A DNA stretch of 64,000 bases from Tridacna crocea (Eukaryota > Mollusca > Bivalvia > Cardiida > Cardiidae): positions 38,464,501 through 38,528,500 of the forward strand of contig OX031057.1 of assembly GCA_943736015.1 (NCBI GenBank), in the 5' to 3' direction. Shown here piece after piece: positions 1 to 64,000 of this stretch (the stretch's first letter is position 1; every line of letters starts with the position of its first letter). Below the pieces are notes generated by a model that was not told the origin of the DNA, made no database searches, and was given only the letters and a program-made list of their open reading frames with translations. The position numbers were made by a program, and so were the translations under genes.

Positions 1-732
1 CTCCTTTTTGCACGAAGAGAAAATTCATTTTTCGCGGCGGCCAGTGCACCCATGCATACGTTCCTCTTTTGAGTCTCTTTTACTAGTATTCGCACAATTT
101 TCTTTCCAAGGCACCGGCTGCTTTCCCACACTCTTTCAAGTTGGACAGGGCTAGTATTGTGCCGTTTGCTTAAGAGCAAAGCCATTACACAATATGATTA
201 GATATCAGTTTTCCTCGAAAAAATAAAATAAAATGTTTAACAGCTGCCGTCCTGATTGTTTACATCAGCGACTCGGATAAAACTGGTGTAACACAAATCT
301 GAACTAGGTTTGGTCTGTTCAAGTCAATGTCTCAATTAAAGGCACATTACCAGCCAAGTGTAAACATTCCAGTGGTCAAAATGTTTAAACAAATTCTATT
401 CGTACCATTTGATCGTATGAGTTAACTATGGCTCTGGCAATGTATGACAGTACGGGCTGTCTAAATTTGAGTTGCTGGTAGTATAAACGAATGTTATAGA
501 ACTAGAATTAAAGTTGGCATCTTTAATTTTAGTTTTACGATCATTTTTCTGCAAGCAACTGTTACCTTGACAGACCATACTGTAAAATATCGTCGGACTC
601 AATATAGTATTTATACTATCAAATGGTTTTGAAAATGGTTTTTATTTGCCCGTGTTTTTTCTCCGTCTTCTTTGCCTCAAGCGGGCCTTTAAATCTATAA
701 AATATATAAGCCGCTCTCTGTGAGAAGGGGAC
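1..732. other. Upstream stretch, no gene seen
   Basis: Apart from a SINE body fragment at 36-145 I find no coding pattern, RNA gene or clear repeat structure here. Confidence 0.5.
36..145 (-). repeat. tRNA-SINE body fragment
   Basis: The stretch from GGCCAGTGCACC to CTTTCCCACA matches the bodies of the SINE copies at 36836-36990 and 48040-48277. The tRNA-like head is missing. Confidence 0.55.
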
Positions 733-961
733 TTAACCCTTTACTCCATAGATACTCATTTCTACACATTGCTTGTAGGAGGCTTTGGAAAAGATTGTGG
801 CAAAAGGTGAAATTGCTCGTAACGAGCAATTTCACCTTTTGTCACAATGTTTTCTTTGCTATCAAAAGGTGTCATTTACATATAAAAAACGGCTTCATCC
901 TTGCTGTTCTTTAGGGTAAATTAGAGATGCCATACAAATGCCTTATGGGGTAAAAGGTTAA
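733..961. mobile_element. TTAA MITE, subfamily B
   Basis: TTAA-CCCTTTACTCCATAGA at the left and ATGGGGTAAAAGG-TTAA at the right. The centre is a palindrome with the loop GCTCGTAACGAGC. It lies upstream of the gene. Confidence 0.8.
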
Positions 962-1240
962 TGCATCTGCGAAAAGTATCGACCCAGGTTAGCCTGCACA
1001 GTTCGCGCAGGTGGACCTGGGCCGAAACTTTTAGCTATTGGTCAATTTTCTGCATGTCTAAGGACCAGTTTATGCCATGATTCTCTCAGTTGTTAGACAA
1101 AAGTGTATTGGATGGGGCCATCATCCGGCGATGGTTTACTAGTACCATGCATAACGGACATGCATTATGCCCCCTTTTGCCAGAGCATTTGAAATGCACA
1201 TCAACGGGAAACATATTCGTATATCAAGATGTCCACGATA
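958..1240. repeat. Family E interspersed repeat
   Basis: It begins ATGCATCTGCGAAAAGTATC and ends near CCCCTTTTGCCAGAGCA. A palindromic GGTCAGCCTG-type motif lies near its start. Related copies lie at 6941, 7629, 14880, 22070, 26735 and 41225. It abuts the MITE on its left. Confidence 0.55.
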
Positions 1241-1287
1241 TCCCTTTGATTATATTAACTCTCTATAAACTCTCTATGTAAGCATGA

Positions 1288-1514
1288 TTTGATTTTAAGC
1301 TCGTCTCAGTTGAATACATTTTCAGATGACGAACTGAGCTTGGCTGTAATGATGGAATTTGTTCTTCAAAAGGAGGAAAACACTGTGAGAAAAGGAGAAA
1401 ATGATGATTCCAGCATTTTCTCCTTTTCCCACAATTTTTTAATTTTTTTTATTTTTTGTTGTTGTTGTTGTTAAGGGTTCCTATCAACACTTGACTTATT
1501 TGGTAGAGGGTTAA
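1288..1514. mobile_element. Degenerate TTAA MITE, subfamily A
   Basis: It keeps the GAGAAAATG..CATTTTCTCC core and a GGTAGAGGGTTAA right end. The left end is decayed and the right arm carries a GTT trinucleotide run. Confidence 0.5.
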
Positions 1515-1769
1515 ATTATATAGATCATGATCTATTTTGCTGTAGGTTATAAAAATGCATACGTTGATTAATTTATTCTATATGTGTTATTTTCAGTTAT
1601 ATAAGAAACGAGTTGGATGTTGAAAAAATTTAAGTGGCAGAGGTAAAAAAATATTTCAAGTGAAGAAATGTCTATATTGAATAATATAGAGAACATTGCA
1701 GGAAAAAGAGAACGTGTTTGGTTTAACAAATTGCCAGAAGATATACATGTTTTACTTGTTTAAAACTGA

Positions 1770-1955
1770 AAGCATTTTCAAACAATAAATCAAATCTGGG
1801 CCAGATAAAGGCATTTGATTTTGACGAAGTTGGAACGCAGTACCAGCATTTTTGAAAATAGCTGGGAACTGGAGAAAATGCTTTTTATCAGCATTTTCTC
1901 CATTGCCCACAATGTTTTCATAAGCTTCCTTACACAGGGTTGTTAAAACTCAATG
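1770..1955. mobile_element. Degenerate TTAA MITE, subfamily A
   Basis: Only the GGAGAAAATGC..GCATTTTCTCC core and the ATGTTTTCATAAGC flank are well kept. Confidence 0.4.
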
Positions 1956-2494
1956 GCTCGCTGGTCTTTATTTCGACGACGATTGTACGGGAAAGCAGCC
2001 GATATGGACATGTGCAGTTGACGCCGCTACATAACTGAAAACGTGTTGGAAATGGCGTTGAACACTTGAAATAAACAAGGGCCTCATGCATTCTAAAAAA
2101 AAATATGCAAGTATTTTTCTTTGCAGGTTGTATCTATCGATGACATAGAGTACACAATGAATTTATTTCCGTAAAAAAAAAAAACGAGGAAGGTGGACAA
2201 GACAAACAGACGAGCAGTTCTACACCTTGCGCAATAACAGGCCTCCCTTTTACCAGTTCTACTTCTAGAGTGGGAATATTGTCAGCATCTGAAGAAGCCT
2301 CGCCATGGACAATAAAGGATTTAGCGGTAAGTTCTTGGTCCGTGTTCACCGACCATTCTTGAGAATGTTCTTAGTCTAACTTTTCATTTCGATACATGTC
2401 AAAGAAGAATTCTGTATCAAGACAAAGCCATTTTGTTTGACAATGGATTCATATTACGAGCCTACCCACGTGATATATTGCATGTGATAATGCA

Positions 2495-2723
2495 TTAACC
2501 CATTACCACACAATCCGTACTTCTGACGCCCCTGAGAAAGAAGCCTTTTGAAAACACTGTGGGAAAAGGAGAAAATGCTGGTAACCAGCATTTTCTTCTT
2601 TTCCCACAGTGTTTTCTACCCTTCCCGGAACAAATTTCTATTTTTGAGTCACCTTTATTTTGTGATCTGCAAATGCTTTCAATTTGGACCAGTCTAAAAT
2701 TTTCTGGTGTGGTAAAGAGTTAA
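2495..2723. mobile_element. TTAA MITE, subfamily A
   Basis: Complete: TTAACCCATTACCACACAAT at the left, TGTGGTAAAGAGTTAA at the right. The centre is a near-perfect palindrome around CTGGTAACCAG. It ends about 190 bp upstream of the initiator ATG of the PTCHD-like gene. Confidence 0.85.
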
Positions 2724-2916
2724 ACCTCCTTTTCCTTGGGGCGCCGCTAGAATATTTGGTGAAGGTCCATTGTGTAATAATAGCGGCTGTTTGGTTACAG
2801 ATATAAGCAGTGCAAATGGTACCTTGGCAGAAACAGCAAACGGGCAAGTTGGGCAACCGGAAAACAGAGCAATACATCCCTACAAAACACAGAGTCGACC
2901 AAACTGCTTATCACGC

Positions 2917-2960
2917 ATGCGCAACACGATCATATCCGGATTGGAGGAAATATTTTACAA
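2917..2960 (+). CDS. Exon 1 (initiator) of PTCHD-like gene
   Basis: The exon encodes MRNTIISGLEEIFY plus two bases, then GTAAGA. It splices in phase 2 to exon 2 and gives FYNIGLFIAKHP, matching the usual family N-terminus (a short amphipathic helix ending in FY.xG before TM1). The ATG is the first in this open frame. The context is weak (C at -3), so an upstream non-coding exon or another start remains possible. Confidence 0.72.
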
Positions 2961-5900
2961 GTAAGACTAAAACGGTTATATATTTTTAAGTCTCACAGTC
3001 ACGTAAATAAATTTGACTCATTGCAAAGTCTAAATTTAAATTCCTACTGCGTTTGAAAGTAATTTTGGTCAACATGTTACATCAGGCAGTGTATGTGTAG
3101 ATGTAGGGTGCTTCTTACATTTGGAATAGGAAAACTTTGAAGTTTTCCTTCGCTGGGATGAAGATGTGGTGTTCAATGCCGTTTTTTACATTGTTTCAGT
3201 AATATCGTGATGGCCAGTGCACCTGTCCATGCTTTTCTAGAGTATCTTGCACAATATTATACCTAAAGCATTGACTGTTTTCTTCATAACCATCGTCGAA
3301 ACAAGGATCAGCGATGGGAGAGGAGTGAAAATTCCTGTACCAATGACTGCCATCAATTCTCAGAAAGAAATCTGCCGAGCTTAGGATTTGAAACAGGAAC
3401 TGCCATTTCTCAAGTCCCGTGCACCATTTATTGCACTTTCGGTGCTCTGGTATGAAATATCAAGACCGAGGACTTTGACTATATATGTTGACGTGTCGGT
3501 CATCAAATAAAGCTCATCAAGTTTGGTCCACGCAGTCATCTCTTGAAAAATAATTCAAGTCTAAACACAGTGCTAAAGGTCAAGGTCAGAGTCACTGTTT
3601 TTCAAAATAGAAAAAAATAAGGACTAATATGGAATCGGTAATAATTTTAAAAGTCTGTGAATTATGTTTAAGAAATGTTTATTGTATTACATATTGGTAC
3701 ACCAATATCTTATATCTTCTGATTCCTTAGCAGACGACAGCCGCTTCGAAGTCCAGTTTTAACACTGTTGCTACCTAAACCATAGCAAATTAATTTTTCA
3801 CCAAACGATAAAATTTTCGACTCGTCTAAAGTCAAATCATCTGTACACGACTAAGCAAATGTGACCAATATGATGGAAATTGTCTTTGTGTGGACAACAT
3901 TTTGTGAAAAGTAGAAAAGGATAGGTTTATTATCCCCCTCGTTACACTATGCACTTGCTTTTTGTACATTTGTGCGCTGCGACCTTAAACTCTTTACCAC
4001 ACGACAAAATTTTAGGTTGTTTCAAATTGAAAGCATTTGCAGACGACAAAATAAAGGTGACTGAAAAATTGAAATTTGTTCTGGAAAGGGTAGAAAACAG
4101 TGTGGGAAAAGGAGAAAATGCTGGTTACCAGCATTTTCTCCTTTTCCTACAGTGTTTTCAAAAGGCTTCTTTCTCAGGGGCGTCAAAAGTAGGGATTGTG
4201 CGGTAATGGGTTAAATTCATCATGTAGAGCCGTTCTTTGGTACATCAGTATGTACAGATTAAGGTAAGACCTTTGTAATGGAAAACAGCTATTTCCACTA
4301 AAATATCATCCTGCAAAATCAGCAATAATTAAAAATGAGTATTATTGAACTACTTTCACTATTTCATTTTTTTCCATTTTTTCCTTCTTTGAATTATCAT
4401 TTATAAATCTAAAACCACTATATTCTCAATTCAAAAAGAGATAATAATTACCTCCCTTTTCAGAAAACTAACAAAAGTATCAAAAAATAATTTCAAGATA
4501 GACATAAACGGAGTTTCTGATCCGTTAGAAATGTGCAAAAATATTATTTCTGCCTAAATTCTTATTTATTCTTATTTATCAACCAATTAGAATTTTCACC
4601 GGAAGTGCGTTACACAGGTCTTATCTTAACCCTTTCCCAAACAAACCCTGGTTTTTACGGGTCTGGTATAGTAGCCTTAAGAAAACATTGTGGGAAAAGG
4701 AGAAAATGCTGGTAACCAGCATTTTCTCCTTTTCCCACAATGTTTTCTACCCTATCATCGACAGAAATCATCTTTTCAGCCAGAGTTGAATTGTCGTCTG
4801 CAAATGCTTTCAATTTAGTCTAGTCCAAAAGTTTGTCGTTTGGGAAAGGGTTAATGTAACCACAAACCTGCCGAATGAAATTTACATACATTTCCAACCA
4901 ATAATGAACACCAAACTATTCAACTGATCCCAAAGTCCTTTTAGTCAGAAAATGTTACAATATCGAGCAGTGTAGATCCGAGAGCACTCTTTGTGCAGTC
5001 TGATCTTGATCCAAACTGTCTGCATTTTATCCCTCTGGACAGCCTATGGGTTCAGACTTTCTTTCGTGTTTTTCAGCATCGGTTTATTTATCGCCAAGCA
5101 TCCAATACCGACCATCGCCATCAGTATCATCATACCGGGGTTGTTAAGCATTGGAATAATCAAGTACAGGTTTGATGAGGACTTCGCCGATTTACTGCTT
5201 CCGCCTACGTCACGAATCCACGAGGACCGGAAGTGGGTGTATGAGCATGTGCAGTACGAACAACGGCCAATACGTCTGATATTGAAAAATCAAAATGTCC
5301 TGACGAAAGAGAGTTTGCTTGCGGTATGTTCAAGCCTTGTGACAAGTCATTTTTGACGTAGTGTCTAAACAGAGATTTCCACTGCAAGTTTTAAAGTGAT
5401 TTTAACCCTTTCCCAAACAATCCCTGGTTTTTTTTCGGGTCTGGAGTAGTAATCTTTTGAAAACATTGTGGGAAAAGGAGAAAATGCTGGTAACCAGCAT
5501 TTTCTCCTTTTCCCACAATGTTTTCTTCCCTATCATCGACAGAAATCATCTTTTCAGCAACAGTTGAATTGTCGTCTGCAAATGCTTTCAATTTGGTCTG
5601 GTCCAAAAGTTTGTCGTTTGGGAAGGGTTAATCAAAGCTCGGCATGAGGTAGCAAATGGTATAGATACAAGATCAGACTGCACCTTTTGGATATTCTGAT
5701 CTTGATCTAGACCGTCTGCAAAACTATTAAAGTCGCCCTTTGCAGTGTATGAATTAGAAAGAGGTAAAATGTATGTTTCAATTAATTTTTTGCCATAGTA
5801 TTTTACAAAATGTCGGACACTGCAGAGCTAAGATCGATGCCCGTGTGCAACAATCACTCTGAATAGCATTTTTGGTCCCATTCTCACGAATTTTCTAAAT

Positions 5901-8900
5901 AACTCATTTTTGATCTGCTCAACGAACAGTGTCATCAATCCGAAAATGCTTTACTTTAAAATCTAGAATGGGGTCAAGAATGCCGTTCAGAATGATTTGT
6001 CAATACGGACCTGAAACTTTGTTCCCTGATCTTTGAGTTTGTTATGGCTGGCATAATTACCCCCCTTTATTGGATGCAGGTAATATAGCTTTGCAAATAT
6101 TTGGGTGTCTGAAGGCACGTGAAATGAGGCTTTAATTTTTTACGTTACAATGTCGAATGCCTCGGTCTGTTACCTTGGAATGCAGTACCAGCTATCCCGT
6201 TACTGATCGAATTAGAAATCTTGGAACAAATCCCAAAATTCTTTGTAATACCGCATGTTTTCCTAGTGTATTTCTTCCTATATAAGACTATTTACTTAAA
6301 TGTCATCTTTGCACGCGACCAGAATTAATTGGACTTCGTTAAGATTGTACAAAAAATGAAATCCTTGCAAAACGAAATCTTGTTAGATGCGAATTGAACT
6401 CTTTTCAAAACAACGAAAAATAGTCTCGTCCAAATGGTTATCAGTAATTCCCCCTTTTCTCACAATGTTTTCAAGAGCCTCTTTCACCAATGTCTTTAAA
6501 ACTCGGTATTGTGTGGTAAAGGACTGAGACATGTAGCTGTTACAGAGAGGCAGTTTACAATAGAATGTTTGACCGCATTAAAAAAGTTTACTTGTCACAT
6601 TTCAGCTGTATGACCTGCACACGCAGATTTCATCGCTCGAGGCAGAAGGAAGAACGTTTAACGATATCTGTGTAGAGTAAGTAAACACCAGCCAAATGTA
6701 CTGTAATGATTTATTTTAACCCTTTATCAGACCACAAAATTTTCACCTTGTACAAAAAGAAAGCAATTGCAGAGGACAATTTCAATGTGGATAAAAAATT
6801 GCAGCTATCCTTTAATAAGGTAGAAAGCATTGTGGGAAAAGGAGAAAATGCTGGTTTCCAGCATTTTCTCCTTTTCCCACAATGTTTTCAAAAGGCTTCA
6901 TTCCAAGGGTTGTTAAAAGTTGGCGTTGTGTGGTAAAGGGTTAATGAATCTGCAAAAAGTATCGACCCAGATCACACAGCGCATACCGAGCAGCGTGACG
7001 GTTGTCAATTTTTTTGTAATTGGTAAATTTTCTACGTGTCAGCGGACAGTTCTATCTCATAATTCGAAACATTTTATGACAAAATGCTGGATTCGTTTTA
7101 TGACACCAATGCTTGGTTTTATGTATCACAGAGATTCAGCAAGCCCCCTTTTCCCCACCCCCTCCCCCCCGCCCCTCATTCTTTCTACCTATTTTCTGGA
7201 GAGCTGCTCGGTTGCTTTCGTGTAGATTCGAGAACGTAGCTACTAAATAATAAGTATTAGTTATTCTTTCTGATACGCATGCCTTCCAAGAAGGTTTACA
7301 TTGATACTCGTTTCATTATGATAATTCTTCTTTTTACACGACGATAAAAGTCATGACTTGTCTGAGTTGATAATATTTGGGCTTTGGTTGATAGAAGGAG
7401 CTTAACTCTTCATCAAACGAGAAAATTTTTGACTGGTCCAAACTGAAAGCCTTCGCAGACGAAAAACTTAATGTGAGTCGAAAAGTTGAAATTTGGGTAG
7501 GGAAGGGTAGAAAAAAATTGTAGGAAAAGGAGAAAATGCTGGTTTCCAGCATTTTCTCCTTTTCCCACAATGTTTTCAGAAGGCTTCTTCCTCAGGGTCG
7601 TGAAAACCCGTGATTGTTTGGTAAAAGGTTAATTCATCTATAAAAAGTATCAAGTCAAGTCAGCCTGCGTAGTCGGCGAATATTGAAATGGGTCAAACAT
7701 ACTTTGCTATAGGTCAATCTTTGCATGCCCAAGGACCATTCTATTTCACAGTTCAGAGACTTTAAGCAAAATTGGTATTTATGGCTCCATAATTACTAGT
7801 ATTTGATGACGTACTTGGTATAATACATCAAGGAAATGTGTTGCCCCCCCCACCTTTTCCCGGAACAATTTAATGTCTGTATCTCAAATTATGAGATTTG
7901 TTATTTGTCGATAAGACTTTTGTATAAGCAGCTGCTGATTGCAGTTTCCCCCTTTTTTTTGAAACAACAGTTTCAACTGTGTTAGAGATCTCGATCAACA
8001 ATATCCGCAAAAGTTCAGTGAGTCGAGCTTAGTAACATAAGGACTACATTATGGTCTACAACGCGCGAAAAGGGACTTTCGGACATTTGCATAAACTATT
8101 CTCGGATCAATCTGTGTGGTCCGCGCTGGTCAATCGGAGACGACACCGGCCTTTTTTTGTATAATTTTCTGTTTTGCGCAAGTCTACTGTGACACAAAAT
8201 CTAATGTGGTCGTAAAGTGCCGTCTCAGATTAGCCTGCGCGGATTGCGCAGGCTGATCCGAGACGACAATTTACGCAAATGTCCGAATGCCCCTTTTCGC
8301 GTGTTGCAAACCATATGTATGCTACATATGTTTTTTTTATTTCAACGTGTCTAAACTTTTGTTATTTGGTCAAGAGTTCAATGGCTCTTTTGGGGGTTAC
8401 TTCTTGATCAGTAGCTCTTGTGGTATGCTTAACAGGATAGGGAGTCGCTGTTTTGTGGACAGTTTACTGGCGTTGTGGACAAACAGTTTGGAGAAAATAC
8501 AACAGCTAACTAACGATGACATTATCTACGCTGTCAACACCATTGAAACAAAGTACGTTTGGCCTTTTGTTTTACGGATTATATTATTAATATATTTGTT
8601 GGTATTGAAATGAAAGCCGTTCATTGTTTTTAAGGGCTGTTGTAGAAGAAAACTTTGATGTCTCAGCATATCGTCGGTTTACTTCCAAAACCTCGTAACT
8701 ACGTCTTTGTCATCTGTATCGTCATTATTGTCTGTGTAATGCAAAAACTCTTATCGCTGATTTACTTCTAAAACCTCGTAATTACAGCTTGAAACAAGCT
8801 GTAGTTACGAGGTCTTTGAAGTACACCGACATTATATTTTGTAAGATTTCTGTCAGCACTGAGAATATTTACATCATAGATTAGTTTTTAACAGTTGAAG

Positions 8901-11900
8901 GGGAACCACCTAAAGCAGGAGCAGGTAACCATCATTTCTATGTCATTACTCAAGATAACTTTACTTCAAACCTAGACCAGGTGTCAATTATCTAAAGGGC
9001 AACCCGTAAAACAGGGAAACGTAACCATTAAGATAGAAGACCCGTTATACTTACAGTGCAGCATGGTCTAAAATTTCTTGATAGTTGAAAAATACGGATA
9101 TATACGGATATAATACTTTTGTACATTTTTAATCGACCGGAAGACTTTTGACGTCTATCTTGAAAATATCCTGGAATAAATGTGTCAAAACTGCACAGTG
9201 TCATCTGCTCTTCTTGTTTGATTCCCCTTTGATAGTTAACAATTCGTCATGCCTCCCTTATAGCATGTTCGAACTTGGAATTGATAGACGAGTAACTTTC
9301 TCGAACCGGTCTGTACAATCAAAATATACACCGTGATCTCCATTAACCCTTATTATTGTTAAATTATCCTCCAAGGTCATTGTAAATAACGCGATCAAAA
9401 TTCTGTAGCCAATATTTCCAAACATGGATCTCAAACAGGACTTGATGGAACCTAGTTTTTTTGGAATTTCAGTGTCTATTTTTAATCAATTATGTTGGAA
9501 AACCGATTGCAGTGTCTATTTTTAATCAATTATGTTGGAAAACCGATTGCAGCCACATTTACTGTATCCCACTATTGGACGGAATAAAGTAGATGTCGCT
9601 GTAATCAGTTTACGAATATCCCCAGGCCATTATATTTGACTATGTTACGTCCAAATGATAGAAAAGAGATAAAAAATGAACTAGAAGATGAAGGCGCTGC
9701 TTTTAAAATCAATCTAATAAAGTCGAATCAATGCTAGAAAAAGGAAATTTAAGTTTTGTTATATTTTTTTTTGTTACTCCTTTATTTCAGTCCGACCTAT
9801 TTCTTTCCTTTCAATGCAACGCGCATGCTCGGACTTATTGAACGGAACTCTACGGGACATATCGTCGGAGCTGGCGTCATGCACGCAGATTGGTTTATAC
9901 AATCTAGTATTCAGGTAATCAATTCTGAAACAAAAATGTGACCCATCGCGCAAAAAGGGACCTTCTGGGAACTGCGAAAAGTGTCGACCCTGGTCAGACT
10001 GCGCAGATTGCGCAGGCTGACCAGGGTTGACACTTTTCGCTTTAATGACATTTTCTGTATGAAAAGTGATTATTGTACCTTGTTGTACAATCATTTTTGA
10101 ATCATCAACTTAAACTAACCTGCACTATCGTTGATCTGTTTTCATCTAATTGATGTACAGAATTCCCAGATGGTTCATTTTGGCGAGATGGGACACAAAT
10201 ACATTATCAATTGACCTGATTTGTAGTGTTTGTTTGTCTGGTTGCTCAGTCGGTAACATACTGGACTTGAAAGCAAGGGGTTGCTGGTTCGATTCAAAGC
10301 CTAGGCTTTGTCAAAGGATCGATGACTCTCATAGATATAGGCGAGGATTCATTCCTCTCTCACCGTTGACCATTTCCAACCAACTGTTTTAGTTCTTTAT
10401 GTTAGAAACTAACGAAGTTTAGAATTGGTATTAAATGTTAAAATGCTCACAGAAGTTTTCTACAATTTTATCAATTTTGTAGCCTTGAGAAAAACTGTAA
10501 AATAATACGAATCTTTTTTTTAAACAAAATACCGACATGCATGATTCTCTCTTTCAGATAAAGCCTATTGCTAAGAAGATTGAGTACAAAGCGATCGACC
10601 TGGCACTAGAGGGACATCCAAAGTTTGATTTAATCAACGTCTTTACAATGGACTCGTATGTATTCAGAACTAGTCAGCAACATATCCCTTCTCTGTTAAC
10701 ATTTATTTCTCCTATTTTTCTTCCTTTAAAATGTTCCACGTCCTACATACTTTGTGTATTATATGTTGTATTAATCATAATGCTATGAATATGTAGATAT
10801 TCAACGCAATAAAGATATGTATGTATATATGTATGTATGTATAATACTGAATTTACTTGTACAATAATAGCTGTATCGCATGTATACAGGATCTGACACA
10901 AATTTGTGCTTGAGATAAATATTGCATTAACCCTTTACCCCATAAGGCACTTCTATGGTATCTCTAATTGACCCTAAATAACAGCAAGGATGAAACAGTT
11001 TCTTATCTGTATACGACATTTTGATAGCATAGAAAAAATTGTGACAAAAGGTGATGCTCGTGACGAACAATTTCACCTTTTTTCACAATGTTTTCTAAAG
11101 GTTCCTATAAGCAATGTGTAGAAATGAGTATCTGTGGAGTAAAGGGTTAACCTTTTTCCGGACAACAAAATTTAACGTGGCTCAAATTGTGCAAGCTTTC
11201 TTTCATGTAGGGTAAAAAAAAAACAAATTGTGAAACGAAGAATAATGCTGGTTGACAGCATTTCCTCCCTTTTCCATACTGTTTTCAAAATACTTTTCCA
11301 CGGGTCCCTAAAAGTCAGCTTTGTACGGTAAAGGGTTGAGTTTAGGAAAATGATAAGCTGTCTTTGTAAGCTTAACCTTTTAACACAAAATACCGAAAGT
11401 TAAAGACCCTGAAAAATGGTCTTAAAAAAAAGTGCGGGTCCAGAAGAGAATGTTGATTCCCAGCACTGCTCCTTTTCTAACAATGTTTTCGACCCGTAAA
11501 TTGAAAACTCCTTTTATCCAAATAATATTCTATTTGTCGTCTACAAATGCTTTGAATTTTGGCGGGATTATCTGTTTGTATGGTAAAGGATAAATTTTTT
11601 TTTTCTCGTCAGGGTTTGATTTTTTTTTACCACACGAGTCACTGACTGTCTGATGCATATCGTCGGTTTACTTCAAAAGACTCGTAACTACAACTTGAAA
11701 CAAGCTGTACTTACGAGGTTTTTGAAGTAAACCGACGATATAATCGAGTTACAGAACATGTAAAAACATAAGTATGCTAATACATGCACATATTTGTATT
11801 AAATTACCTCTTTACCACACAATTCCGATTTTTAACGAGCCTGAGAAAGAAGCCCTTCGAAAACATTGTAGGAAAAGGAGAAAATGCTGGTAACCAGCAT

Positions 11901-14900
11901 TTTCTCCTTTTCCTACAATGTTTTCTACGCTTCCCAAGACAAATTTCAATTTTTGAGCCATACCTAGGTTGTCGTCTGCAAATGATTCCAATTTGGACTG
12001 GTCTACAATTTTGTCGCTTGGTAACGGGTTAAAATTTAAATGAATTGGACCAATTGGCATTGTTGACAGGAGGGTTTGTCCGGAACGAAGAATAATTCCA
12101 AAGAAGCCAAGATATATCTTATTTATTTCAATGGAAGAGGAATTAAAAACATCATACCGTTGCCGAGATCATCAATTTTGACTGTTTTTAATTTACGAAG
12201 AAACCTCGGTCAGCAATGTTTCTAAATAAACAGGGCGTATGAATATGTAAAGAGTTTGATCAATGATAGTGCCACTTGTGTATCTGAAATGTGTATCATA
12301 TGCAAAAATGCGTAATGGCCATATTACACTGAAAATAAGAGTGGTTTAATGATGAACACAATTTACTTCTGCGATGATGGCAAAACAAGTAACAAGTAAA
12401 GTATAATATTTTTAGTTTTTATGGATAACTAGGTCCATCTTTACTATGGAACAGTCTTACGAACATTTTAGGCTAACTTTAGATCTTAAAAAGTTACACA
12501 ACTTTTGATTGGCTAAACCATTTGGTTTAGCCAATCAGAAGTTGTGTTACTTTCAAATCCGAAAATTATTGAGAGCAAATGTACGAATGGTTGGTGAATA
12601 CGGGCCTAGTTTGTAAGTTCTTCACATTATCTCACGTCAACTTTTAAACACAGCAGGAAACGGGAGAAGTTGCTTTTTTTCACTATCCTGCACCTTCTGT
12701 ATGCAACATGTTGTTTTCTTTTTTTTTAAATTACTTATTTCTGTAATACTTTGAGACACTTTTTAACTGTTTCATATTCTAGCTACGACGAGGAGTTCTT
12801 CAAGGGTGTATATGGAGACATAATACTTATCGTTTACGGCTTCCCTGTAGTTCTGTTATACATCATTCTGGCACTGGGCAAGCAGAACCTTATCGAACAC
12901 GGGGTAAGTGAACCTTAATCATTATGCTGCTAAATGAAAGAAATGCAACTTTCAGGCCTGTAGTAGAAACCCAAAAGATTGCTTTTAGAATGGTCATTTT
13001 GGAGGAAAGGTATCTCAACATCGACCAATGTATATCCAAGACCAGACTGCACGTTCTGTGCAGTCTGATCTTGATGCACACGAAAGGTCAGTGCGTCGCT
13101 CTTATCAGCCTAAAGGTAAACATTAGCTCAGATGTTTTCGAAAGAGAAAAGGCGAATTATTTTACAGACTTGCTGTTGATGTCGTCGCAAATTTTCATTT
13201 CCGTATATTTCTGCATTTTTTTAGAAAATACTTCAACTTTGGACTCATTGTCATCTATCAAACGGCAACCTATACAAAACGGGGCGTATAACCCTTTAAA
13301 TGCAACTACCGCCAAGCGTTAGCACCGTATTGAATACTATTGCTATCAGTAAAATCTACAACTTGAAAGGAAAGGTACTTTTTGACCACACAGAGAATCA
13401 AGAATCGTTTCAACCGACAAATTTTAACAGCAATTTAGAACAAGTTGGCTGTGATGTTCTGTTTCAGCCATTCAAATGCCTACTCTTAAATTTTACAACA
13501 AGTGTTGAATGTAGAGCTGCCTTAGGATCTAACTTAATGTCTTTACAATACGGTAATATTGTTTCCATATTTAAGTACAAATGTAGTTTCTGACAGCAAA
13601 GTTTGCTCGAATGGCAGGATTTGTCTATGAAGAGGTAGTAAAGGCTCATGAAAACAAATGATTGTTTGGTAAAAGTCCTAAATTTTTTGGAGGGGCTATT
13701 GGTTACTTTCGCTATTATTTAGCGGCCGAAGGTTTACTGTAAGTCATTATCAAACATCTTCAAGTTTGTGAAGCAATTGTAATCTTTTGTCTACTTTATT
13801 TTAAATGATACCTATATTTCTTTAAGTTAATATTAAGTCAGCTTTATTGAATTATGCAAAGTCATGATGTGGTACCTTACAAAACCCCGGCTTTCTTGGC
13901 TGGGTTTCACAAACACTAAGCTGAAATCCAAATTCATCAACCATTCTTCAGATTATTCTCAATCGTATTTTCCAGAACATTTATTATATGAAAGTAACTT
14001 AACTTCTGATTGGCTAAACCGAATGGTTTAGCCAATCAGAAGTTATGTTACTTTCAAATCTTGAAAATTTGCGGATACGGACCGTTGTGCCCTGTCCAAA
14101 ACACGCATGTGACCGGTATGTGTACAGCTGTTTCGGAATTGAACACAGACTGACTGATAACAAACCCACTACTGTTACAACTGATCCATGATGGTTCGTT
14201 TACTTTCATTTCAGGTGTATCTAACTGGGGCGGCCATCGTTGGTGTTGTGTTTTCAGCCGGGGCGTGTTTCGGGGTCGGGTTTGCAAGTGGATTTCTGTT
14301 CGGTGCTCCACACCAGGCGTTGATATTCCTTCTCTTGGGTAAACACATTTTTTTTATATATCAGAAACAAATTTGCAACTGACTCAAAATGAATAAAAAT
14401 CCTGTAAACTATTGTAAATCTACATTGATACGTAAAATCGAGGAGATTCGCACCGAATATAAGGATACATAGTTTATCTGACTTTTTATATCCTGTAAAA
14501 AGGCAGTTAAACTTTTTTAAGCCTTTGCTGGGAAAAATATTTCAGATAAATCAATTTTCTTGCCTCATTAGATAAATATTTCAAATAAATCGATATATGT
14601 GCCTCATTAGACAAACATTTCCGATAAATCGATGTATGTGCCTCATCAGACAAATATTTCAGATAAATCGATGTATGTACCTCATTAGACAAACGTTTTA
14701 GATAAATCGATGTATGTGCCTCATCAGACAAACATTTCAGATATATTTATGTATGTGCCTCATGGTCTGTTCAAAACCACGATTCAATTCATTACCAGCA
14801 ATGAATCCTATCGATCCTTACAAAAGATTGTTAAAAATATCCACTTAAACAGTATGAGCTGTGCTACATGTATGTGAAAAGGGTTCAATGCATTGGTAAT

Positions 14901-17900
14901 GCACAGGCTGATCTGAGTCAAGACTTGTTGATATTAGTCAGTGTTCTGCATGTTAAAGGACCTGCTCTCCTCATGATTGAGTCAGTTGTTTGACAAAATG
15001 AATTTTATTGATCCTTCGTTATGCGATGTTAGGTATACATGCAGCGATGCAACAATTCCTCTTCTTTTGTCAGAGCATAGATCGAATGCCTTTTCATGGG
15101 GGTGTATATTGGCATCATCTTTCTCGTCTGTTGACACGCATAATTATTTATCATTCATGAGCTTCACCATCAGGATTGCTGTCATCTTTTCAAAACTTTT
15201 AGTTGTCTGCTTAAGGCAGTGGTTCCCTAATAGGAAACAGCTATTTCAACTATAATATTATCTCACAAAATTTGCTGTGATTGAAAATAAGTATTATTGT
15301 ACTACTTTAACTGAGCCACCTTTTCCCTTTTTTCCTTCATAAAATTATCACTTATAAATCTAATACCACTATATTCTCATTACGAAGGGAGATAATAATT
15401 ACTTCCCTTTTCTAAAGTATCAACAAATAGTTTCAAGATAGACATCAAAGGTATTTCTGGTCTCTTAAAAATGTGCAAAAGTATTATATCTGTATAAACC
15501 TGTATTTTAACTATCAAGAAAATTTTTCCATGCTGCACTAGAAATGTTATGGGTCTACTACCTTAAATCCATGACGAATTATCTTCCCTTGGTCTTAGAC
15601 ATCTGTGTACCATTACACACGATTGGTATGAAAATAATTTTTCTTTATAGAAGTACCGTGTTTTGGATATATAGTCCGTTTATTGCATTTCAGCTGTTGG
15701 TGTTGATGACACATTTGTGATAATAACAACATGGAAGCGAATAAATAAAGCACACGCAAGTTTACCGATTGAGGAACGCATCGCCATTACCATGCGTCAC
15801 GCGGGAGTCTCCGTGACCGTGACGTCATTTTCAGATATTGTAGCTTTTGCTTGTGGGATATCTACTGTAAGTTTTTTCCTATTTTTATTTTTTTCTTATT
15901 TAGGAAAGAAATAACGAAAGAAAGAATGGAAAAAGAAAGAAAGAAAGAAAGAAAGAAATAAGGAAAGAAAGAAAAGGGGGAAAAGGCTTGTGCCATACAA
16001 TTGCCATTTTACGACGTTTTTATACATGTAAAAATATACTTTTTATTTGAAATGATTATAGTGGAGCTTGTCGCTGACAATAGGTATTTCAATTTTTTGT
16101 ACTGGCAAACTCGGGTGAGTCACAAAGTTTCTTCTACAGCCATCTTGTATCAAAAAGCCGGTCCTTTTAGTCCCAGAATCGTAATCTTCAACTTTAGAAG
16201 TGTGTAACCCAAACTCGTATACAGACGCTATTGTCGTACCTAACATCCTAAAAAAGGAATAGTCAGAAGTTTTATTTTATCAAAGAATTTACGGTGGTTC
16301 TGAATGCACCGTCCTTTCTGTTTGAATGTTAGCGTTTGGTTTTTTTTTTGTACGGCTTGAAAAAAGGAAGTAAAAGCTTGACCAATCTTTATGATTTTCT
16401 ATTTCAGCAAATGCCAGTTTTACGTTCATTCTGCGTTTACTGCTCGATCGGGATATTATTTTTGTTCCTGATGCAGTCCACGCTGTTTCCAGCTTGTTTG
16501 ACATTAAACCAGTACAGGATCGAAAGTTCTAGGGACGCATGCTTTCCGTGCATAACACATAAAAACTACAAACCGCCAGACTGGAGCAATAAGGAGATTA
16601 TAAGGCCGTTTTTCAAGCATTATTTTGGGCCAATTTTACTTTCTACGCCAGGAAAGGTAAGATTTCTGATTTAAGCTACCCTATCATTATTATGACCATG
16701 CTATGTCTTTATCCCTACTCTACTTTGCTCCTACCCCACCCTACTCTTACTATACTCTTACCCTACCCTACCGTATCATTAATATGACCATGCCATGTAC
16801 TTATCCATATCCTACTTTGCTCGTATCATTATCCTACTTTTACCCTACTCTTACCCTACCCTACCGTATCATTAATATGACCGTGCCATGTCTTTATCCC
16901 TACCATACTTTACTCGGACCCCTACCCTACTGTTACTATACTCTTATACTCTTACCCTACCCTACGGTATCATTAATATGGCCGTGCTATGTCCTTATCC
17001 CTACCCCACTTTGCTCGTACCCCTACCCTACTCTTACCATATTCTTACTCCTACCCTACTCTACGCTACCTCTCAGATGCCGTTTTTGTCAGTAGTCAAG
17101 TTATCCACGGCTGTCAATCTACTATGTCCGTTCTCATAATCTTTCTGTCACTATTATTACACGCTTCACTCTTTTCAAGCCACTTGTGACTTCCATACGC
17201 ACTGGGAAAAATTTTTAGACGATAAAAAAGGATTAATCCTGTCGCAGTGATTTGTATTAGGCTTTGGACTTTTCTAGGACCAATAGGGTATTTCTTAAAG
17301 ACTATGATAGACTATGAGCCTTTTGTGCTGGCTTGGTTCTTCGCCTTTTGCTTAGATAATCTAAGTACTTAAATTTTTAGCTCTCGACTTATTTCGGGAT
17401 ATTAACTTAGATTTCCAGTGCTGTTGGAGATAAATTTTGCAATATCTTAGCGGACGATGTAGGTCCAAAATCAGACTGCACAGTTTGCCGTTTGCAAAAG
17501 CTCTTTCAGTCCACAAAGAGGTAGAACACTTATTTCTTATGTTTTTCAGATCATTACCATATTACTAACAATAGGTGTCGCTGTATGGATGGGCTACAGT
17601 GTTTCTACTTTAAAGAAAGGATATGAAATTGAGCTAAGTTTACCGGAAGACTCCTATGTACGTCACTTCCTGCACTCCCAGAGGAAGTGGTTTTCCGAGG
17701 AGGGGCCTGGCATACAGGTGTTTTGTAGTAAGTGGGTCGTAAATCAAATTAAACACAAAGTATTTACAGCTTGTGTTTTCTAAAAAACAGTCTTGATATA
17801 CAACTTTAGCAGTGCTGTCGTCTGCATAAACTGTGTTGCCATCTATTAATCAGTATAATTATTCCACTAGAATGTTCCTTTTCTATTTCATATGCTGTTG

Positions 17901-18815
17901 TCATATAACGATACTCTATGATTTGGTACTTTTTTGCTGTGTTTGCTTTTGTCCTTCATTTGAAAGTAAATTGAGTTGTAACAATTTATATGGTTTGCAC
18001 ATAAATTGCAATTTACGATATAATTGGTGCATGGATTTAAACAGGATATATTGTTGGTGCATCAATGATTGACCACTTTTATAAGTGGTGCATGGATTGT
18101 GACCTGTAATATGAGTGGTACATTAACTGTGCCCAGTTTTATGATTGATGCATTTATTGTTACCAGTTTTATGATTGCTATATGAATTTTAACCAGTGAT
18201 GTGATAGGTGCATAATTTGTAATTAGTTGCATGATCGATGCATTAAATCTATTTAGTTATAATTTGATTGTTGCATGAATTGTTAGAAATTTATCATCCC
18301 TACATGAATTAGAACCAGATTAAAGGATGAATTGCAACCAATTACATAATTGCTGCTTGGCCTGTGATCATTATATGATTGAAGCAGAAAGAACAATCTG
18401 CGTCTGCTGAAAACTCGGTATGCCGGATAAACAAATCTAGCCTCCAAAGGTAGAATGGATTAGTAAAGTGACTGTTGCAGGTTTCCATCGAGTAGCATGA
18501 GGTTTCTTTTCTATACCAGGTCCTATGGACTACCAAAAGAACTTGCAGTTGCTAGATAACATGGCAAACAACTACTCAGAGAGTAAATATGTTATGTATG
18601 GACTTGTCGCTAACTGGATACCCTTGTATAAAGCTTGGGTTAGACTAAAACAGTTTGGACAAAATATAGAGACGGATGAAAGTAAGTTTAATGTTTTTAT
18701 AAATTCTACTGAGGACAGTTATCTGCCCTCGAGTTAAACAAAGGTTACTCGTCAACTCATTTGTTGTTTTTTCAACCATTGTAGCACAAATTATGAAATA
18801 CTCTCTCTCTGTCTC

Positions 18816-18854
<39 letters not shown>

Positions 18855-21800
18855 ACCTCTGTCTCTCTCTTTCTCTCGACAAATCGATAAATAGAAATAA
18901 CAATACATATCATACTGCTAACATCTTATATTTTAGACATTGGGGAAGACCATTCTTTGCTTAAATAACAAGGGGATAGTATGCGACCGGACTGCACTCT
19001 CTATGTGGTCTGATCTTGATCTCTAGATAGTTTCTGCAAAAGTCCCGTTTTCGCACGTAACTGGGTCAAAAACTGCCTCGAAAAAGTCGTCTTGGAGATG
19101 AAATGTGCTGATTTGTAAGAAGCTCAGGGTAGCTACTGTTGATGTTGTCGGCGGTGTGGATCATATACTGCATTGTGATTTTCCAAATGGCCTGCAACAC
19201 GAGGAATGTGGCTTTCGGACATTTGCGTAAAGTGTCGTTTCGGATCAGCCTGCGCGGACTGCGCAGGCTGATCCGAACCGACACTTTACGACTATATTAG
19301 ATTTTGTGCTACAGTAGACTTACGCAAAACAGAAAATTGAATAAAAACGGAAATTGTTGTTTTGGATTAGACTGCGCCGACTGCGCAGGCTGATCCGAAA
19401 CGACATTTTATGTAGATGTCCGAATGGCTCTTTTCGCGTGTTGCATGCCATATAGGCTTAGTGTTGCTGCAATTTTGTGATGTAATTCTGATGAGATGAA
19501 GCAGACAAACGAACCAGTTAAGTATTTTACTAGTAGAGGGAGGTAACACCATTGTGAAAGAAGTAAAATAATTTATGCTAGCGTTCAGCATGTTGTCATC
19601 ATTGAAGGCACACATATATGGTCGTTATGCAAATGATTGCAGTTTGTACATTTCTATAATTCTTTTGCATTAAGAGTGATGGAAAAGAGATTTTAAGTCT
19701 CAGTTTTCTTCCATTAACCCATTACCACACAATCCCTACTTTTGACACCCCTGAGAAAGAAGCCTGTTGAAAACTCTGGGGGAAAAGGACAAAATGCTGG
19801 TAACCAGCATTTTTTCCTTTTCCCACTGTGTTTTCTACCCTTCTTAGAATAAATTTCAATTTGTCAGTCACCTTTATTTTGTCGTCTGCAAATGCTTTCA
19901 ATTTGGACCAGTGTAAAATTTTCACGTGTGGTAAAGAGTTAAATAAGAAAAATTGAACTTTTCAGCCGATAGTAAAAAATTCACTCGATGATATTTCAAA
20001 TTTTATTTTTTTTGAGAAAAGTATCTCCTTATGGGACAGTGTAGATCCAAGATCAGACTGCATCTTCCTAGCCGTCTGATCTTGATCTGCACTATCTGCA
20101 AAAAGTGAGCGAGTCGGGCTTATATACCCGTAGACTTAAATTAAGTTTATTTTCTTTCAACAACTAGATGATATACCAACAAACAAGACAGAATTCCACC
20201 TCATATTAAAAGAGTATCTAGGAACTGCACTAGGCCTGCCTTTCTCCAAATATATTGACCTCACGGACGATCCGGTGCCAGAAATCAGGGTAAGATTCTT
20301 TTCTTTGTTTCTAACGGATTTGTCTGACAATATACAAGACTATTCTAGTCATACCACCACTGAGACAGCGTACTTATTCATGCCCTCTTCAGTTTTAGGG
20401 GCCCCAGATGCCTCACTGGTGTAAGTGTAGGATTCGAAAATGGAAGGTTTCGATTAACTCTTTACCACATGAGAAATTTTTAGACGGGTCCAAATTGAAA
20501 GCATTTGAAGGCGACAAAATAAATGTGACTGAAAAATTGCAATCTAGCTTGGAATGATTAGAAAACATTGTGGGAAAAGGAGAAAATGCTGGTTACCAGC
20601 ATTTTCTCCTTTTCCCACAATGTTTTCAAAATGATTCTTTCTCAGGGTCGTTAAAAGTAGGGATTGTGTGGTGATGGGTTAAAGTGCTGTGAGTTCCATT
20701 TGAGTATCCTTGAGAAATACTTTTTGAGAGTCGTAGCAAAACCCAGGGCACAAATGTATAAGAGAGCAGACACTCTGCTGTGACTTAACTCATTACCACA
20801 CGATAAAAATTTAGACTGGTCCAAATTGAAAGCATTTGCAGACGACAAAATAAAGGCGACTGAAAAATTGAAATTTGTTCTGGGAAGGGTTGAAAACACT
20901 GTGGGAAAAGGAGAAAATGCTGGTTACCAGCATTTTCTCCTTTTTCCACAATGTTTTCTAAAGGTTTCTTTCTCAGGGGCGTCAAAAGTAGGGATTGCGT
21001 GGTAATGGGTTAAATGATATTTAAAGTGGCGTAAACTTTTTTCGTTTAATATGTCAATCTAGCTAATACTAGGCAAGGCCTAAGTAGAGGCTGAACCAAT
21101 CACACACCCTGATCAACATCGCAGTTGGCGAGATTAGATTCTAGATGCAAGATTTGACAATCTCTCCTTCACTGCATCCTTGTGGAAATCTGAATTTTCC
21201 ACTATAGCTAATTTATAGATTTATCAGGAAAGTCTTTTATGAGGTGTTTCATCAGTCAAAATGGCAGTAAAGAATCATGCAATGAATTTTATAATTTTTA
21301 CTTTGGCCGTCCGTTCTTTTTAGAATGTTGACGACAAAGTTCAGTGAATCATATTACTTCAGCCTAATTGTTAGTAAAATTGCTACTTTTGTTTCCAGTG
21401 GACATATTTTCCCATGCAGCAAATTGTGTCCCTTGACGTCTGGGAGAACGAACACATCATGGAGGAACTTCGAAGAATAGCAGACGACACTACAAAATTG
21501 TTGTCAGACGGCAAATGCTTCTGTTTCTCAGTCTTTCATATTTTCACGGAAGTCATTCGGGTTCGTATCGTTTACCTCCTTACTACATTGATTATGTTAT
21601 GCAAATGATTTCAATTAATACTTAGTGTTATTTCAATCAAGTGTGGTTAAAGCCGATGCAATCACGTGTTCGTAAAATAGTCCCAATATAGCCAAGGTGC
21701 TGGAACAGAGGACGTAAAGATGTGGATTCAATCCCCAGCCTGGCTGTCCCAGTTTACCATAAGGTCTTTCGGATGAGACATTGGACACTTTAAAGGAAGG

Positions 21801-24800
21801 CTTAACTCATTTGAAAAAAAAAAGTATTAACCCTTTCCCAAACAAACCCTGGTTTTTACGGGTCTGGAATAGAAGCCTTTTGAAAACATTGTGGGAAAAG
21901 GAGAAAATGCTGGTAACCAGCATTTTCTCCTTTTCCCGCAATGTTTTTTACCCTATCATAGACAGAAATCAACTTTTCAGAAAGAGTTAAATTGTCGTCT
22001 TCAAATGCTTTCAATTTGGACTAGTTCAAAAGTTTATCGTTTGGGAAAGGGTTAAATCGTGACGGTCTGTTCAGTCCGCGCAGGCTGACATGAGTCGAAA
22101 CTCTCTCAACTTTCTGCATGCAATGGACCCGGGTCTGTATTCACCAACCATTCTTAAGAACTTTCTTTGTCTTATTCTCCAGAATTTTCTACATTGGTAA
22201 GTAACAGAACTTCTGATTGGCTAAACCAGATGGTTTAGCCAATCAGAAGTTGTGTTACTTACAAATGTAGAAAACCTTGGAGAATAAGACTAAGAATATT
22301 CTCGAGAATGGTTGGTGTAAGTAACAGAACTTCTGATTTACTAAACCATTTCTGATTGGCTAAACAAAATGGTTTAGCCAATCAGAAGTTGTGTTACTTA
22401 CGAATGTAGAAAACCTTGGAGAATAAGACTAAGAATATTCTCGAGAATGGTTGGTGTAAGTAACAGAACTTCTGATTGGCTAAACCATGTGGTTTAGCCA
22501 ATCAGAAGTTGTGTTACTTACAACTGTAGAAAACCTTGGAGAATAAGACTAAGAATATTCTCAAGAATGGTTGGTAAATACGGGTCCAGTCTACTTCAGT
22601 CGGTTGTCAGACAAAAGGGATTTTTGTATCCATAATTATGTGATGACTTGCTCGATATGGTGCATTGCAGAGCTACCCAATATTGCCAGAGCAAGGATCA
22701 TACATAATTAACAGAAGAAAATGACCAGACTGGCGCGATTACTATCGTTTCCATTCCATTCGTTTGGTTAGTTGTACTTCGATTTTGTTGCAGCCGGAAA
22801 TTCGAATAAATATGCTCGAAGTAAACGACTACAGATTTTTTTATCAATTAATTTATTTACATAAATCACTCAACCAACCAACAAGCATCTTGCCTACCCA
22901 TCAACCAGCCCCAAATCCATCCATTCATCCATTCATTCGTTTATTCAATTTTTCCATCCATCCATCCATCTATCCATCCATCCATCCATCCATCCATTTC
23001 TGTCATACATTTCTTTCGTCTATTCGTCTGTCTGTCAGTTACCTACTATTTATACATGGATGCACATTTCCGCTATTCCATTGCTATATGTGAAACATTT
23101 TTACTGATGTGTCCTTTTTTATTTCAGTATGTAGACACAGAGATCATACGTAACTTCGCCCTGGCTGGTATTGCTGTGTTTTTTGTAACATTACTGCTGA
23201 TAGTCGACTTTGTAACCAGTTCGTTCGTCCTTCTGTCTGTCTGCCTCACCACAGTAAGTCTATTTAAGAAATAATCTTCTTTCTATCGTGGTATATCGTT
23301 CAATAAACCACAGTTGTGAGTTATGAGGTGCAATAAATAATCCACGAGGGCGATAGCCCGAGTGGGTTATTCATTGCGCCTCATAACTCACAACGTGGTT
23401 TATTGAACGATATACCACGATAGAAAGAAGATTATTTCGATTCTAACGTGACTAATTCTTAATGAAAGGAAAACAAATTCAAACTTGAGTAAAAACGCGG
23501 ATGAAGATTATGTTCCATTGAATAACTCACTCATTGTTTGACAGATACAGAATGATGTCACTCTACATAGATTGTCGCAGATTTTACCACACTTTCCTTG
23601 CACTGTGTTTATAGAGCCGAATTCGCGTGTCATGTTAGAATGTTACTTAAACCAGCTTTACTCATTTGTTTGATGTTTAACACCTTTGTAAGTGGTTTTC
23701 CTTGTAGACAAGTCGACCAGTGCACCTCCTTCTTTTTCGGAGTTTTTTTTCCAGTGATACGCACTACTCTCTTTCAAAGCCATTTGTCACTTTTCACATG
23801 AACGAAGTTGATAAAATGTTTAGCGACGAGAGAGGAATTAACTTTTTGGCTAAACGTTTTACAGTCATAAACTTGTTTAAACATTTTTAAGGTCAAAAAC
23901 TCTTCCTTTGATACAGATATGCGCGTTAAATAATCAAAACTGTCGTTGCGGCTGTAAAGCAACATTCATTCTGACTTAATTCCTTCGACAATGACATTCT
24001 ATAATCAATAAGGCTATTCTAAATGTGTTTTGTCTAGCCCAGGATTCGAACTTACAGTCTCTGATTACCTAATAGCAGCCGCAATTCGGCCTTCCAGTTT
24101 GAAGCTTTCCCAAACACCCACGTATTTTAACGAACATTTTAAAGGTATGTTTTGCAAAAATGGTGAGAAAGAGAAGAAATACTTCTGACTTGCATTTTGT
24201 TCTTTCCCAATAATGTATTCTACTCTTTCCAAAGTAGCTTCCAATGTTTAAACCACGTTCATTTATGTCTGACCAGTCCGCACTAGTCTCAAACTAAGTC
24301 GTTGAGAAGAGTTCATATGGCACCATGCTAATTTTGAGCCTTGTTTCTTATAGCTAAACATTATGGGTTCTCTACGGCTGTGGGGTTTCTATCTGGATGT
24401 AAACTTGGTGGTCCTTCTTATTATATCTATCGGATTGGCTGTTGACTTTTCGGCTCACGTGGGCTACACCTTCATGACCTTGACCGGCACACGAGAAGGT
24501 AAAACATTTTCTTATTTGTGCAGTTGGAAGTACTAGAACGTGCACACATACAGTTAGATTATTATCTCTGACAAATTTAGTTACCGTCGAGAGTCACAGA
24601 TTTCATGTCATCTCTAGAATGATATCAAAGATTTCCTGCTACCTTTTGAAATGATATTATGGACTAACCTTTTTAACTGAAATTGAGATTTCTCTAGTAG
24701 ACTTTAGATAAAAACTTTAAATTCTTTAAGTTTGATATGTTATTTAGAGTTTCCTGAGATTCTAAGGATAATAATCCGAATTTCACATTGTCACAGAGGA

Positions 24801-27800
24801 GATATTTTAAAAAGCATCCTCTGTTACAACCCGTTTTGTAATAAAAACCCGTTTTGTAATAATTTATTCTGCAAATTTGTTTTTTAGAGATATTGAATGA
24901 GATTGTTAAAGTACAATGTATGTTTTATTTTATCCTTTTCTTTCACCTGTTTTACAGAGCGTGCGGTCAACACCCTCTGTCAGATCGGCCCAGCTATTCT
25001 ACATGGAGCTGTGACAACCTTTCTTGTGTTCTTTGTACTAATATTCGGACGAAGTTTATCCTCCTTTTTTGCCGTAAGTCCCACTTGAAGTAATCCCGTT
25101 GTGCATTTTCTTGTTTACCTACTTGTTTTCTATATTTTGCTTATTTTGACTGCAAGTATTTTTATTCAATTTTATTTTAACCCTTTACCACACAATGACG
25201 ACTTTTAACGGCCATGAGGAAGAGGCCTTTTGAAAACTTTGTGGGAAAAGGAGAAAATGCTGGTAACCAGCATTTTCTCCTTTTCCCACAAAGTTTTCTA
25301 CTCTGTCAAAATATTGTATCATTTGAACCACTGTGTAAATTACATGTATCACCTACAAATGCTTTCGATTTCGATAGTTTTAAAATTCTGCTGTGTGGGC
25401 AAGGGTTAAATAGTCCATTGTTAAAGCTTACATATATTTTGATTGTTAAGAAAATCTGTACAATATATATAAATCGTTCAATCACTCTGGATGATTCTGG
25501 TATTCGCGCCGTGATGTGGCTAGTTTCCTAATGTTGATTTATTGATCCTTATTCTGCAATATAAGTTAAATGAAACTTTCAAGTCTATTGTAAAAAAACA
25601 AAATGTTGCTACTTCAAAGGTATATTTTGGGAGAAAATATATTCGTATCGGACAGTGTAGCTCCAAGATCAGAACTTCACGTTATGTGCAGTCTGATCTT
25701 GATCTACACTGTCCACAAAAGGTCTGTGGGTTGCGCTAAGCAGCTTAACTCTTTACCAAACGACAAAAATTTGGACTAGTCCAAATTGAAAGCATTTGCA
25801 GACGACAAAATAAATGTGAATCAAAAATTGAAATTTTATTTGGAAATGGTAGAAAACATTGTGGGAAAAGGAGAAAATGCTGGTTACCAGCATTTTCTCC
25901 TTTTCCCACAATGGTTTCAAAGGCTTTCTTTTTCGGGGTCGTTAAAAGTTGGGATTGTGTGGTAAAGAGTTAAGGGTTAATTTTAATGTATGATAAGCTG
26001 TGGTGAAGTGTATTAATGTCCCTTAATGCCTAATTCTAAACGAACCAGTAATTTTTTTCTATCAACTCCTTTTTTTCTCCATTGCTTGGATTATCTTACT
26101 GTGAGCATGCATCCAGGCGATGTGAGTTGCAAACAATTTATCATATGAAAAGCAGCACCAAGCTTGGTACTTTCTGCATATTTAGAACTGGTTAACCCAT
26201 TACCACACAATCCCTGCTTTTGACGCCCCTGAGAAAGAAGCCTTTCGAAAACACTGTAGGAAAAGGAGAAAATGCTGGTAACCAGCATTTTCTCCTTTTC
26301 CCACAGTATTTTCTACCCTTCCCAAAACAAATTTCAAATTTTCAGTCACCTTTATTTTGTCGTCTGCAAATGCTTTCAATTTGAACCAGTCTAAAATTTT
26401 GTCGTGTGGTAAAGAGTTAAGTCCATACAGTAACTGATATACGGTGGAGATTGGTGTTAAATTTCTGGATTAAAAAAAAAAAATGAAAAATTTTGTTTGT
26501 TTAGTTTGCAGCTTTGACATATCGTCTTGAAAAAAGGATAATTGCTTGTGGGAAAAAAAATCTTTTTCCACCGATATATTCTATGTTTTAGGAAATCATT
26601 TGTCCTATCTTTTGCCTTTAACCCCTCTTTTTTTATTGTGAATTTATTGTTTGAATTGGCTGACATGCTGTTTGTAAGTCTAACATAGCTTTTTACAGCA
26701 ATGTATAACAGACGGTATCTTTTGAACATTCATGACACACAGGCTGATCTGAGTCGAAACTTTTGCCATTGGTCATTTTTTTTTCTTTTTCATATCAAGG
26801 TCAAGGACCAGCATACCGAATGATTTTGTTTGTTGAAAAAATGGATTGAATGCATTTGGAATTGGACGATGTCATGCTTGGTTTAATGTATGATGGGGAT
26901 TCATTAACCTTTTACCTGATATGCCAATTTGGCGCTCTTCCATTTCACCAGAAAATAAAGATATGATGTCAGAAATACGGACAAATGAGGATAAAAATAT
27001 CTGATTGAGTGGAAAACATTGTGGGAAAAGGAGAAATTGCTCATTACGAGCAATTTCTCCTTTTTCCACAATGTTTTCAAAAGCCATCTTTTGTTGATGC
27101 GTCAAAATGAGTATCTATGGAGTAAAGGGTTAAACGTCCCCTCCCCTCCACCCCCCCCCCCCTTTTGCTGGAGCAAGGGTCATACTCACCTATCTCTTTC
27201 AGAGCTAAATATATATAGTTAGTCTTTTTATCATGTGGGCTAGATCAAACAAGCGGCAGTATAGATCCAGGATCAGATTGCACGGTCTGTTCAGCCTGAT
27301 CTTGATCTATGACGTCTGCCAAAGCCCCAGTTTTCGCCTTTGGTGCTGAGAGGGCCATTTAAACATTTATTTCTTTTCTATTTTTTTTTTCAGGTATTTA
27401 TTTTGGTTGTTGTATTTGGTCTGTTCCACGGTTTATGTTTCCTTCCTGTGATGTTGAGTATTGTGGGTTCGAATCCCTACTATAACGCTGGACCCGACGG
27501 TACAGTACCATCGGACAGACAGAATGTAAGTCCTTTATTTATTTTATCCATTTACTTAATAATATAGTGTTTAAATGCCTTACATAAAGGAAGCTCTTTA
27601 TTAAGATTGTGAGAAAAGAAGACTATATCCGTTTCCCAGAATTTTTAGACATTGAAACCAACCATGTTTCATTTTGTTTGCACTGAAAGAGTTAACCCTT
27701 TACCTCGTATGCCAATTTTAGGCTCTTCCGATTCAGCAGCAAATAAACATATGATATCAAAAACATGGACAAATGGGGAAACAATTATCTGATTGAGTGA

Positions 27801-28478
27801 AAAACATTGTGGGAAAAGGAGAAATTGCTCGTTACGAGCAATTTCTCCTTTTCCCACAAAGTTTTCAAAAGCTGTGTTGTTGTTGATGTGTCAAAATGAG
27901 TATCTATGGAGTAAAGTGTTAAGCAAAGATGCAAAATCAAAACAATGGCAACTTAAAGTAGCTGGTTCCTTATATAGACGCTATATATACCTAAAATGAG
28001 AGGAAACTATTGCTTTAGAAATGAAATTCTGTCACGAATTTCTTTATTAGAAATAACATTGATGTATTTTTTGTAAAATTCAAATAAAGTGCTTTCTGCG
28101 AGGAAGGAAAATATCGTTTATTGATAGATGAGAATTTAATATTTTCTTTTTTTAGATATTTACACATGGTATTATCTAGAAAGTGAAATTACTCGCCTTT
28201 TGTTAGAAATGAATATAGAACATTTTTCAATCGTAAGATATAAAATAATATATTTTATGCAAGGAAAGAAGTAGAGTATTTTTTGTAAATAAATAGAATG
28301 GTCTGTATTTCAGATTGTACAAAAAGACAGCACTGCCTCAGAAGAGCAACACGATAGCAAGATGAACGATAAAGCATTAGGCTATCTCGAGCCACCAGTG
28401 GAGAAGAACGGGTTGGGATACGGTAGCATGGAGACTGACAAACAAACAGATAAAGAGATGGAAATTTCTCGTTTATGA
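2917..28478 (+). CDS. Patched-domain-containing (PTCHD/PTR family) membrane protein, 19 coding exons
   Basis: Joined exons: 2917-2960, 5077-5323, 6606-6676, 8436-8552, 9791-9914, 10558-10655, 12783-12903, 14215-14338, 15694-15866, 16408-16656, 17550-17727, 18520-18681, 20168-20289, 21399-21560, 23128-23253, 24354-24498, 24958-25073, 27394-27525, 28314-28478. The sum is 2676 nt, that is 891 residues plus TGA, normal for PTCHD3-like proteins. All 18 introns are GT-AG and all phases agree. TM1 lies near residues 25-42, followed by an extracellular loop with sequons at N168 and N179. The sterol-sensing domain starts near 246 and carries VGVDDTFVI at 317-325. A second loop and a second membrane half follow, with GLAVDFSAH at 733-741, then a hydrophilic cytoplasmic tail (838-891). 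The family is RND-like and related to Patched and Dispatched. Lipid or sterol transport or Hedgehog-related roles are known for relatives but not shown here. Assignment to the family is firm; the specific orthologue is not. Confidence 0.92.
3212..3455 (-). repeat. tRNA-derived SINE copy
   Basis: On the minus strand a tRNA-like head (about 3455-3385, B-box-like GTTTCAAATCC) is followed by a body ending in GGTGCACTGGCC-like sequence. It lies in intron 1. Confidence 0.5.
3985..4214. mobile_element. TTAA MITE, subfamily A
   Basis: Complete copy in intron 1 with TTAAACTCTTTACCACACGA at the left and GGTAATGGGTTAA at the right, and the A-type palindromic core. Confidence 0.85.
4259..4629. mobile_element. 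Family H element with TTAAGGTAAGACC inverted ends
   Basis: Left end TTAAGGTAAGACC, right end GGTCTTATCTTAA, perfect inverted copies except one base. The interior matches the intron-8 copy at 15211-15566. Its right TTAA is also the left TTAA of the next MITE. No coding capacity. Confidence 0.65.
4626..4854. mobile_element. TTAA MITE, CCCAAAC subfamily
   Basis: TTAACCCTTTCCCAAACAAA at the left and TTTGGGAAAGGGTTAA at the right, with the same core palindrome as subfamily A. It lies in intron 1. Confidence 0.85.
4967..5032. repeat. Family D hairpin (GATCAGACTGCAC type)
   Basis: The arms are GTGTAGATCCGAGAGCA and TGCAGTCTGATCTTGATC. It lies in the last 110 bp of intron 1, close to the exon 2 acceptor. 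Confidence 0.5.
5077..5323 (+). CDS. Exon 2: TM1 and start of first extracellular loop
   Basis: Acceptor TTTTTCAG, donor GCG|GTATGT. The exon reads IGLFIAKHPIPTIAISIII and continues through PGLLSIGIIKYRFDEDF and LLLPPTSRIHEDRKWV. The AKHP before TM1 and the L(L)PP..S...D..WV block are family hallmarks. It ends in phase 0. Confidence 0.93.
5402..5631. mobile_element. TTAA MITE, CCCAAAC subfamily
   Basis: Complete copy in intron 2, nearly identical to the one at 4626-4854 and in the same orientation. Confidence 0.85.
5658..5720. repeat. Family D hairpin
   Basis: GTATAGATACAAGATCAGAC pairs with TCTGATCTTGATCTAGAC. Intron 2. Confidence 0.5.
5721..6448. other. Intron 2 interior, nothing recognised
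   Basis: No coding pattern, inverted repeat or known family could be seen in this AT-rich stretch. Confidence 0.5.
6449..6526. mobile_element. Right half of a degenerate TTAA MITE
   Basis: CCTTTTCTCACAATGTTTTC followed by a GTGTGGTAAAGGA end. The left half is missing. Confidence 0.4.
6606..6676 (+). CDS. Exon 3: loop 1
   Basis: Acceptor CATTTCAG, donor GTAAGT. The 71-bp exon reads LYDLHTQISSLEAEGRTF and then NDICVE across the junction. The TF.DIC segment carries a conserved cysteine of the first loop. It enters in phase 0 and leaves in phase 2. Confidence 0.9.
6716..6944. mobile_element. TTAA MITE, subfamily A
   Basis: Complete copy starting 39 bp after the exon 3 donor. TTAACCCTTTATCAGACCAC at the left, GTGTGGTAAAGGGTTAA at the right. 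Confidence 0.85.
6941..7190. repeat. Family E interspersed repeat
   Basis: ATGAATCTGCAAAAAGTATC directly follows the MITE, as in the copies at 958 and 7629. It ends in a C-rich tract near 7160. Confidence 0.5.
7402..7632. mobile_element. TTAA MITE, subfamily A
   Basis: TTAACTCTTCATCAAACGAG at the left, TTTGGTAAAAGGTTAA at the right. Core palindrome is intact. Intron 3. Confidence 0.8.
7629..7860. repeat. Family E interspersed repeat
   Basis: ATTCATCTATAAAAAGTATC start, diverged interior, C-rich end near 7845. Again it directly follows a MITE. Confidence 0.45.
8056..8311. mobile_element. Family F palindromic element
   Basis: Inverted ends are CGCGCGAAAAGGGACTTTCG and TCCGAATGCCCCTTTTCGCG. 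It holds two internal hairpins, one with AGCCTGCGCGGATTGCGCAG. The copy at 19188-19452 is in the opposite orientation. Intron 3; no coding capacity. Confidence 0.65.
8436..8552 (+). CDS. Exon 4: loop 1
   Basis: Acceptor TTAACAG, donor GTACGT. The exon reads IGSRCFVDSLLALW followed by TNSLEKIQQLTNDDIIYAV. C..(D)SLL.LW with a downstream helix is typical of PTCHD proteins. The open frame runs further upstream in intronic DNA, but the phase set by exon 3 fixes this acceptor. Confidence 0.9.
8657..8848. repeat. Foldback repeat with CGTCGGTTTACTTC ends
   Basis: CATATCGTCGGTTTACTTCC at the left. The right end GAAGTACACCGACATTATA is its diverged inverted copy. An inner palindrome is centred on CTTGAAACAAG. 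Second copy at 11660-11745. Intron 4. Confidence 0.5.
9471..9550 (+). repeat. Perfect 40-bp tandem duplication
   Basis: Two identical 40-bp units, each starting AGTGTCTATTTTTAATCAAT, abut at 9510/9511 in intron 4. Identity without a single change suggests a recent event. Confidence 0.95.
9791..9914 (+). CDS. Exon 5: loop 1 with two N-glycosylation sequons
   Basis: Acceptor TTTATTTCAG, donor GTAATC. The exon reads PTYFFPFNATRMLGLIE, then RNSTGHIVGAGVMHADWFI. NAT (N168) and NST (N179) are sequons expected on the extracellular side. It ends in phase 0. Confidence 0.92.
9945..10050. repeat. Palindrome with GCGAAAAGTGTCGACCCTGG arms
   Basis: The arms GCGAAAAGTGTCGACCCTGG and CCAGGGTTGACACTTTTCGC fold around AGATTGCGCAGGC. 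It starts about 30 bp after the exon 5 donor. Confidence 0.75.
10228..10392 (+). repeat. tRNA-derived SINE copy
   Basis: A-box-like GGTTGCTCAGTCGG and B-box GGTTCGATTC lie 36 bp apart, as in a tRNA promoter. A body with ATTCATTCCTCTCTCAC follows and matches other copies on the minus strand. No acceptor stem closes, so it is not a tRNA gene. Intron 5. Confidence 0.65.
10558..10655 (+). CDS. Exon 6: end of loop 1
   Basis: Acceptor CTCTTTCAG, donor GTATGT. The exon reads IKPIAKKIEYKAIDLALEG, then HPKFDLINVFTMDS. It matches the membrane-proximal end of loop 1, just before the segment that leads into the sterol-sensing domain. Confidence 0.9.
10812..10842 (+). repeat. (GTAT)n microsatellite
   Basis: Short GTAT/ATGT run in intron 6. 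Confidence 0.6.
10927..11150. mobile_element. TTAA MITE, subfamily B
   Basis: TTAACCCTTTACCCCATAAG at the left and TGGAGTAAAGGGTTAA at the right. Palindromic core with a slightly changed loop (GTGATGCTCGTGACGAAC). Intron 6. Confidence 0.8.
11147..11338. mobile_element. Degenerate TTAA MITE sharing a TTAA with its neighbour
   Basis: Its left TTAA (11147-11150) is the right TTAA of the preceding subfamily-B copy. The core is diverged but AATGCTGGTTGACAGCATT is still visible. Confidence 0.6.
11370..11593. mobile_element. Degenerate TTAA MITE, subfamily A
   Basis: TTAACACAAAATACCG at the left, AAATGCTTTGAATTTTGGCG and TGGTAAAGGATAA at the right. Intron 6. Confidence 0.5.
11660..11745. repeat. 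Foldback repeat with CGTCGGTTTACTTC ends
   Basis: Arms of about 40 bp, ATATCGTCGGTTTACTTCAA and its complement, meet at CTTGAAACAAG. Compact version of the element at 8657-8848. Confidence 0.75.
11801..12032. mobile_element. TTAA MITE, subfamily A
   Basis: The right end GGTAACGGGTTAA is intact. The left reads AAATTACCTCTTTACCACAC, so its TTAA has decayed. Palindromic core is perfect. Intron 6. Confidence 0.8.
12415..12610. mobile_element. Family C palindromic element
   Basis: The central palindrome is GATTGGCTAAACCATTTGG with its complement. The right end is GAATGGTTGGTGAATACGGG. The left end is less clear. Intron 6. Confidence 0.55.
12783..12903 (+). CDS. Exon 7: TM2, start of sterol-sensing domain
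   Basis: Acceptor ATATTCTAG, donor GTAAGT. The exon reads SYDEEFFKGVYGDIILIVYG, then FPVVLLYIILALGKQNLIEHG. TM2 spans about residues 246-265 and opens the sterol-sensing domain. Confidence 0.93.
13029..13080. repeat. Family D hairpin
   Basis: AGACCAGACTGCACG pairs with TGCAGTCTGATCTTG around TTCTG. Intron 7. Confidence 0.6.
13905..14095. mobile_element. Family C palindromic element
   Basis: The palindrome at 14004-14045 (CTTCTGATTGGCTAAACC and complement) lies between an ATTCATCAACCATTCTTC left arm and a decayed right arm. It ends about 120 bp before exon 8. Confidence 0.6.
14215..14338 (+). CDS. Exon 8: TM3 and start of TM4
   Basis: Acceptor CATTTCAG, donor GTAAAC. The exon reads VYLTGAAIVGVVFSAGACFG, then VGFASGFLFGAPHQALIFLLL. 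The small glycine/alanine-rich TM3 followed by P.....FLLLG matches sterol-sensing domains. It leaves in phase 1. Confidence 0.93.
14523..14763. repeat. 39-bp minisatellite, about 6 units
   Basis: GCCTCAT recurs at 14562, 14601, 14640, 14679 (as ACCTCAT), 14718 and 14757, an exact 39-bp period. Each unit carries AGATAAATCGATGTATGTGC. Intron 8. Confidence 0.9.
14880..15080. repeat. Family E interspersed repeat
   Basis: AATGCACAGGCTGATCTGAG, then CTGCATGTTAAAGGACC and a TTTTGTCAGAGCATAG end. Intron 8. Confidence 0.5.
15211..15566. mobile_element. Family H element
   Basis: Ends TTAAGGCAGT and ACTACCTTAA are inverted copies, and the interior matches 4259-4629. Both copies lie in introns of the same gene (introns 1 and 8). 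No coding capacity. Confidence 0.7.
15694..15866 (+). CDS. Exon 9: TM4 GVDD motif
   Basis: Acceptor GCATTTCAG, donor GTAAGT. The exon carries VGVDDTFVIITTWKR, the signature TM4 motif with paired aspartates (D320, D321). In RND-type transporters these are linked to cation coupling. RHAGVSVTVTSFSD and IVAFACGIST follow, the usual helix and TM5. Confidence 0.95.
15900..15980 (+). repeat. (GAAA)n microsatellite
   Basis: Imperfect GAAA/GGAAA run just inside intron 9. Confidence 0.85.
16408..16656 (+). CDS. Exon 10: TM6, intracellular linker
   Basis: Acceptor CTATTTCAG, donor GTAAGA. The exon reads QMPVLRSFCVYCSIGILF, then LFLMQSTLFPACLTLNQYR. The P..R.FC.Y...GI.FL...Q.T.F.A.L..(D/N)..R pattern ends the sterol-sensing domain. 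The linker has a DACFPC cysteine pair. Confidence 0.95.
16677..17075 (+). repeat. About 93-bp minisatellite, four units
   Basis: ATGACCATGC-like starts lie at 16692, 16783, 16877 and 16978. Within each unit is a CCTAC/CTTAC pentamer ladder. It begins about 20 bp after the exon 10 donor. It is a two-level repeat, a pentamer inside a 93-bp unit. Confidence 0.85.
17453..17500. repeat. Truncated family D hairpin
   Basis: GTAGGTCCAAAATCAGACTG and then TTTGCAAAAGC; the right arm is lost. It lies 50 bp before exon 11. Confidence 0.35.
17550..17727 (+). CDS. Exon 11: TM7 and start of second loop
   Basis: Acceptor GTTTTTCAG, donor GTAAGT. TM7 is IITILLTIGVAVWMGYSV, followed by LKKGYEIELSLPEDSYVR. 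The G.....L..G.....L.P.DSY family pattern starts the second extracellular loop. A GTG nine bases upstream of the chosen donor is a possible but weaker splice site. Confidence 0.92.
18520..18681 (+). CDS. Exon 12: second loop
   Basis: Acceptor TATACCAG, donor GTAAGT. The exon reads MDYQKNLQLLDNMANNYSES, then YVMYGLVANWIPLYKAWVRL. It is the loop-2 segment with a conserved W. It enters and leaves in phase 1. Confidence 0.9.
18804..18877 (+). repeat. (CT)n/(CTGT)n microsatellite
   Basis: A run of CTCT, CTGT and CTCT blocks in intron 12. Confidence 0.9.
18976..19037. repeat. Family D hairpin
   Basis: GACCGGACTGCACTC and GTGGTCTGATCTTGATC. Intron 12. Confidence 0.5.
19188..19452. mobile_element. 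Family F palindromic element
   Basis: The inverted ends carry CTTTCGGACATTTGCG and TAGATGTCCGAATGGC, and each half has a GCCTGCGCGGACTGCGCAGG-type hairpin. It is the opposite orientation of 8056-8311. Intron 12. Confidence 0.75.
19714..19942. mobile_element. TTAA MITE, subfamily A
   Basis: TTAACCCATTACCACACAAT and GTGTGGTAAAGAGTTAA. Small changes in the core (CTCTGGGGGAAAAGGACA). Intron 12. Confidence 0.85.
20037..20100. repeat. Family D hairpin
   Basis: TGTAGATCCAAGATCAGACT and GTCTGATCTTGATCTGCAC. It ends 67 bp before exon 13. Confidence 0.65.
20168..20289 (+). CDS. Exon 13: second loop
   Basis: Acceptor CAACTAG, donor GTAAGA. The exon reads TEFHLILKEYLGTALGLPFS, then KYIDLTDDPVPEIR. The F...L..FL pattern and polar end are typical of this loop. 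No MITE lies inside the exon although one starts 164 bp downstream. Confidence 0.9.
20454..20682. mobile_element. TTAA MITE, subfamily A
   Basis: Complete copy in intron 13; palindromic core intact around CTGGTTACCAG. Confidence 0.85.
20785..21013. mobile_element. TTAA MITE, subfamily A
   Basis: Complete copy 103 bp after the previous one, same orientation, close relatives. Confidence 0.85.
21399..21560 (+). CDS. Exon 14: second loop, ends before TM8
   Basis: Acceptor GTTTCCAG. The donor GTTCGT is the weakest in the gene but is fixed by phase 0 on both sides. The exon reads WTYFPMQQIVSLDVWENEH, then CFCFSVFHIFTEVIR. The F.FS.F..F.E segment corresponds to the (F)..P.F.F.(E)QY block of the family. 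Confidence 0.88.
21680..21790 (+). repeat. Possible tRNA-derived SINE fragment
   Basis: A B-box-like GGATTCAATCC and GGTCTTTCGGATGAGACAT are reminiscent of molluscan SINE bodies. The A box is not convincing. Confidence 0.3.
21827..22055. mobile_element. TTAA MITE, CCCAAAC subfamily
   Basis: TTAACCCTTTCCCAAACAAA and TTTGGGAAAGGGTTAA, intact core. Intron 14. Confidence 0.85.
22070..22705. repeat. Family E repeat split by a family C cluster
   Basis: The left part (22070-22130, CAGGCTGACATGAGTCGAAA) and right part (about 22588-22705, ending TTGCCAGAGCAAGGATCATA) are separated by the family C cluster. Confidence 0.5.
22131..22588. mobile_element. Family C element with hairpin triplicated
   Basis: Ends GTATTCACCAACCATTCTTA and AAGAATGGTTGGTAAATACG are inverted copies. 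Inside, the unit starting GTAACAGAACTTCTGATT is present three times (22201, 22321, 22460). Each holds a GGCTAAACC palindrome and a copy of the right arm. Intron 14. Confidence 0.8.
22910..22998 (+). repeat. (CCAT)n microsatellite
   Basis: CATCCATCCATC runs, imperfect at the left. Intron 14. Confidence 0.9.
23128..23253 (+). CDS. Exon 15: TM8
   Basis: Acceptor TTATTTCAG, donor GTAAGT. The exon reads YVDTEIIRNFALAGIAVFFV, then TLLLIVDFVTSSFVLLSVCL. It spans TM8 and most of TM9. A long foldback repeat begins only 15 bp after its end. Confidence 0.93.
23269..23437. repeat. 169-bp near-perfect foldback next to the exon 15 donor
   Basis: AAATAATCTTCTTTCTATCG at the left is the exact complement of the right end. 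The arms continue for about 70 bp with few mismatches around CGATAGCCCG. It starts 15 bp after exon 15. Confidence 0.9.
23714..24065 (-). repeat. Diverged SINE copy
   Basis: The body motif GACCAGTGCACC is at 23714. A reversed B box (GGATTCGAAC) is at 24049. The two lie further apart than in other copies, so this may be two fragments. Intron 15. Confidence 0.35.
24108..24310. mobile_element. Degenerate TTAA-type MITE
   Basis: TTTCCCAAACACCCACG at the left; TTTCCCAATAATGTATTC and GACCAGTCC at the right. The core is broken up. It ends just before exon 16. Confidence 0.4.
24354..24498 (+). CDS. Exon 16: TM9/TM10, GLAVDFSAH motif
   Basis: Acceptor TTCTTATAG, donor GTAAAA. The exon reads LNIMGSLRLWGFYLDVN, then LVVLLIISIGLAVDFSAHVG. 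The W...LD..(S).(N)L...IGL.VDF.AH pattern is the second-half counterpart of the GVDD motif and is diagnostic for Patched-related proteins. D737 is the key acidic residue. Confidence 0.95.
24958..25073 (+). CDS. Exon 17: TM11
   Basis: Acceptor TTTTACAG, donor GTAAGT. The exon reads ERAVNTLCQIGPAILHGAV, then TTFLVFFVLIFGRSLSSFFA. G..I..G..TTFL is conserved in Patched, Dispatched and PTCHD proteins. Confidence 0.95.
25177..25409. mobile_element. TTAA MITE, subfamily A
   Basis: TTAACCCTTTACCACACAAT at the left and GGCAAGGGTTAA at the right, intact core. Intron 17. Confidence 0.85.
25650..25715. repeat. Family D hairpin
   Basis: GGACAGTGTAG and CTACACTGTCC close the outer stem. The inner arms are CCAAGATCAGA and TCTGATCTTGA. 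Best-preserved copy. Confidence 0.75.
25745..25973. mobile_element. TTAA MITE, subfamily A
   Basis: Complete copy in intron 17 with intact core. Confidence 0.85.
26192..26420. mobile_element. TTAA MITE, subfamily A
   Basis: Complete copy in intron 17; TTAACCCATTACCACACAAT and GTGTGGTAAAGAGTTAA. Confidence 0.85.
26735..27200. repeat. Family E repeat split by a MITE
   Basis: The left part 26735-26903 (CAGGCTGATCTGAGTCGAAA) and right part 27134-27200 (TTTTGCTGGAGCAAGGGTCA) flank the subfamily-B MITE at 26904-27133. Confidence 0.55.
26904..27133. mobile_element. TTAA MITE, subfamily B with A-type core stem
   Basis: Outer ends are B-like (right end ATGGAGTAAAGGGTTAA). The stem is the A-type TGTGGGAAAAGGAG and the loop the B-type GCTCATTACGAGC. 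Inserted into family E, intron 17. Confidence 0.8.
27255..27320. repeat. Family D hairpin
   Basis: TATAGATCCAGGATCAGATT and CCTGATCTTGATCTATG. It ends 73 bp before exon 18. Confidence 0.55.
27394..27525 (+). CDS. Exon 18: TM12 and start of tail
   Basis: Acceptor TTTTTTCAG, donor GTAAGT. The exon reads VFILVVVFGLFHGLCFLPVM, then LSIVGSNPYYNAGPDGTV. The F....FGL.HGL.FLPV.LS..G pattern is the canonical last transmembrane segment. Confidence 0.95.
27692..27922. mobile_element. TTAA MITE, subfamily B with A-type core stem
   Basis: Close relative of the copy at 26904-27133, in intron 18. TTAACCCTTTACCTCGTATG and ATGGAGTAAAGTGTTAA. Confidence 0.8.
28314..28478 (+). CDS. Exon 19: cytoplasmic tail and stop
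   Basis: Acceptor GTATTTCAG. Fifty-four codons of charged, low-complexity tail (for example YLEPPVEKNGLGYG and METDKQTDKEMEISRL), then TGA at 28476-28478. It has no membrane segment. The reading frame is fixed by phase 0 from exon 18. Confidence 0.9.
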   Translation: MVQKDSTASEEQHDSKMNDKALGYLEPPVEKNGLGYGSMETDKQTDKEMEISRL

Positions 28479-30166
28479 TGATTGTTCTAATGGTTAAATA
28501 TTGGGCTACCATCATATGTTCTTGTTCACTGCAGTTTATGTTGTTTGTTGTTGGCACACGATGGAGGTATATAAACATACAATTTTGACACGGGATGACA
28601 ACCAAGAGGATAGACAGATAGACAATTTTCTATGTTAGTTCGAATAGTTCAATAATTTGAATATCTATAAATATTCTTGCTTACTGAAAGCAGTATCTGG
28701 TTATAATTCTAAACACTGTTGAAACCATGTTCAGCTTGGTTTGAAAATGTTTTCGTTTATGTGCAACTCTAATAATGTTACTGCGTTATTTTGGTAAAGA
28801 GTCAAAAGTCGACTCATTTAGAATCTCAGGGATATCCACCTTCCTCCTCGTGAAGAAACATTATTTAAATTGTTTTCCTGAACATTTATTGTGGATTGCC
28901 ATATAGTTGTCGCAAACATCATAATTTGGTGTTTCAGTACAGCTTTTGATGATAACTGACATTAAAATTTTGTATACAGGACTGCTTGTATCCCATTCGG
29001 AGATAAATCACAGTAACTTGGGTAATCTTTTCTTTCGGCCCTTCCAGCAGAAAAAGGGACAGAAGGTTTTGTTTGTTGGTTGGCATAAATCGCTAGTAAT
29101 TCATCCTTTTCCCACAGTACTTTCGTCACTTTTGGATACGACTTCATCTGAACAACTGATTGTTTTGTTGTCTTCAAATGCTTGTAGTTTGGGCAAGACT
29201 AGATTTTGTCGTTAGGTAAATAACTAAAGGCTTTTTGGAATAAGAAAGAGGCTATAAAAACGTCGGAAAATGTTTGGAACCGGTATTTGCTCAAATGTCC
29301 AAGAACATTCACTACCTTTTCAAAGAAGAATTGCATCATCTGAGTAACATATGTCGTTCTGTAATGCTTACTATCTTGCAATTCAGGCAGGTCTAAAAAT
29401 TGTTGTTTTCTGTTAGAAAGTTAACGTGTATAGTTAGATTTCAATTGATATTTCGATCGTCCAAATGCTAATCAAAAGCTGGTTTCTTGATCGTAGTTCT
29501 ATTTGATTTGTACATAGTTTTATTTGTTTTTTCGTCATTTAATATAAATTATATATATCTTTTAAATTGTCTTCCATTTTTAAAACCCGTTGATATGTTT
29601 CGTTTACGCAGCAAATGTCTATGAAATTGTTATATTAAATGGTGTTTAAGTTTATCGGTAATTGTAGTCCGTTCCTTTCTTTCATGTTTTGTCTTATCCC
29701 ACCTGTTTGAAGATTACCAACTTCAGCTGTTGTGTATAGCGACTTCAGCTGTTCTTTACCAAGATGCTTTCCATCCAAGAAAAGAAATTGACTCGTGTTT
29801 CGCATCTAGCAATCTCCGCTATCCTTTGCTCTCTTACATTCTCTGACACAACTTTCCCTGTAAATCATGACTTTCTACTTTTCTAACTTGTATTAAAATA
29901 GAGCAGTGTTCCGGCAAAAAGCGGCCAACTGCATTTTCTCCATCCATTGTAACAGGCAAAACATCACATACTTCATGAATCATTTACATTGTATATCTAT
30001 TTTCTAACAAATGACTAATTCTGAGGTAGAATAGTCCTAATACACCCAGAATATTGACTAAGAGCATAAAGTTTTGGCCAAGGTCAGCCTGCGCATATTG
30101 CACAGGCAGAACTTGATTGGTACTTTTAGTAGATGTTATAAGCTCCCTTTTATCGCAGAATATTGC
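28479..30166. other. 3' flank of the gene, no second gene seen
   Basis: Mostly unique AT-rich sequence, including the 3' UTR. Two decayed MITE-like stretches (about 29020-29220 and 29221-29390, with CCTTTTCCCACAGTACTTTC and CTTCAAATGCTTGTAGTTTG) are the only repeats I see. Confidence 0.5.
29634..29639 (+). promoter_or_regulatory. Possible polyadenylation signal ATTAAA
   Basis: No AATAAA is seen in the first 1.2 kb after the stop codon. ATTAAA occurs here and at 28961-28966. Either could end the 3' UTR; transcripts are needed to choose. Confidence 0.2.
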
Positions 30167-30395
30167 TTAACCCATTACCACACAATCCCTACTTTTGACG
30201 CCCCTCAGAATGAAGCCTTTAGAAAACATTGTGGGAAAAGGAGAAAATGCTGGTAACCAGCATTTTCTCCTTTTCCCACAATGTTTTCTACCCTTCCCAA
30301 AACAAATTTCAAATTTTCAGTCACTTTTATTTTGTCGTCTGCAAGTGCTTTCAATTTGAACAAGCCTAAAATTTTGTCGTGTGGTAAAGACTTAA
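30167..30395. mobile_element. TTAA MITE, subfamily A
   Basis: Complete copy downstream of the gene; intact core. Confidence 0.85.
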
Positions 30396-30930
30396 TACTA
30401 TTTTGTTACGTTCTTCTGTTTTTTTCATTCATTTACGTACTGAATATTGTTTCGGCGATGTGGCATTGTTGCAATGATGCGAGAGGATTTGAAGTAATGT
30501 TATACAAAGCAATATAAAAGAAGCTTCAGGAAAGCATGGTTAGGTGCACTGGATGCCAAGGTATAACTGAAAGAACTTTTTATATGATAATTGACGGAAA
30601 ACCAGCTGGAAATCAGCTGCGCAACTTGCATTGAAATAGAAATCTACATTGTGTCCGATACAAAATTTATTGGTTTACCAAGGCACGTGAACCAGATACT
30701 GTTACAGACGCTCTTAGGAGTGTCATAAACTGACTTATATCTGTACAAGAAAAAGTTGATGCAAAGCATCAAAGTCGCCGCAATTTTTTTTTATTTAATG
30801 CTTCAAGAAAGCCAGGGCAAGAAAGTACATGTCAGTTTTCATCAGCAGATTTTTCAACACATTATGAAATTGATGTGACTGTGAATCTACGTATATCAAA
30901 ACTTGTCTTCTATTACAGTAGTCGCATAGC
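30396..30930. other. Intergenic stretch, nothing recognised
   Basis: No coding or repeat pattern supported. Confidence 0.4.
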
Positions 30931-31156
30931 GTAACTCTTTTCCAAACGACAAACAGACTCTTCCAAATTCAAAGAGCTGGCAGACGACAATTTAAAAAGC
31001 TGCCAAAATGGTTGAAAATTTGCTAGTAGTGGGAAAAAGTATTTGATAAAGGAGAAATGCTTATAACTAGCAATTTCTCCTTATCCAACATGTTTTACCG
31101 AAAGAATTTGACAGTATAGGTGATAACCCGTGTTTGTTTGGGGAAAGTGTTGAATA
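30931..31156. mobile_element. Degenerate TTAA MITE
   Basis: TAACTCTTTTCCAAACGACA at the left and GTTTGGGGAAAGTGTTGAA at the right. The core is diverged with loop GCTTATAACTAGC. Confidence 0.55.
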
Positions 31157-31613
31157 CAGGGCTAAGTTACTAAAATGTTACTGTCCTAGGAAAGTATGAT
31201 TCAAGAGAACGTAAGTTTGCAAGGCATGCTTTCAATTTAAACAAGTCTAAAACTATACTGTTTGGTGAACAGTGTTAATAAAGAATAATGGCTTTGCATT
31301 GCGATTTATGAACAACACAGCGAAAAACTGGTCTCTCTCCAGATTTTTTCCCACAAAGTAAATTTATCTAGAACTCGGTGAGAAATAAACAAATGGGTTC
31401 TAAACAATCTTTGTTTTAAAAACTAAACTTAGAAAGAAGTAACCAATAATGGTTAGATACATGGTTAGATACAATCATAACCATCATACTCGTTCTTCGG
31501 CGGAATTTAACACAATTTCAGCAATGTACAATTTTAGCCGGGTGGTCATTCAACAAAAACACATAAATAGAAGGAAAAACTAGCTACTAAATAATCAAAA
31601 TGATGATTAAACC

Positions 31614-31738
31614 TGAGTACGAAATGACCAAAGTGGGTACGAAATGACCAAAATAGAAAAGTATAGGTAGGTACGGAATGACCAAAATCGTACGAATTGA
31701 CCTAGGTACGAAATTAACTAGGTACGAAATGACGGGAA
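31614..31738 (+). repeat. Short interrupted repeat of GGTACGAAATGACCAAA
   Basis: TACGAAATGACC or close variants recur at least five times with 15-30 bp spacing. Confidence 0.75.
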
Positions 31739-31923
31739 ACCTGTACAACCTTGACCAATAGAAACAAGGCATTTATTTGGATGAGTCCATTTCTCACGAA
31801 TAGCGAAAATAAAAGTAATACTTGGACGGATTTTTTGATGTTGTAGGTATTAACATAGCAAAAATAGTATCGTATTGTATATACAATGTACTTCGTAGTT
31901 TAAGAATAAATTAAAAAGCCAGT

Positions 31924-32115
31924 TTAAGGCGAAGTAGAAAGATTCCTTGTTAACCTTAACACCCCTATAAAAAAGAAATGTCCATGTCCTAACTCGAAAA
32001 ACTATTTAAAAAAATATAGTCGCGCGCTTCTGCGTGCCGACTAATAAATCTGTCCTTATCAACTGTCAAGAAGATTCATGTCATGCTGCTCTAGAAGTAC
32101 AGTCCACTACCTTAA
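31924..32115. mobile_element. Family H element, internally deleted
   Basis: Left TTAAGGCGAAGTAG and right CCACTACCTTAA. Shorter than the copies at 4259 and 15211. Confidence 0.45.
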
Positions 32116-32186
32116 AAAACTGTCAACGCAGTCTTTCTTTTTAAACAAAACAGAAACAATTTCAGCAGGATGAGGGCTGAGCATTC

Positions 32187-32388
32187 ACTTCATAATCCCG
32201 ACTTTTAACAACACAACTTAAAAAGGCTTTGAAAACACTGTGGGAAAAGGAGGAAATGCTGCTATTCCCACAATATTTTCTTACCTCTCAGAAATCAATT
32301 TTAATATTCGAGACATATTTATTGTGTTGTCAGCAAATGCTATGAAATTGGACAAGTCTAACATTTTGTCGTTTGGGAGAGTGAATAA
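32187..32388. mobile_element. Degenerate TTAA MITE, subfamily A
   Basis: Central loop partly deleted (GAGGAAATGCTGCTATTCCC). The right arm ends TCGTTTGGGAGAGTG. Confidence 0.55.
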
Positions 32389-32612
32389 ACTTTCGTTATA
32401 TCCGGTCTTGTTCGTCTGATATGGTTCTGGGTGGGATTGTCTGGTTTGCAAATTTGAGTTTCCGGTCGATCTAGAAATCTGTCGATAGGGGAAAAAAGCG
32501 CCAAATAAACACAAGCGACTTCTTTTGGTAGGGCGTCAAGACGAAAGTATAGATCTTATTCTACGAGAATTAGATATCAAATTGTACTGTTTCCAGAATA
32601 TCTATATATAGT

Positions 32613-32675
32613 GGACAGTGTAGAGCAAAGATCAAATAGCACGTTCTGTTCAGTCTGATCTTGATTTATAAAGCC
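32613..32675. repeat. Family D hairpin
   Basis: GACAGTGTAGAGCAAAGATC and CAGTCTGATCTTGATTTA. Confidence 0.5.
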
Positions 32676-32734
32676 TGCTTTACTAGATATAGTTGATTAA
32701 TCAGTCTTGAAATCAATATCTTGGATTTTTTTAA

Positions 32735-32968
32735 AATCCTTTACCACACAATCCCACTTTTTGAAGACGCTGAGAAAGACAGCTTTAAGAAAAACATTGT
32801 GGGAAATCGAAGAAAATGCTGGTAACCAGCATTTTCTTTTTTTTTTTCCTACAATATTTTCTACCTTTCCCAAACCAAATTTAAATATTTGAGCAACATT
32901 CATTTTTGTCGTCTGCAAATGCTTTCAATTTGGACAAGTCCAAAAATTCGTCGTTTGTTAAAGAGTTA
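32735..32968. mobile_element. TTAA MITE, subfamily A
   Basis: Core intact apart from a T-rich expansion (CATTTTCTTTTTTTTTTTCC). The terminal TTAA motifs have decayed. Confidence 0.7.
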
Positions 32969-33339
32969 CAGAGAAGACCGATCTTTGTACCTAGTTTACC
33001 CCATTATCTCCCGCTAGATGGCATTCTACAAATACTTATCTATCTTATTTGGGCATCCTGGGTACACAGGATCGGACCACATTTCTACGCGACAGCCGTT
33101 ACTTTGAATTTCAAACTAAAATAAACGTATACTCAATAAAACGCTACCTAGTGCGATTCAATCAGCTATGATCAACAGTTTAGAGAAATCTGAAGCTAAA
33201 ACAGGCCCAAATTTTCCTCAAACGTATTGATAATTAAGCAATTTTCTTCATTGCTACTTTATAGCGCGTAATTTTACAGTCTCCCCGATAGCGGGGAGAG
33301 TGGTGCGTCATGTAAGACGGGTCGAATCTTCGAAGAATA

Positions 33340-34386
33340 TGACATGCGCAGACAACGAGTTTACCCACAAAATGGAGGTGAAGGTGGTGGGGCAACAGTC
33401 AGCTCCTATAAGCAGAACCAGCAGAACTTCAAAATACTTTCTTATGCATCTAAGTTCCTTTCTCTGATGAGTGTTCAACTTCTCCGACTTTTGACGACCC
33501 TGACAAAGAAGCCTTTTGAAAACATTGTGGGAAAAGCAGAAAATGCTTGTAACCAGCATTTTCTCCTTTTTCCACAATGTTTTCTACCTTTCCCAAACCA
33601 AATTTCAATTTTCAGTCACATTTATTTTTCTCGTCTGCAAATGCTTTCATTTTGGTCCAGTCAAAAAATTCGTCGTTTGGTAAAGAGTTCAAGAGTATCT
33701 TGAAGACCGACGTTCATACCCAGTTTACCCACAAAATGGAGGTGGTGGGGCAACAGTCTGAGCTCATAAGCAGAACCCGCAGAACCTCAAAATACTTTCT
33801 TATGTATCTAAGTTCCTTTCTCTGATGAGTGTTTAACTTCTCCGACTTATCACGACCCTGAGAAAGAAGCCTTTTCAAAACATTATGAGAAAAGAAAATG
33901 CAGGGTTTTTCTCATTTTCCAACAATGTTTTCTACCTTTCCCAAACCAAATTTCAAATTTTTGAGTAACTTATCTTTTGTCGTCTGCAAATGCTTTCAGT
34001 TTAGACAAGTCCCAAAATCGTCGTTTAGGTAAAGAGTTAAAGAGGAAACCGATGATCGAACCCAGTTTACCCACCGTTATGGAGGTGGATGAACAAGTCA
34101 ACACTTGTAAGGAGAACTCGCAGAACAACAAAATACTTTCTTGTGCATCTAAATTCCGTTCTCTGATGAGTGTTTTACCGACTTTTGACGACCCTGAGAA
34201 AAAAGCCATTTAAAAACATTGTGGGAAAAGGAAGAAAATGCTGGTAACCAGCACTTTCTCCTTTTCCCACAATTTTTTCTACCTGTCCCAAACCAAATTT
34301 CAATTTTTCAGTCACATTTATTTTGTCGTCTGCAAATACTTTCCATTTGGACAAGTCTGAAATTTTGTCGTTTGGTAAAGAGTTAA
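33340..34386 (+). repeat. Three tandem units, each spacer plus MITE
   Basis: A spacer with GTTTACCCAC, AGCAGAACC and ACTTTCTTATG plus a subfamily-A MITE is repeated. The GTTTACCC mark lies at 33359, 33723 and 34065 (periods about 364 and 342). MITE parts are 33478-33690, 33837-34040 and 34176-34386. Confidence 0.85.
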
Positions 34387-34739
34387 TGTTTCAAAAGAAA
34401 GAGCGGCGATATTGAAAAATTCAGCTTGCACCATGTCATGTCTTAATGTATGCATTCATAAACGGACTGACAAATGAACAATGCTGATTGCAGCTTAGAT
34501 CCGAAAACTAGTCATGATTCAAAAATTTTGCTGGACACTGCAAAAACAGTAAAAACTACGTGCCCGCCAGTCTTATTCACCACCTGTGCTTGCGGCATGC
34601 ATCGACAGTTTTGCAGCAAATGGTAAAATTCAGATGACCTTGACAAGCTCCAGACGACCCTGACAAAAATCCAAACATTCACAACATCCACGTGAAACGT
34701 GGAAAATCGAAACTAATTACATGCAGATCTGCATCTAAT

Positions 34740-35180
34740 GTCCAACTGTTTACAAGGTCTATATTTGGACGAGTCCAAACTAAGAGCATTCGCAGGCGAC
34801 AAATTAAATGTTCAAATGATATGACTTGCCTGTGAAATGGCCAAAAAGATTGCGAGAAAAAAGAGAAAATACGGGTTTCCAGCATTCCCCCCCCCCCTTT
34901 TTCCACATTAAAGAAAAAACCCTGAAGAGTCGTTAGAAATCGGAATTGCGTGTTATTGGGTTCTTTTCCAGACCCAAGAAATTGTAGACTCGTCCAAAGT
35001 TGAAGTGCATGTAATTGCAAATTTAAGTTGCCGCTAAAATGATTCTTTTTTTGTTCGAAAGTGTAGAAAACAATGTAGAAGGAGAAAAAATGATATTTTT
35101 TTTCTGTTTTTCCCACAATGTTTTCAATAACATTCTTTCCACGGGGCGTCAAAGCCAGAAACTCGGGATTGCGTGATAAG
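34740..35180. mobile_element. Two decayed TTAA MITE relatives
   Basis: Motifs such as GACGAGTCCAAACTAAGAGC, TTTCCAGCATTCC and TTCCCACAATGTTTTC are recognisable, but neither copy has intact ends. Confidence 0.4.
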
Positions 35181-35183
35181 GGC

Positions 35184-35417
35184 TAACTATTTACTAGACC
35201 AAGAAATTATAGATTTGTCCAGACTTAAGTCAGCATTTGTAGACAATTAATATTATTTGTAGTTCTGATGATGGATATTTTTGTTCGAAATAGTAGAAAG
35301 CATTGCGGGAAAAGAAGAAAATGCTGAAATCCGCATTTTCTTCTTTTCCCACAACGTTTTCAGAAGCTGTCCATCTCATGTGTCGTAAGATCTCAGAATT
35401 CTGTAGTAAAGGTTTAA
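35184..35417. mobile_element. Degenerate TTAA MITE, subfamily A
   Basis: Core GAAAATGCTGAAATCCGCATT flanked by GCGGGAAAAGAAG and CTTCTTTTCCCACAACG. Right end GTAGTAAAGGTTTAA. Confidence 0.6.
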
Positions 35418-36600
35418 TAACGTTATAATCTTTAAAAATGTGTGTGGTAGAAGCCCAGAGCGCTTATTGAAATTTATAATTTTGTCGCATTATTTTGATA
35501 AGTGGTGCAGTACCTTTAACCGGTGGAAGTTAGGTTTCATTTGAATACTTCGATCACCTTTAACTAGTTATTAGAAGAAGTTGTATCTGAAAGCATTTGC
35601 TTGGGTCTTTGGTTCAATTGCATGCATTGAATCGTTTGACAAATTTTATTGCTATAATAAAAAAATGTCAGAAAAACAAACTGATACATTTTTTTTCCAA
35701 AGAAATTTTGTTTTTAAAAAGATTTCTTGCGATCTAAAAAGTTTAAAATATTGAAATTCTCCCAACCCACTTGTTGTACCTGGCTAGACATTACGTCAGC
35801 CGCAGTCTGCAACATTTCCTTATTAGGCATTGCTGGGACTGCGAGCTTGGAGCGCTGTACAACCGTCTTCCTTTTTTACACTGCCCGTATGCCTGTAATC
35901 AAGACTTTTGGACTAAGGTACTTTGCCATTTCTTAAAACAAAGTTTCAGAAACATTTTGTTCAACTTATTTTTTCACAATAATGTTTATATCAGTCTATA
36001 TGATTTAAAATTAGTTTAGCGGCAAGTGAACTTCAGCAATCAATATGGCGCAATGTTGAAACTGAATAGATTCTCAGCTAATGATTCATCTCCTTCGCTG
36101 CCAAAGAAATACATACATTTTTTGACGGCTAAAAGCATATTTTCTTCGATTTTCAAACCAATACGGATCGGAGATGGTTATCGGGTAGCGGATGGTTTGG
36201 ATAAAGATTTTGTACAGACCGATCTTGATCTACGGCATCTGCGAAAGATGCCCAAGGCTACGTGAAAGAGTTGCCGGTAAGAAGCGGTTACCAAAATTTC
36301 TCGGTACACCTTGTCCAATTGAAATGTGCTTTTAATCGGCAACATATTCTGATTTGGCCTTATTTTGACATTGAATAGGTATGCACTCCTGAACGCAAGC
36401 CTTCGAGAAGATTGAATGATGATCCAAGAAGCACTCGACTGTTTAAATGCTTCATTTTACAAGTAATGGCTTTTCTGTTATGTAAAAAGGATAACTTTTT
36501 CATTGAAAGCAATTTCACCTTTTGCAACAATATTTTCACAGAGTTTTACATGACTATTCCTCCTGATTGATTGTATGGTGTTTGACAAGGTTTTTAACAT
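35418..36600. other. Stretch without a supported gene
   Basis: It contains an unexplained open segment (35771-35920; see findings) and a half hairpin of family D (36211-36245). No other repeat or exon is supported. Confidence 0.4.
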
Positions 36601-36828
36601 TTAACTCTTTCCCAAACAAGCCCTGGTTTTTTACGTGTCTGGAGTATAAGCCATTAGAAAAGACTGTGGGAAAAAGAAAAATTGCTCATAACGAGCAATT
36701 TCTCCTTTTCCCACAGTGTTTTCTACCCTTTTGGAGAATTTTCTGCCATTTTTATCAAATTAAAATTGTCGTCTGCAAACTCTTTGAATCTGGAAGAGTC
36801 TAAAACATATGGTTTGGGAAAGGGTTAA
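36601..36828. mobile_element. TTAA MITE, CCCAAAC ends with B-type loop
   Basis: TTAACTCTTTCCCAAACAAG and TTTGGGAAAGGGTTAA ends, but the loop is GCTCATAACGAGC as in subfamily B. A chimaeric arrangement. Confidence 0.8.
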
Positions 36829-36835
36829 GTTACAT

Positions 36836-36990
36836 TGGGTTAGTGCACCTATCCATGCTTTCCTGGAGTTTCATTTACCATTACTCTGCACAGTAATCTT
36901 TCCAAGCCACTGGCTGCTTTCCCACATTAACCATCATGGAAACCATGATAAGCAGTGGGAGAAGAATGATTCCTGTCACAAAGACTCATC
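36836..36990 (-). repeat. SINE body fragment
   Basis: TAGTGCACCTATCCATGCTT and CCAAGCCACTGGCTGCTTTC match 48040-48130. It directly follows the MITE. Confidence 0.6.
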
Positions 36991-37175
36991 AAGACTGCAT
37001 GTCCTGTACTGAACTTTAGTTTTTATTAAAAATCCTGAATTTTACAAAGGCGTTTCCGAAATCATCTGTTGCTGTTTGTGCTAGACTGTTTTTAATAAAC
37101 GGTGTTTTGGCTACATGACTGGTAATAAATTGCGATGCATGAAGAATTCCATTTAACAATGACAGTTTTAAACAA

Positions 37176-37412
37176 CTGCGAAAGCTTTTAGAAAACTTTG
37201 TGGGAAAAGAATAAAAATGCTGGTAACCAGACGCTTTTAGAAAACATGGTGGGAAAAGGAGAAAATGCTGAGAACCAGCATTTTCTCCTTTTCCTACAAT
37301 GTTTTCTACCCCATCAAAGTGCATAGTTTCAGCCACTATGAAATTATCATTGGCAATATTAAATGCATTTAATTTGGATAAATCTAAAATTTTGCAATGT
37401 TGTAAAGGGTTC
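37176..37412. mobile_element. TTAA MITE with partly duplicated left arm
   Basis: CTTTTAGAAAAC.T.GTGGG occurs twice (37187 and 37233) before the core. The right end GTAAAGGGTT has lost its TTAA. Confidence 0.65.
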
Positions 37413-37451
37413 AACCACTGGATAAGCCTAACAGACATTTTCAGCAAAGCA

Positions 37452-37515
37452 GACACTGTAGATAAAAGATCAGAATTCATGTTTTGTGCAGTCTGATTTT
37501 GATCTACACTGTTTG
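37452..37515. repeat. Family D hairpin
   Basis: ACACTGTAGATAAAAGATCA and CTGATTTTGATCTACACTGT. Confidence 0.6.
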
Positions 37516-37667
37516 CAAATGCAACTAATTTTTTTTTTTCCTTTTTTCGTTAAACATTTAATTTTCTTCCTGGACTCTGTACCAAATGACAAAATTTTAG
37601 ACTTGTCCAGATTGAGAGCATTTGCAGATGGCAAAATAAATGCAACTCGAAAATTGAAACTTTACTT

Positions 37668-37896
37668 TAACCCTTTACCACACAATGGAGCCTTTTAACG
37701 ACCCCAAGGAAGAAGCATTTCGAAAACATTGTGGGGAAAGGAGAAAATGCAGATAATCGGCATTTTCTCCTTTTCCCACAGTGTTTCCTACCCTATCAAT
37801 AAAGAATTGCACCAATTGAACCACATTGAAATTATCGTCTGCAAATGCTTTCAGTTTGGACAGGGCTAAAATTTTGTCATCCAGTAAAGGGATAAA
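37668..37896. mobile_element. TTAA MITE, subfamily A
   Basis: TTAACCCTTTACCACACAAT at the left; the right end CCAGTAAAGGGATAA is slightly decayed. Core loop altered (CAGATAATCGG). Confidence 0.75.
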
Positions 37897-37961
37897 CCTG
37901 TAAAAAACAATTTGGTTTCCAGCATTTTCTCAGTTTTCAAAAGGCCTGTTCTTCAGGGTCG

Positions 37962-38192
37962 TTAACCCATTACCACACAATCCCTACTTTTGACGCCCCT
38001 GAGAAAGAAGCCTTTAGAAAACACTGGGGGAAAAGGAGAAAATGCTGGTAACCAGCATTTTCTCCTTTTCCCACAGTGTTTTCTACCCTTCCCAGAACAA
38101 ATTTCAATTTTTCGGTCACCTTTATTTTGTCGTCTGAAAACTTGCTACCAATATGGACTAGTCTAAAATTTTCTCGTGTGGTAAAGGGTTAA
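37962..38192. mobile_element. TTAA MITE, subfamily A
   Basis: TTAACCCATTACCACACAAT and GTGTGGTAAAGGGTTAA, intact core. Confidence 0.85.
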
Positions 38193-38325
38193 AAGTCGGG
38201 ATTGTGTGGTAAAGAGTTGAATAGAAGTTTTTTAAGCCTCGAAGCGCTGAATCAACTCTGGACATTTCAGTCTAAAACTAAGACCAGTCTTGCGATTTTG
38301 TGTTTACTGTCTTTTGTATCTAAGT

Positions 38326-38390
38326 AGACAGTGTAGACCAAAGATCAGACTTCACATTATGTGCAGTCTGATCTTGATTTACACTGGCTG
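38326..38390. repeat. Family D hairpin
   Basis: ACAGTGTAGACCAAAGATCA and TCTGATCTTGATTTACACTG. Confidence 0.65.
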
Positions 38391-38543
38391 CAAATGCAAC
38401 CATAATTGTGAAAGGGGCTGTACAGGTTAATTCTCTGGCTAAAATAGATTTTTTTTTAAAGACTTGAAGTGCTGAATTAATGGACATTTTCAGTGTAGGG
38501 TAAGAAAGAATGAATTCATGGTGTTTTATCATTTAATTGCAGT

Positions 38544-38766
38544 TATCCCATTACCACACAATCCCTACTTTGACGACCCTGAGAAACAAGCCTTTAGAAA
38601 ACATTGTAGGAAAAGGAGAAAATGCTGGTGACCAGCATTTTCTCCTTTTCCCACAATGTTTTCTACCCTATACAAAACAAATTTCAAATGTTTGATCACT
38701 TTTATTTTGTCGTCTGCAAAGGCTTTCAATTTTGACAAGCCTATTGTCATTTTGTAATGAGTTATA
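38544..38766. mobile_element. TTAA MITE, subfamily A
   Basis: Ends decayed (CCCATTACCACACAATCCCT present, right GTAATGAGTTA). The core has CTGGTGACCAG. Confidence 0.75.
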
Positions 38767-38800
38767 TAGTTACTTTTGGTCTATAAAGGCCCAACAAAGA

Positions 38801-38862
38801 GGACAGTGTATATTAGAGCTTGGACTGAATTTTTTTATGGTCTGATCTTGATCTACACTGGC
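38801..38862. repeat. Family D hairpin, left arm decayed
   Basis: GGACAGTGTATATTAGAGCT and GTCTGATCTTGATCTACACT. Confidence 0.5.
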
Positions 38863-39052
38863 TACTAATGCCTCTATAATTACGAAATGGGCTTAAATAG
38901 TTAAGTTTCTTGCTAACATATTTTTTTTAAACTTTTACAGAGCTGAATCGACCCAAATGGACATTTTTATTCTGGAACAAGATCCAGGTATTGATTGTAA
39001 TTTTTTTGTTACTTTCCATCTTTAATATCTCCGCAAAGCAGACTGTGTACAT

Positions 39053-39144
39053 TAACCCTTTCCCAAACAAACCCTGGTTTTTACAGGTCTGGAATATTAG
39101 CCTTTTTAAAACATTGTGGGAAAAGGAGAAAATGCTGGAAACCA
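39053..39144. mobile_element. Left half of a TTAA MITE
   Basis: TTAACCCTTTCCCAAACAAA up to AGAAAATGCTGGAAACC, then it stops at the palindrome centre and unrelated sequence follows. Confidence 0.75.
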
Positions 39145-39372
39145 TTTAGATATTTTTTATAAAGATATTTTTATCAACTTGGCACCAACTAAAAGATCTT
39201 TGATGAGAGTGTTGCACATGGCGAATATTATAGCTTTTTATTGATAGGGTACAGCTTCAGTGCCAATTGGCTGTTGTCAGCCATTTAAATCCCTCTGCCT
39301 GAAACTGTCTCGAACCAAAACATTGAGATTTAGCAATCATTTGATGCGTAAAATCAGAGAAAATGGATCAAC

Positions 39373-39596
39373 TTAACCCTTTCCCAAACAAGCCCTGGTT
39401 TTTATGTGTCTGCAGTAAAAGTCTTTTGAAAACATTGAGGGAAAAGGAGAACTTGTAACGAGCAATTTCTCCTTTTCCCACAGTGTTTTCTACCCTTTTT
39501 GAGAACTTTATGCCATTTTCTCCAAATCTAAAATTGTCGTCTGCAAACTCTTTCGGTATGGAAGGGTCCAAAATTTATCGTTTGGGAAAGGGTTAA
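39373..39596. mobile_element. TTAA MITE, CCCAAAC ends with B-type loop
   Basis: Same end and loop combination as the copy at 36601-36828. TTTGGGAAAGGGTTAA right end. Confidence 0.8.
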
Positions 39597-39900
39597 ATTT
39601 TAGAAGCAAACAGAATGTAAGAAGCCCGAGACATTGGAAGCGCTGAAACGTAAAAATAAAAGTGTGTGATAAGAAATATGACAAACAAGCCTGCATCTTT
39701 TTTAACAAGGCGTTGTGGAATGCAATTTAAAACTTGTTTTGTTATGGACAAGTTACCCACACTGGTGGACAAATGGATATTTTTACTTTACTTGTCCATG
39801 GACAAGAAGAAATTTCCAAGATTTCCAAACCCCTGCTGAGAGTTATTCTTGAATTAAATTGACCTTTTGGTTTATTTGGGGCTTTTTGGGCTAAATGGTA

Positions 39901-40908
39901 GAGCAACTGCGGGTATTATCGACACTTTAAGAGATCGGAAAGTGTGGTGTCGATAACAGCCGCTTTAAATACAAACTGAAGTTATCAGTGGTTTATTTTG
40001 CGGATACTCTACTGATCCACACGTATAATATAATGGTGTTAAGGTGCATATTGTAGCAAACAACGCCAGCATTACATAAGGGTACGTCGGGTGATATTGA
40101 CAGGCTTCGTCTATTATCGACATTGTATTTAATTTTCAAAAATTTAACATCAAAATCCTCTCTTAAATCATCATTATGGGTTTTATTCAGTACTCGTCGC
40201 CGAATTAGATTTAATATAAAGCAATTAAAGCAAAACTTGACGCGTAACATAGGTACAACCGCATAAGAAGGCCGAACAGGTACACATTGGTAATATCATG
40301 GACTAAGATGTCTGGACATTGCTCCGCTGCGTATTATTTCTATGGCCTATGACATGTTATTTGACGAGTATTGACCTCGTTTTGGAGTTTACAAGACAAA
40401 ATTTGTCTGGACATAGCTGTAACCCGAAAGATAAAAAGGAATTGTGATTATATAAAACATATTAATTCTTATTTCTTTTATTCATGTCTAAATCTGTCGA
40501 TAATTGCCGATCACATAAATTAGCATCGTCAGTCATCGACACATGAATAAGCTGCTTTATGGTGAGCAAAACACGCTCAATTTTGTGATGCAAACACTAT
40601 TTTATATCCGATACTCGTATTTAAATTTGATTTCAAGCTATCGAGCATGTTTCAGTAAACCCTTCATGCTGACAAAAACCACCACTCTCCTTATCGTAGA
40701 CGTTAACGTTGGGAAATTTTATTACTGTAAAATTGTACTGATTCTTTGGGACTTACAGAGTACTGTTTACTTCCGGCACTGTAATTAGATAAAATATTGA
40801 TGTCATTTTACATAATAAAAATGAATTTTGTTCATCTTTCATGGAATTAAAGGACACAATAAAGAATTGACGATAACTGCCGACGGTCGACAATACCCAA
40901 CGTTGCTC
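39901..40908. mobile_element. Unidentified 1.0-kb TA-flanked element
   Basis: Ends GAGCAACTGCGGGTATTATC and GACAATACCCAACGTTGCTC are inverted copies. TA lies directly outside each end (39899-39900 and 40909-40910), as for a TA target duplication. TCGATAA/TTATCGAC motifs recur inside. No transposase is visible, so it is non-autonomous if mobile. Confidence 0.6.
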
Positions 40909-40939
40909 TAGACCCATAGCAGAAGACTAGGTTACCCTA

Positions 40940-41142
40940 AAAATATTTTAAGACACTGAACAAGAAGCATTTTAAAAACATTGTGGGAAAAGAAGAAAAT
41001 CCTTGTAACCTGCATTTTCTTTTCCCACAATGTTTTCTACCATTTCAAATACAAACTCGTTAATTTTTGTCACCATTTTATGTTGGCAAATGCTTCCAAT
41101 TTGGACTTTTTTGAAATTTTATCCTTTGGTAAAGAGTTGAAA
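40940..41142. mobile_element. Degenerate TTAA MITE
   Basis: TGTGGGAAAAGAAGAAAATC and TTTTCTTTTCCCACAATG core, TTTGGTAAAGAGTT right end. Confidence 0.55.
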
Positions 41143-41224
41143 AAAAAAAATTGTAGTATTGGCACCAAATTCAAAGCATTAACAGATAAAAATCTTGCCT
41201 CTAGATCAATTGGAAGTGATCCCT

Positions 41225-41440
41225 CTATGAAAAGAGGGCTTGATGTATCTGCGTGAAGCATCTACCCAGATCAGCCTGCAGTCTGCCCAGGTTGACCTGG
41301 GCTGAAACTTCCTTATCCATCCATATTCTGTATGTTCATGGACCATTCTTACTTGGGATTCAGTCATCAGTTAGAGAAAATGGATTTAATGACTCTAAAT
41401 TCATGTGATAACCTGTGTGGTATGACACATTACAGATACA
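41225..41440. repeat. Family E interspersed repeat
   Basis: TGCAGTCTGCCCAGGTTGAC, then CTGTATGTTCATGGACC. A subfamily-B MITE follows at its right end, as at 26904. Confidence 0.5.
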
Positions 41441-41669
41441 TTAACCCTTTGCTCCATAGATACTCATTTCTATGCATTGCTTGTAGGAGCCTTTGGAAAA
41501 CATTTTCGCAAAAGGTAAAATTGTTCGTGACGAACAATTTCACCTTTTGTCACAATGTTTTCTGTGCTATCAAGAGGCGTCGTATACACGTAAGAAACGG
41601 CTTGATCCTTGCTGTTATTTATGGTCAATTAGAGATACCATAGAAATGTCCTATGGGGTAAAGGGTTAA
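41441..41669. mobile_element. TTAA MITE, subfamily B
   Basis: TTAACCCTTTGCTCCATAGA and CTATGGGGTAAAGGGTTAA. Core loop GTTCGTGACGAAC. Confidence 0.85.
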
Positions 41670-41819
41670 ACCCTTATTAGAGCGTGGCTTATTCGTATTC
41701 AGGGAACCAACCAGCCAAGTACGACCTAGAGCAATGTAGAGACTGAACTTGTGGATGAGTAAAGGAACAAGCATCAGAGAGGTAGGGAAACTTGAAGTTG
41801 CAGTTATTATCTCTATTGG

Positions 41820-43050
41820 TAGGGCTTATGTCATGGTATGGTTTCCATCATCCATCTGTCCATCTGTCTGTATGTTAGTCTTTTTCTTGTTTACGTGACA
41901 AGTCTGCATCTGTTGTCAGATTTTCATGAAACTTGCATCAATAGCTTTAAGCCTATCAATTTTGAAAAAATCCAATTAACAGTATGGGAAAAGTAGCCAT
42001 TGGAAGTTGGAAGTTGAAATTTTGCATTTCTTGTTTAAGAGATCGTCTGCATTTGTTGAAATATTTTCATGAAACTTGCAGTTTGTTTATCTCAACAATA
42101 GCTCAAACCCTATTGATTTTGACAAAAAAGTTTTGGAAAAGTAGCCATTCAAAGTTGGAAATTTGCATTTCTTGTTTACGCGGTAGTCTGCATTTCCTGA
42201 AACTTGCAGAAGTTGTTTATCTCAGGAGCTTGAACTGTATTGATGTTGAAAAAAATCTAACAAACAGTATGGGAAAAGTAGCCATTTGAAGTTGAAAATT
42301 CCCCTTTCAAGACAGATTTTCATGAAACTTGCAGTTTGTTTGTTTCATCAATAACTTGAAGCCTATTGATTTTGAAAAAAATCCAACAAACAGTATGGGA
42401 AAAGAAGCCATTTCAAGTTTAAATTCTGATTTATTTGGTACATGATAAAGTCTCGCTTTGTGATCAGGTTTTCATGAAACTTGCAATTTGTTTATATCGA
42501 TAGCTTGAACCCTGTTGGTTTTGAAAAATATACAAAAAGCAGTGTGGGAAAAGAAGCCATTTGAAGTTGAAAATTTCCATTTCTTATTTAGGCAATGAAG
42601 TCTACAGTTTTGATCCAATTCTATTGAAATTTTTAAGGGTTGTTTAGTTCATCAAGGGATTGAGCTCTATTAAAAGTGAAGAAAATTTAGTGATCTGTTC
42701 ATGAAAAACAGCCTTTTGATAAAATTATCATCTTTTACCCAACAGTCACATTTCTTTGAAATTTTCTGGGGTTGTTTAATACAAAGTGTACTCGAACCCG
42801 ATCTAATATGGCTGGATTCCAAACAATTATTTTCCAGAAATTGCACTTCTTTTTGTTCAATGTTTGTTCAAACCACCATGCCTACTTAATTTGTCTTGGT
42901 TGGTCAAGCTTATTTGTAAGAACCCCCCCCCCCCTTTTTTTTTTTTGTTGTTTATCTTCCTGCATCATGAATTCATAATGTATGCTAGTAAAAAGGCACC
43001 TGCCAGTAGAGCGATTTCAAGCCCTCAAGGGCCTCTAGTTTGTTCTTATT
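41820..43050 (+). mobile_element. Pearl-like tandem-core element
   Basis: The left part holds a CCATCTGTCCATCTGTCTG microsatellite. The core has about five units of 125-150 bp marked by ATGAAACTTGCA (41926, 42069, 42197 as a variant, 42322, 42473). The likely right end is a hairpin GCCCTCAAGGGC followed by CTCTAGTTT (43021-43041). This layout resembles bivalve pearl elements and helentron-associated repeats. No coding capacity. Confidence 0.6.
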
Positions 43051-43079
43051 CCTAGATTGACAAAGTTTGTTGAGTTTAA

Positions 43080-43465
43080 CCTATTGCTAAACAGTCCCCG
43101 GTTTTTACGACCCTGAGATAGAAGCCTTTTGTCAACATTGTGGGAAAGCATTTTCTCCTTTTTCCTCCAATGTTTTCTACCCTGCTGAAAACAAATTTCA
43201 ATTATTGAGTTGTCTTTATTTTGTTGACTGCAAGTGCTTCCAATTTGGACCCGTCTGAAAGGTAAAGAGTCAGTGCTCTAAGAGTTCACTCTTTATAGCT
43301 TGATGAAATTTTACACATTAAAAGCTTTTGCCTTTTCAAGTATTGGAAAGCATTGTGGGATAAGAGAAAATGCTGGTGACAAGCATTTTCTCTTTTTTCC
43401 GCAATGTTTTCTAAGCCTCTTTTACAGGGATATGAAAACTCCTAATTGTTTGGTAAAGGGTTAAC
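43080..43465. mobile_element. Two decayed TTAA MITE copies
   Basis: The first (43080-43270) has lost its centre (TGTGGGAAAGCATTTTCTCC). The second (43300-43465) keeps AGAAAATGCTGGTGACAAGC and ends TTTGGTAAAGGGTTAA. Confidence 0.5.
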
Positions 43466-43548
43466 ACTTTACCAGACCACAAAAATATGCAGATTACAAT
43501 TTCAGTGTGGCTCAAATGCTGCAATCTTTGTCTAATAGAAGAGCTCCA

Positions 43549-43893
43549 GATAAGAGGGAGTGATGGCATTTTAAATCCTTTATTTCTTTTCCAAACCCTA
43601 TGTTGTGGGTACTTGGAATCATCTTGAGAGGATTTTATTGAGTTCCCAAAACACAGGGCTTCTGAGGCCCAGATAGAGGGATTGATTTTGACTTCAGAAT
43701 TGAAAATATTTATTCTCCACTAAACCCTATGTTATGGTTATGATTCTAATGAGTACCCACAACATAGGGTTTAGAAGAGAAAAAATGGATTTAAATTGCC
43801 ATCACTCCCTCTTATCTAGAGACCTGGGGTTTAGTGGAGAATAACTAATATTTTCAATTATGAAATCAAAATCACTCCCTCTATCTGCAGACC
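43549..43893. mobile_element. Family L palindromic element, partly duplicated
   Basis: AGAGCTCCAGATAAGAGGGA at the left. Two copies of the AACCCTATGTT.TGGGTACT arm pair are nested. The right side ends CACTCCCTCTATCTGCAGAC. Confidence 0.6.
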
Positions 43894-43904
43894 TGAAATG
43901 GGCT

Positions 43905-44175
43905 GGAAAACATTGTCCGGAAAGAGCTAAATGCTGGTTAATAGCATTTTCTCCTTGTTTCACAATGTTTTTGAAAGCCTTTTTAAAAAACATCATAGTC
44001 ATGAAAAATAGTGAATTTTTTTTTTGGGGGGGGTGATAAAGGGTTATAAACATTGTCAGAAAAGAACTAAATGCTGGCTAATAGCATTTTAGATTTTTTT
44101 TCTCTACAATGTTTTTAAAAGCCTTTTTCATCATAGGCATGAAAAATAAGGATTTTTTTATTAAAGGGTTATATT
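43905..44175. mobile_element. Two decayed MITE copies in tandem
   Basis: GAAAACATTGTCCGGAAAGAGC and then AAACATTGTCAGAAAAGAAC, each with a short CTAAATGCTGG.TAATAGCATTT palindrome and a GATAAAGGGTTA or TTAAAGGGTTA end. Confidence 0.5.
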
Positions 44176-44181
44176 ACCTTT

Positions 44182-44410
44182 TTAACCCTTTTCCAAACGA
44201 CAAACTTTTGGACTACACCAAATTGAAAGCATTCGCAGACGATAATTCAACTCTTGATGAAAAGATGATTTCTGTCTATGATACGGTACAAAACATTGTG
44301 GGAAAAGGAGAAAATGCTGGTTACCAGCATTTTCTCCTTTTCCCACAATGTTTTCAAAAGGCTACAATTCCAGACCCGTAAAAACCAGGAATTGTTTGGG
44401 AAAGGGTTAA
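44182..44410. mobile_element. TTAA MITE, CCCAAAC subfamily
   Basis: TTAACCCTTTTCCAAACGAC and TTTGGGAAAGGGTTAA. Intact core. Confidence 0.85.
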
Positions 44411-44602
44411 ACATGATTGGAGAAAGTTTCAAAGTGTTCTATGGAATATGAGACCTTTCTGTGGAAAAAGGGGTGTAATGAATCTGTAAAGGGTTCACCC
44501 TCAGCCAGCTTTTGAAATACCCACAGGCTTACCGAGTCGAAAGATTTTCTAGGTGGCAAAGAATGTTGCTACTTCATGAGTCAGCCATTTTTCAGAAAAA
44601 TG

Positions 44603-46034
44603 CAGAGCTCCAGATATTGGGGAGTGATGTTATTTCTACGCCTCTCTGAAACCCTATGTTGTGGGTACTCATTAGAATCGTCTTGAGACGATTCTAGAGC
44701 TTACCCACAACACAGAATTTATACAGGGTAGAGTGAGGAATAAATTATATTTTTATGCTTCCCGAAGGGTGAGCATATAGTTGCCGCTACGTCTGTCCGT
44801 CCGTTCTTCCGTCCGTCTGTCCATCTGAAGCCATTTTTCCACTACCCCTGGACCAATCTGGATAAAACTTCATATATGAACTCCTTAGGGTAAGGCGCCA
44901 AAGTATCTTTCCCGGTTTTTCCATTTAATCCATTGTCATGGAAAAAAGGGGCTTAATGCAAAATTGCATTTTTTTACTTGTACCTCATTCAGTTTTTGTC
45001 AAAATTTCATGAAACTTCGTGGTTATATTGTTTATGGAAAGATTCAGCATGTGCCTTTGCTATTTTTAATCTAGATGTTTTTTTAAGTTGATGTTCTGTC
45101 ATGGAAAAAGGGTTGTTTTTTGCAAAATTCCAATTTTTACTAATGTCTCATTCAGTTTTGGTCAAAATTTCATTAAACTTCATGGTTATATTGTTTTTTC
45201 AAAGTTTCACCAAGTGCTCTTGTTTCTTTATCTGTTTTTTTTCAAATTGACCCTCTGTCATGGGAAAAGGGTTTTTTTGTACAATGCCAAGGAGAAAGGG
45301 GCCTTAATGCAAAATTGCAATTTTTACTAATATCTCGTTCAGTTTTTGTCAAAATTTCGTGAAACTTCATGGTTATATCTTGTTTTACAAGTTTCAACAT
45401 GTGCCCTTGTTATTTTCAATCTATGAATTATTAATGCGCAAATACCTCTTTCCTGGTTTCTCAATTTGAGGCTGCATCACGGAAAAAGGGGAATTCATGG
45501 AAAAAATTGTTTTTCACTTGTATCTTCTACATCTGTGCTCAAAACTTTGTGAAATTTCAAATCTGAACTTGTTGGAACATTGCCCAGGTACCCCTCTTCC
45601 AGTTACTCAATTTCAGGCTGTGTCATGGAAAAAGGGGGCTTCATGTAAAAAATCGTTTTATGTAATATTTACTACATGACTGCTCAAAATTTTATGAAAT
45701 TACGAATTTGAATTATTATTAAAAAATGCCACAAATCACACACCAGTTGTATTTATTTCAATGATGCAATATTGCCTCATGGGAAAAGAGGGTTTAAAGG
45801 GGGCTTAGTGGGCTTATTGTCCTCTACAAGTTTGTGTTGGCTATCTCTAAGATAGTAATTGCCTTTTCACTTCAATTTTTGGGGAGCATGAACAGGTCCT
45901 TTTAGGATAAAAGAAGTAAATTTATATCAATTTCATATATTTCATGACAAGCACCTGTTCGGGGAGCATTACCCGTCTCTGACGGCTCTTGTTTATTTTG
46001 AAATCGAAATCACTCCCTCTATCTGGAGCTCTGA
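44603..46034. mobile_element. Family L element interrupted by another element
   Basis: The left part 44603-44753 begins AGAGCTCCAGATATTGGGGA. The right part 45994-46034 ends ACTCCCTCTATCTGGAGCTC. Between them lies the tandem-core element at 44754-45993. Confidence 0.75.
44754..45993 (+). mobile_element. Pearl-like tandem-core element inserted in family L
   Basis: The left part has a GTCCGTCCG microsatellite. The core units of about 160 bp start at TCATGGAAAAA (44936, 45099, 45259 and later). The right end is a hairpin CCGTCTCTGACGG followed by CTCTTGTTT. TATTTT lies on both sides (44748-44753 and 45994-45999), a candidate target duplication. No coding capacity. Confidence 0.75.
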
Positions 46035-46135
46035 AAATGAATCTATACTTTGTGAGAACTTGCTGAAAGTATTTATAATGAATACAATGATGCAGGAAAC
46101 TCCCTTTTGCTAGAGCCCTTCTTAGGAACATGTAT

Positions 46136-46319
46136 ACAGAGCTCCAGATAGAGGGAATGATTTTTATGTCAAAAATGAAAATATTCATCATTCTCTCCTA
46201 AACCCAATGTTATGGGTACTCAATAGAATCGTCTCAATGAGACAATTCTAATGAGTACCCAAAGCATAGGGTTTGGAAGTGAAATAATGGATTTGAAATG
46301 CCTCTAACCTGGAGCTTTT
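46136..46319. mobile_element. Family L palindromic element
   Basis: AGAGCTCCAGATAGAGGGAA at the left, AACCTGGAGCTTTT at the right. The central palindrome has GAATCGTCTCAATGAGAC. Confidence 0.75.
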
Positions 46320-46384
46320 TGTATAAACATTCTTTGTAAACTTTGACAAAAATATTGAAAAATAAAAGTTGATGATAGAAAGAC

Positions 46385-46512
46385 GATCAAGATGGAACAA
46401 GAAGATGAAGGCAAGTTGCAGCCATGGAGGTCTAAGCACAGAGCTGGAAAAGCAGCAAACTATGGAGACCAACTGACATTTATAAAATGGGAATGGGTGA
46501 AAGGTACGTTTT
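46385..46512. repeat. Duplicated segment X, copy 1
   Basis: GATGGAACAAGAAGATGAAG, GCAAGTTGCAGCCATG and GGGTGAAAGGTAC occur again at 48400-48552 in the same order. Confidence 0.75.
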
Positions 46513-46574
46513 TTTTTTTAAATCATTTGTTGGCCATATGACCCCTTGCCACACAAACCAAGGTTTAGCAACCC

Positions 46575-46786
46575 TTAACTCTTTACCAACGATCCCGATT
46601 TTTAACAACCCTGAGAAAACAGCCTTGGTAAAAGGAGAAAATGCTGGAAGCCAGCATTTTCTTTTCTCAAAATGTTTTTCACCCTGCCCAGAACAAATTT
46701 CAATTTTTCAGTCACAATTATTTTGTCATCTGCAAATGCTTTCAATTTGGACCAGTCAAAAGTTTTATTGGTTGGTAAAGGGTTAA
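46575..46786. mobile_element. TTAA MITE, subfamily A
   Basis: TTAACTCTTTACCAACGATC and TTGGTAAAGGGTTAA. The core is shortened on the left arm. Confidence 0.75.
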
Positions 46787-47054
46787 GCAGAAGGCTTTCA
46801 AATACATTGTGGGAGAAGGAGAAATTGATGGTAACCAAGTGAGTCGCAAAAGAATATGATTTGATTAAGCTCAGCTCTGGAAAAATGGTTAAATGCATCC
46901 CTTTGATAAACTATACCATGCGAGTTATTCATAAAGATGATTTTATGTAAAAAGCAGCCAAGAAATATCACTTATTTGTACAAATGGAAGTAGAATGGTA
47001 CTTGGACAACCAGAAATTGTACTAAATCTTTTTACAAAATTTAAATCTTCATCA

Positions 47055-47180
47055 TACAGTTCTGATTTTTAATGACACCAAGACAGAAGCCTTTTGAAGA
47101 CATTTTGGAAAAGGGAGAAAATGCTGGCAAATGGCATTTTCTCCTTTTCCCACAATGTTTTCTAAATTTCAGTTTTTTCA
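47055..47180. mobile_element. Partial TTAA MITE
   Basis: GAAAATGCTGGCAAATGGCA core with CTCCTTTTCCCACAATG. The right arm gives way to a SINE head. Confidence 0.5.
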
Positions 47181-47250
47181 ATGATTGAACCAGCAACCCC
47201 TCTGTTTTCAAGTCCTGTACACTACTGAGCTACCAAAGCTTGGCTTCACC
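47181..47250 (-). repeat. tRNA-derived SINE head
   Basis: On the minus strand an A box in TAGCTCAGTAGTG and a B box in GGTTCAATC, with TGTACAGGACTTGAAAACAG between them. Confidence 0.6.
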
Positions 47251-47523
47251 AACAATACCGTTTTAACACCCCATTGCAAAAGCTTTGAAACCCTACACTG
47301 AAAGATATTGAGTTGACAACCACTGGAAAAAAGGTCTATATTTTTGTGCCTTGGTAGAGGGTTAAAGGTGGGTATTTAGAATTTTTACATGTCACCAAAT
47401 TTAGAATATAAATATCACTGAAATTCATATGAAAAAATAATACAAATCATCAATAATTAAGATTCATAAAATAACAAAAAAATTTTTTTTTGATGGTGTT
47501 CCCATAAAAGGCTACGTAGCCTC

Positions 47524-47755
47524 TTAACCCATTTCCACACAATCCCTACTTTTGACGCCTCGGAGAAAGAAGCCTTTAAAAAACGTGGGAAAAGGAGAAA
47601 AAATGCTGGTAACCAGCATTTTCTCCTTTTCCCACAATGTTTTTTACCCTTCACAAAACATTTCAAATTTTCAGTCACTTTTATTTTGTCGTCTGCAAAA
47701 TTTTAATGCCTTCAATTTGGATAGGTCTAAATTTTTCCATGTGGTAATGGGTTAA
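47524..47755. mobile_element. TTAA MITE, subfamily A
   Basis: TTAACCCATTTCCACACAAT and GTGGTAATGGGTTAA. Slightly shortened left arm. Confidence 0.8.
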
Positions 47756-47789
47756 GGAATGTTCTATTTAATGTAGCTTAAATGATTTA

Positions 47790-47930
47790 TGTATTTGCTG
47801 GGATAAAAAATCATTGTGGGAAAAGGGGAAAATGCTAGTTAATGTTTTCTCCCTCCTTTTACCAAAATGTTTTAAAAGTTTGTTCCTAGGGTTGTTAGTA
47901 CAGAGGACTGTGTGGTAAAGGTTTTAAACT
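47790..47930. mobile_element. Decayed TTAA MITE
   Basis: CATTGTGGGAAAAGGGGAAA and GTGTGGTAAAGGTTTTAA; palindrome mostly lost. Confidence 0.45.
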
Positions 47931-48039
47931 TGCTTCCTTGCACAATTTCTGCTGTAGATCTCTGGGAAAACATTAAATTATTTTGGCCCTTTACTAAACA
48001 ATTGATGATTAAGGCTGTTTTCAACATTATTTCCATTGT

Positions 48040-48277
48040 GGCGGCCAGTGCACCTATCCATGCTTTCCTGGACTTTCTTTACCAGTACTCTCCACATTAT
48101 TCTTTCCAAGCCACTGGCTTCTTTCATCACTAAAGCAATGGCCAGCATCAAGAGAGGAATAAATTCTGTCACATTGATTGCCAAATACCCTTGGCAAAAA
48201 ATTGGTAGATCGAACCAGCTACCCCTTTGTTTTCAAGTCCTGTACACTACTGAGCTACCAGAGCTTGGCTTCACTAA
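48040..48277 (-). repeat. tRNA-derived SINE, best copy
   Basis: Reading the minus strand: A box TAGCTCAGTAGTG near 48255, B box GGTTCGATC near 48211, then a body of about 170 bp ending GGTGCACTGGCCGC at 48040. The spacing fits an internal pol III promoter. Confidence 0.75.
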
Positions 48278-48399
48278 CAATACTTTGTTTTAAAACCCCA
48301 TTGCAAATGCTATGAAATCCTACACCAAAAGATTTCTTGTTAACAACCACTGGAAAAAAGGTTTGTGAAAACATTGTGGAAAAAGAAAAAGTTGACAAA

Positions 48400-48552
48400 T
48401 TAAGCGAAGATGGAACAAGGAAAGGAAGCAAGTTGCAGCCATGAAGTTTTAAGCATAGAGCAGGAAAAACAGCAAATCTTGGAGACTTACTGGAAAAGTT
48501 CTGCAAGAGATACAGTTACCATACACAGAAATGCAGGGTTTGTGAAAGGTAC
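48400..48552. repeat. Duplicated segment X, copy 2
   Basis: GATGGAACAAGGAAAGGAAG, GCAAGTTGCAGCCATG and TTGTGAAAGGTAC match 46385-46512. Confidence 0.75.
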
Positions 48553-48579
48553 ATATTTTTTTTCATCATTATAAGCCAT

Positions 48580-49976
48580 TTAACTCTTTACTTAACAACA
48601 AAATTTCAGACTACAGTAAAACCTTGTTATTTCGAGTCTTGGATATTCGAGAACCTGGCATATTTCGAGGAATTCCGAGAGTCTTGGCAAAAACTCCACT
48701 TTATTGCACAAAAAGTAGCTCGGTAATTTCGAGTCTTGATAAGTCAATAATTCAAACATGGATGCTGGTCCCTGTAATTATTTTCCTTCTTTAAATTGAT
48801 TGTTTATTCCAATTCAATATTTTCGCACCTCTCCAACGATTATTTTCACACCTTTCCAAAAGTATTTCGTCTCGCCAGCCTGTCTATGATGTGCCGTAAG
48901 TTAACAAACTATAACAATTACCTATATGGGGTATTCATACCACAATATGATTTGAGAAGGTGTTGACGTTAATTAATGATTAGAGGCTAATTGTAATAAC
49001 CCTTTAAATTCATTGTTGATCCTGAAAAGACAAGTTTAGTAACAGCATTTGTTATCAGACGACGTCTAATTTTTATAAGTTTTTGTGTCATTCTATTTAT
49101 AGCATCAGGTTTTTTCCAATCGCATCACCACAGATTAGGACCCGTTTGATCACATAAATTCTATTCGTCTTCTTACGCTGACATGAATATCAGAACCATA
49201 TTTCTGATTCTTTGTGAGTATCACTGGTACCTTTTAATGTCGTAGAAATTTACCTTCGACACAGGTAAATGTGACTTTCACGGGTTGTGTAGATATTCTG
49301 ATCTGTTTTTGTGTATGAGAAAAGTCGTAACTCTCTGTTTTTATCTCTCATTAGCTCAGGACTATAACTTCAGTAATTTACACTTCTACAACCATTTCAG
49401 TAGCGTCGCAATCACATGGTACCATTTATGATTGAAAATTTTGTCGTCTCTTGACAGATTTTACAATTTTGTTAAAATTGCCGAACACAACTTTCGAAAG
49501 AAAGGCCAGATTATTTAGAATATTTAATTAAAAATCCATGCTCATATGATACAATCAGGAAAATTCACAGAAAATAACACTTTTGATACTATATTGTTCA
49601 AATGCTGTAAATGAATGAATCAAATAGGGACACATACAAAGTTATACTGCTCGGGAAGAAGACTTTGATTTCTAATCTCGAAAGCAGAGCGTTTTTTTCC
49701 AAGGACATTTTGGATGATTCGAGCACTGCGAAAACCGAGCATTTTGATCATCCCATTTGGACCTTGATTTATCGAGGTTTTACTGTAGTTCAAATTCAAC
49801 GGATTTGCTGACTTCAAATTAAATGACTAAATAATTGATAGTTGTTTGAGAATGCTTGAAAATACAAGGAAAAGGGAGAAAATACTGGTAACCAGCATGT
49901 TCTCTGTTTCCCGAAATTTTTTCAAGAGGCCCCTGGCAAGATGATTAAAAGTTTGGATTGTGTGGAAAAGGGTTAT
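48580..49976. mobile_element. TTAA MITE interrupted by a TA-type element
   Basis: The left part 48580-48613 is TTAACTCTTTACTTAACAAC and on. The right part 49786-49976 carries CTGGTAACCAGC and TGTGTGGAAAAGGGTTAT. A 1.17-kb element separates them. Confidence 0.7.
48614..49785. mobile_element. pogo/Tigger-like non-autonomous element
   Basis: Ends CAGTAAAACCTTGTTATTTC and CGAGGTTTTACTG are inverted copies, flanked by TA on each side (48612-48613 and 49786-49787). TTTCGAG and TTCGAG motifs repeat near the left end. The CAGT..AACCTCG end with a TA target is typical of the pogo branch of Tc1/mariner. No transposase frame. Confidence 0.75.
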
Positions 49977-50136
49977 TACCACATAATCCAGAATCTTAAT
50001 GCTGAGATAGAAGGCTATTGTTCCCATAGTGTTTTATAACCTTCAAACAATGTTGAGTAGTAAATCTTGTGTTTCATTTACTTTGCCATTGGCAATGGGA
50101 TAGGTGTAAATTTTATCTGTAAGGTAAAGAGTTGAT
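49974..50136. mobile_element. Decayed TTAA MITE
   Basis: TTATTACCACATAATCCAGA at the left and AAGGTAAAGAGTTGA at the right, without an intact core. Confidence 0.5.
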
Positions 50137-50159
50137 TGTGAAATTTGTGCATGCTTTTT

Positions 50160-52110
50160 AGCTCACCTGAGCTTTTGTGATCTAATGTCCGTCATCTGTC
50201 GTGCGTCATGCGTCATCCGTCTTTAAACATCTTCTCCTCCTAAACCACTGGGCAAATCTTGATGAAACTTGGCAAGGGTGTTCCTTGGGTAAAGCTCTAC
50301 CCAAGTTGTTCAAGAGATTAAATTCCACCCATAACTCTGGTTGCCATGGCAACCAAAGCAACCAAAAGGATAAAAATAGCAAAATCTTTGAAAATCTTCT
50401 TCTCTGAAACTAGAAGTTGTAGAGCTTTGATATTTGGTATGTAGGATCTTCTAGTAGATGTCTACCTAGATTGTTCATTTGATGCCCTTGGGGTCAAAAC
50501 TGGCCCGGTCCCGGGGATCACCATTTTGTAACATTGGAACAAAGAAGGAAAACTTTAAAATTCTTCTTCTCTGAAACTAGAAAGTGCAAAGCTTTGATAT
50601 TTGGTATGTAGCATCTCCTGGTACATCTCTATAAGGTTATTCATATGATGTCCCTGGGGTCAAAACTGGCCCGGCCCCGGGGATCACAATTTTGAAACAT
50701 GGGAACAAAGAAGGAAAACTTTAAAATTCTTCTTCTCTGAAACTAGAAGGTGCAGAGCTTTGATATTTGGTATGTAGCATCGTCTAGTGAACCTCTACCA
50801 AGATTGTTCATATGATGCCCCTGGGGTCAAAACAGGCCCTGCCCCAGGGGTCACTAGTTTGAAACATAGGAATAAGGACGGAAAACTTTAAAATTCTTCG
50901 TCTCTGAAACTAAATGGTATGCATAGTGCTTTGATATTTGGTATGTAGCATCTCTTAGTGGACCTCTACAAGATTGTTCATATGATACCCCTGGGGTCAA
51001 AACTGGGCCTGCCCCAGGGTCACAAGTTCGAAACATAGGAACAAAGAAGGAAAACTTTAAAATTCTTCTTCTCTGAAACAAGGAGTAAAGCTTTGCCCTT
51101 TGGTATGTAGCATCTGCTAGTTGACCTCTACAAAGTATGTTCAAATGATGTCCCTGGGGTCCAAACTGGTCCCGCCTCAGGGGTCATAAGTTCGAAACGT
51201 AGGAACAAAGAAGGAAAACTTGGAAAAAAAAAATTCTGAAACTGGAAGTCGTAGAGCCTGGAAATTTGTATGTAGCATCTTATAGTGGACCTCTACCTAG
51301 TTTGTTCATACGATGATCCTGATAACAATATTTTACCCTTTTTCATTAAATGTCATGTCATTGAAAAAGGGAGCTTGGTGTAAATTTTCACTATGGTTCA
51401 ATATCTCTTTCACTACAGGACAAAATGTAATCAAACTTCATCTTGTTAAGTGACAGACAATAATTATTTGATTTTATTTCATGAAACGACATGTTATCAA
51501 AAAAGGGAACTAAATGATTTCATTATGGACCAATTACATTCAGTTTGCCCATCCATCCACCCTAACGGATATCTTCTAAAGTCCTTGGCATTTATGAAAC
51601 TTCAAACAAGTTTTCCTTAGGATAGTCTTTGGATACAATTTCCTTCTGTATGATGTGTCACAGAAAAAGGGGTTATCTTTCACGTACTGGACTTGTTGAG
51701 CCCAGATAGATCAGTCAGTAATGTTGTGAGCTGTTAATCTAGGGTTCCCAGTTTGCGTTGGCTTGATTACTGTCTCAGTCGACATCCTTTGACATTTGAT
51801 CAAAAGTTACTGAGACAAGTTTCATTTGTGTCTTACCAATGAAAGAATGATGTTTTGATCCGTCATTCGACCACCATTTTGACCAGGAAATTAATGCCTG
51901 GCCTTCCAAGTTAATTCAATCCCTTACTATACAATCCTGACTTTCAGTGACCCTTCAGGAATAAGAAGGGTTGTGAAAGCAGTTTGGGAAAATACCCTGT
52001 CAGAATTATTTGGCCTTGAACTTTGATATTTAGTATTTATCTTCATTATAGACCTTTACCGCTTAGTACTCAGGTGAGCGATATAGGACCAACATGGTCC
52101 TCTTGTTTTT
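50160..52110 (+). mobile_element. Pearl-like tandem-core element, about 1.95 kb
   Basis: Ends AGCTCACCTGAGC and CTCAGGTGAGC are inverted copies. The right end continues with a hairpin GGACCAACATGGTCC and TCTTGTTT. The core has 5-6 units of about 167 bp starting at TCTCTGAAAC (50401, 50569, 50733, 50901, 51070, 51232). Parts after 51340 resemble the 44.75-kb element. No coding capacity. Confidence 0.75.
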
Positions 52111-52199
52111 CTTTTGCATGATTTTTCAGATTATTATAACTTTAAGAACAAATATGCCTGTAAAATTCCAAGACTGTGAAATTTGTTAGCAAAAAAATG

Positions 52200-52882
52200 C
52201 AATATTTTAACAGTCCCTAGTCACATTTAGTTTGTTGTCTGCAAAAGCTGTGAATTTGGAAAAGTGTAAAATTTGATACTTGGTGAAGAGTTATATGGTT
52301 CGAGGTTGAACTAGTGTAAAATTTTGTTGTTTGGGAAAGTTACTGTAACTTGTTTCTTCTGGGCATTGTTTATTCAGATCATTGGAGATAATCTTTGAAT
52401 TTGGATATGCAGTCTTGTGCAGATAGTCTTTGATGTTGGATGCGCGCAGCCTTGTATTTCCTGAACTATTGCTAAACCAGCCTTTAGATAGGGTTAAGAA
52501 AAAGCAATACTTTGACCTTTCAGAATTCACTTTTTTAACAGTGCTAAACGGTAGGCTTTTGAAACAATGTGGCAAAATAAGCAGCATTTTCTGTCTTGCC
52601 CACATTATTTTATAGCCTTTTAACGATTGATCTGTAGATTTGAAAACATAATTATAAATACGTTGTCTGCAAATGCTTTCAATTAGAACAAGACTAAAAT
52701 TTTGCAGCATACTAGAGAACTGAACTACACTTTTTTCCCACACAATCCCAAGTTTAGTGATCTTTTAAAAAAAGCTTTCAAGAACATTTTTGCAATAGGG
52801 GAAAGTGCATTAAAAACCATTGCTTGATGCAAATTTAATTGGTTGTCTGCAAACACTCCCAATTTGGACAGGTAAAGGGCTC
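52200..52882. mobile_element. Cluster of decayed TTAA MITE fragments
   Basis: Motifs TTGTCTGCAAAAGCTGTGAA, GTCTGCAAATGCTTTCAATT and CACACAATCCCAAGTTTAG appear in succession without intact ends. Confidence 0.45.
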
Positions 52883-52910
52883 ATATATAGAATACAATAT
52901 TAAAGAACTC

Positions 52911-53091
52911 CAGATAGAGGGAGTGATTTTGATTTCAAAATTGAAAATATTAGTCTTTCTTGACTGAAACCTGTGTTATGGGCACTTATTAGAATCGTTC
53001 GAGTCAATTCTAATGAGTACCCACAACATGGGGTTTAGAAGAGAAATAATGGATTTAGAATATGTTCAATCCCCGTTATCTGGAGCTCTGT
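52911..53091. mobile_element. Family L palindromic element
   Basis: AACTCCAGATAGAGGGAGTG at the left and CGTTATCTGGAGCTCTG at the right. Inner arms GTGTTATGGGCAC and GTACCCACAACAT. Confidence 0.8.
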
Positions 53092-53118
53092 TTATAGTCA
53101 CAGGAAAAAGGGCAATTC

Positions 53119-54222
53119 TTGCAAATTACGAGGCTGTTTAGCAACACTGGATTGACTAACATTTCATATTGTATTTGCCCCACTGGATTGACTAATCAGT
53201 CATCCAGCTATAGCAACAATGGATTGACTAATTTTCCTTCTGCTAGTTACAACAATGGAATACGAATTCATCACCTAGTCATTGCAACAATGGATCAACT
53301 TATTTCTGTGCGTCGCTGTAGCAATGGATATCAAAACCTTCAAGTAATTGCAATACTGGATTAATTAGTCCCCAACCTAGTCAATGTTGTACCAATTTTA
53401 ACTCCCCTGTTTTTTCGATATTGGAACACTGGGTTTACTTCATCCATTCCCTAGTCATTGCAATACCTGACTTGCTTACTCTGAATCATAACAAAAGGGA
53501 CTATAATGATATAATGAGTATTTTATTAGAAAGTCATTGCAACACAGGATTGAGAATTCTCTATCCTAGTCATAGCAGCAATGGGTAATTTATGTCCGTC
53601 ACATAGCCATTACAACAATGGAATCATAACAACGGGGACTACAACGCTATAATGAGTATTTTATAAGAAAGTCATTGCAACACAGGATTGAGAATTCTCT
53701 ATCCTAGTCATAGCAGCAGCGGGTAATTTATGTCCGTCACATAGTCGCTGCAACAATGGAATCGGAACAACGGGGACTACAACACTATAATGACTTATTT
53801 ATTAGAAAGTCATTGCAACACAGGATTTGGAAATTTCTTATTTGTCGTTGCAACTCTGGATTCACTAACCTCTCACTTGGTCATAGCAAGAATAGATTTA
53901 CTCATTTCTCACCTTGTCATAGCCATGATGGAATTACAAATTTATCACCTAGTCATTGCAACAATGAATTGATTTTTCTCTCACTGAGCAATTGCAAAAC
54001 TGGATTGACTAACCATTAACATTTCGTATTTGCCAGACTGGATTGAGTAATGTGTTACCCATTCGTTGCAGCAATGCATTGACTAACACCCTTCTACTCA
54101 TTACAACAATGGATTTAGGAATTCATTACCTAGTCATTGTAATAATGGATTGACTTATTTTTCTTCTTGTCACTGAAACAATGGATATTGAAATCTTCAA
54201 CCAAGTATTTGCAATACTAGAT
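53119..54222 (+). repeat. ATTGCAACAATGGATTGA satellite, block 1
   Basis: Degenerate units of about 40-50 bp, each with (T)CATTGCAACA.TGGATT and ACTAACCT-like spacers. Block 1 holds a cleaner 138-bp tandem at 53497-53830. Confidence 0.85.
53497..53830 (+). repeat. 138-bp higher-order tandem, about 2.5 copies
   Basis: GGGACTA.AA..ATATAATGA starts at 53497, 53635 and 53772. The units are much more alike than neighbouring satellite units, so they are recent. Confidence 0.85.
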
Positions 54223-54450
54223 TAACCCATTACCACACAATACAGAGTTAACGACCCTGAAAAAGAAAGCTTTTTTGAAAACATTGTTGGAAAAGGAGAA
54301 AATGCTGCTATCCAGCATTTTCTCCTTTTCCCAGAAAGTTTTCTACCCTTTACAAAACAAAGTTCAAATTTTCAGTCACTTTTATTTTGTGGTCTGCAAA
54401 TGCTTTCAGTTTTGACAAACCTAAAATTTTGTCGTTTAGTAATGAGTTAA
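54223..54450. mobile_element. TTAA MITE inside the satellite
   Basis: TTAACCCATTACCACACAAT and GTAATGAGTTAA. The satellite flanks join into GCAATACT.GATTAA-CTAGTCC, and an uninterrupted version exists at 53350-53370 with one TTAA. Confidence 0.9.
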
Positions 54451-57400
54451 CTAGTCCCTTACCTAGTGAATGTCAATCCGATTTTAACTCCCCCTGGTTT
54501 TTTATCATTGGAACTCTTACCTAGTCATAGCAAAACCTGATTTACTTTCTTCGACTCATTGCAACAGGGACTAAGTAATAAGTATTTCATTAAAAAGTCA
54601 TTGCAACCACGAATTAACTAACCCTTTAACTTGTCTTTGCAACACTGAATTGAGAATTCTCTGTCCTAGTCATAGAAACAAGGGATTATTTATATTTCAC
54701 ATACTTGTTGCAACAATTGATTTTTAAATTTCTTTATCATTGCAACACTGGATTCTCTAACCTCTTGCTTAGTCATAGCAAGAATGGATTTACTCATTTC
54801 TCACCTTGTCATAGCCATGTTGTAATTATTGATTTATAATCTAGTTATTGCAACATTGAATTTATTTTTCTCTGAGCAATTGCAAAAGTAGACTGTTTAA
54901 CCTTTAACATTGTAATTGCCACACTGGATTGACTAATGTGTTATCCAGTCATTGCAACAATGCTTTAACTAATATCCTACTCGTACAACAGTGGATTTAG
55001 GAATCCATCAGCTAGTCATTCCAACAATAGATCAACTTATTTTTGTGCTTGCCACTGAAACAATGGATATCCAAACATATGACCAATGTATGGCAAAACT
55101 GGATTTGACAGTGCCCTACCTAATCATTGTCATACTGCATTTCACTCTCCTTGAATTTTATCATAGGAACACTGCATTTACTTATCTCTTACATAGTCAT
55201 TGCAAAACTGGATTTATTTACTCTGGGTCATTGCAACAGAGATTGCAACACTGTAGTAAGTATTTCATTACGAATTCCTAGCAACCCTCGACTGACTAAT
55301 CATTCACCTAGTCATTTCAACACTGGGTTAAGGTGTCTCTAGCCTAGTCATAGCAACAGTAGAGTAATTTTCTGTCACCTAGTCGTTGCATTACCAATCT
55401 CCGTCTTAGTCTCTGCAAAACTAGATTACTCAGTAGAAGTCATTGTAATTGTGAACTGACTTCCCTCAGAAGGTCACTGCAACACAGTATTTTTTGCTTT
55501 TTGCTTTATGTACTCACTGCAACAATGGATTGAAAAGTCATTGTAACAGTGAATTAATTTATCTGTCACAGTCATTGCAACGATGGATTATTTTTTTTTA
55601 ATTTGTCATTGCTACACTGGATTGATTATTTTTCTACTATATACTAATTACAACAGTGGACTTGGAGATTTATAATGTTTTTGTGCTCGTCATTGCATCA
55701 ATGGATTACCTAACCTGACCAAGTAATATAAATTCTAGATTTATAAATTCCATATCTAGTAACTGTAATACTGTATTTCATTCCCATTGCAAATTTGAGT
55801 ACTAGATTTACCTACCTCTTAGAGTTGACTTTCTTCTGAAAGTCATCGCAAAACTATAAATTATTATTTCATCAAGTCATTGCAACCCTGGACTATAGTG
55901 ATGATTTATTTACAAAGTTCTTGCAACAGCAAATTGACTTTTTTTCCCTCACCGAGTCATTGCAACATTCTCTTTATTTCTTTTGGAGTCAATTTTTCCC
56001 TTGACTGACTACCCCTTTATTCAGTCATTGCAAACATGGATTGACAAATCTGTTGCCTAGTCATAGCAACATTGGATTAATTTGTCACAATGTCATAAAT
56101 GGATAAATTGATATCACCTAGTCAAGGCAACTTGGGGTTGAAAATTCTATAACTGTCATTGAAACACATGATTCACTATCCTCTCACCTAGACTTTGCAA
56201 CACTTGATATACTGAATTCTTACAAAATTGTTTCAACACTTCTAAACTGTGACAGTCATTGAGACACTGAATTTCTCATCTTCATCTTGGAGTTTGGATC
56301 ACTGGATCTTCTCTATCACCTGGTAAATGTAACAATGTACTTTATGAAGTCCTTGCAACAGTGAATTGACTTTTTTCTTGCCAGGTAATTGAAACATTGT
56401 ATCAATAAAATTCTTGCCAAGTCATTGCAACCAGGAACCAACCCTTTATGTACTCATTGCCACAACAGATTGAGAAGTTATTGTAACAGTGGATTAATTT
56501 ATCAGTCACAGAATCATTGCAACAATGGATTGATTTTTTTTAAATTTATCATTGCTACACTGGATTGATTATTTTTCTACTAGTTATTACAACAATGGAT
56601 TTAGAAATTTATAACCTAGTCATTGCAACAATGGATAGACTTACATCTGTGCTTGTCATTGCATCAATAGATATCCTAATGTGACCCAGTGATATCTGTT
56701 ACAGACTTGCATGTTCCATATCTAGAAGTTGTAATACTGAATTTACCAATCTCTTACTTAGTCGCAGAAAACTGGATTACTCGTTAAAAGTCATAATAAC
56801 TGTGAATTGACTTCTCTCTGAATGTCATTGCAAAATTGTATTTTTGGCTTTGTTAGTCATTGCAATTCTGGAAAGATACTGGTCATTGCAAAATTCAACT
56901 GATGAATGTCTCGCCTAGCCATTGGTAATGAGATCGAAAAATCTTTGCGTAATCATTGCAAACCTGGACTGACTTCTCTTGCACCTAGTCATTGCAACAA
57001 TGGATTGAGAATTTTTTTTCAATTTGTCATTGCTCCACTGGATGGATTATTTTTCTACTAGTAATTTCAACAATGGATTTTATCAATATCCTAACCTGAC
57101 TAAGTTATATCACATATAGACTTGTAAATTCCATATCTAGTGATTGCATTACTGAATTTACCAATCTTTCTGATTCACTGAAAAAGTGAATTACTGGTTA
57201 AAAGTCATTATAACCGCGAATTGACTTCTCTCTGAATGGATTTAGAAATTTAGAAAATTTATTACCAAGTCATAGCAACAATGGATTGAGACTTTTTTTA
57301 ATTTGTCATCGCTACACTGGATTGATTATTTTTCTTCTAGTAATTACAAGAATGGATTTAGAAATTCATAAGATAGTCATTGCAACAATGGATTGACTTA

Positions 57401-57696
57401 TTTCTGTGCTTGTGCTTGGATCAATATCCTTATACTTATCTCTTTGCATGACTTTTCTCAGATAGTCATTGCATCACTATAAATCATTTTTTCATCAAGT
57501 CATTGCAACCCTGGACTATAGTGATAATTTATTTACGAAGTTCTTGCAACAGTGAATTTACATTTTTTTCCACCAAGTCATTGCAACATTGTATTTATTT
57601 TTTTGGAGTCAATTTCACCCTGGACTGTCTACTCTTTTATTTAGTTACTGCAAACATAGATTGACAAATCTCCTACATAGTCATAGCAACAGTGGA
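54451..57696 (+). repeat. ATTGCAACAATGGATTGA satellite, block 2
   Basis: Longest continuous block. Larger segments recur, for example the CTTGGAGTTTGGATCACTGG mark at 56285, again near 58125, 59325 and 63533. Confidence 0.85.
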
Positions 57697-57917
57697 TGAA
57701 CCCTTTACCTCATAAGGCATTTCTAAGGGTTCTGTAATTGACCCAGCAAGGATGAAGCTGTTTCTTCTGTGTATATGACACCTTTTGATGGAGTAGAAAA
57801 CATTGTTGCCAAAGGTGAAATTGCTCATCACGAGCAATTTCACCTTTTGCCACAATGTTTTCCAAAGGCTCCTACAAGCAATGTGTAGAAATGAGTATCT
57901 ATAGAGTAAAGGGTTAA
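57697..57917. mobile_element. TTAA MITE, subfamily B, inside the satellite
   Basis: The left TTAA has mutated to TGAA and the right TTAA is intact. Empty version at 56065-56095 (GGATTAATTTGTCACAATG). Core loop GCTCATCACGAGC. Confidence 0.85.
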
Positions 57918-59092
57918 CTTGCCACATTGTCATCAATTGATAAATTGATGTCGCATACTAGTCATTGAAAATTCTATTATTTTGTGATTGGAACAATTGA
58001 TTCACTATCCTCTAGCTTTGACTTTGCAACACTTGATATACTAAATTCTTACAAAAATTGTTTCAACACTTGATTTACAAAACTGTGATAGTGATTGAGA
58101 CACTGGATTTCTCATCTTAAACTTTAAATTGGATAACTGGATTTTCTCTATCACCTGGTAAATGTAACAATGTAGTGATAATCAATTTAGGAAGTCCTTG
58201 CAACAGTGAATTGATTTTTTTCTCGCCGGGTAATTTCAACACGGTATTAATAATATTCTTACCAAGTCATTGCAACCCTGAACTAACACTTTATGTACTC
58301 ATTGCAACAATGGATAGAGAAGTCATTGTAACAGTGGATTAATTTATCTGTCACATAGTCATTGCAACAATGGATTATTATTTATTTGTTTTAATTAATC
58401 CTTGCAACAATGGATTGAGATTTTTTTAATTTGTCATTGGTAGACTGGATTGATTATTTTATAACCTAGTCATTGCAACAATGGATTGACTTATTTCTGT
58501 GCTTGTCATTGGATCAATAGATATCCTAACCTGACCAAGTATATAAATTCTAGATTTATAAATTCCATATCTAGTGATTGTAATACTGCATTTTACTCCC
58601 ATGGCAGATTTGAGTACTAGATCTACTTACCTCTTAGTATTGACTTGTCTCCGAAAGTCATTGCAACACTATGAATATTTTTTTCATCAAGTAATGGCAA
58701 CCCTGGACTATAGTGATAATTTATTTACAAAGTTCTTGCAACAGTGAATTGGCATTTTTTCTCAAAGTTATTGCAACATCGTATTTATTTCCTTTAGAGT
58801 CAATTTTACCCTTGACAGACTACCCCTTTATTTAGTCATTGCAAATATGGATTGACAAATCTTGTACCTAGTCATAGCAAGAGTGGATTAATTTTTCACA
58901 TGATCATAAATGGATAAATTGATGTCATCTAGTCAGTGCAACAATGGATAGAAAATTCTATAACTTTGTCATTGGCACACTTGATTGACTATCCTCTCTT
59001 GCAACACTTGGTATACTAAATTCTGACAGAATTATTTCAACACTTGATCTACTAAACTGTAAGAGAGTCATTGAGACACTTGATTTCTCATC
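57918..59092 (+). repeat. ATTGCAACAATGGATTGA satellite, block 3
   Basis: Same unit type, many AGTCATTGCAACAATGGATT copies. Confidence 0.85.
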
Positions 59093-59321
59093 TTAACTCT
59101 TTACCACACGAGAAAATTTTAGACTGGTCCAAATTGAAAGCATTTGCAGACGACAAAATAAAGGTGACTGAAAAATTGAAATTTGTTCTGGGAAGGGTAG
59201 AAAACACTGTGGGAAAAGGAGAAAATGCTGGTTACCATCATTTTCTCCTTTTCCCACAGTGTTTTCAAAAGGCTTCTTTCTCAGGGGCGTCAAAAGTAGG
59301 GATTGTGTGGTAATGGGTTAA
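59093..59321. mobile_element. TTAA MITE, subfamily A, inside the satellite
   Basis: Left flank GATTTCTCATC and right flank ACTTGGAGTTCGGATC. Uninterrupted versions at 58117-58120 and 63527-63530 carry a single TTAA. Confidence 0.92.
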
Positions 59322-60306
59322 ACTTGGAGTTCGGATCACTGGATTTTCTCTATCACCTGGTAAATGTAAGAACGTAGTGATAATTACTTTAAGAAGTCTT
59401 TGCAACAGTAAATTGACTTTTTTCTCACTGGGTAATTTGAACACTGTATTAATAATATTCTTACCAAGTCATTGCATCCAGGAACAAACCCTATATGTAA
59501 TCATTGCAACAACAGATTGAGAAATCATTGTAACAGTGAATTAATTCATCTGTCAGAGTCATTGCAACAATGGATTATTTCTTTTGTCATTACTACACTG
59601 GATTGATTATTTTTCTGCTAGTAATTAAAACAATGGGTTTAGAAATTTATAACTTAGTCATTGCAACATTGGATTGACTTATTTCTGTCCTTGTCATTGC
59701 ATCAATAGTTATCCTAACCTGACCAAGTAATATCAGTTATTGACTTAAAAATTCCATATGTAGTGATTGTAATAGTGAATTTACCAAACTCTTACTTAGC
59801 TCCTGAAAGACTGGATTACTTGTTAAAAGTCATTATATGAGTGAATTGACATCGCTCTGAAGGTCATTGCAAGACTGTATTTTTTGCTTTGTTAGTTGTT
59901 GCAAATTTTGGACTGTTATAACTAGTTGTTCTAACATTCAACAGATGAATGTCTTGCCTAGCCATTAGTACTGAGATTGACAAATCTTTGCATAATCATT
60001 GTAACCTTAAACTGACTTCTCTTTAACCTAGTCATTGTAACAATGGACTGAGAAACTTTTTAATTTGTCATTGCTACACTGGATTGATTTTTTTTCTACT
60101 AGTAATGACTGTAATGGATTTAGAAATTGATAATCTAGTCATTGCAACAATGGATTGACTTATTTCTGTGCTTGTCATTGAATCGGTAGATATCCTTACT
60201 TGACTAAGTTATATCAGTTACAGACTTTTAAATTCCATGTCTAGTGATTGTAATACTGAGTTTACCAATCTCTTCATTATTCACTGCAAAACCAGATTGA
60301 CACTGG
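59322..60306 (+). repeat. ATTGCAACAATGGATTGA satellite, block 4
   Basis: Continues the array up to a split MITE. Confidence 0.85.
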
Positions 60307-63097
60307 TTAACCCATTACTACACAATCCCTACTTTTGAGGCCCCTGAGAAAGAAGGGTTTAGAAAACATTGTGGGAAAAAGAGAAAATGCTGGTAACCAG
60401 CATTTCCTCCTTTTCCCACAACGTTTTCTATTCTTCACAAAACAAAGGGGGGGTCTCATTTGCGCCCACGCATGGATTTTCTTGATACTTTGCAAGCGAA
60501 TTGCCTTTGGCCTATGAACTGCAAAAATGTATTTATCTACTTCAAATAAGACATGTAGGTCTCAGAAGGGCACCTTGGGGTACTCCTAGTTTTGGCTGGT
60601 ATCTGCCTTGAAAAAACTAAGTCCAAAGTTATCGAAATTCATTATTTTCCTAAAACTTTAACATGAATAGTAAAGGTACACCTTATAGAGATATTAGATA
60701 CAAATTGTGCTATTATAGGTATTGACTTGACTGTTTTTTAAAAACTTGAATGTAAAAAGTATGGATAAAATTGACACTGAAATTTTCCAAACACAAAGTT
60801 CAACAAAACATTTATGGTAGTTCTAGTCTTTGTCAACCTATGAAATTGCTAGGAAAGTAGGCCCTGTATGTCTACATAATACACACAAAATTTTATAAAA
60901 TTTGAAAACCGGTAACAATCTCATATTATGCATGATATGAGCAAAGGTGGTGTTTTGGACAAAAATCTAATGTCCATCTAAAATGTGTTATGGTTACCAA
61001 AATACTTTCTAATGCAATAATATCGATATTTTTGCATAACTAACTATGATAAATGAAAGATTCACATACAGAAACAGACTTCTGTAAAGGTATAGCAGTA
61101 ATTATACAGATATTTTCCTAGGAAAGTAGCATGTATGAAAATAAACCCCAAAAAACACTAATTCACAAATTATTTTTATTTAATAAATATTCCTTTCATC
61201 CCAAAATATATTCTACACTTCTAATTTTCAATAGGACAATCATCTGAAGAAAGTGGCTTATCATTAAAAGAGTATTAGACAGGGTGCTCCACTTTTACCA
61301 TAGATATATGCATGTCTTAACAAAAACATTCAGATGACAACCAGTAAATCAATTATTATACTAATAGCAATATTGTTAACACCATTTAGATGCAACTCGT
61401 GCATACGTTAATGGTCTGGCAGTACCTGGCAATTAGTAAGGTTACCTATATCAACAACTTTGAAGTTTGAATTAAAAAACTGTCAGCAAAACATACTTGT
61501 GTCTGAAAACATATTTTATATTTTTTTATATATTTGAACATCCTTAATGATGATTTTCTTTATACATATGAATGGTTTTAACAAGAGTCATCGTGATATC
61601 AACAAATTGTTTTTCCTTCAGGTTGATACTGGCTACAAAGACTAAAAGTGATTATCAATTACATTCACTTTCCACTAAACAGAAAAGAACAAGAAAACAC
61701 TTCTACATCATTATACAATACTCCTATATTTGTGAACAGTTTTCTGCAGTCATACACAATTCATTTCTTTGAACAAAGTCTGACTGTATAGCTTTTCAAA
61801 AAGTACATGTACTCATACTGGTATTTCATTGAAACTGCTTTCTTCTGTAACTCCAAAAGTAACATTTTAAATGCTAGTGTAACACTCATGCCTAAACTAC
61901 TTTCTAATTGAAACATTTCATTCTGCCTTGTTGCACTTCATCAGCTAAGAGAATAGTTTACTTATTACATGTATTTTAGTCTATGTTTTGTCATATTTGA
62001 TACTAGCTTTTGTAGTTGTTGCATGGCTTATGAACCATCATTAGAGGCACTACCACATGCAAAAAGATTCAAGGCCTCTGTGGTATCATATGGAAAAGAT
62101 GTATAGAATTGGCTTAATGAGAGTGAAACAAAATAAAAATCATTAATAAGTAGTGTTAAATTATCTGTTTGCACTGAGTAATAGTAAACTCCTCAGAAGT
62201 CCGCATAGGAGCAGTTTTAATAGATAACATCTGATCTATTTCCATTATCAGACTTTCAATTGAGTTTTAATATTGCTATTTTTGATTTTCTTTATGGTGT
62301 TCAACAAGGTGCTATTATTTCTGCAAAAACTCTTTTTGGTAAATAAAGCATTCTCTTTTGATTGTATGCGAAGTTTCTTATACCAGAACATCGCACAAAT
62401 CATAAACATGCGTAAATAAACAATAATAAAAACCCTAAAACAAAAACTAAAAAAAAATGTGAATTTTACATTTTTAAAAAAAAAATTGACCATTAAGACT
62501 AAAATTAAAAAAAGACTATGTTACCGGTTTTATTTTTTCTTGATATTTTAGGATAAGAACAAGCATATTTGTGGTCAAATTCAATATCAATTTCATAGGT
62601 TGACAAGAACTGTAACATGGTGAAAATAACAATTCAATTTGTTCAAAATATTTTACAAATGTGAAATTTGGAGGTCACTTCAATCAAAAATTGATATGGT
62701 CAATTTTGTTCAATATAACAATATAAACTAAAGGTTCATACATGATGGAGATAAATAAGCATTATTTTAGGAACAAATTTGGTCAGCAAATCAAAAATCA
62801 GAAGGACTGTGGGCTCCTTTAATTGAGGCACACCCATTTTTTATCAAAAATTCTAAAAAATTCAAAAAATCAAAAACTGTGGTAGATGGAAGAAATTTCT
62901 TTTTAGTAATATAATCCTCATGTAATACACTACCTTCACATAAATTTTCATAAAATTCTGGGCGTGGGCAGGTCCCTATGTAAATTTCATATAGGGTGAG
63001 ACCCCCCCTTTCAAATTTTCAGTCACTTTTATTGTGTCATCTGCAAATGTTTTTGATTTGGACAAACCTAAAATTTTGTCATTTGGTAATGAGATAA
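60307..63097. mobile_element. TTAA MITE split by a 2.56-kb insertion
   Basis: The left part 60307-60446 (TTAACCCATTACTACACAAT to CTTCACAAAACAAA) and right part 63009-63097 (TTTCAAATTTTCAGTCAC to GGTAATGAGATAA) rebuild one normal subfamily-A copy. The satellite resumes on both sides. Confidence 0.88.
60447..63008. mobile_element. Spy-like element inserted between AAA and TTT
   Basis: Both ends are GGGGGGGTCTCA in inverted orientation, with a GCCCACGC subterminal repeat (60463-60470 and inverted near 62962-62969). Joining the flanks restores ACAAA|TTTCAAA exactly, so no bases are duplicated. Spy transposons are known to insert between AAA and TTT without duplication. The interior is AT-rich with no recognisable transposase. 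Confidence 0.72.
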
Positions 63098-64000
63098 AAT
63101 CATTGTAACAGTGAATTGACTTCTCTCAGAAGGTCATTGCAACAGTGTATGTTTTGCTTTGTTAGTCATTGCAATCCTGGACAGTTATAGTCATTGTAAT
63201 ATTCACCTGATGAATGTCTCGCCTAGCCATTGGTACTGAGATTGACAAATCTTTTGCATAGTCATTGCAACCCTGACCCGACTTCTCTTTCACCTAGTCA
63301 TTGCAAGAATTGCTTGAGATTTTTTTTTATCATAAATGGATATATTGATGTCACCTTGTCATTGCTACAATGGATTGATAATTCTATGACTTTGTCATTG
63401 GAACAATTGATTGACTATCCTCTCGCCTAGACTTTGTAACACTGGATTATACTAAATTCTTATAAAATTGCTTCAACAGTTGATCTACAAAACTGTGATA
63501 GTGATTCAGACACTGGATTTCTCATCTTAATCTTGGAGTTCGGATCAATGGATCTTTTCTATCACCTTGGTAAATGTAACAATGGAGTGATAATTAATTT
63601 ATAAAGATTTTGCAACAGTGAATTGACCTTTTTTTCTCACCAGATAATTGGAACACTGCATTAATAATATTCTTACCAAGTCCATGCAACCCTGAACTAA
63701 CAGTTTACGTATGCATTGCAACAATGGTTTGAAAAATCATTGTATTAGTGAATTATTTTATCTGTAACAAAGTCATTGCAACAATGGATTAATTTTGTTT
63801 TATTTGTCACTGCTACACTGCATTAATTCTCTTTCTACTTGTAATTACAACAATGGATTTAAAAATTTATAACCAAGTCAATGCTAAAATGGATTGACTC
63901 ATTTCTGTTCTTGTCATTGCATCAATAGATATCCTATCCTGATCAAGTAATAACTTGTCTCAGAAGGTCATTGCAACTCTGCATTTTTTGCTTTGTTAGT
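63098..64000 (+). repeat. ATTGCAACAATGGATTGA satellite, block 5, runs off the window
   Basis: The array continues to the last base of the window, so its true length is unknown. Confidence 0.85.

Follow-up and report, generated by a model that had tools for sequence, protein, structure and literature searches.

A deleted Spy-type element inside a TTAA-type MITE of Tridacna crocea, and the full-length copies of its family

The locus discussed here raises the question of whether a DNA segment lying between AAA and TTT inside a MITE, which itself lies inside a satellite array, is a transposon of the Spy group, and if so, whether the genome has a longer copy encoding a transposase. The founding paper for this group is said to be that of Han et al. 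in 2014. The 64-kb stretch of DNA analysed here (the window) almost certainly contains a copy, lacking part of its interior, of a Spy-type cut-and-paste transposon family with recent activity; the copy was presumably mobilised in trans into the AAATTT of a MITE, with no target duplication.

The nested locus

The non-autonomous Spy-type element is 2562 bp long (60447..63008, + strand) and corresponds to bases 1-1572 and 4212-5199 of L059, a full-length copy elsewhere in the genome. Its left terminal inverted repeat (TIR), GGGGGGGTCTCA (60447..60458, + strand), and its right TIR, TGAGACCCCCCC (62997..63008, - strand), are perfect over 12 bp, or over 15 bp when the flanks are included, namely the left half (AAA, 60444..60446, + strand) and the right half (TTT, 63009..63011, + strand) of an AAATTT target. 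The first-pass annotation had described a 2562-bp element with these ends between AAA and TTT, and its coordinates prove exact to the base.

From both ends, long inverted arms extend into the element, about 470 bp on the left (60447..60918, + strand) and about 490 bp on the right (62518..63008, - strand). A 19-mer, TTGTCAACCTATGAAATTG, and a 13-mer, AAAACCGGTAACA, are common to both arms and fall on one diagonal, 384 to 490 bp from the element ends; no match in 300 Markov shuffles is longer than 17. A local alignment of arm to arm, with the first 16 bp excluded, scores 40 against a maximum of 38.5 from 200 shuffles, so that the arms are long but degenerate. Only the right arm has the 23-bp imperfect palindrome CCCTATGTAAATTTCATATAGGG (62974..62996), unmatched in the left arm, which carries AAATTT near its centre and is about as long as the 19-21 bp by which the arms are offset. 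The window copy has no transposase of its own: ORFs with a start codon reach at most 81 aa, and a Pfam scan of frame +1 (stops read as X) returns no match. A remnant of the transposase ORF, its last 28 codons, CMAYEPSLEALPHAKRFKASVVSYGKDV, plus the stop (62018..62106, + strand), starts at the deletion junction and appears as the end of a window ORF at 61969-62106.

The MITE that hosts the element totals 229 bp. Its left part (60307..60446, + strand) starts TTAACCCATTAC and includes its TTAA; in its right part (63009..63097, + strand) the TTAA has become ATAA by mutation (63094-63097). The insertion site is spanned by 32 further MITE-like copies in the 64-kb window. Exactly AAATTT stands at the site in 18 of them, at least one of the six target bases is different in the other 14, and the most similar copy (30167-30390, 90% identity) runs through the junction ungapped. 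Because these copies span the site with the six bases present once, nothing was duplicated and nothing lost when the element entered; the earlier claim that removing the element restores the MITE exactly, with no target duplication, is borne out. In an alignment of twenty MITE copies with their flanks, counted by eye, 17 copies carry TTAA on both sides, and the left and the right TTAA are each present in 18; similarity stops at these TTAA. They start mostly TTAACCC(A/T)TTACCA or near it, and the ends are mirrored (...GGGTTAA or ...GAGTTAA). A TTAA target duplication together with a TIR beginning CCC is the signature of piggyBac. Judged by its ends, the host MITE is classed as piggyBac-type (TTAA), sharing with such MITEs both the TTAA at either end and the TIR beginning CCC.

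Within the host MITE is a palindrome of about 70 bp (60358..60432), with 35-bp arms that are 91% complementary. This palindrome recurs, whole or partial, at 50 places in the 64 kb (e.g. 784, 11030, 27012, 27801, 41492 and 57794). At 18 of the 50 places there is no nearby match to the arms of the host MITE (one of them, 44287, is a divergent member by alignment), so the hairpin core seems to be common to several MITE-like families.

Satellite DNA flanks the nested insertion on the left (59500..60306, + strand), with a motif of about 35 bp around CATTGCAACAATGGATTGA and larger units spaced 418-481 bp, and on the right through to the window end (63098..64000, + strand). Tandem rows of the motif start about 53.5 kb into the window. 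Three satellite paralogues (at about 56784, 57200 and 59823) show the empty site as it was before the MITE arrived, each with a single TTAA. With empty sites visible for the MITE insertion in these paralogues and for the Spy insertion in the MITE copies, the layers are ordered: the satellite came first, then the MITE, then the Spy element. This agrees with the proposal, made from the window alone, that three layers could be ordered in time. Far from this locus, an open frame at 4976-5356 resembles by eye an exon of a Patched-domain membrane protein and is a candidate for one.

Copies in the genome and their target sites

The 1.05-Gb genome to which the window belongs was searched for copies of the element. 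With the nested unit as query, which includes the MITE and may therefore favour copies in MITEs, the search yields at least 40 element copies, counting the window's own, the others being 97-99% identical, among the best 40 scored of 5212 candidates. The pattern AAAGGGGGGGTCTCA, which is AAA plus the element end, has 58 + 61 = 119 matches genome-wide against 0 + 0 for the reversed control pattern, which excludes chance as the source of these ends. Exact left ends counted irrespective of flank number 77 genome-wide, of which 56 combine AAA with a run of exactly seven Gs, and controls give 0. The 15-mer end pattern also has six matches in IMG/VR.

The copy set used below (n = 55) consists of the window copy and 54 fetched loci. 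Of the 57 loci originally fetched, three were excluded: L025 has lost its right end, L040 belongs to L059, and L060 is a tandem segment. Loci L015-L053 (39 loci) come from the nested-unit search, and L054-L071 (18 loci) were picked by exact pairs of AAA plus TIR or by their spacing; because of that choice, the flank rule is freely tested by 38 of the 55 copies only. In all 55 copies AA lies immediately to the left of the element and TT immediately to the right, and in 48 the flanks are the full AAA and TTT (left flank AAA in 51, TAA in 3, GAA in 1; right flank TTT in 51, TTC in 2, TTA in 2). Each of the seven departures is at an outermost target base, and one of them, the TAA case L042, is AAA/TTT as well when six Gs are counted in its run. 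Among the flank-unselected copies, AAA/TTT is found in 31 of 38. A direct repeat of 2-8 bp across the element is found in 0 of 55. The expectation that other copies would lie between AAA and TTT thus stands for the inner two bases on each side and gives way at the outermost base in seven copies, and duplicated targets, one of the outcomes that would have told against the first-pass annotation, fail to appear in any of the 55 copies drawn from the whole genome.

Among the 27 flank-unselected copies that lie outside MITEs, the base bordering the target is C or G in 19 on the left and in 13 on the right; the other flank positions in these 27 show no strong preference. Unbroken runs of G or C at the element ends measure 7 to 14 (n = 55), and the run is damaged in three of the 55 copies (L024, L039 and L042). 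Two further observations concern the fetched loci. At L060 the ends recur about 7866 bp apart on one strand (C14:33031161, 33039026 and 33046892), a spacing that points to a tandem duplication carrying the 2.56-kb derivative. Loci L054-L058 carry inner insertions of roughly 0.3-3.1 kb, four of them around positions 840-1105, with junction overlaps of 2-14 bp.

A preference of the family for landing in this MITE, over and above what its AAATTT content provides, is unlikely. The idea draws on the 17 of 55 copies that are MITE-borne, 15 of which have their junction at MITE position 138-148, where two neighbouring AAATTT lie, and on the four of 55 that sit in the exact 20-mer MITE site covering these two. 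The MITE accounts, however, for 52 of 136 AAATTT in the window outside the element and for 22 of 95 AAATTT in the flanks of non-MITE copies (shares taken from the window and from copy flanks rather than from a random genome sample), and against these the 17 of 55 are no significant excess (binomial P 0.33 and 0.20, respectively). For the exact 20-mer site, the one-sided P is 0.049, 0.21 or 0.30 when 1, 1.7 or 2 AAATTT are counted per site, with the genome total of AAATTT extrapolated from the window. The 20-mer itself has 58,238 exact matches genome-wide (control 0), and 7 are found in the window where 3.6 per 64 kb are expected from the genome mean; the window, about twice as rich in it, therefore overstates the MITE background, which speaks somewhat for a preference. 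Against so rough a background a preference for the MITE is not shown, although a modest one may exist.

Full-length copies, their transposase and the spread of the deleted form

Uninterrupted copies of about 5.2 kb are represented among the fetched loci by L059 (5199 bp) and L052 (5201 bp). In L059 a single ORF reaches 300 codons; it encodes 726 aa, and this protein matches Pfam DDE_Tnp_4 at residues 366-529 (E 1.6e-16, 60.8 bits, cut-off 24.8) and also DDE_Tnp_1. The longer copy that the first-pass annotation had envisaged is thereby present, with a DDE transposase of the type common to PIF/Harbinger, ISL2EU and Spy. Residues D367, D447 and E496, assigned by eye, are the likely catalytic triad. 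An HTH_Tnp_4 match at 282-329 reaches 17.5 bits in the whole protein and 18.4 in its N-terminal 360 aa, where the Pfam cut-off is 27. Besides the transposase, L059 has no stop-to-stop frame of more than 96 codons, and the remaining frames of L052 are likewise of at most 96. With 62 of 624 candidates scored, at least two open full-length frames are found (C14:29223040 and C14:40175975), and the copy in L052 (C13:39636726) has a full-length frame with one stop. The transposase has no confirmed relative in IMG/VR, and a sequence search of the PDB with E up to 1 returns an octaketide synthase (E 0.42) as its sole match. An IS5-family NCBIfam model was considered and rejected, its 29.8 bits being far below the cut-off of 110.

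The C-terminus of the L059 transposase, CICPSGKRTIGMCAH, contains CxCx10CxH at residues 675-689, which we take to be a SWIM-like zinc motif. The paralogue L072 (C15:22536900-22541600) has CTCKAGARVVGCCAH at the equivalent place, the two being 35% identical over the alignment (35-37%). L072 encodes a related protein in a stop-to-stop frame of 696 aa, with DDE_Tnp_4 besides the SWIM-like C-terminus, and has an inverted repeat of at least 52 bp that runs off the fetched DNA; it would represent a second such transposase family. Alignments of many other relatives in the genome extend through residues 699-703 of the query (62 of 624 candidates scored). The Pfam SWIM model is not found at the L059 C-terminus, where only Torus appears (15.8 bits, cut-off 29), and its score in L072, 13.1 bits, is below the cut-off of 19.6. 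Searches of open-licence texts for SWIM together with ISL2EU or PIF give nothing on Spy, and the word is absent from the main text of PMC11304231. A C-terminal motif of this kind, seen as a pattern and conserved in two sequences, is possibly unusual for Spy. We raise only tentatively, and with more doubt than belief, that the family may belong to a Spy/ISL2EU-like branch whose transposases end in a SWIM-type zinc finger, perhaps doing the work for which sister groups have separate YqaJ or Myb proteins, and that this finger may underlie the duplication-free joining.

Could the element belong instead to ISL2EU or PIF/Harbinger, with their usual AT or TWA duplication misread because the flanks are rich in A and T? 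The DDE_Tnp_4 domain would suit such a reading, and so would the similarity of the DDE transposases of PIF/Harbinger, ISL2EU and Spy reported in the available text of PMC4482050, along with the placement of Spy under ISL2EU in Repbase, as given in that of PMC12730594. It is nevertheless highly improbable: the 2-bp repeat expected of an AT duplication and the 3-bp repeat expected of a TWA duplication are each found in 0 of 55 copies, as is any duplication of 2-8 bp, AA/TT is found in every copy, uninterrupted MITEs hold the six target bases once at that very point, and L059 offers no second stop-to-stop frame above 96 codons.

How the deleted form came to be where it is can be judged from its junctions. 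The deletion, which joins base 1572 to base 4212 in L059 numbering, removed the start of the ORF and nearly all the rest, leaving only the last 28 codons. This junction is shared by 10 of the 55 copies, the window copy included, at different chromosomal places, and the best account of this is that the derivative was itself mobilised repeatedly. A second junction, 1914 to 4275, is carried by 37 of the 55, again at different places, and five further deletion junctions are seen once or twice each. The deleted form has presumably spread by transposition, with the transposase supplied in trans. The window copy diverges most from L059, with 0.94% mismatches over the aligned parts against 0.21-0.62% in the remaining 53 copies; with copies so little diverged from L059, we infer that the family was active recently in evolutionary terms.

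The Spy-type reading suggests the following course of events. The 5.2-kb parent would encode one DDE transposase, which, acting in trans, would recognise the GGGGGGGTCTCA ends and excise the element. It would then join the element at the centre of AAATTT and leave no target duplication, either because the target strands are joined without a stagger or because a gap is lost. The window element would in this way have entered the AAATTT of a TTAA-type MITE that was already sitting in the satellite array. That the arrangement arose instead as a one-off rearrangement or assembly join, falling by chance between AAA and TTT, would suit the single copy within the window and is so improbable that it can be set aside, being refuted by copy number: the 77 exact left ends and the 119 AAA-plus-end matches occur where controls give 0, and 54 other two-ended copies are cut at identical ends.

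Comparison with Spy, ISL2EU and related groups

The genome offers a clean natural data set for the duplication-free cut-and-paste rule of Spy, with dozens of little-diverged copies, many of them in an abundant MITE with empty sites, and with open-framed full-length copies. The result is a good but ordinary confirmation and adds no new kind of element. As described in the available text of PMC4482050, Spy is a group of the PHIS superfamily that inserts within AAATTT with no target duplication. The corresponding text of PMC11304231 gives Spy elements one ORF, a length of 1165-5910 bp and TIRs of 5-691 bp, and reports them mostly from arthropods, with a few cnidarian and molluscan families; according to the portion of PMC9179366 available, most have one ORF and the group is known from invertebrates only. 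In the window family we find insertion at AAATTT, no target duplication in 55 copies, TIRs, and a parent whose one long ORF exceeds 500 aa and encodes a DDE domain. Its assignment to Spy, already suggested by the first-pass annotation, is thus supported, judged against group descriptions of target, ends, ORF and size.

Spy as a group and the window family are alike in the AAATTT target, the absence of duplication, the TIRs, the single DDE ORF and the ranges of size and TIR length. No tested feature excludes the family from Spy, and the SWIM-like C-terminal motif goes unmentioned in the available parts of the Spy descriptions. The nearest comparisons are with two elements described in the available text of PMC11304231, namely cgSpy of Colletes gigas, which is active, uses AAATTT sites without duplication and has 467-bp TIRs, and cvSpy of Crassostrea virginica, a molluscan Spy. 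Like cgSpy, the window family uses AAATTT and leaves no duplication, and the degenerate arms of the window element, about 470-490 bp, are similar in length to the cgSpy TIRs. Compared by description with both cgSpy and cvSpy, the window family differs in having only 12 perfect terminal bp and mostly deleted copies. ISL2EU, in the available text of PMC4482050, makes AT duplications, carries a second ORF with YqaJ and has TIRs that usually begin GG. Its DDE transposase is related to that of the window family, and the GG start is a further likeness, whereas neither the AT duplication nor the YqaJ exonuclease ORF is seen here, the other frames of L059 and L052 being at most 96 codons long; it is the duplication-free joining at AAATTT and the single DDE ORF that the window family has in common with Spy.
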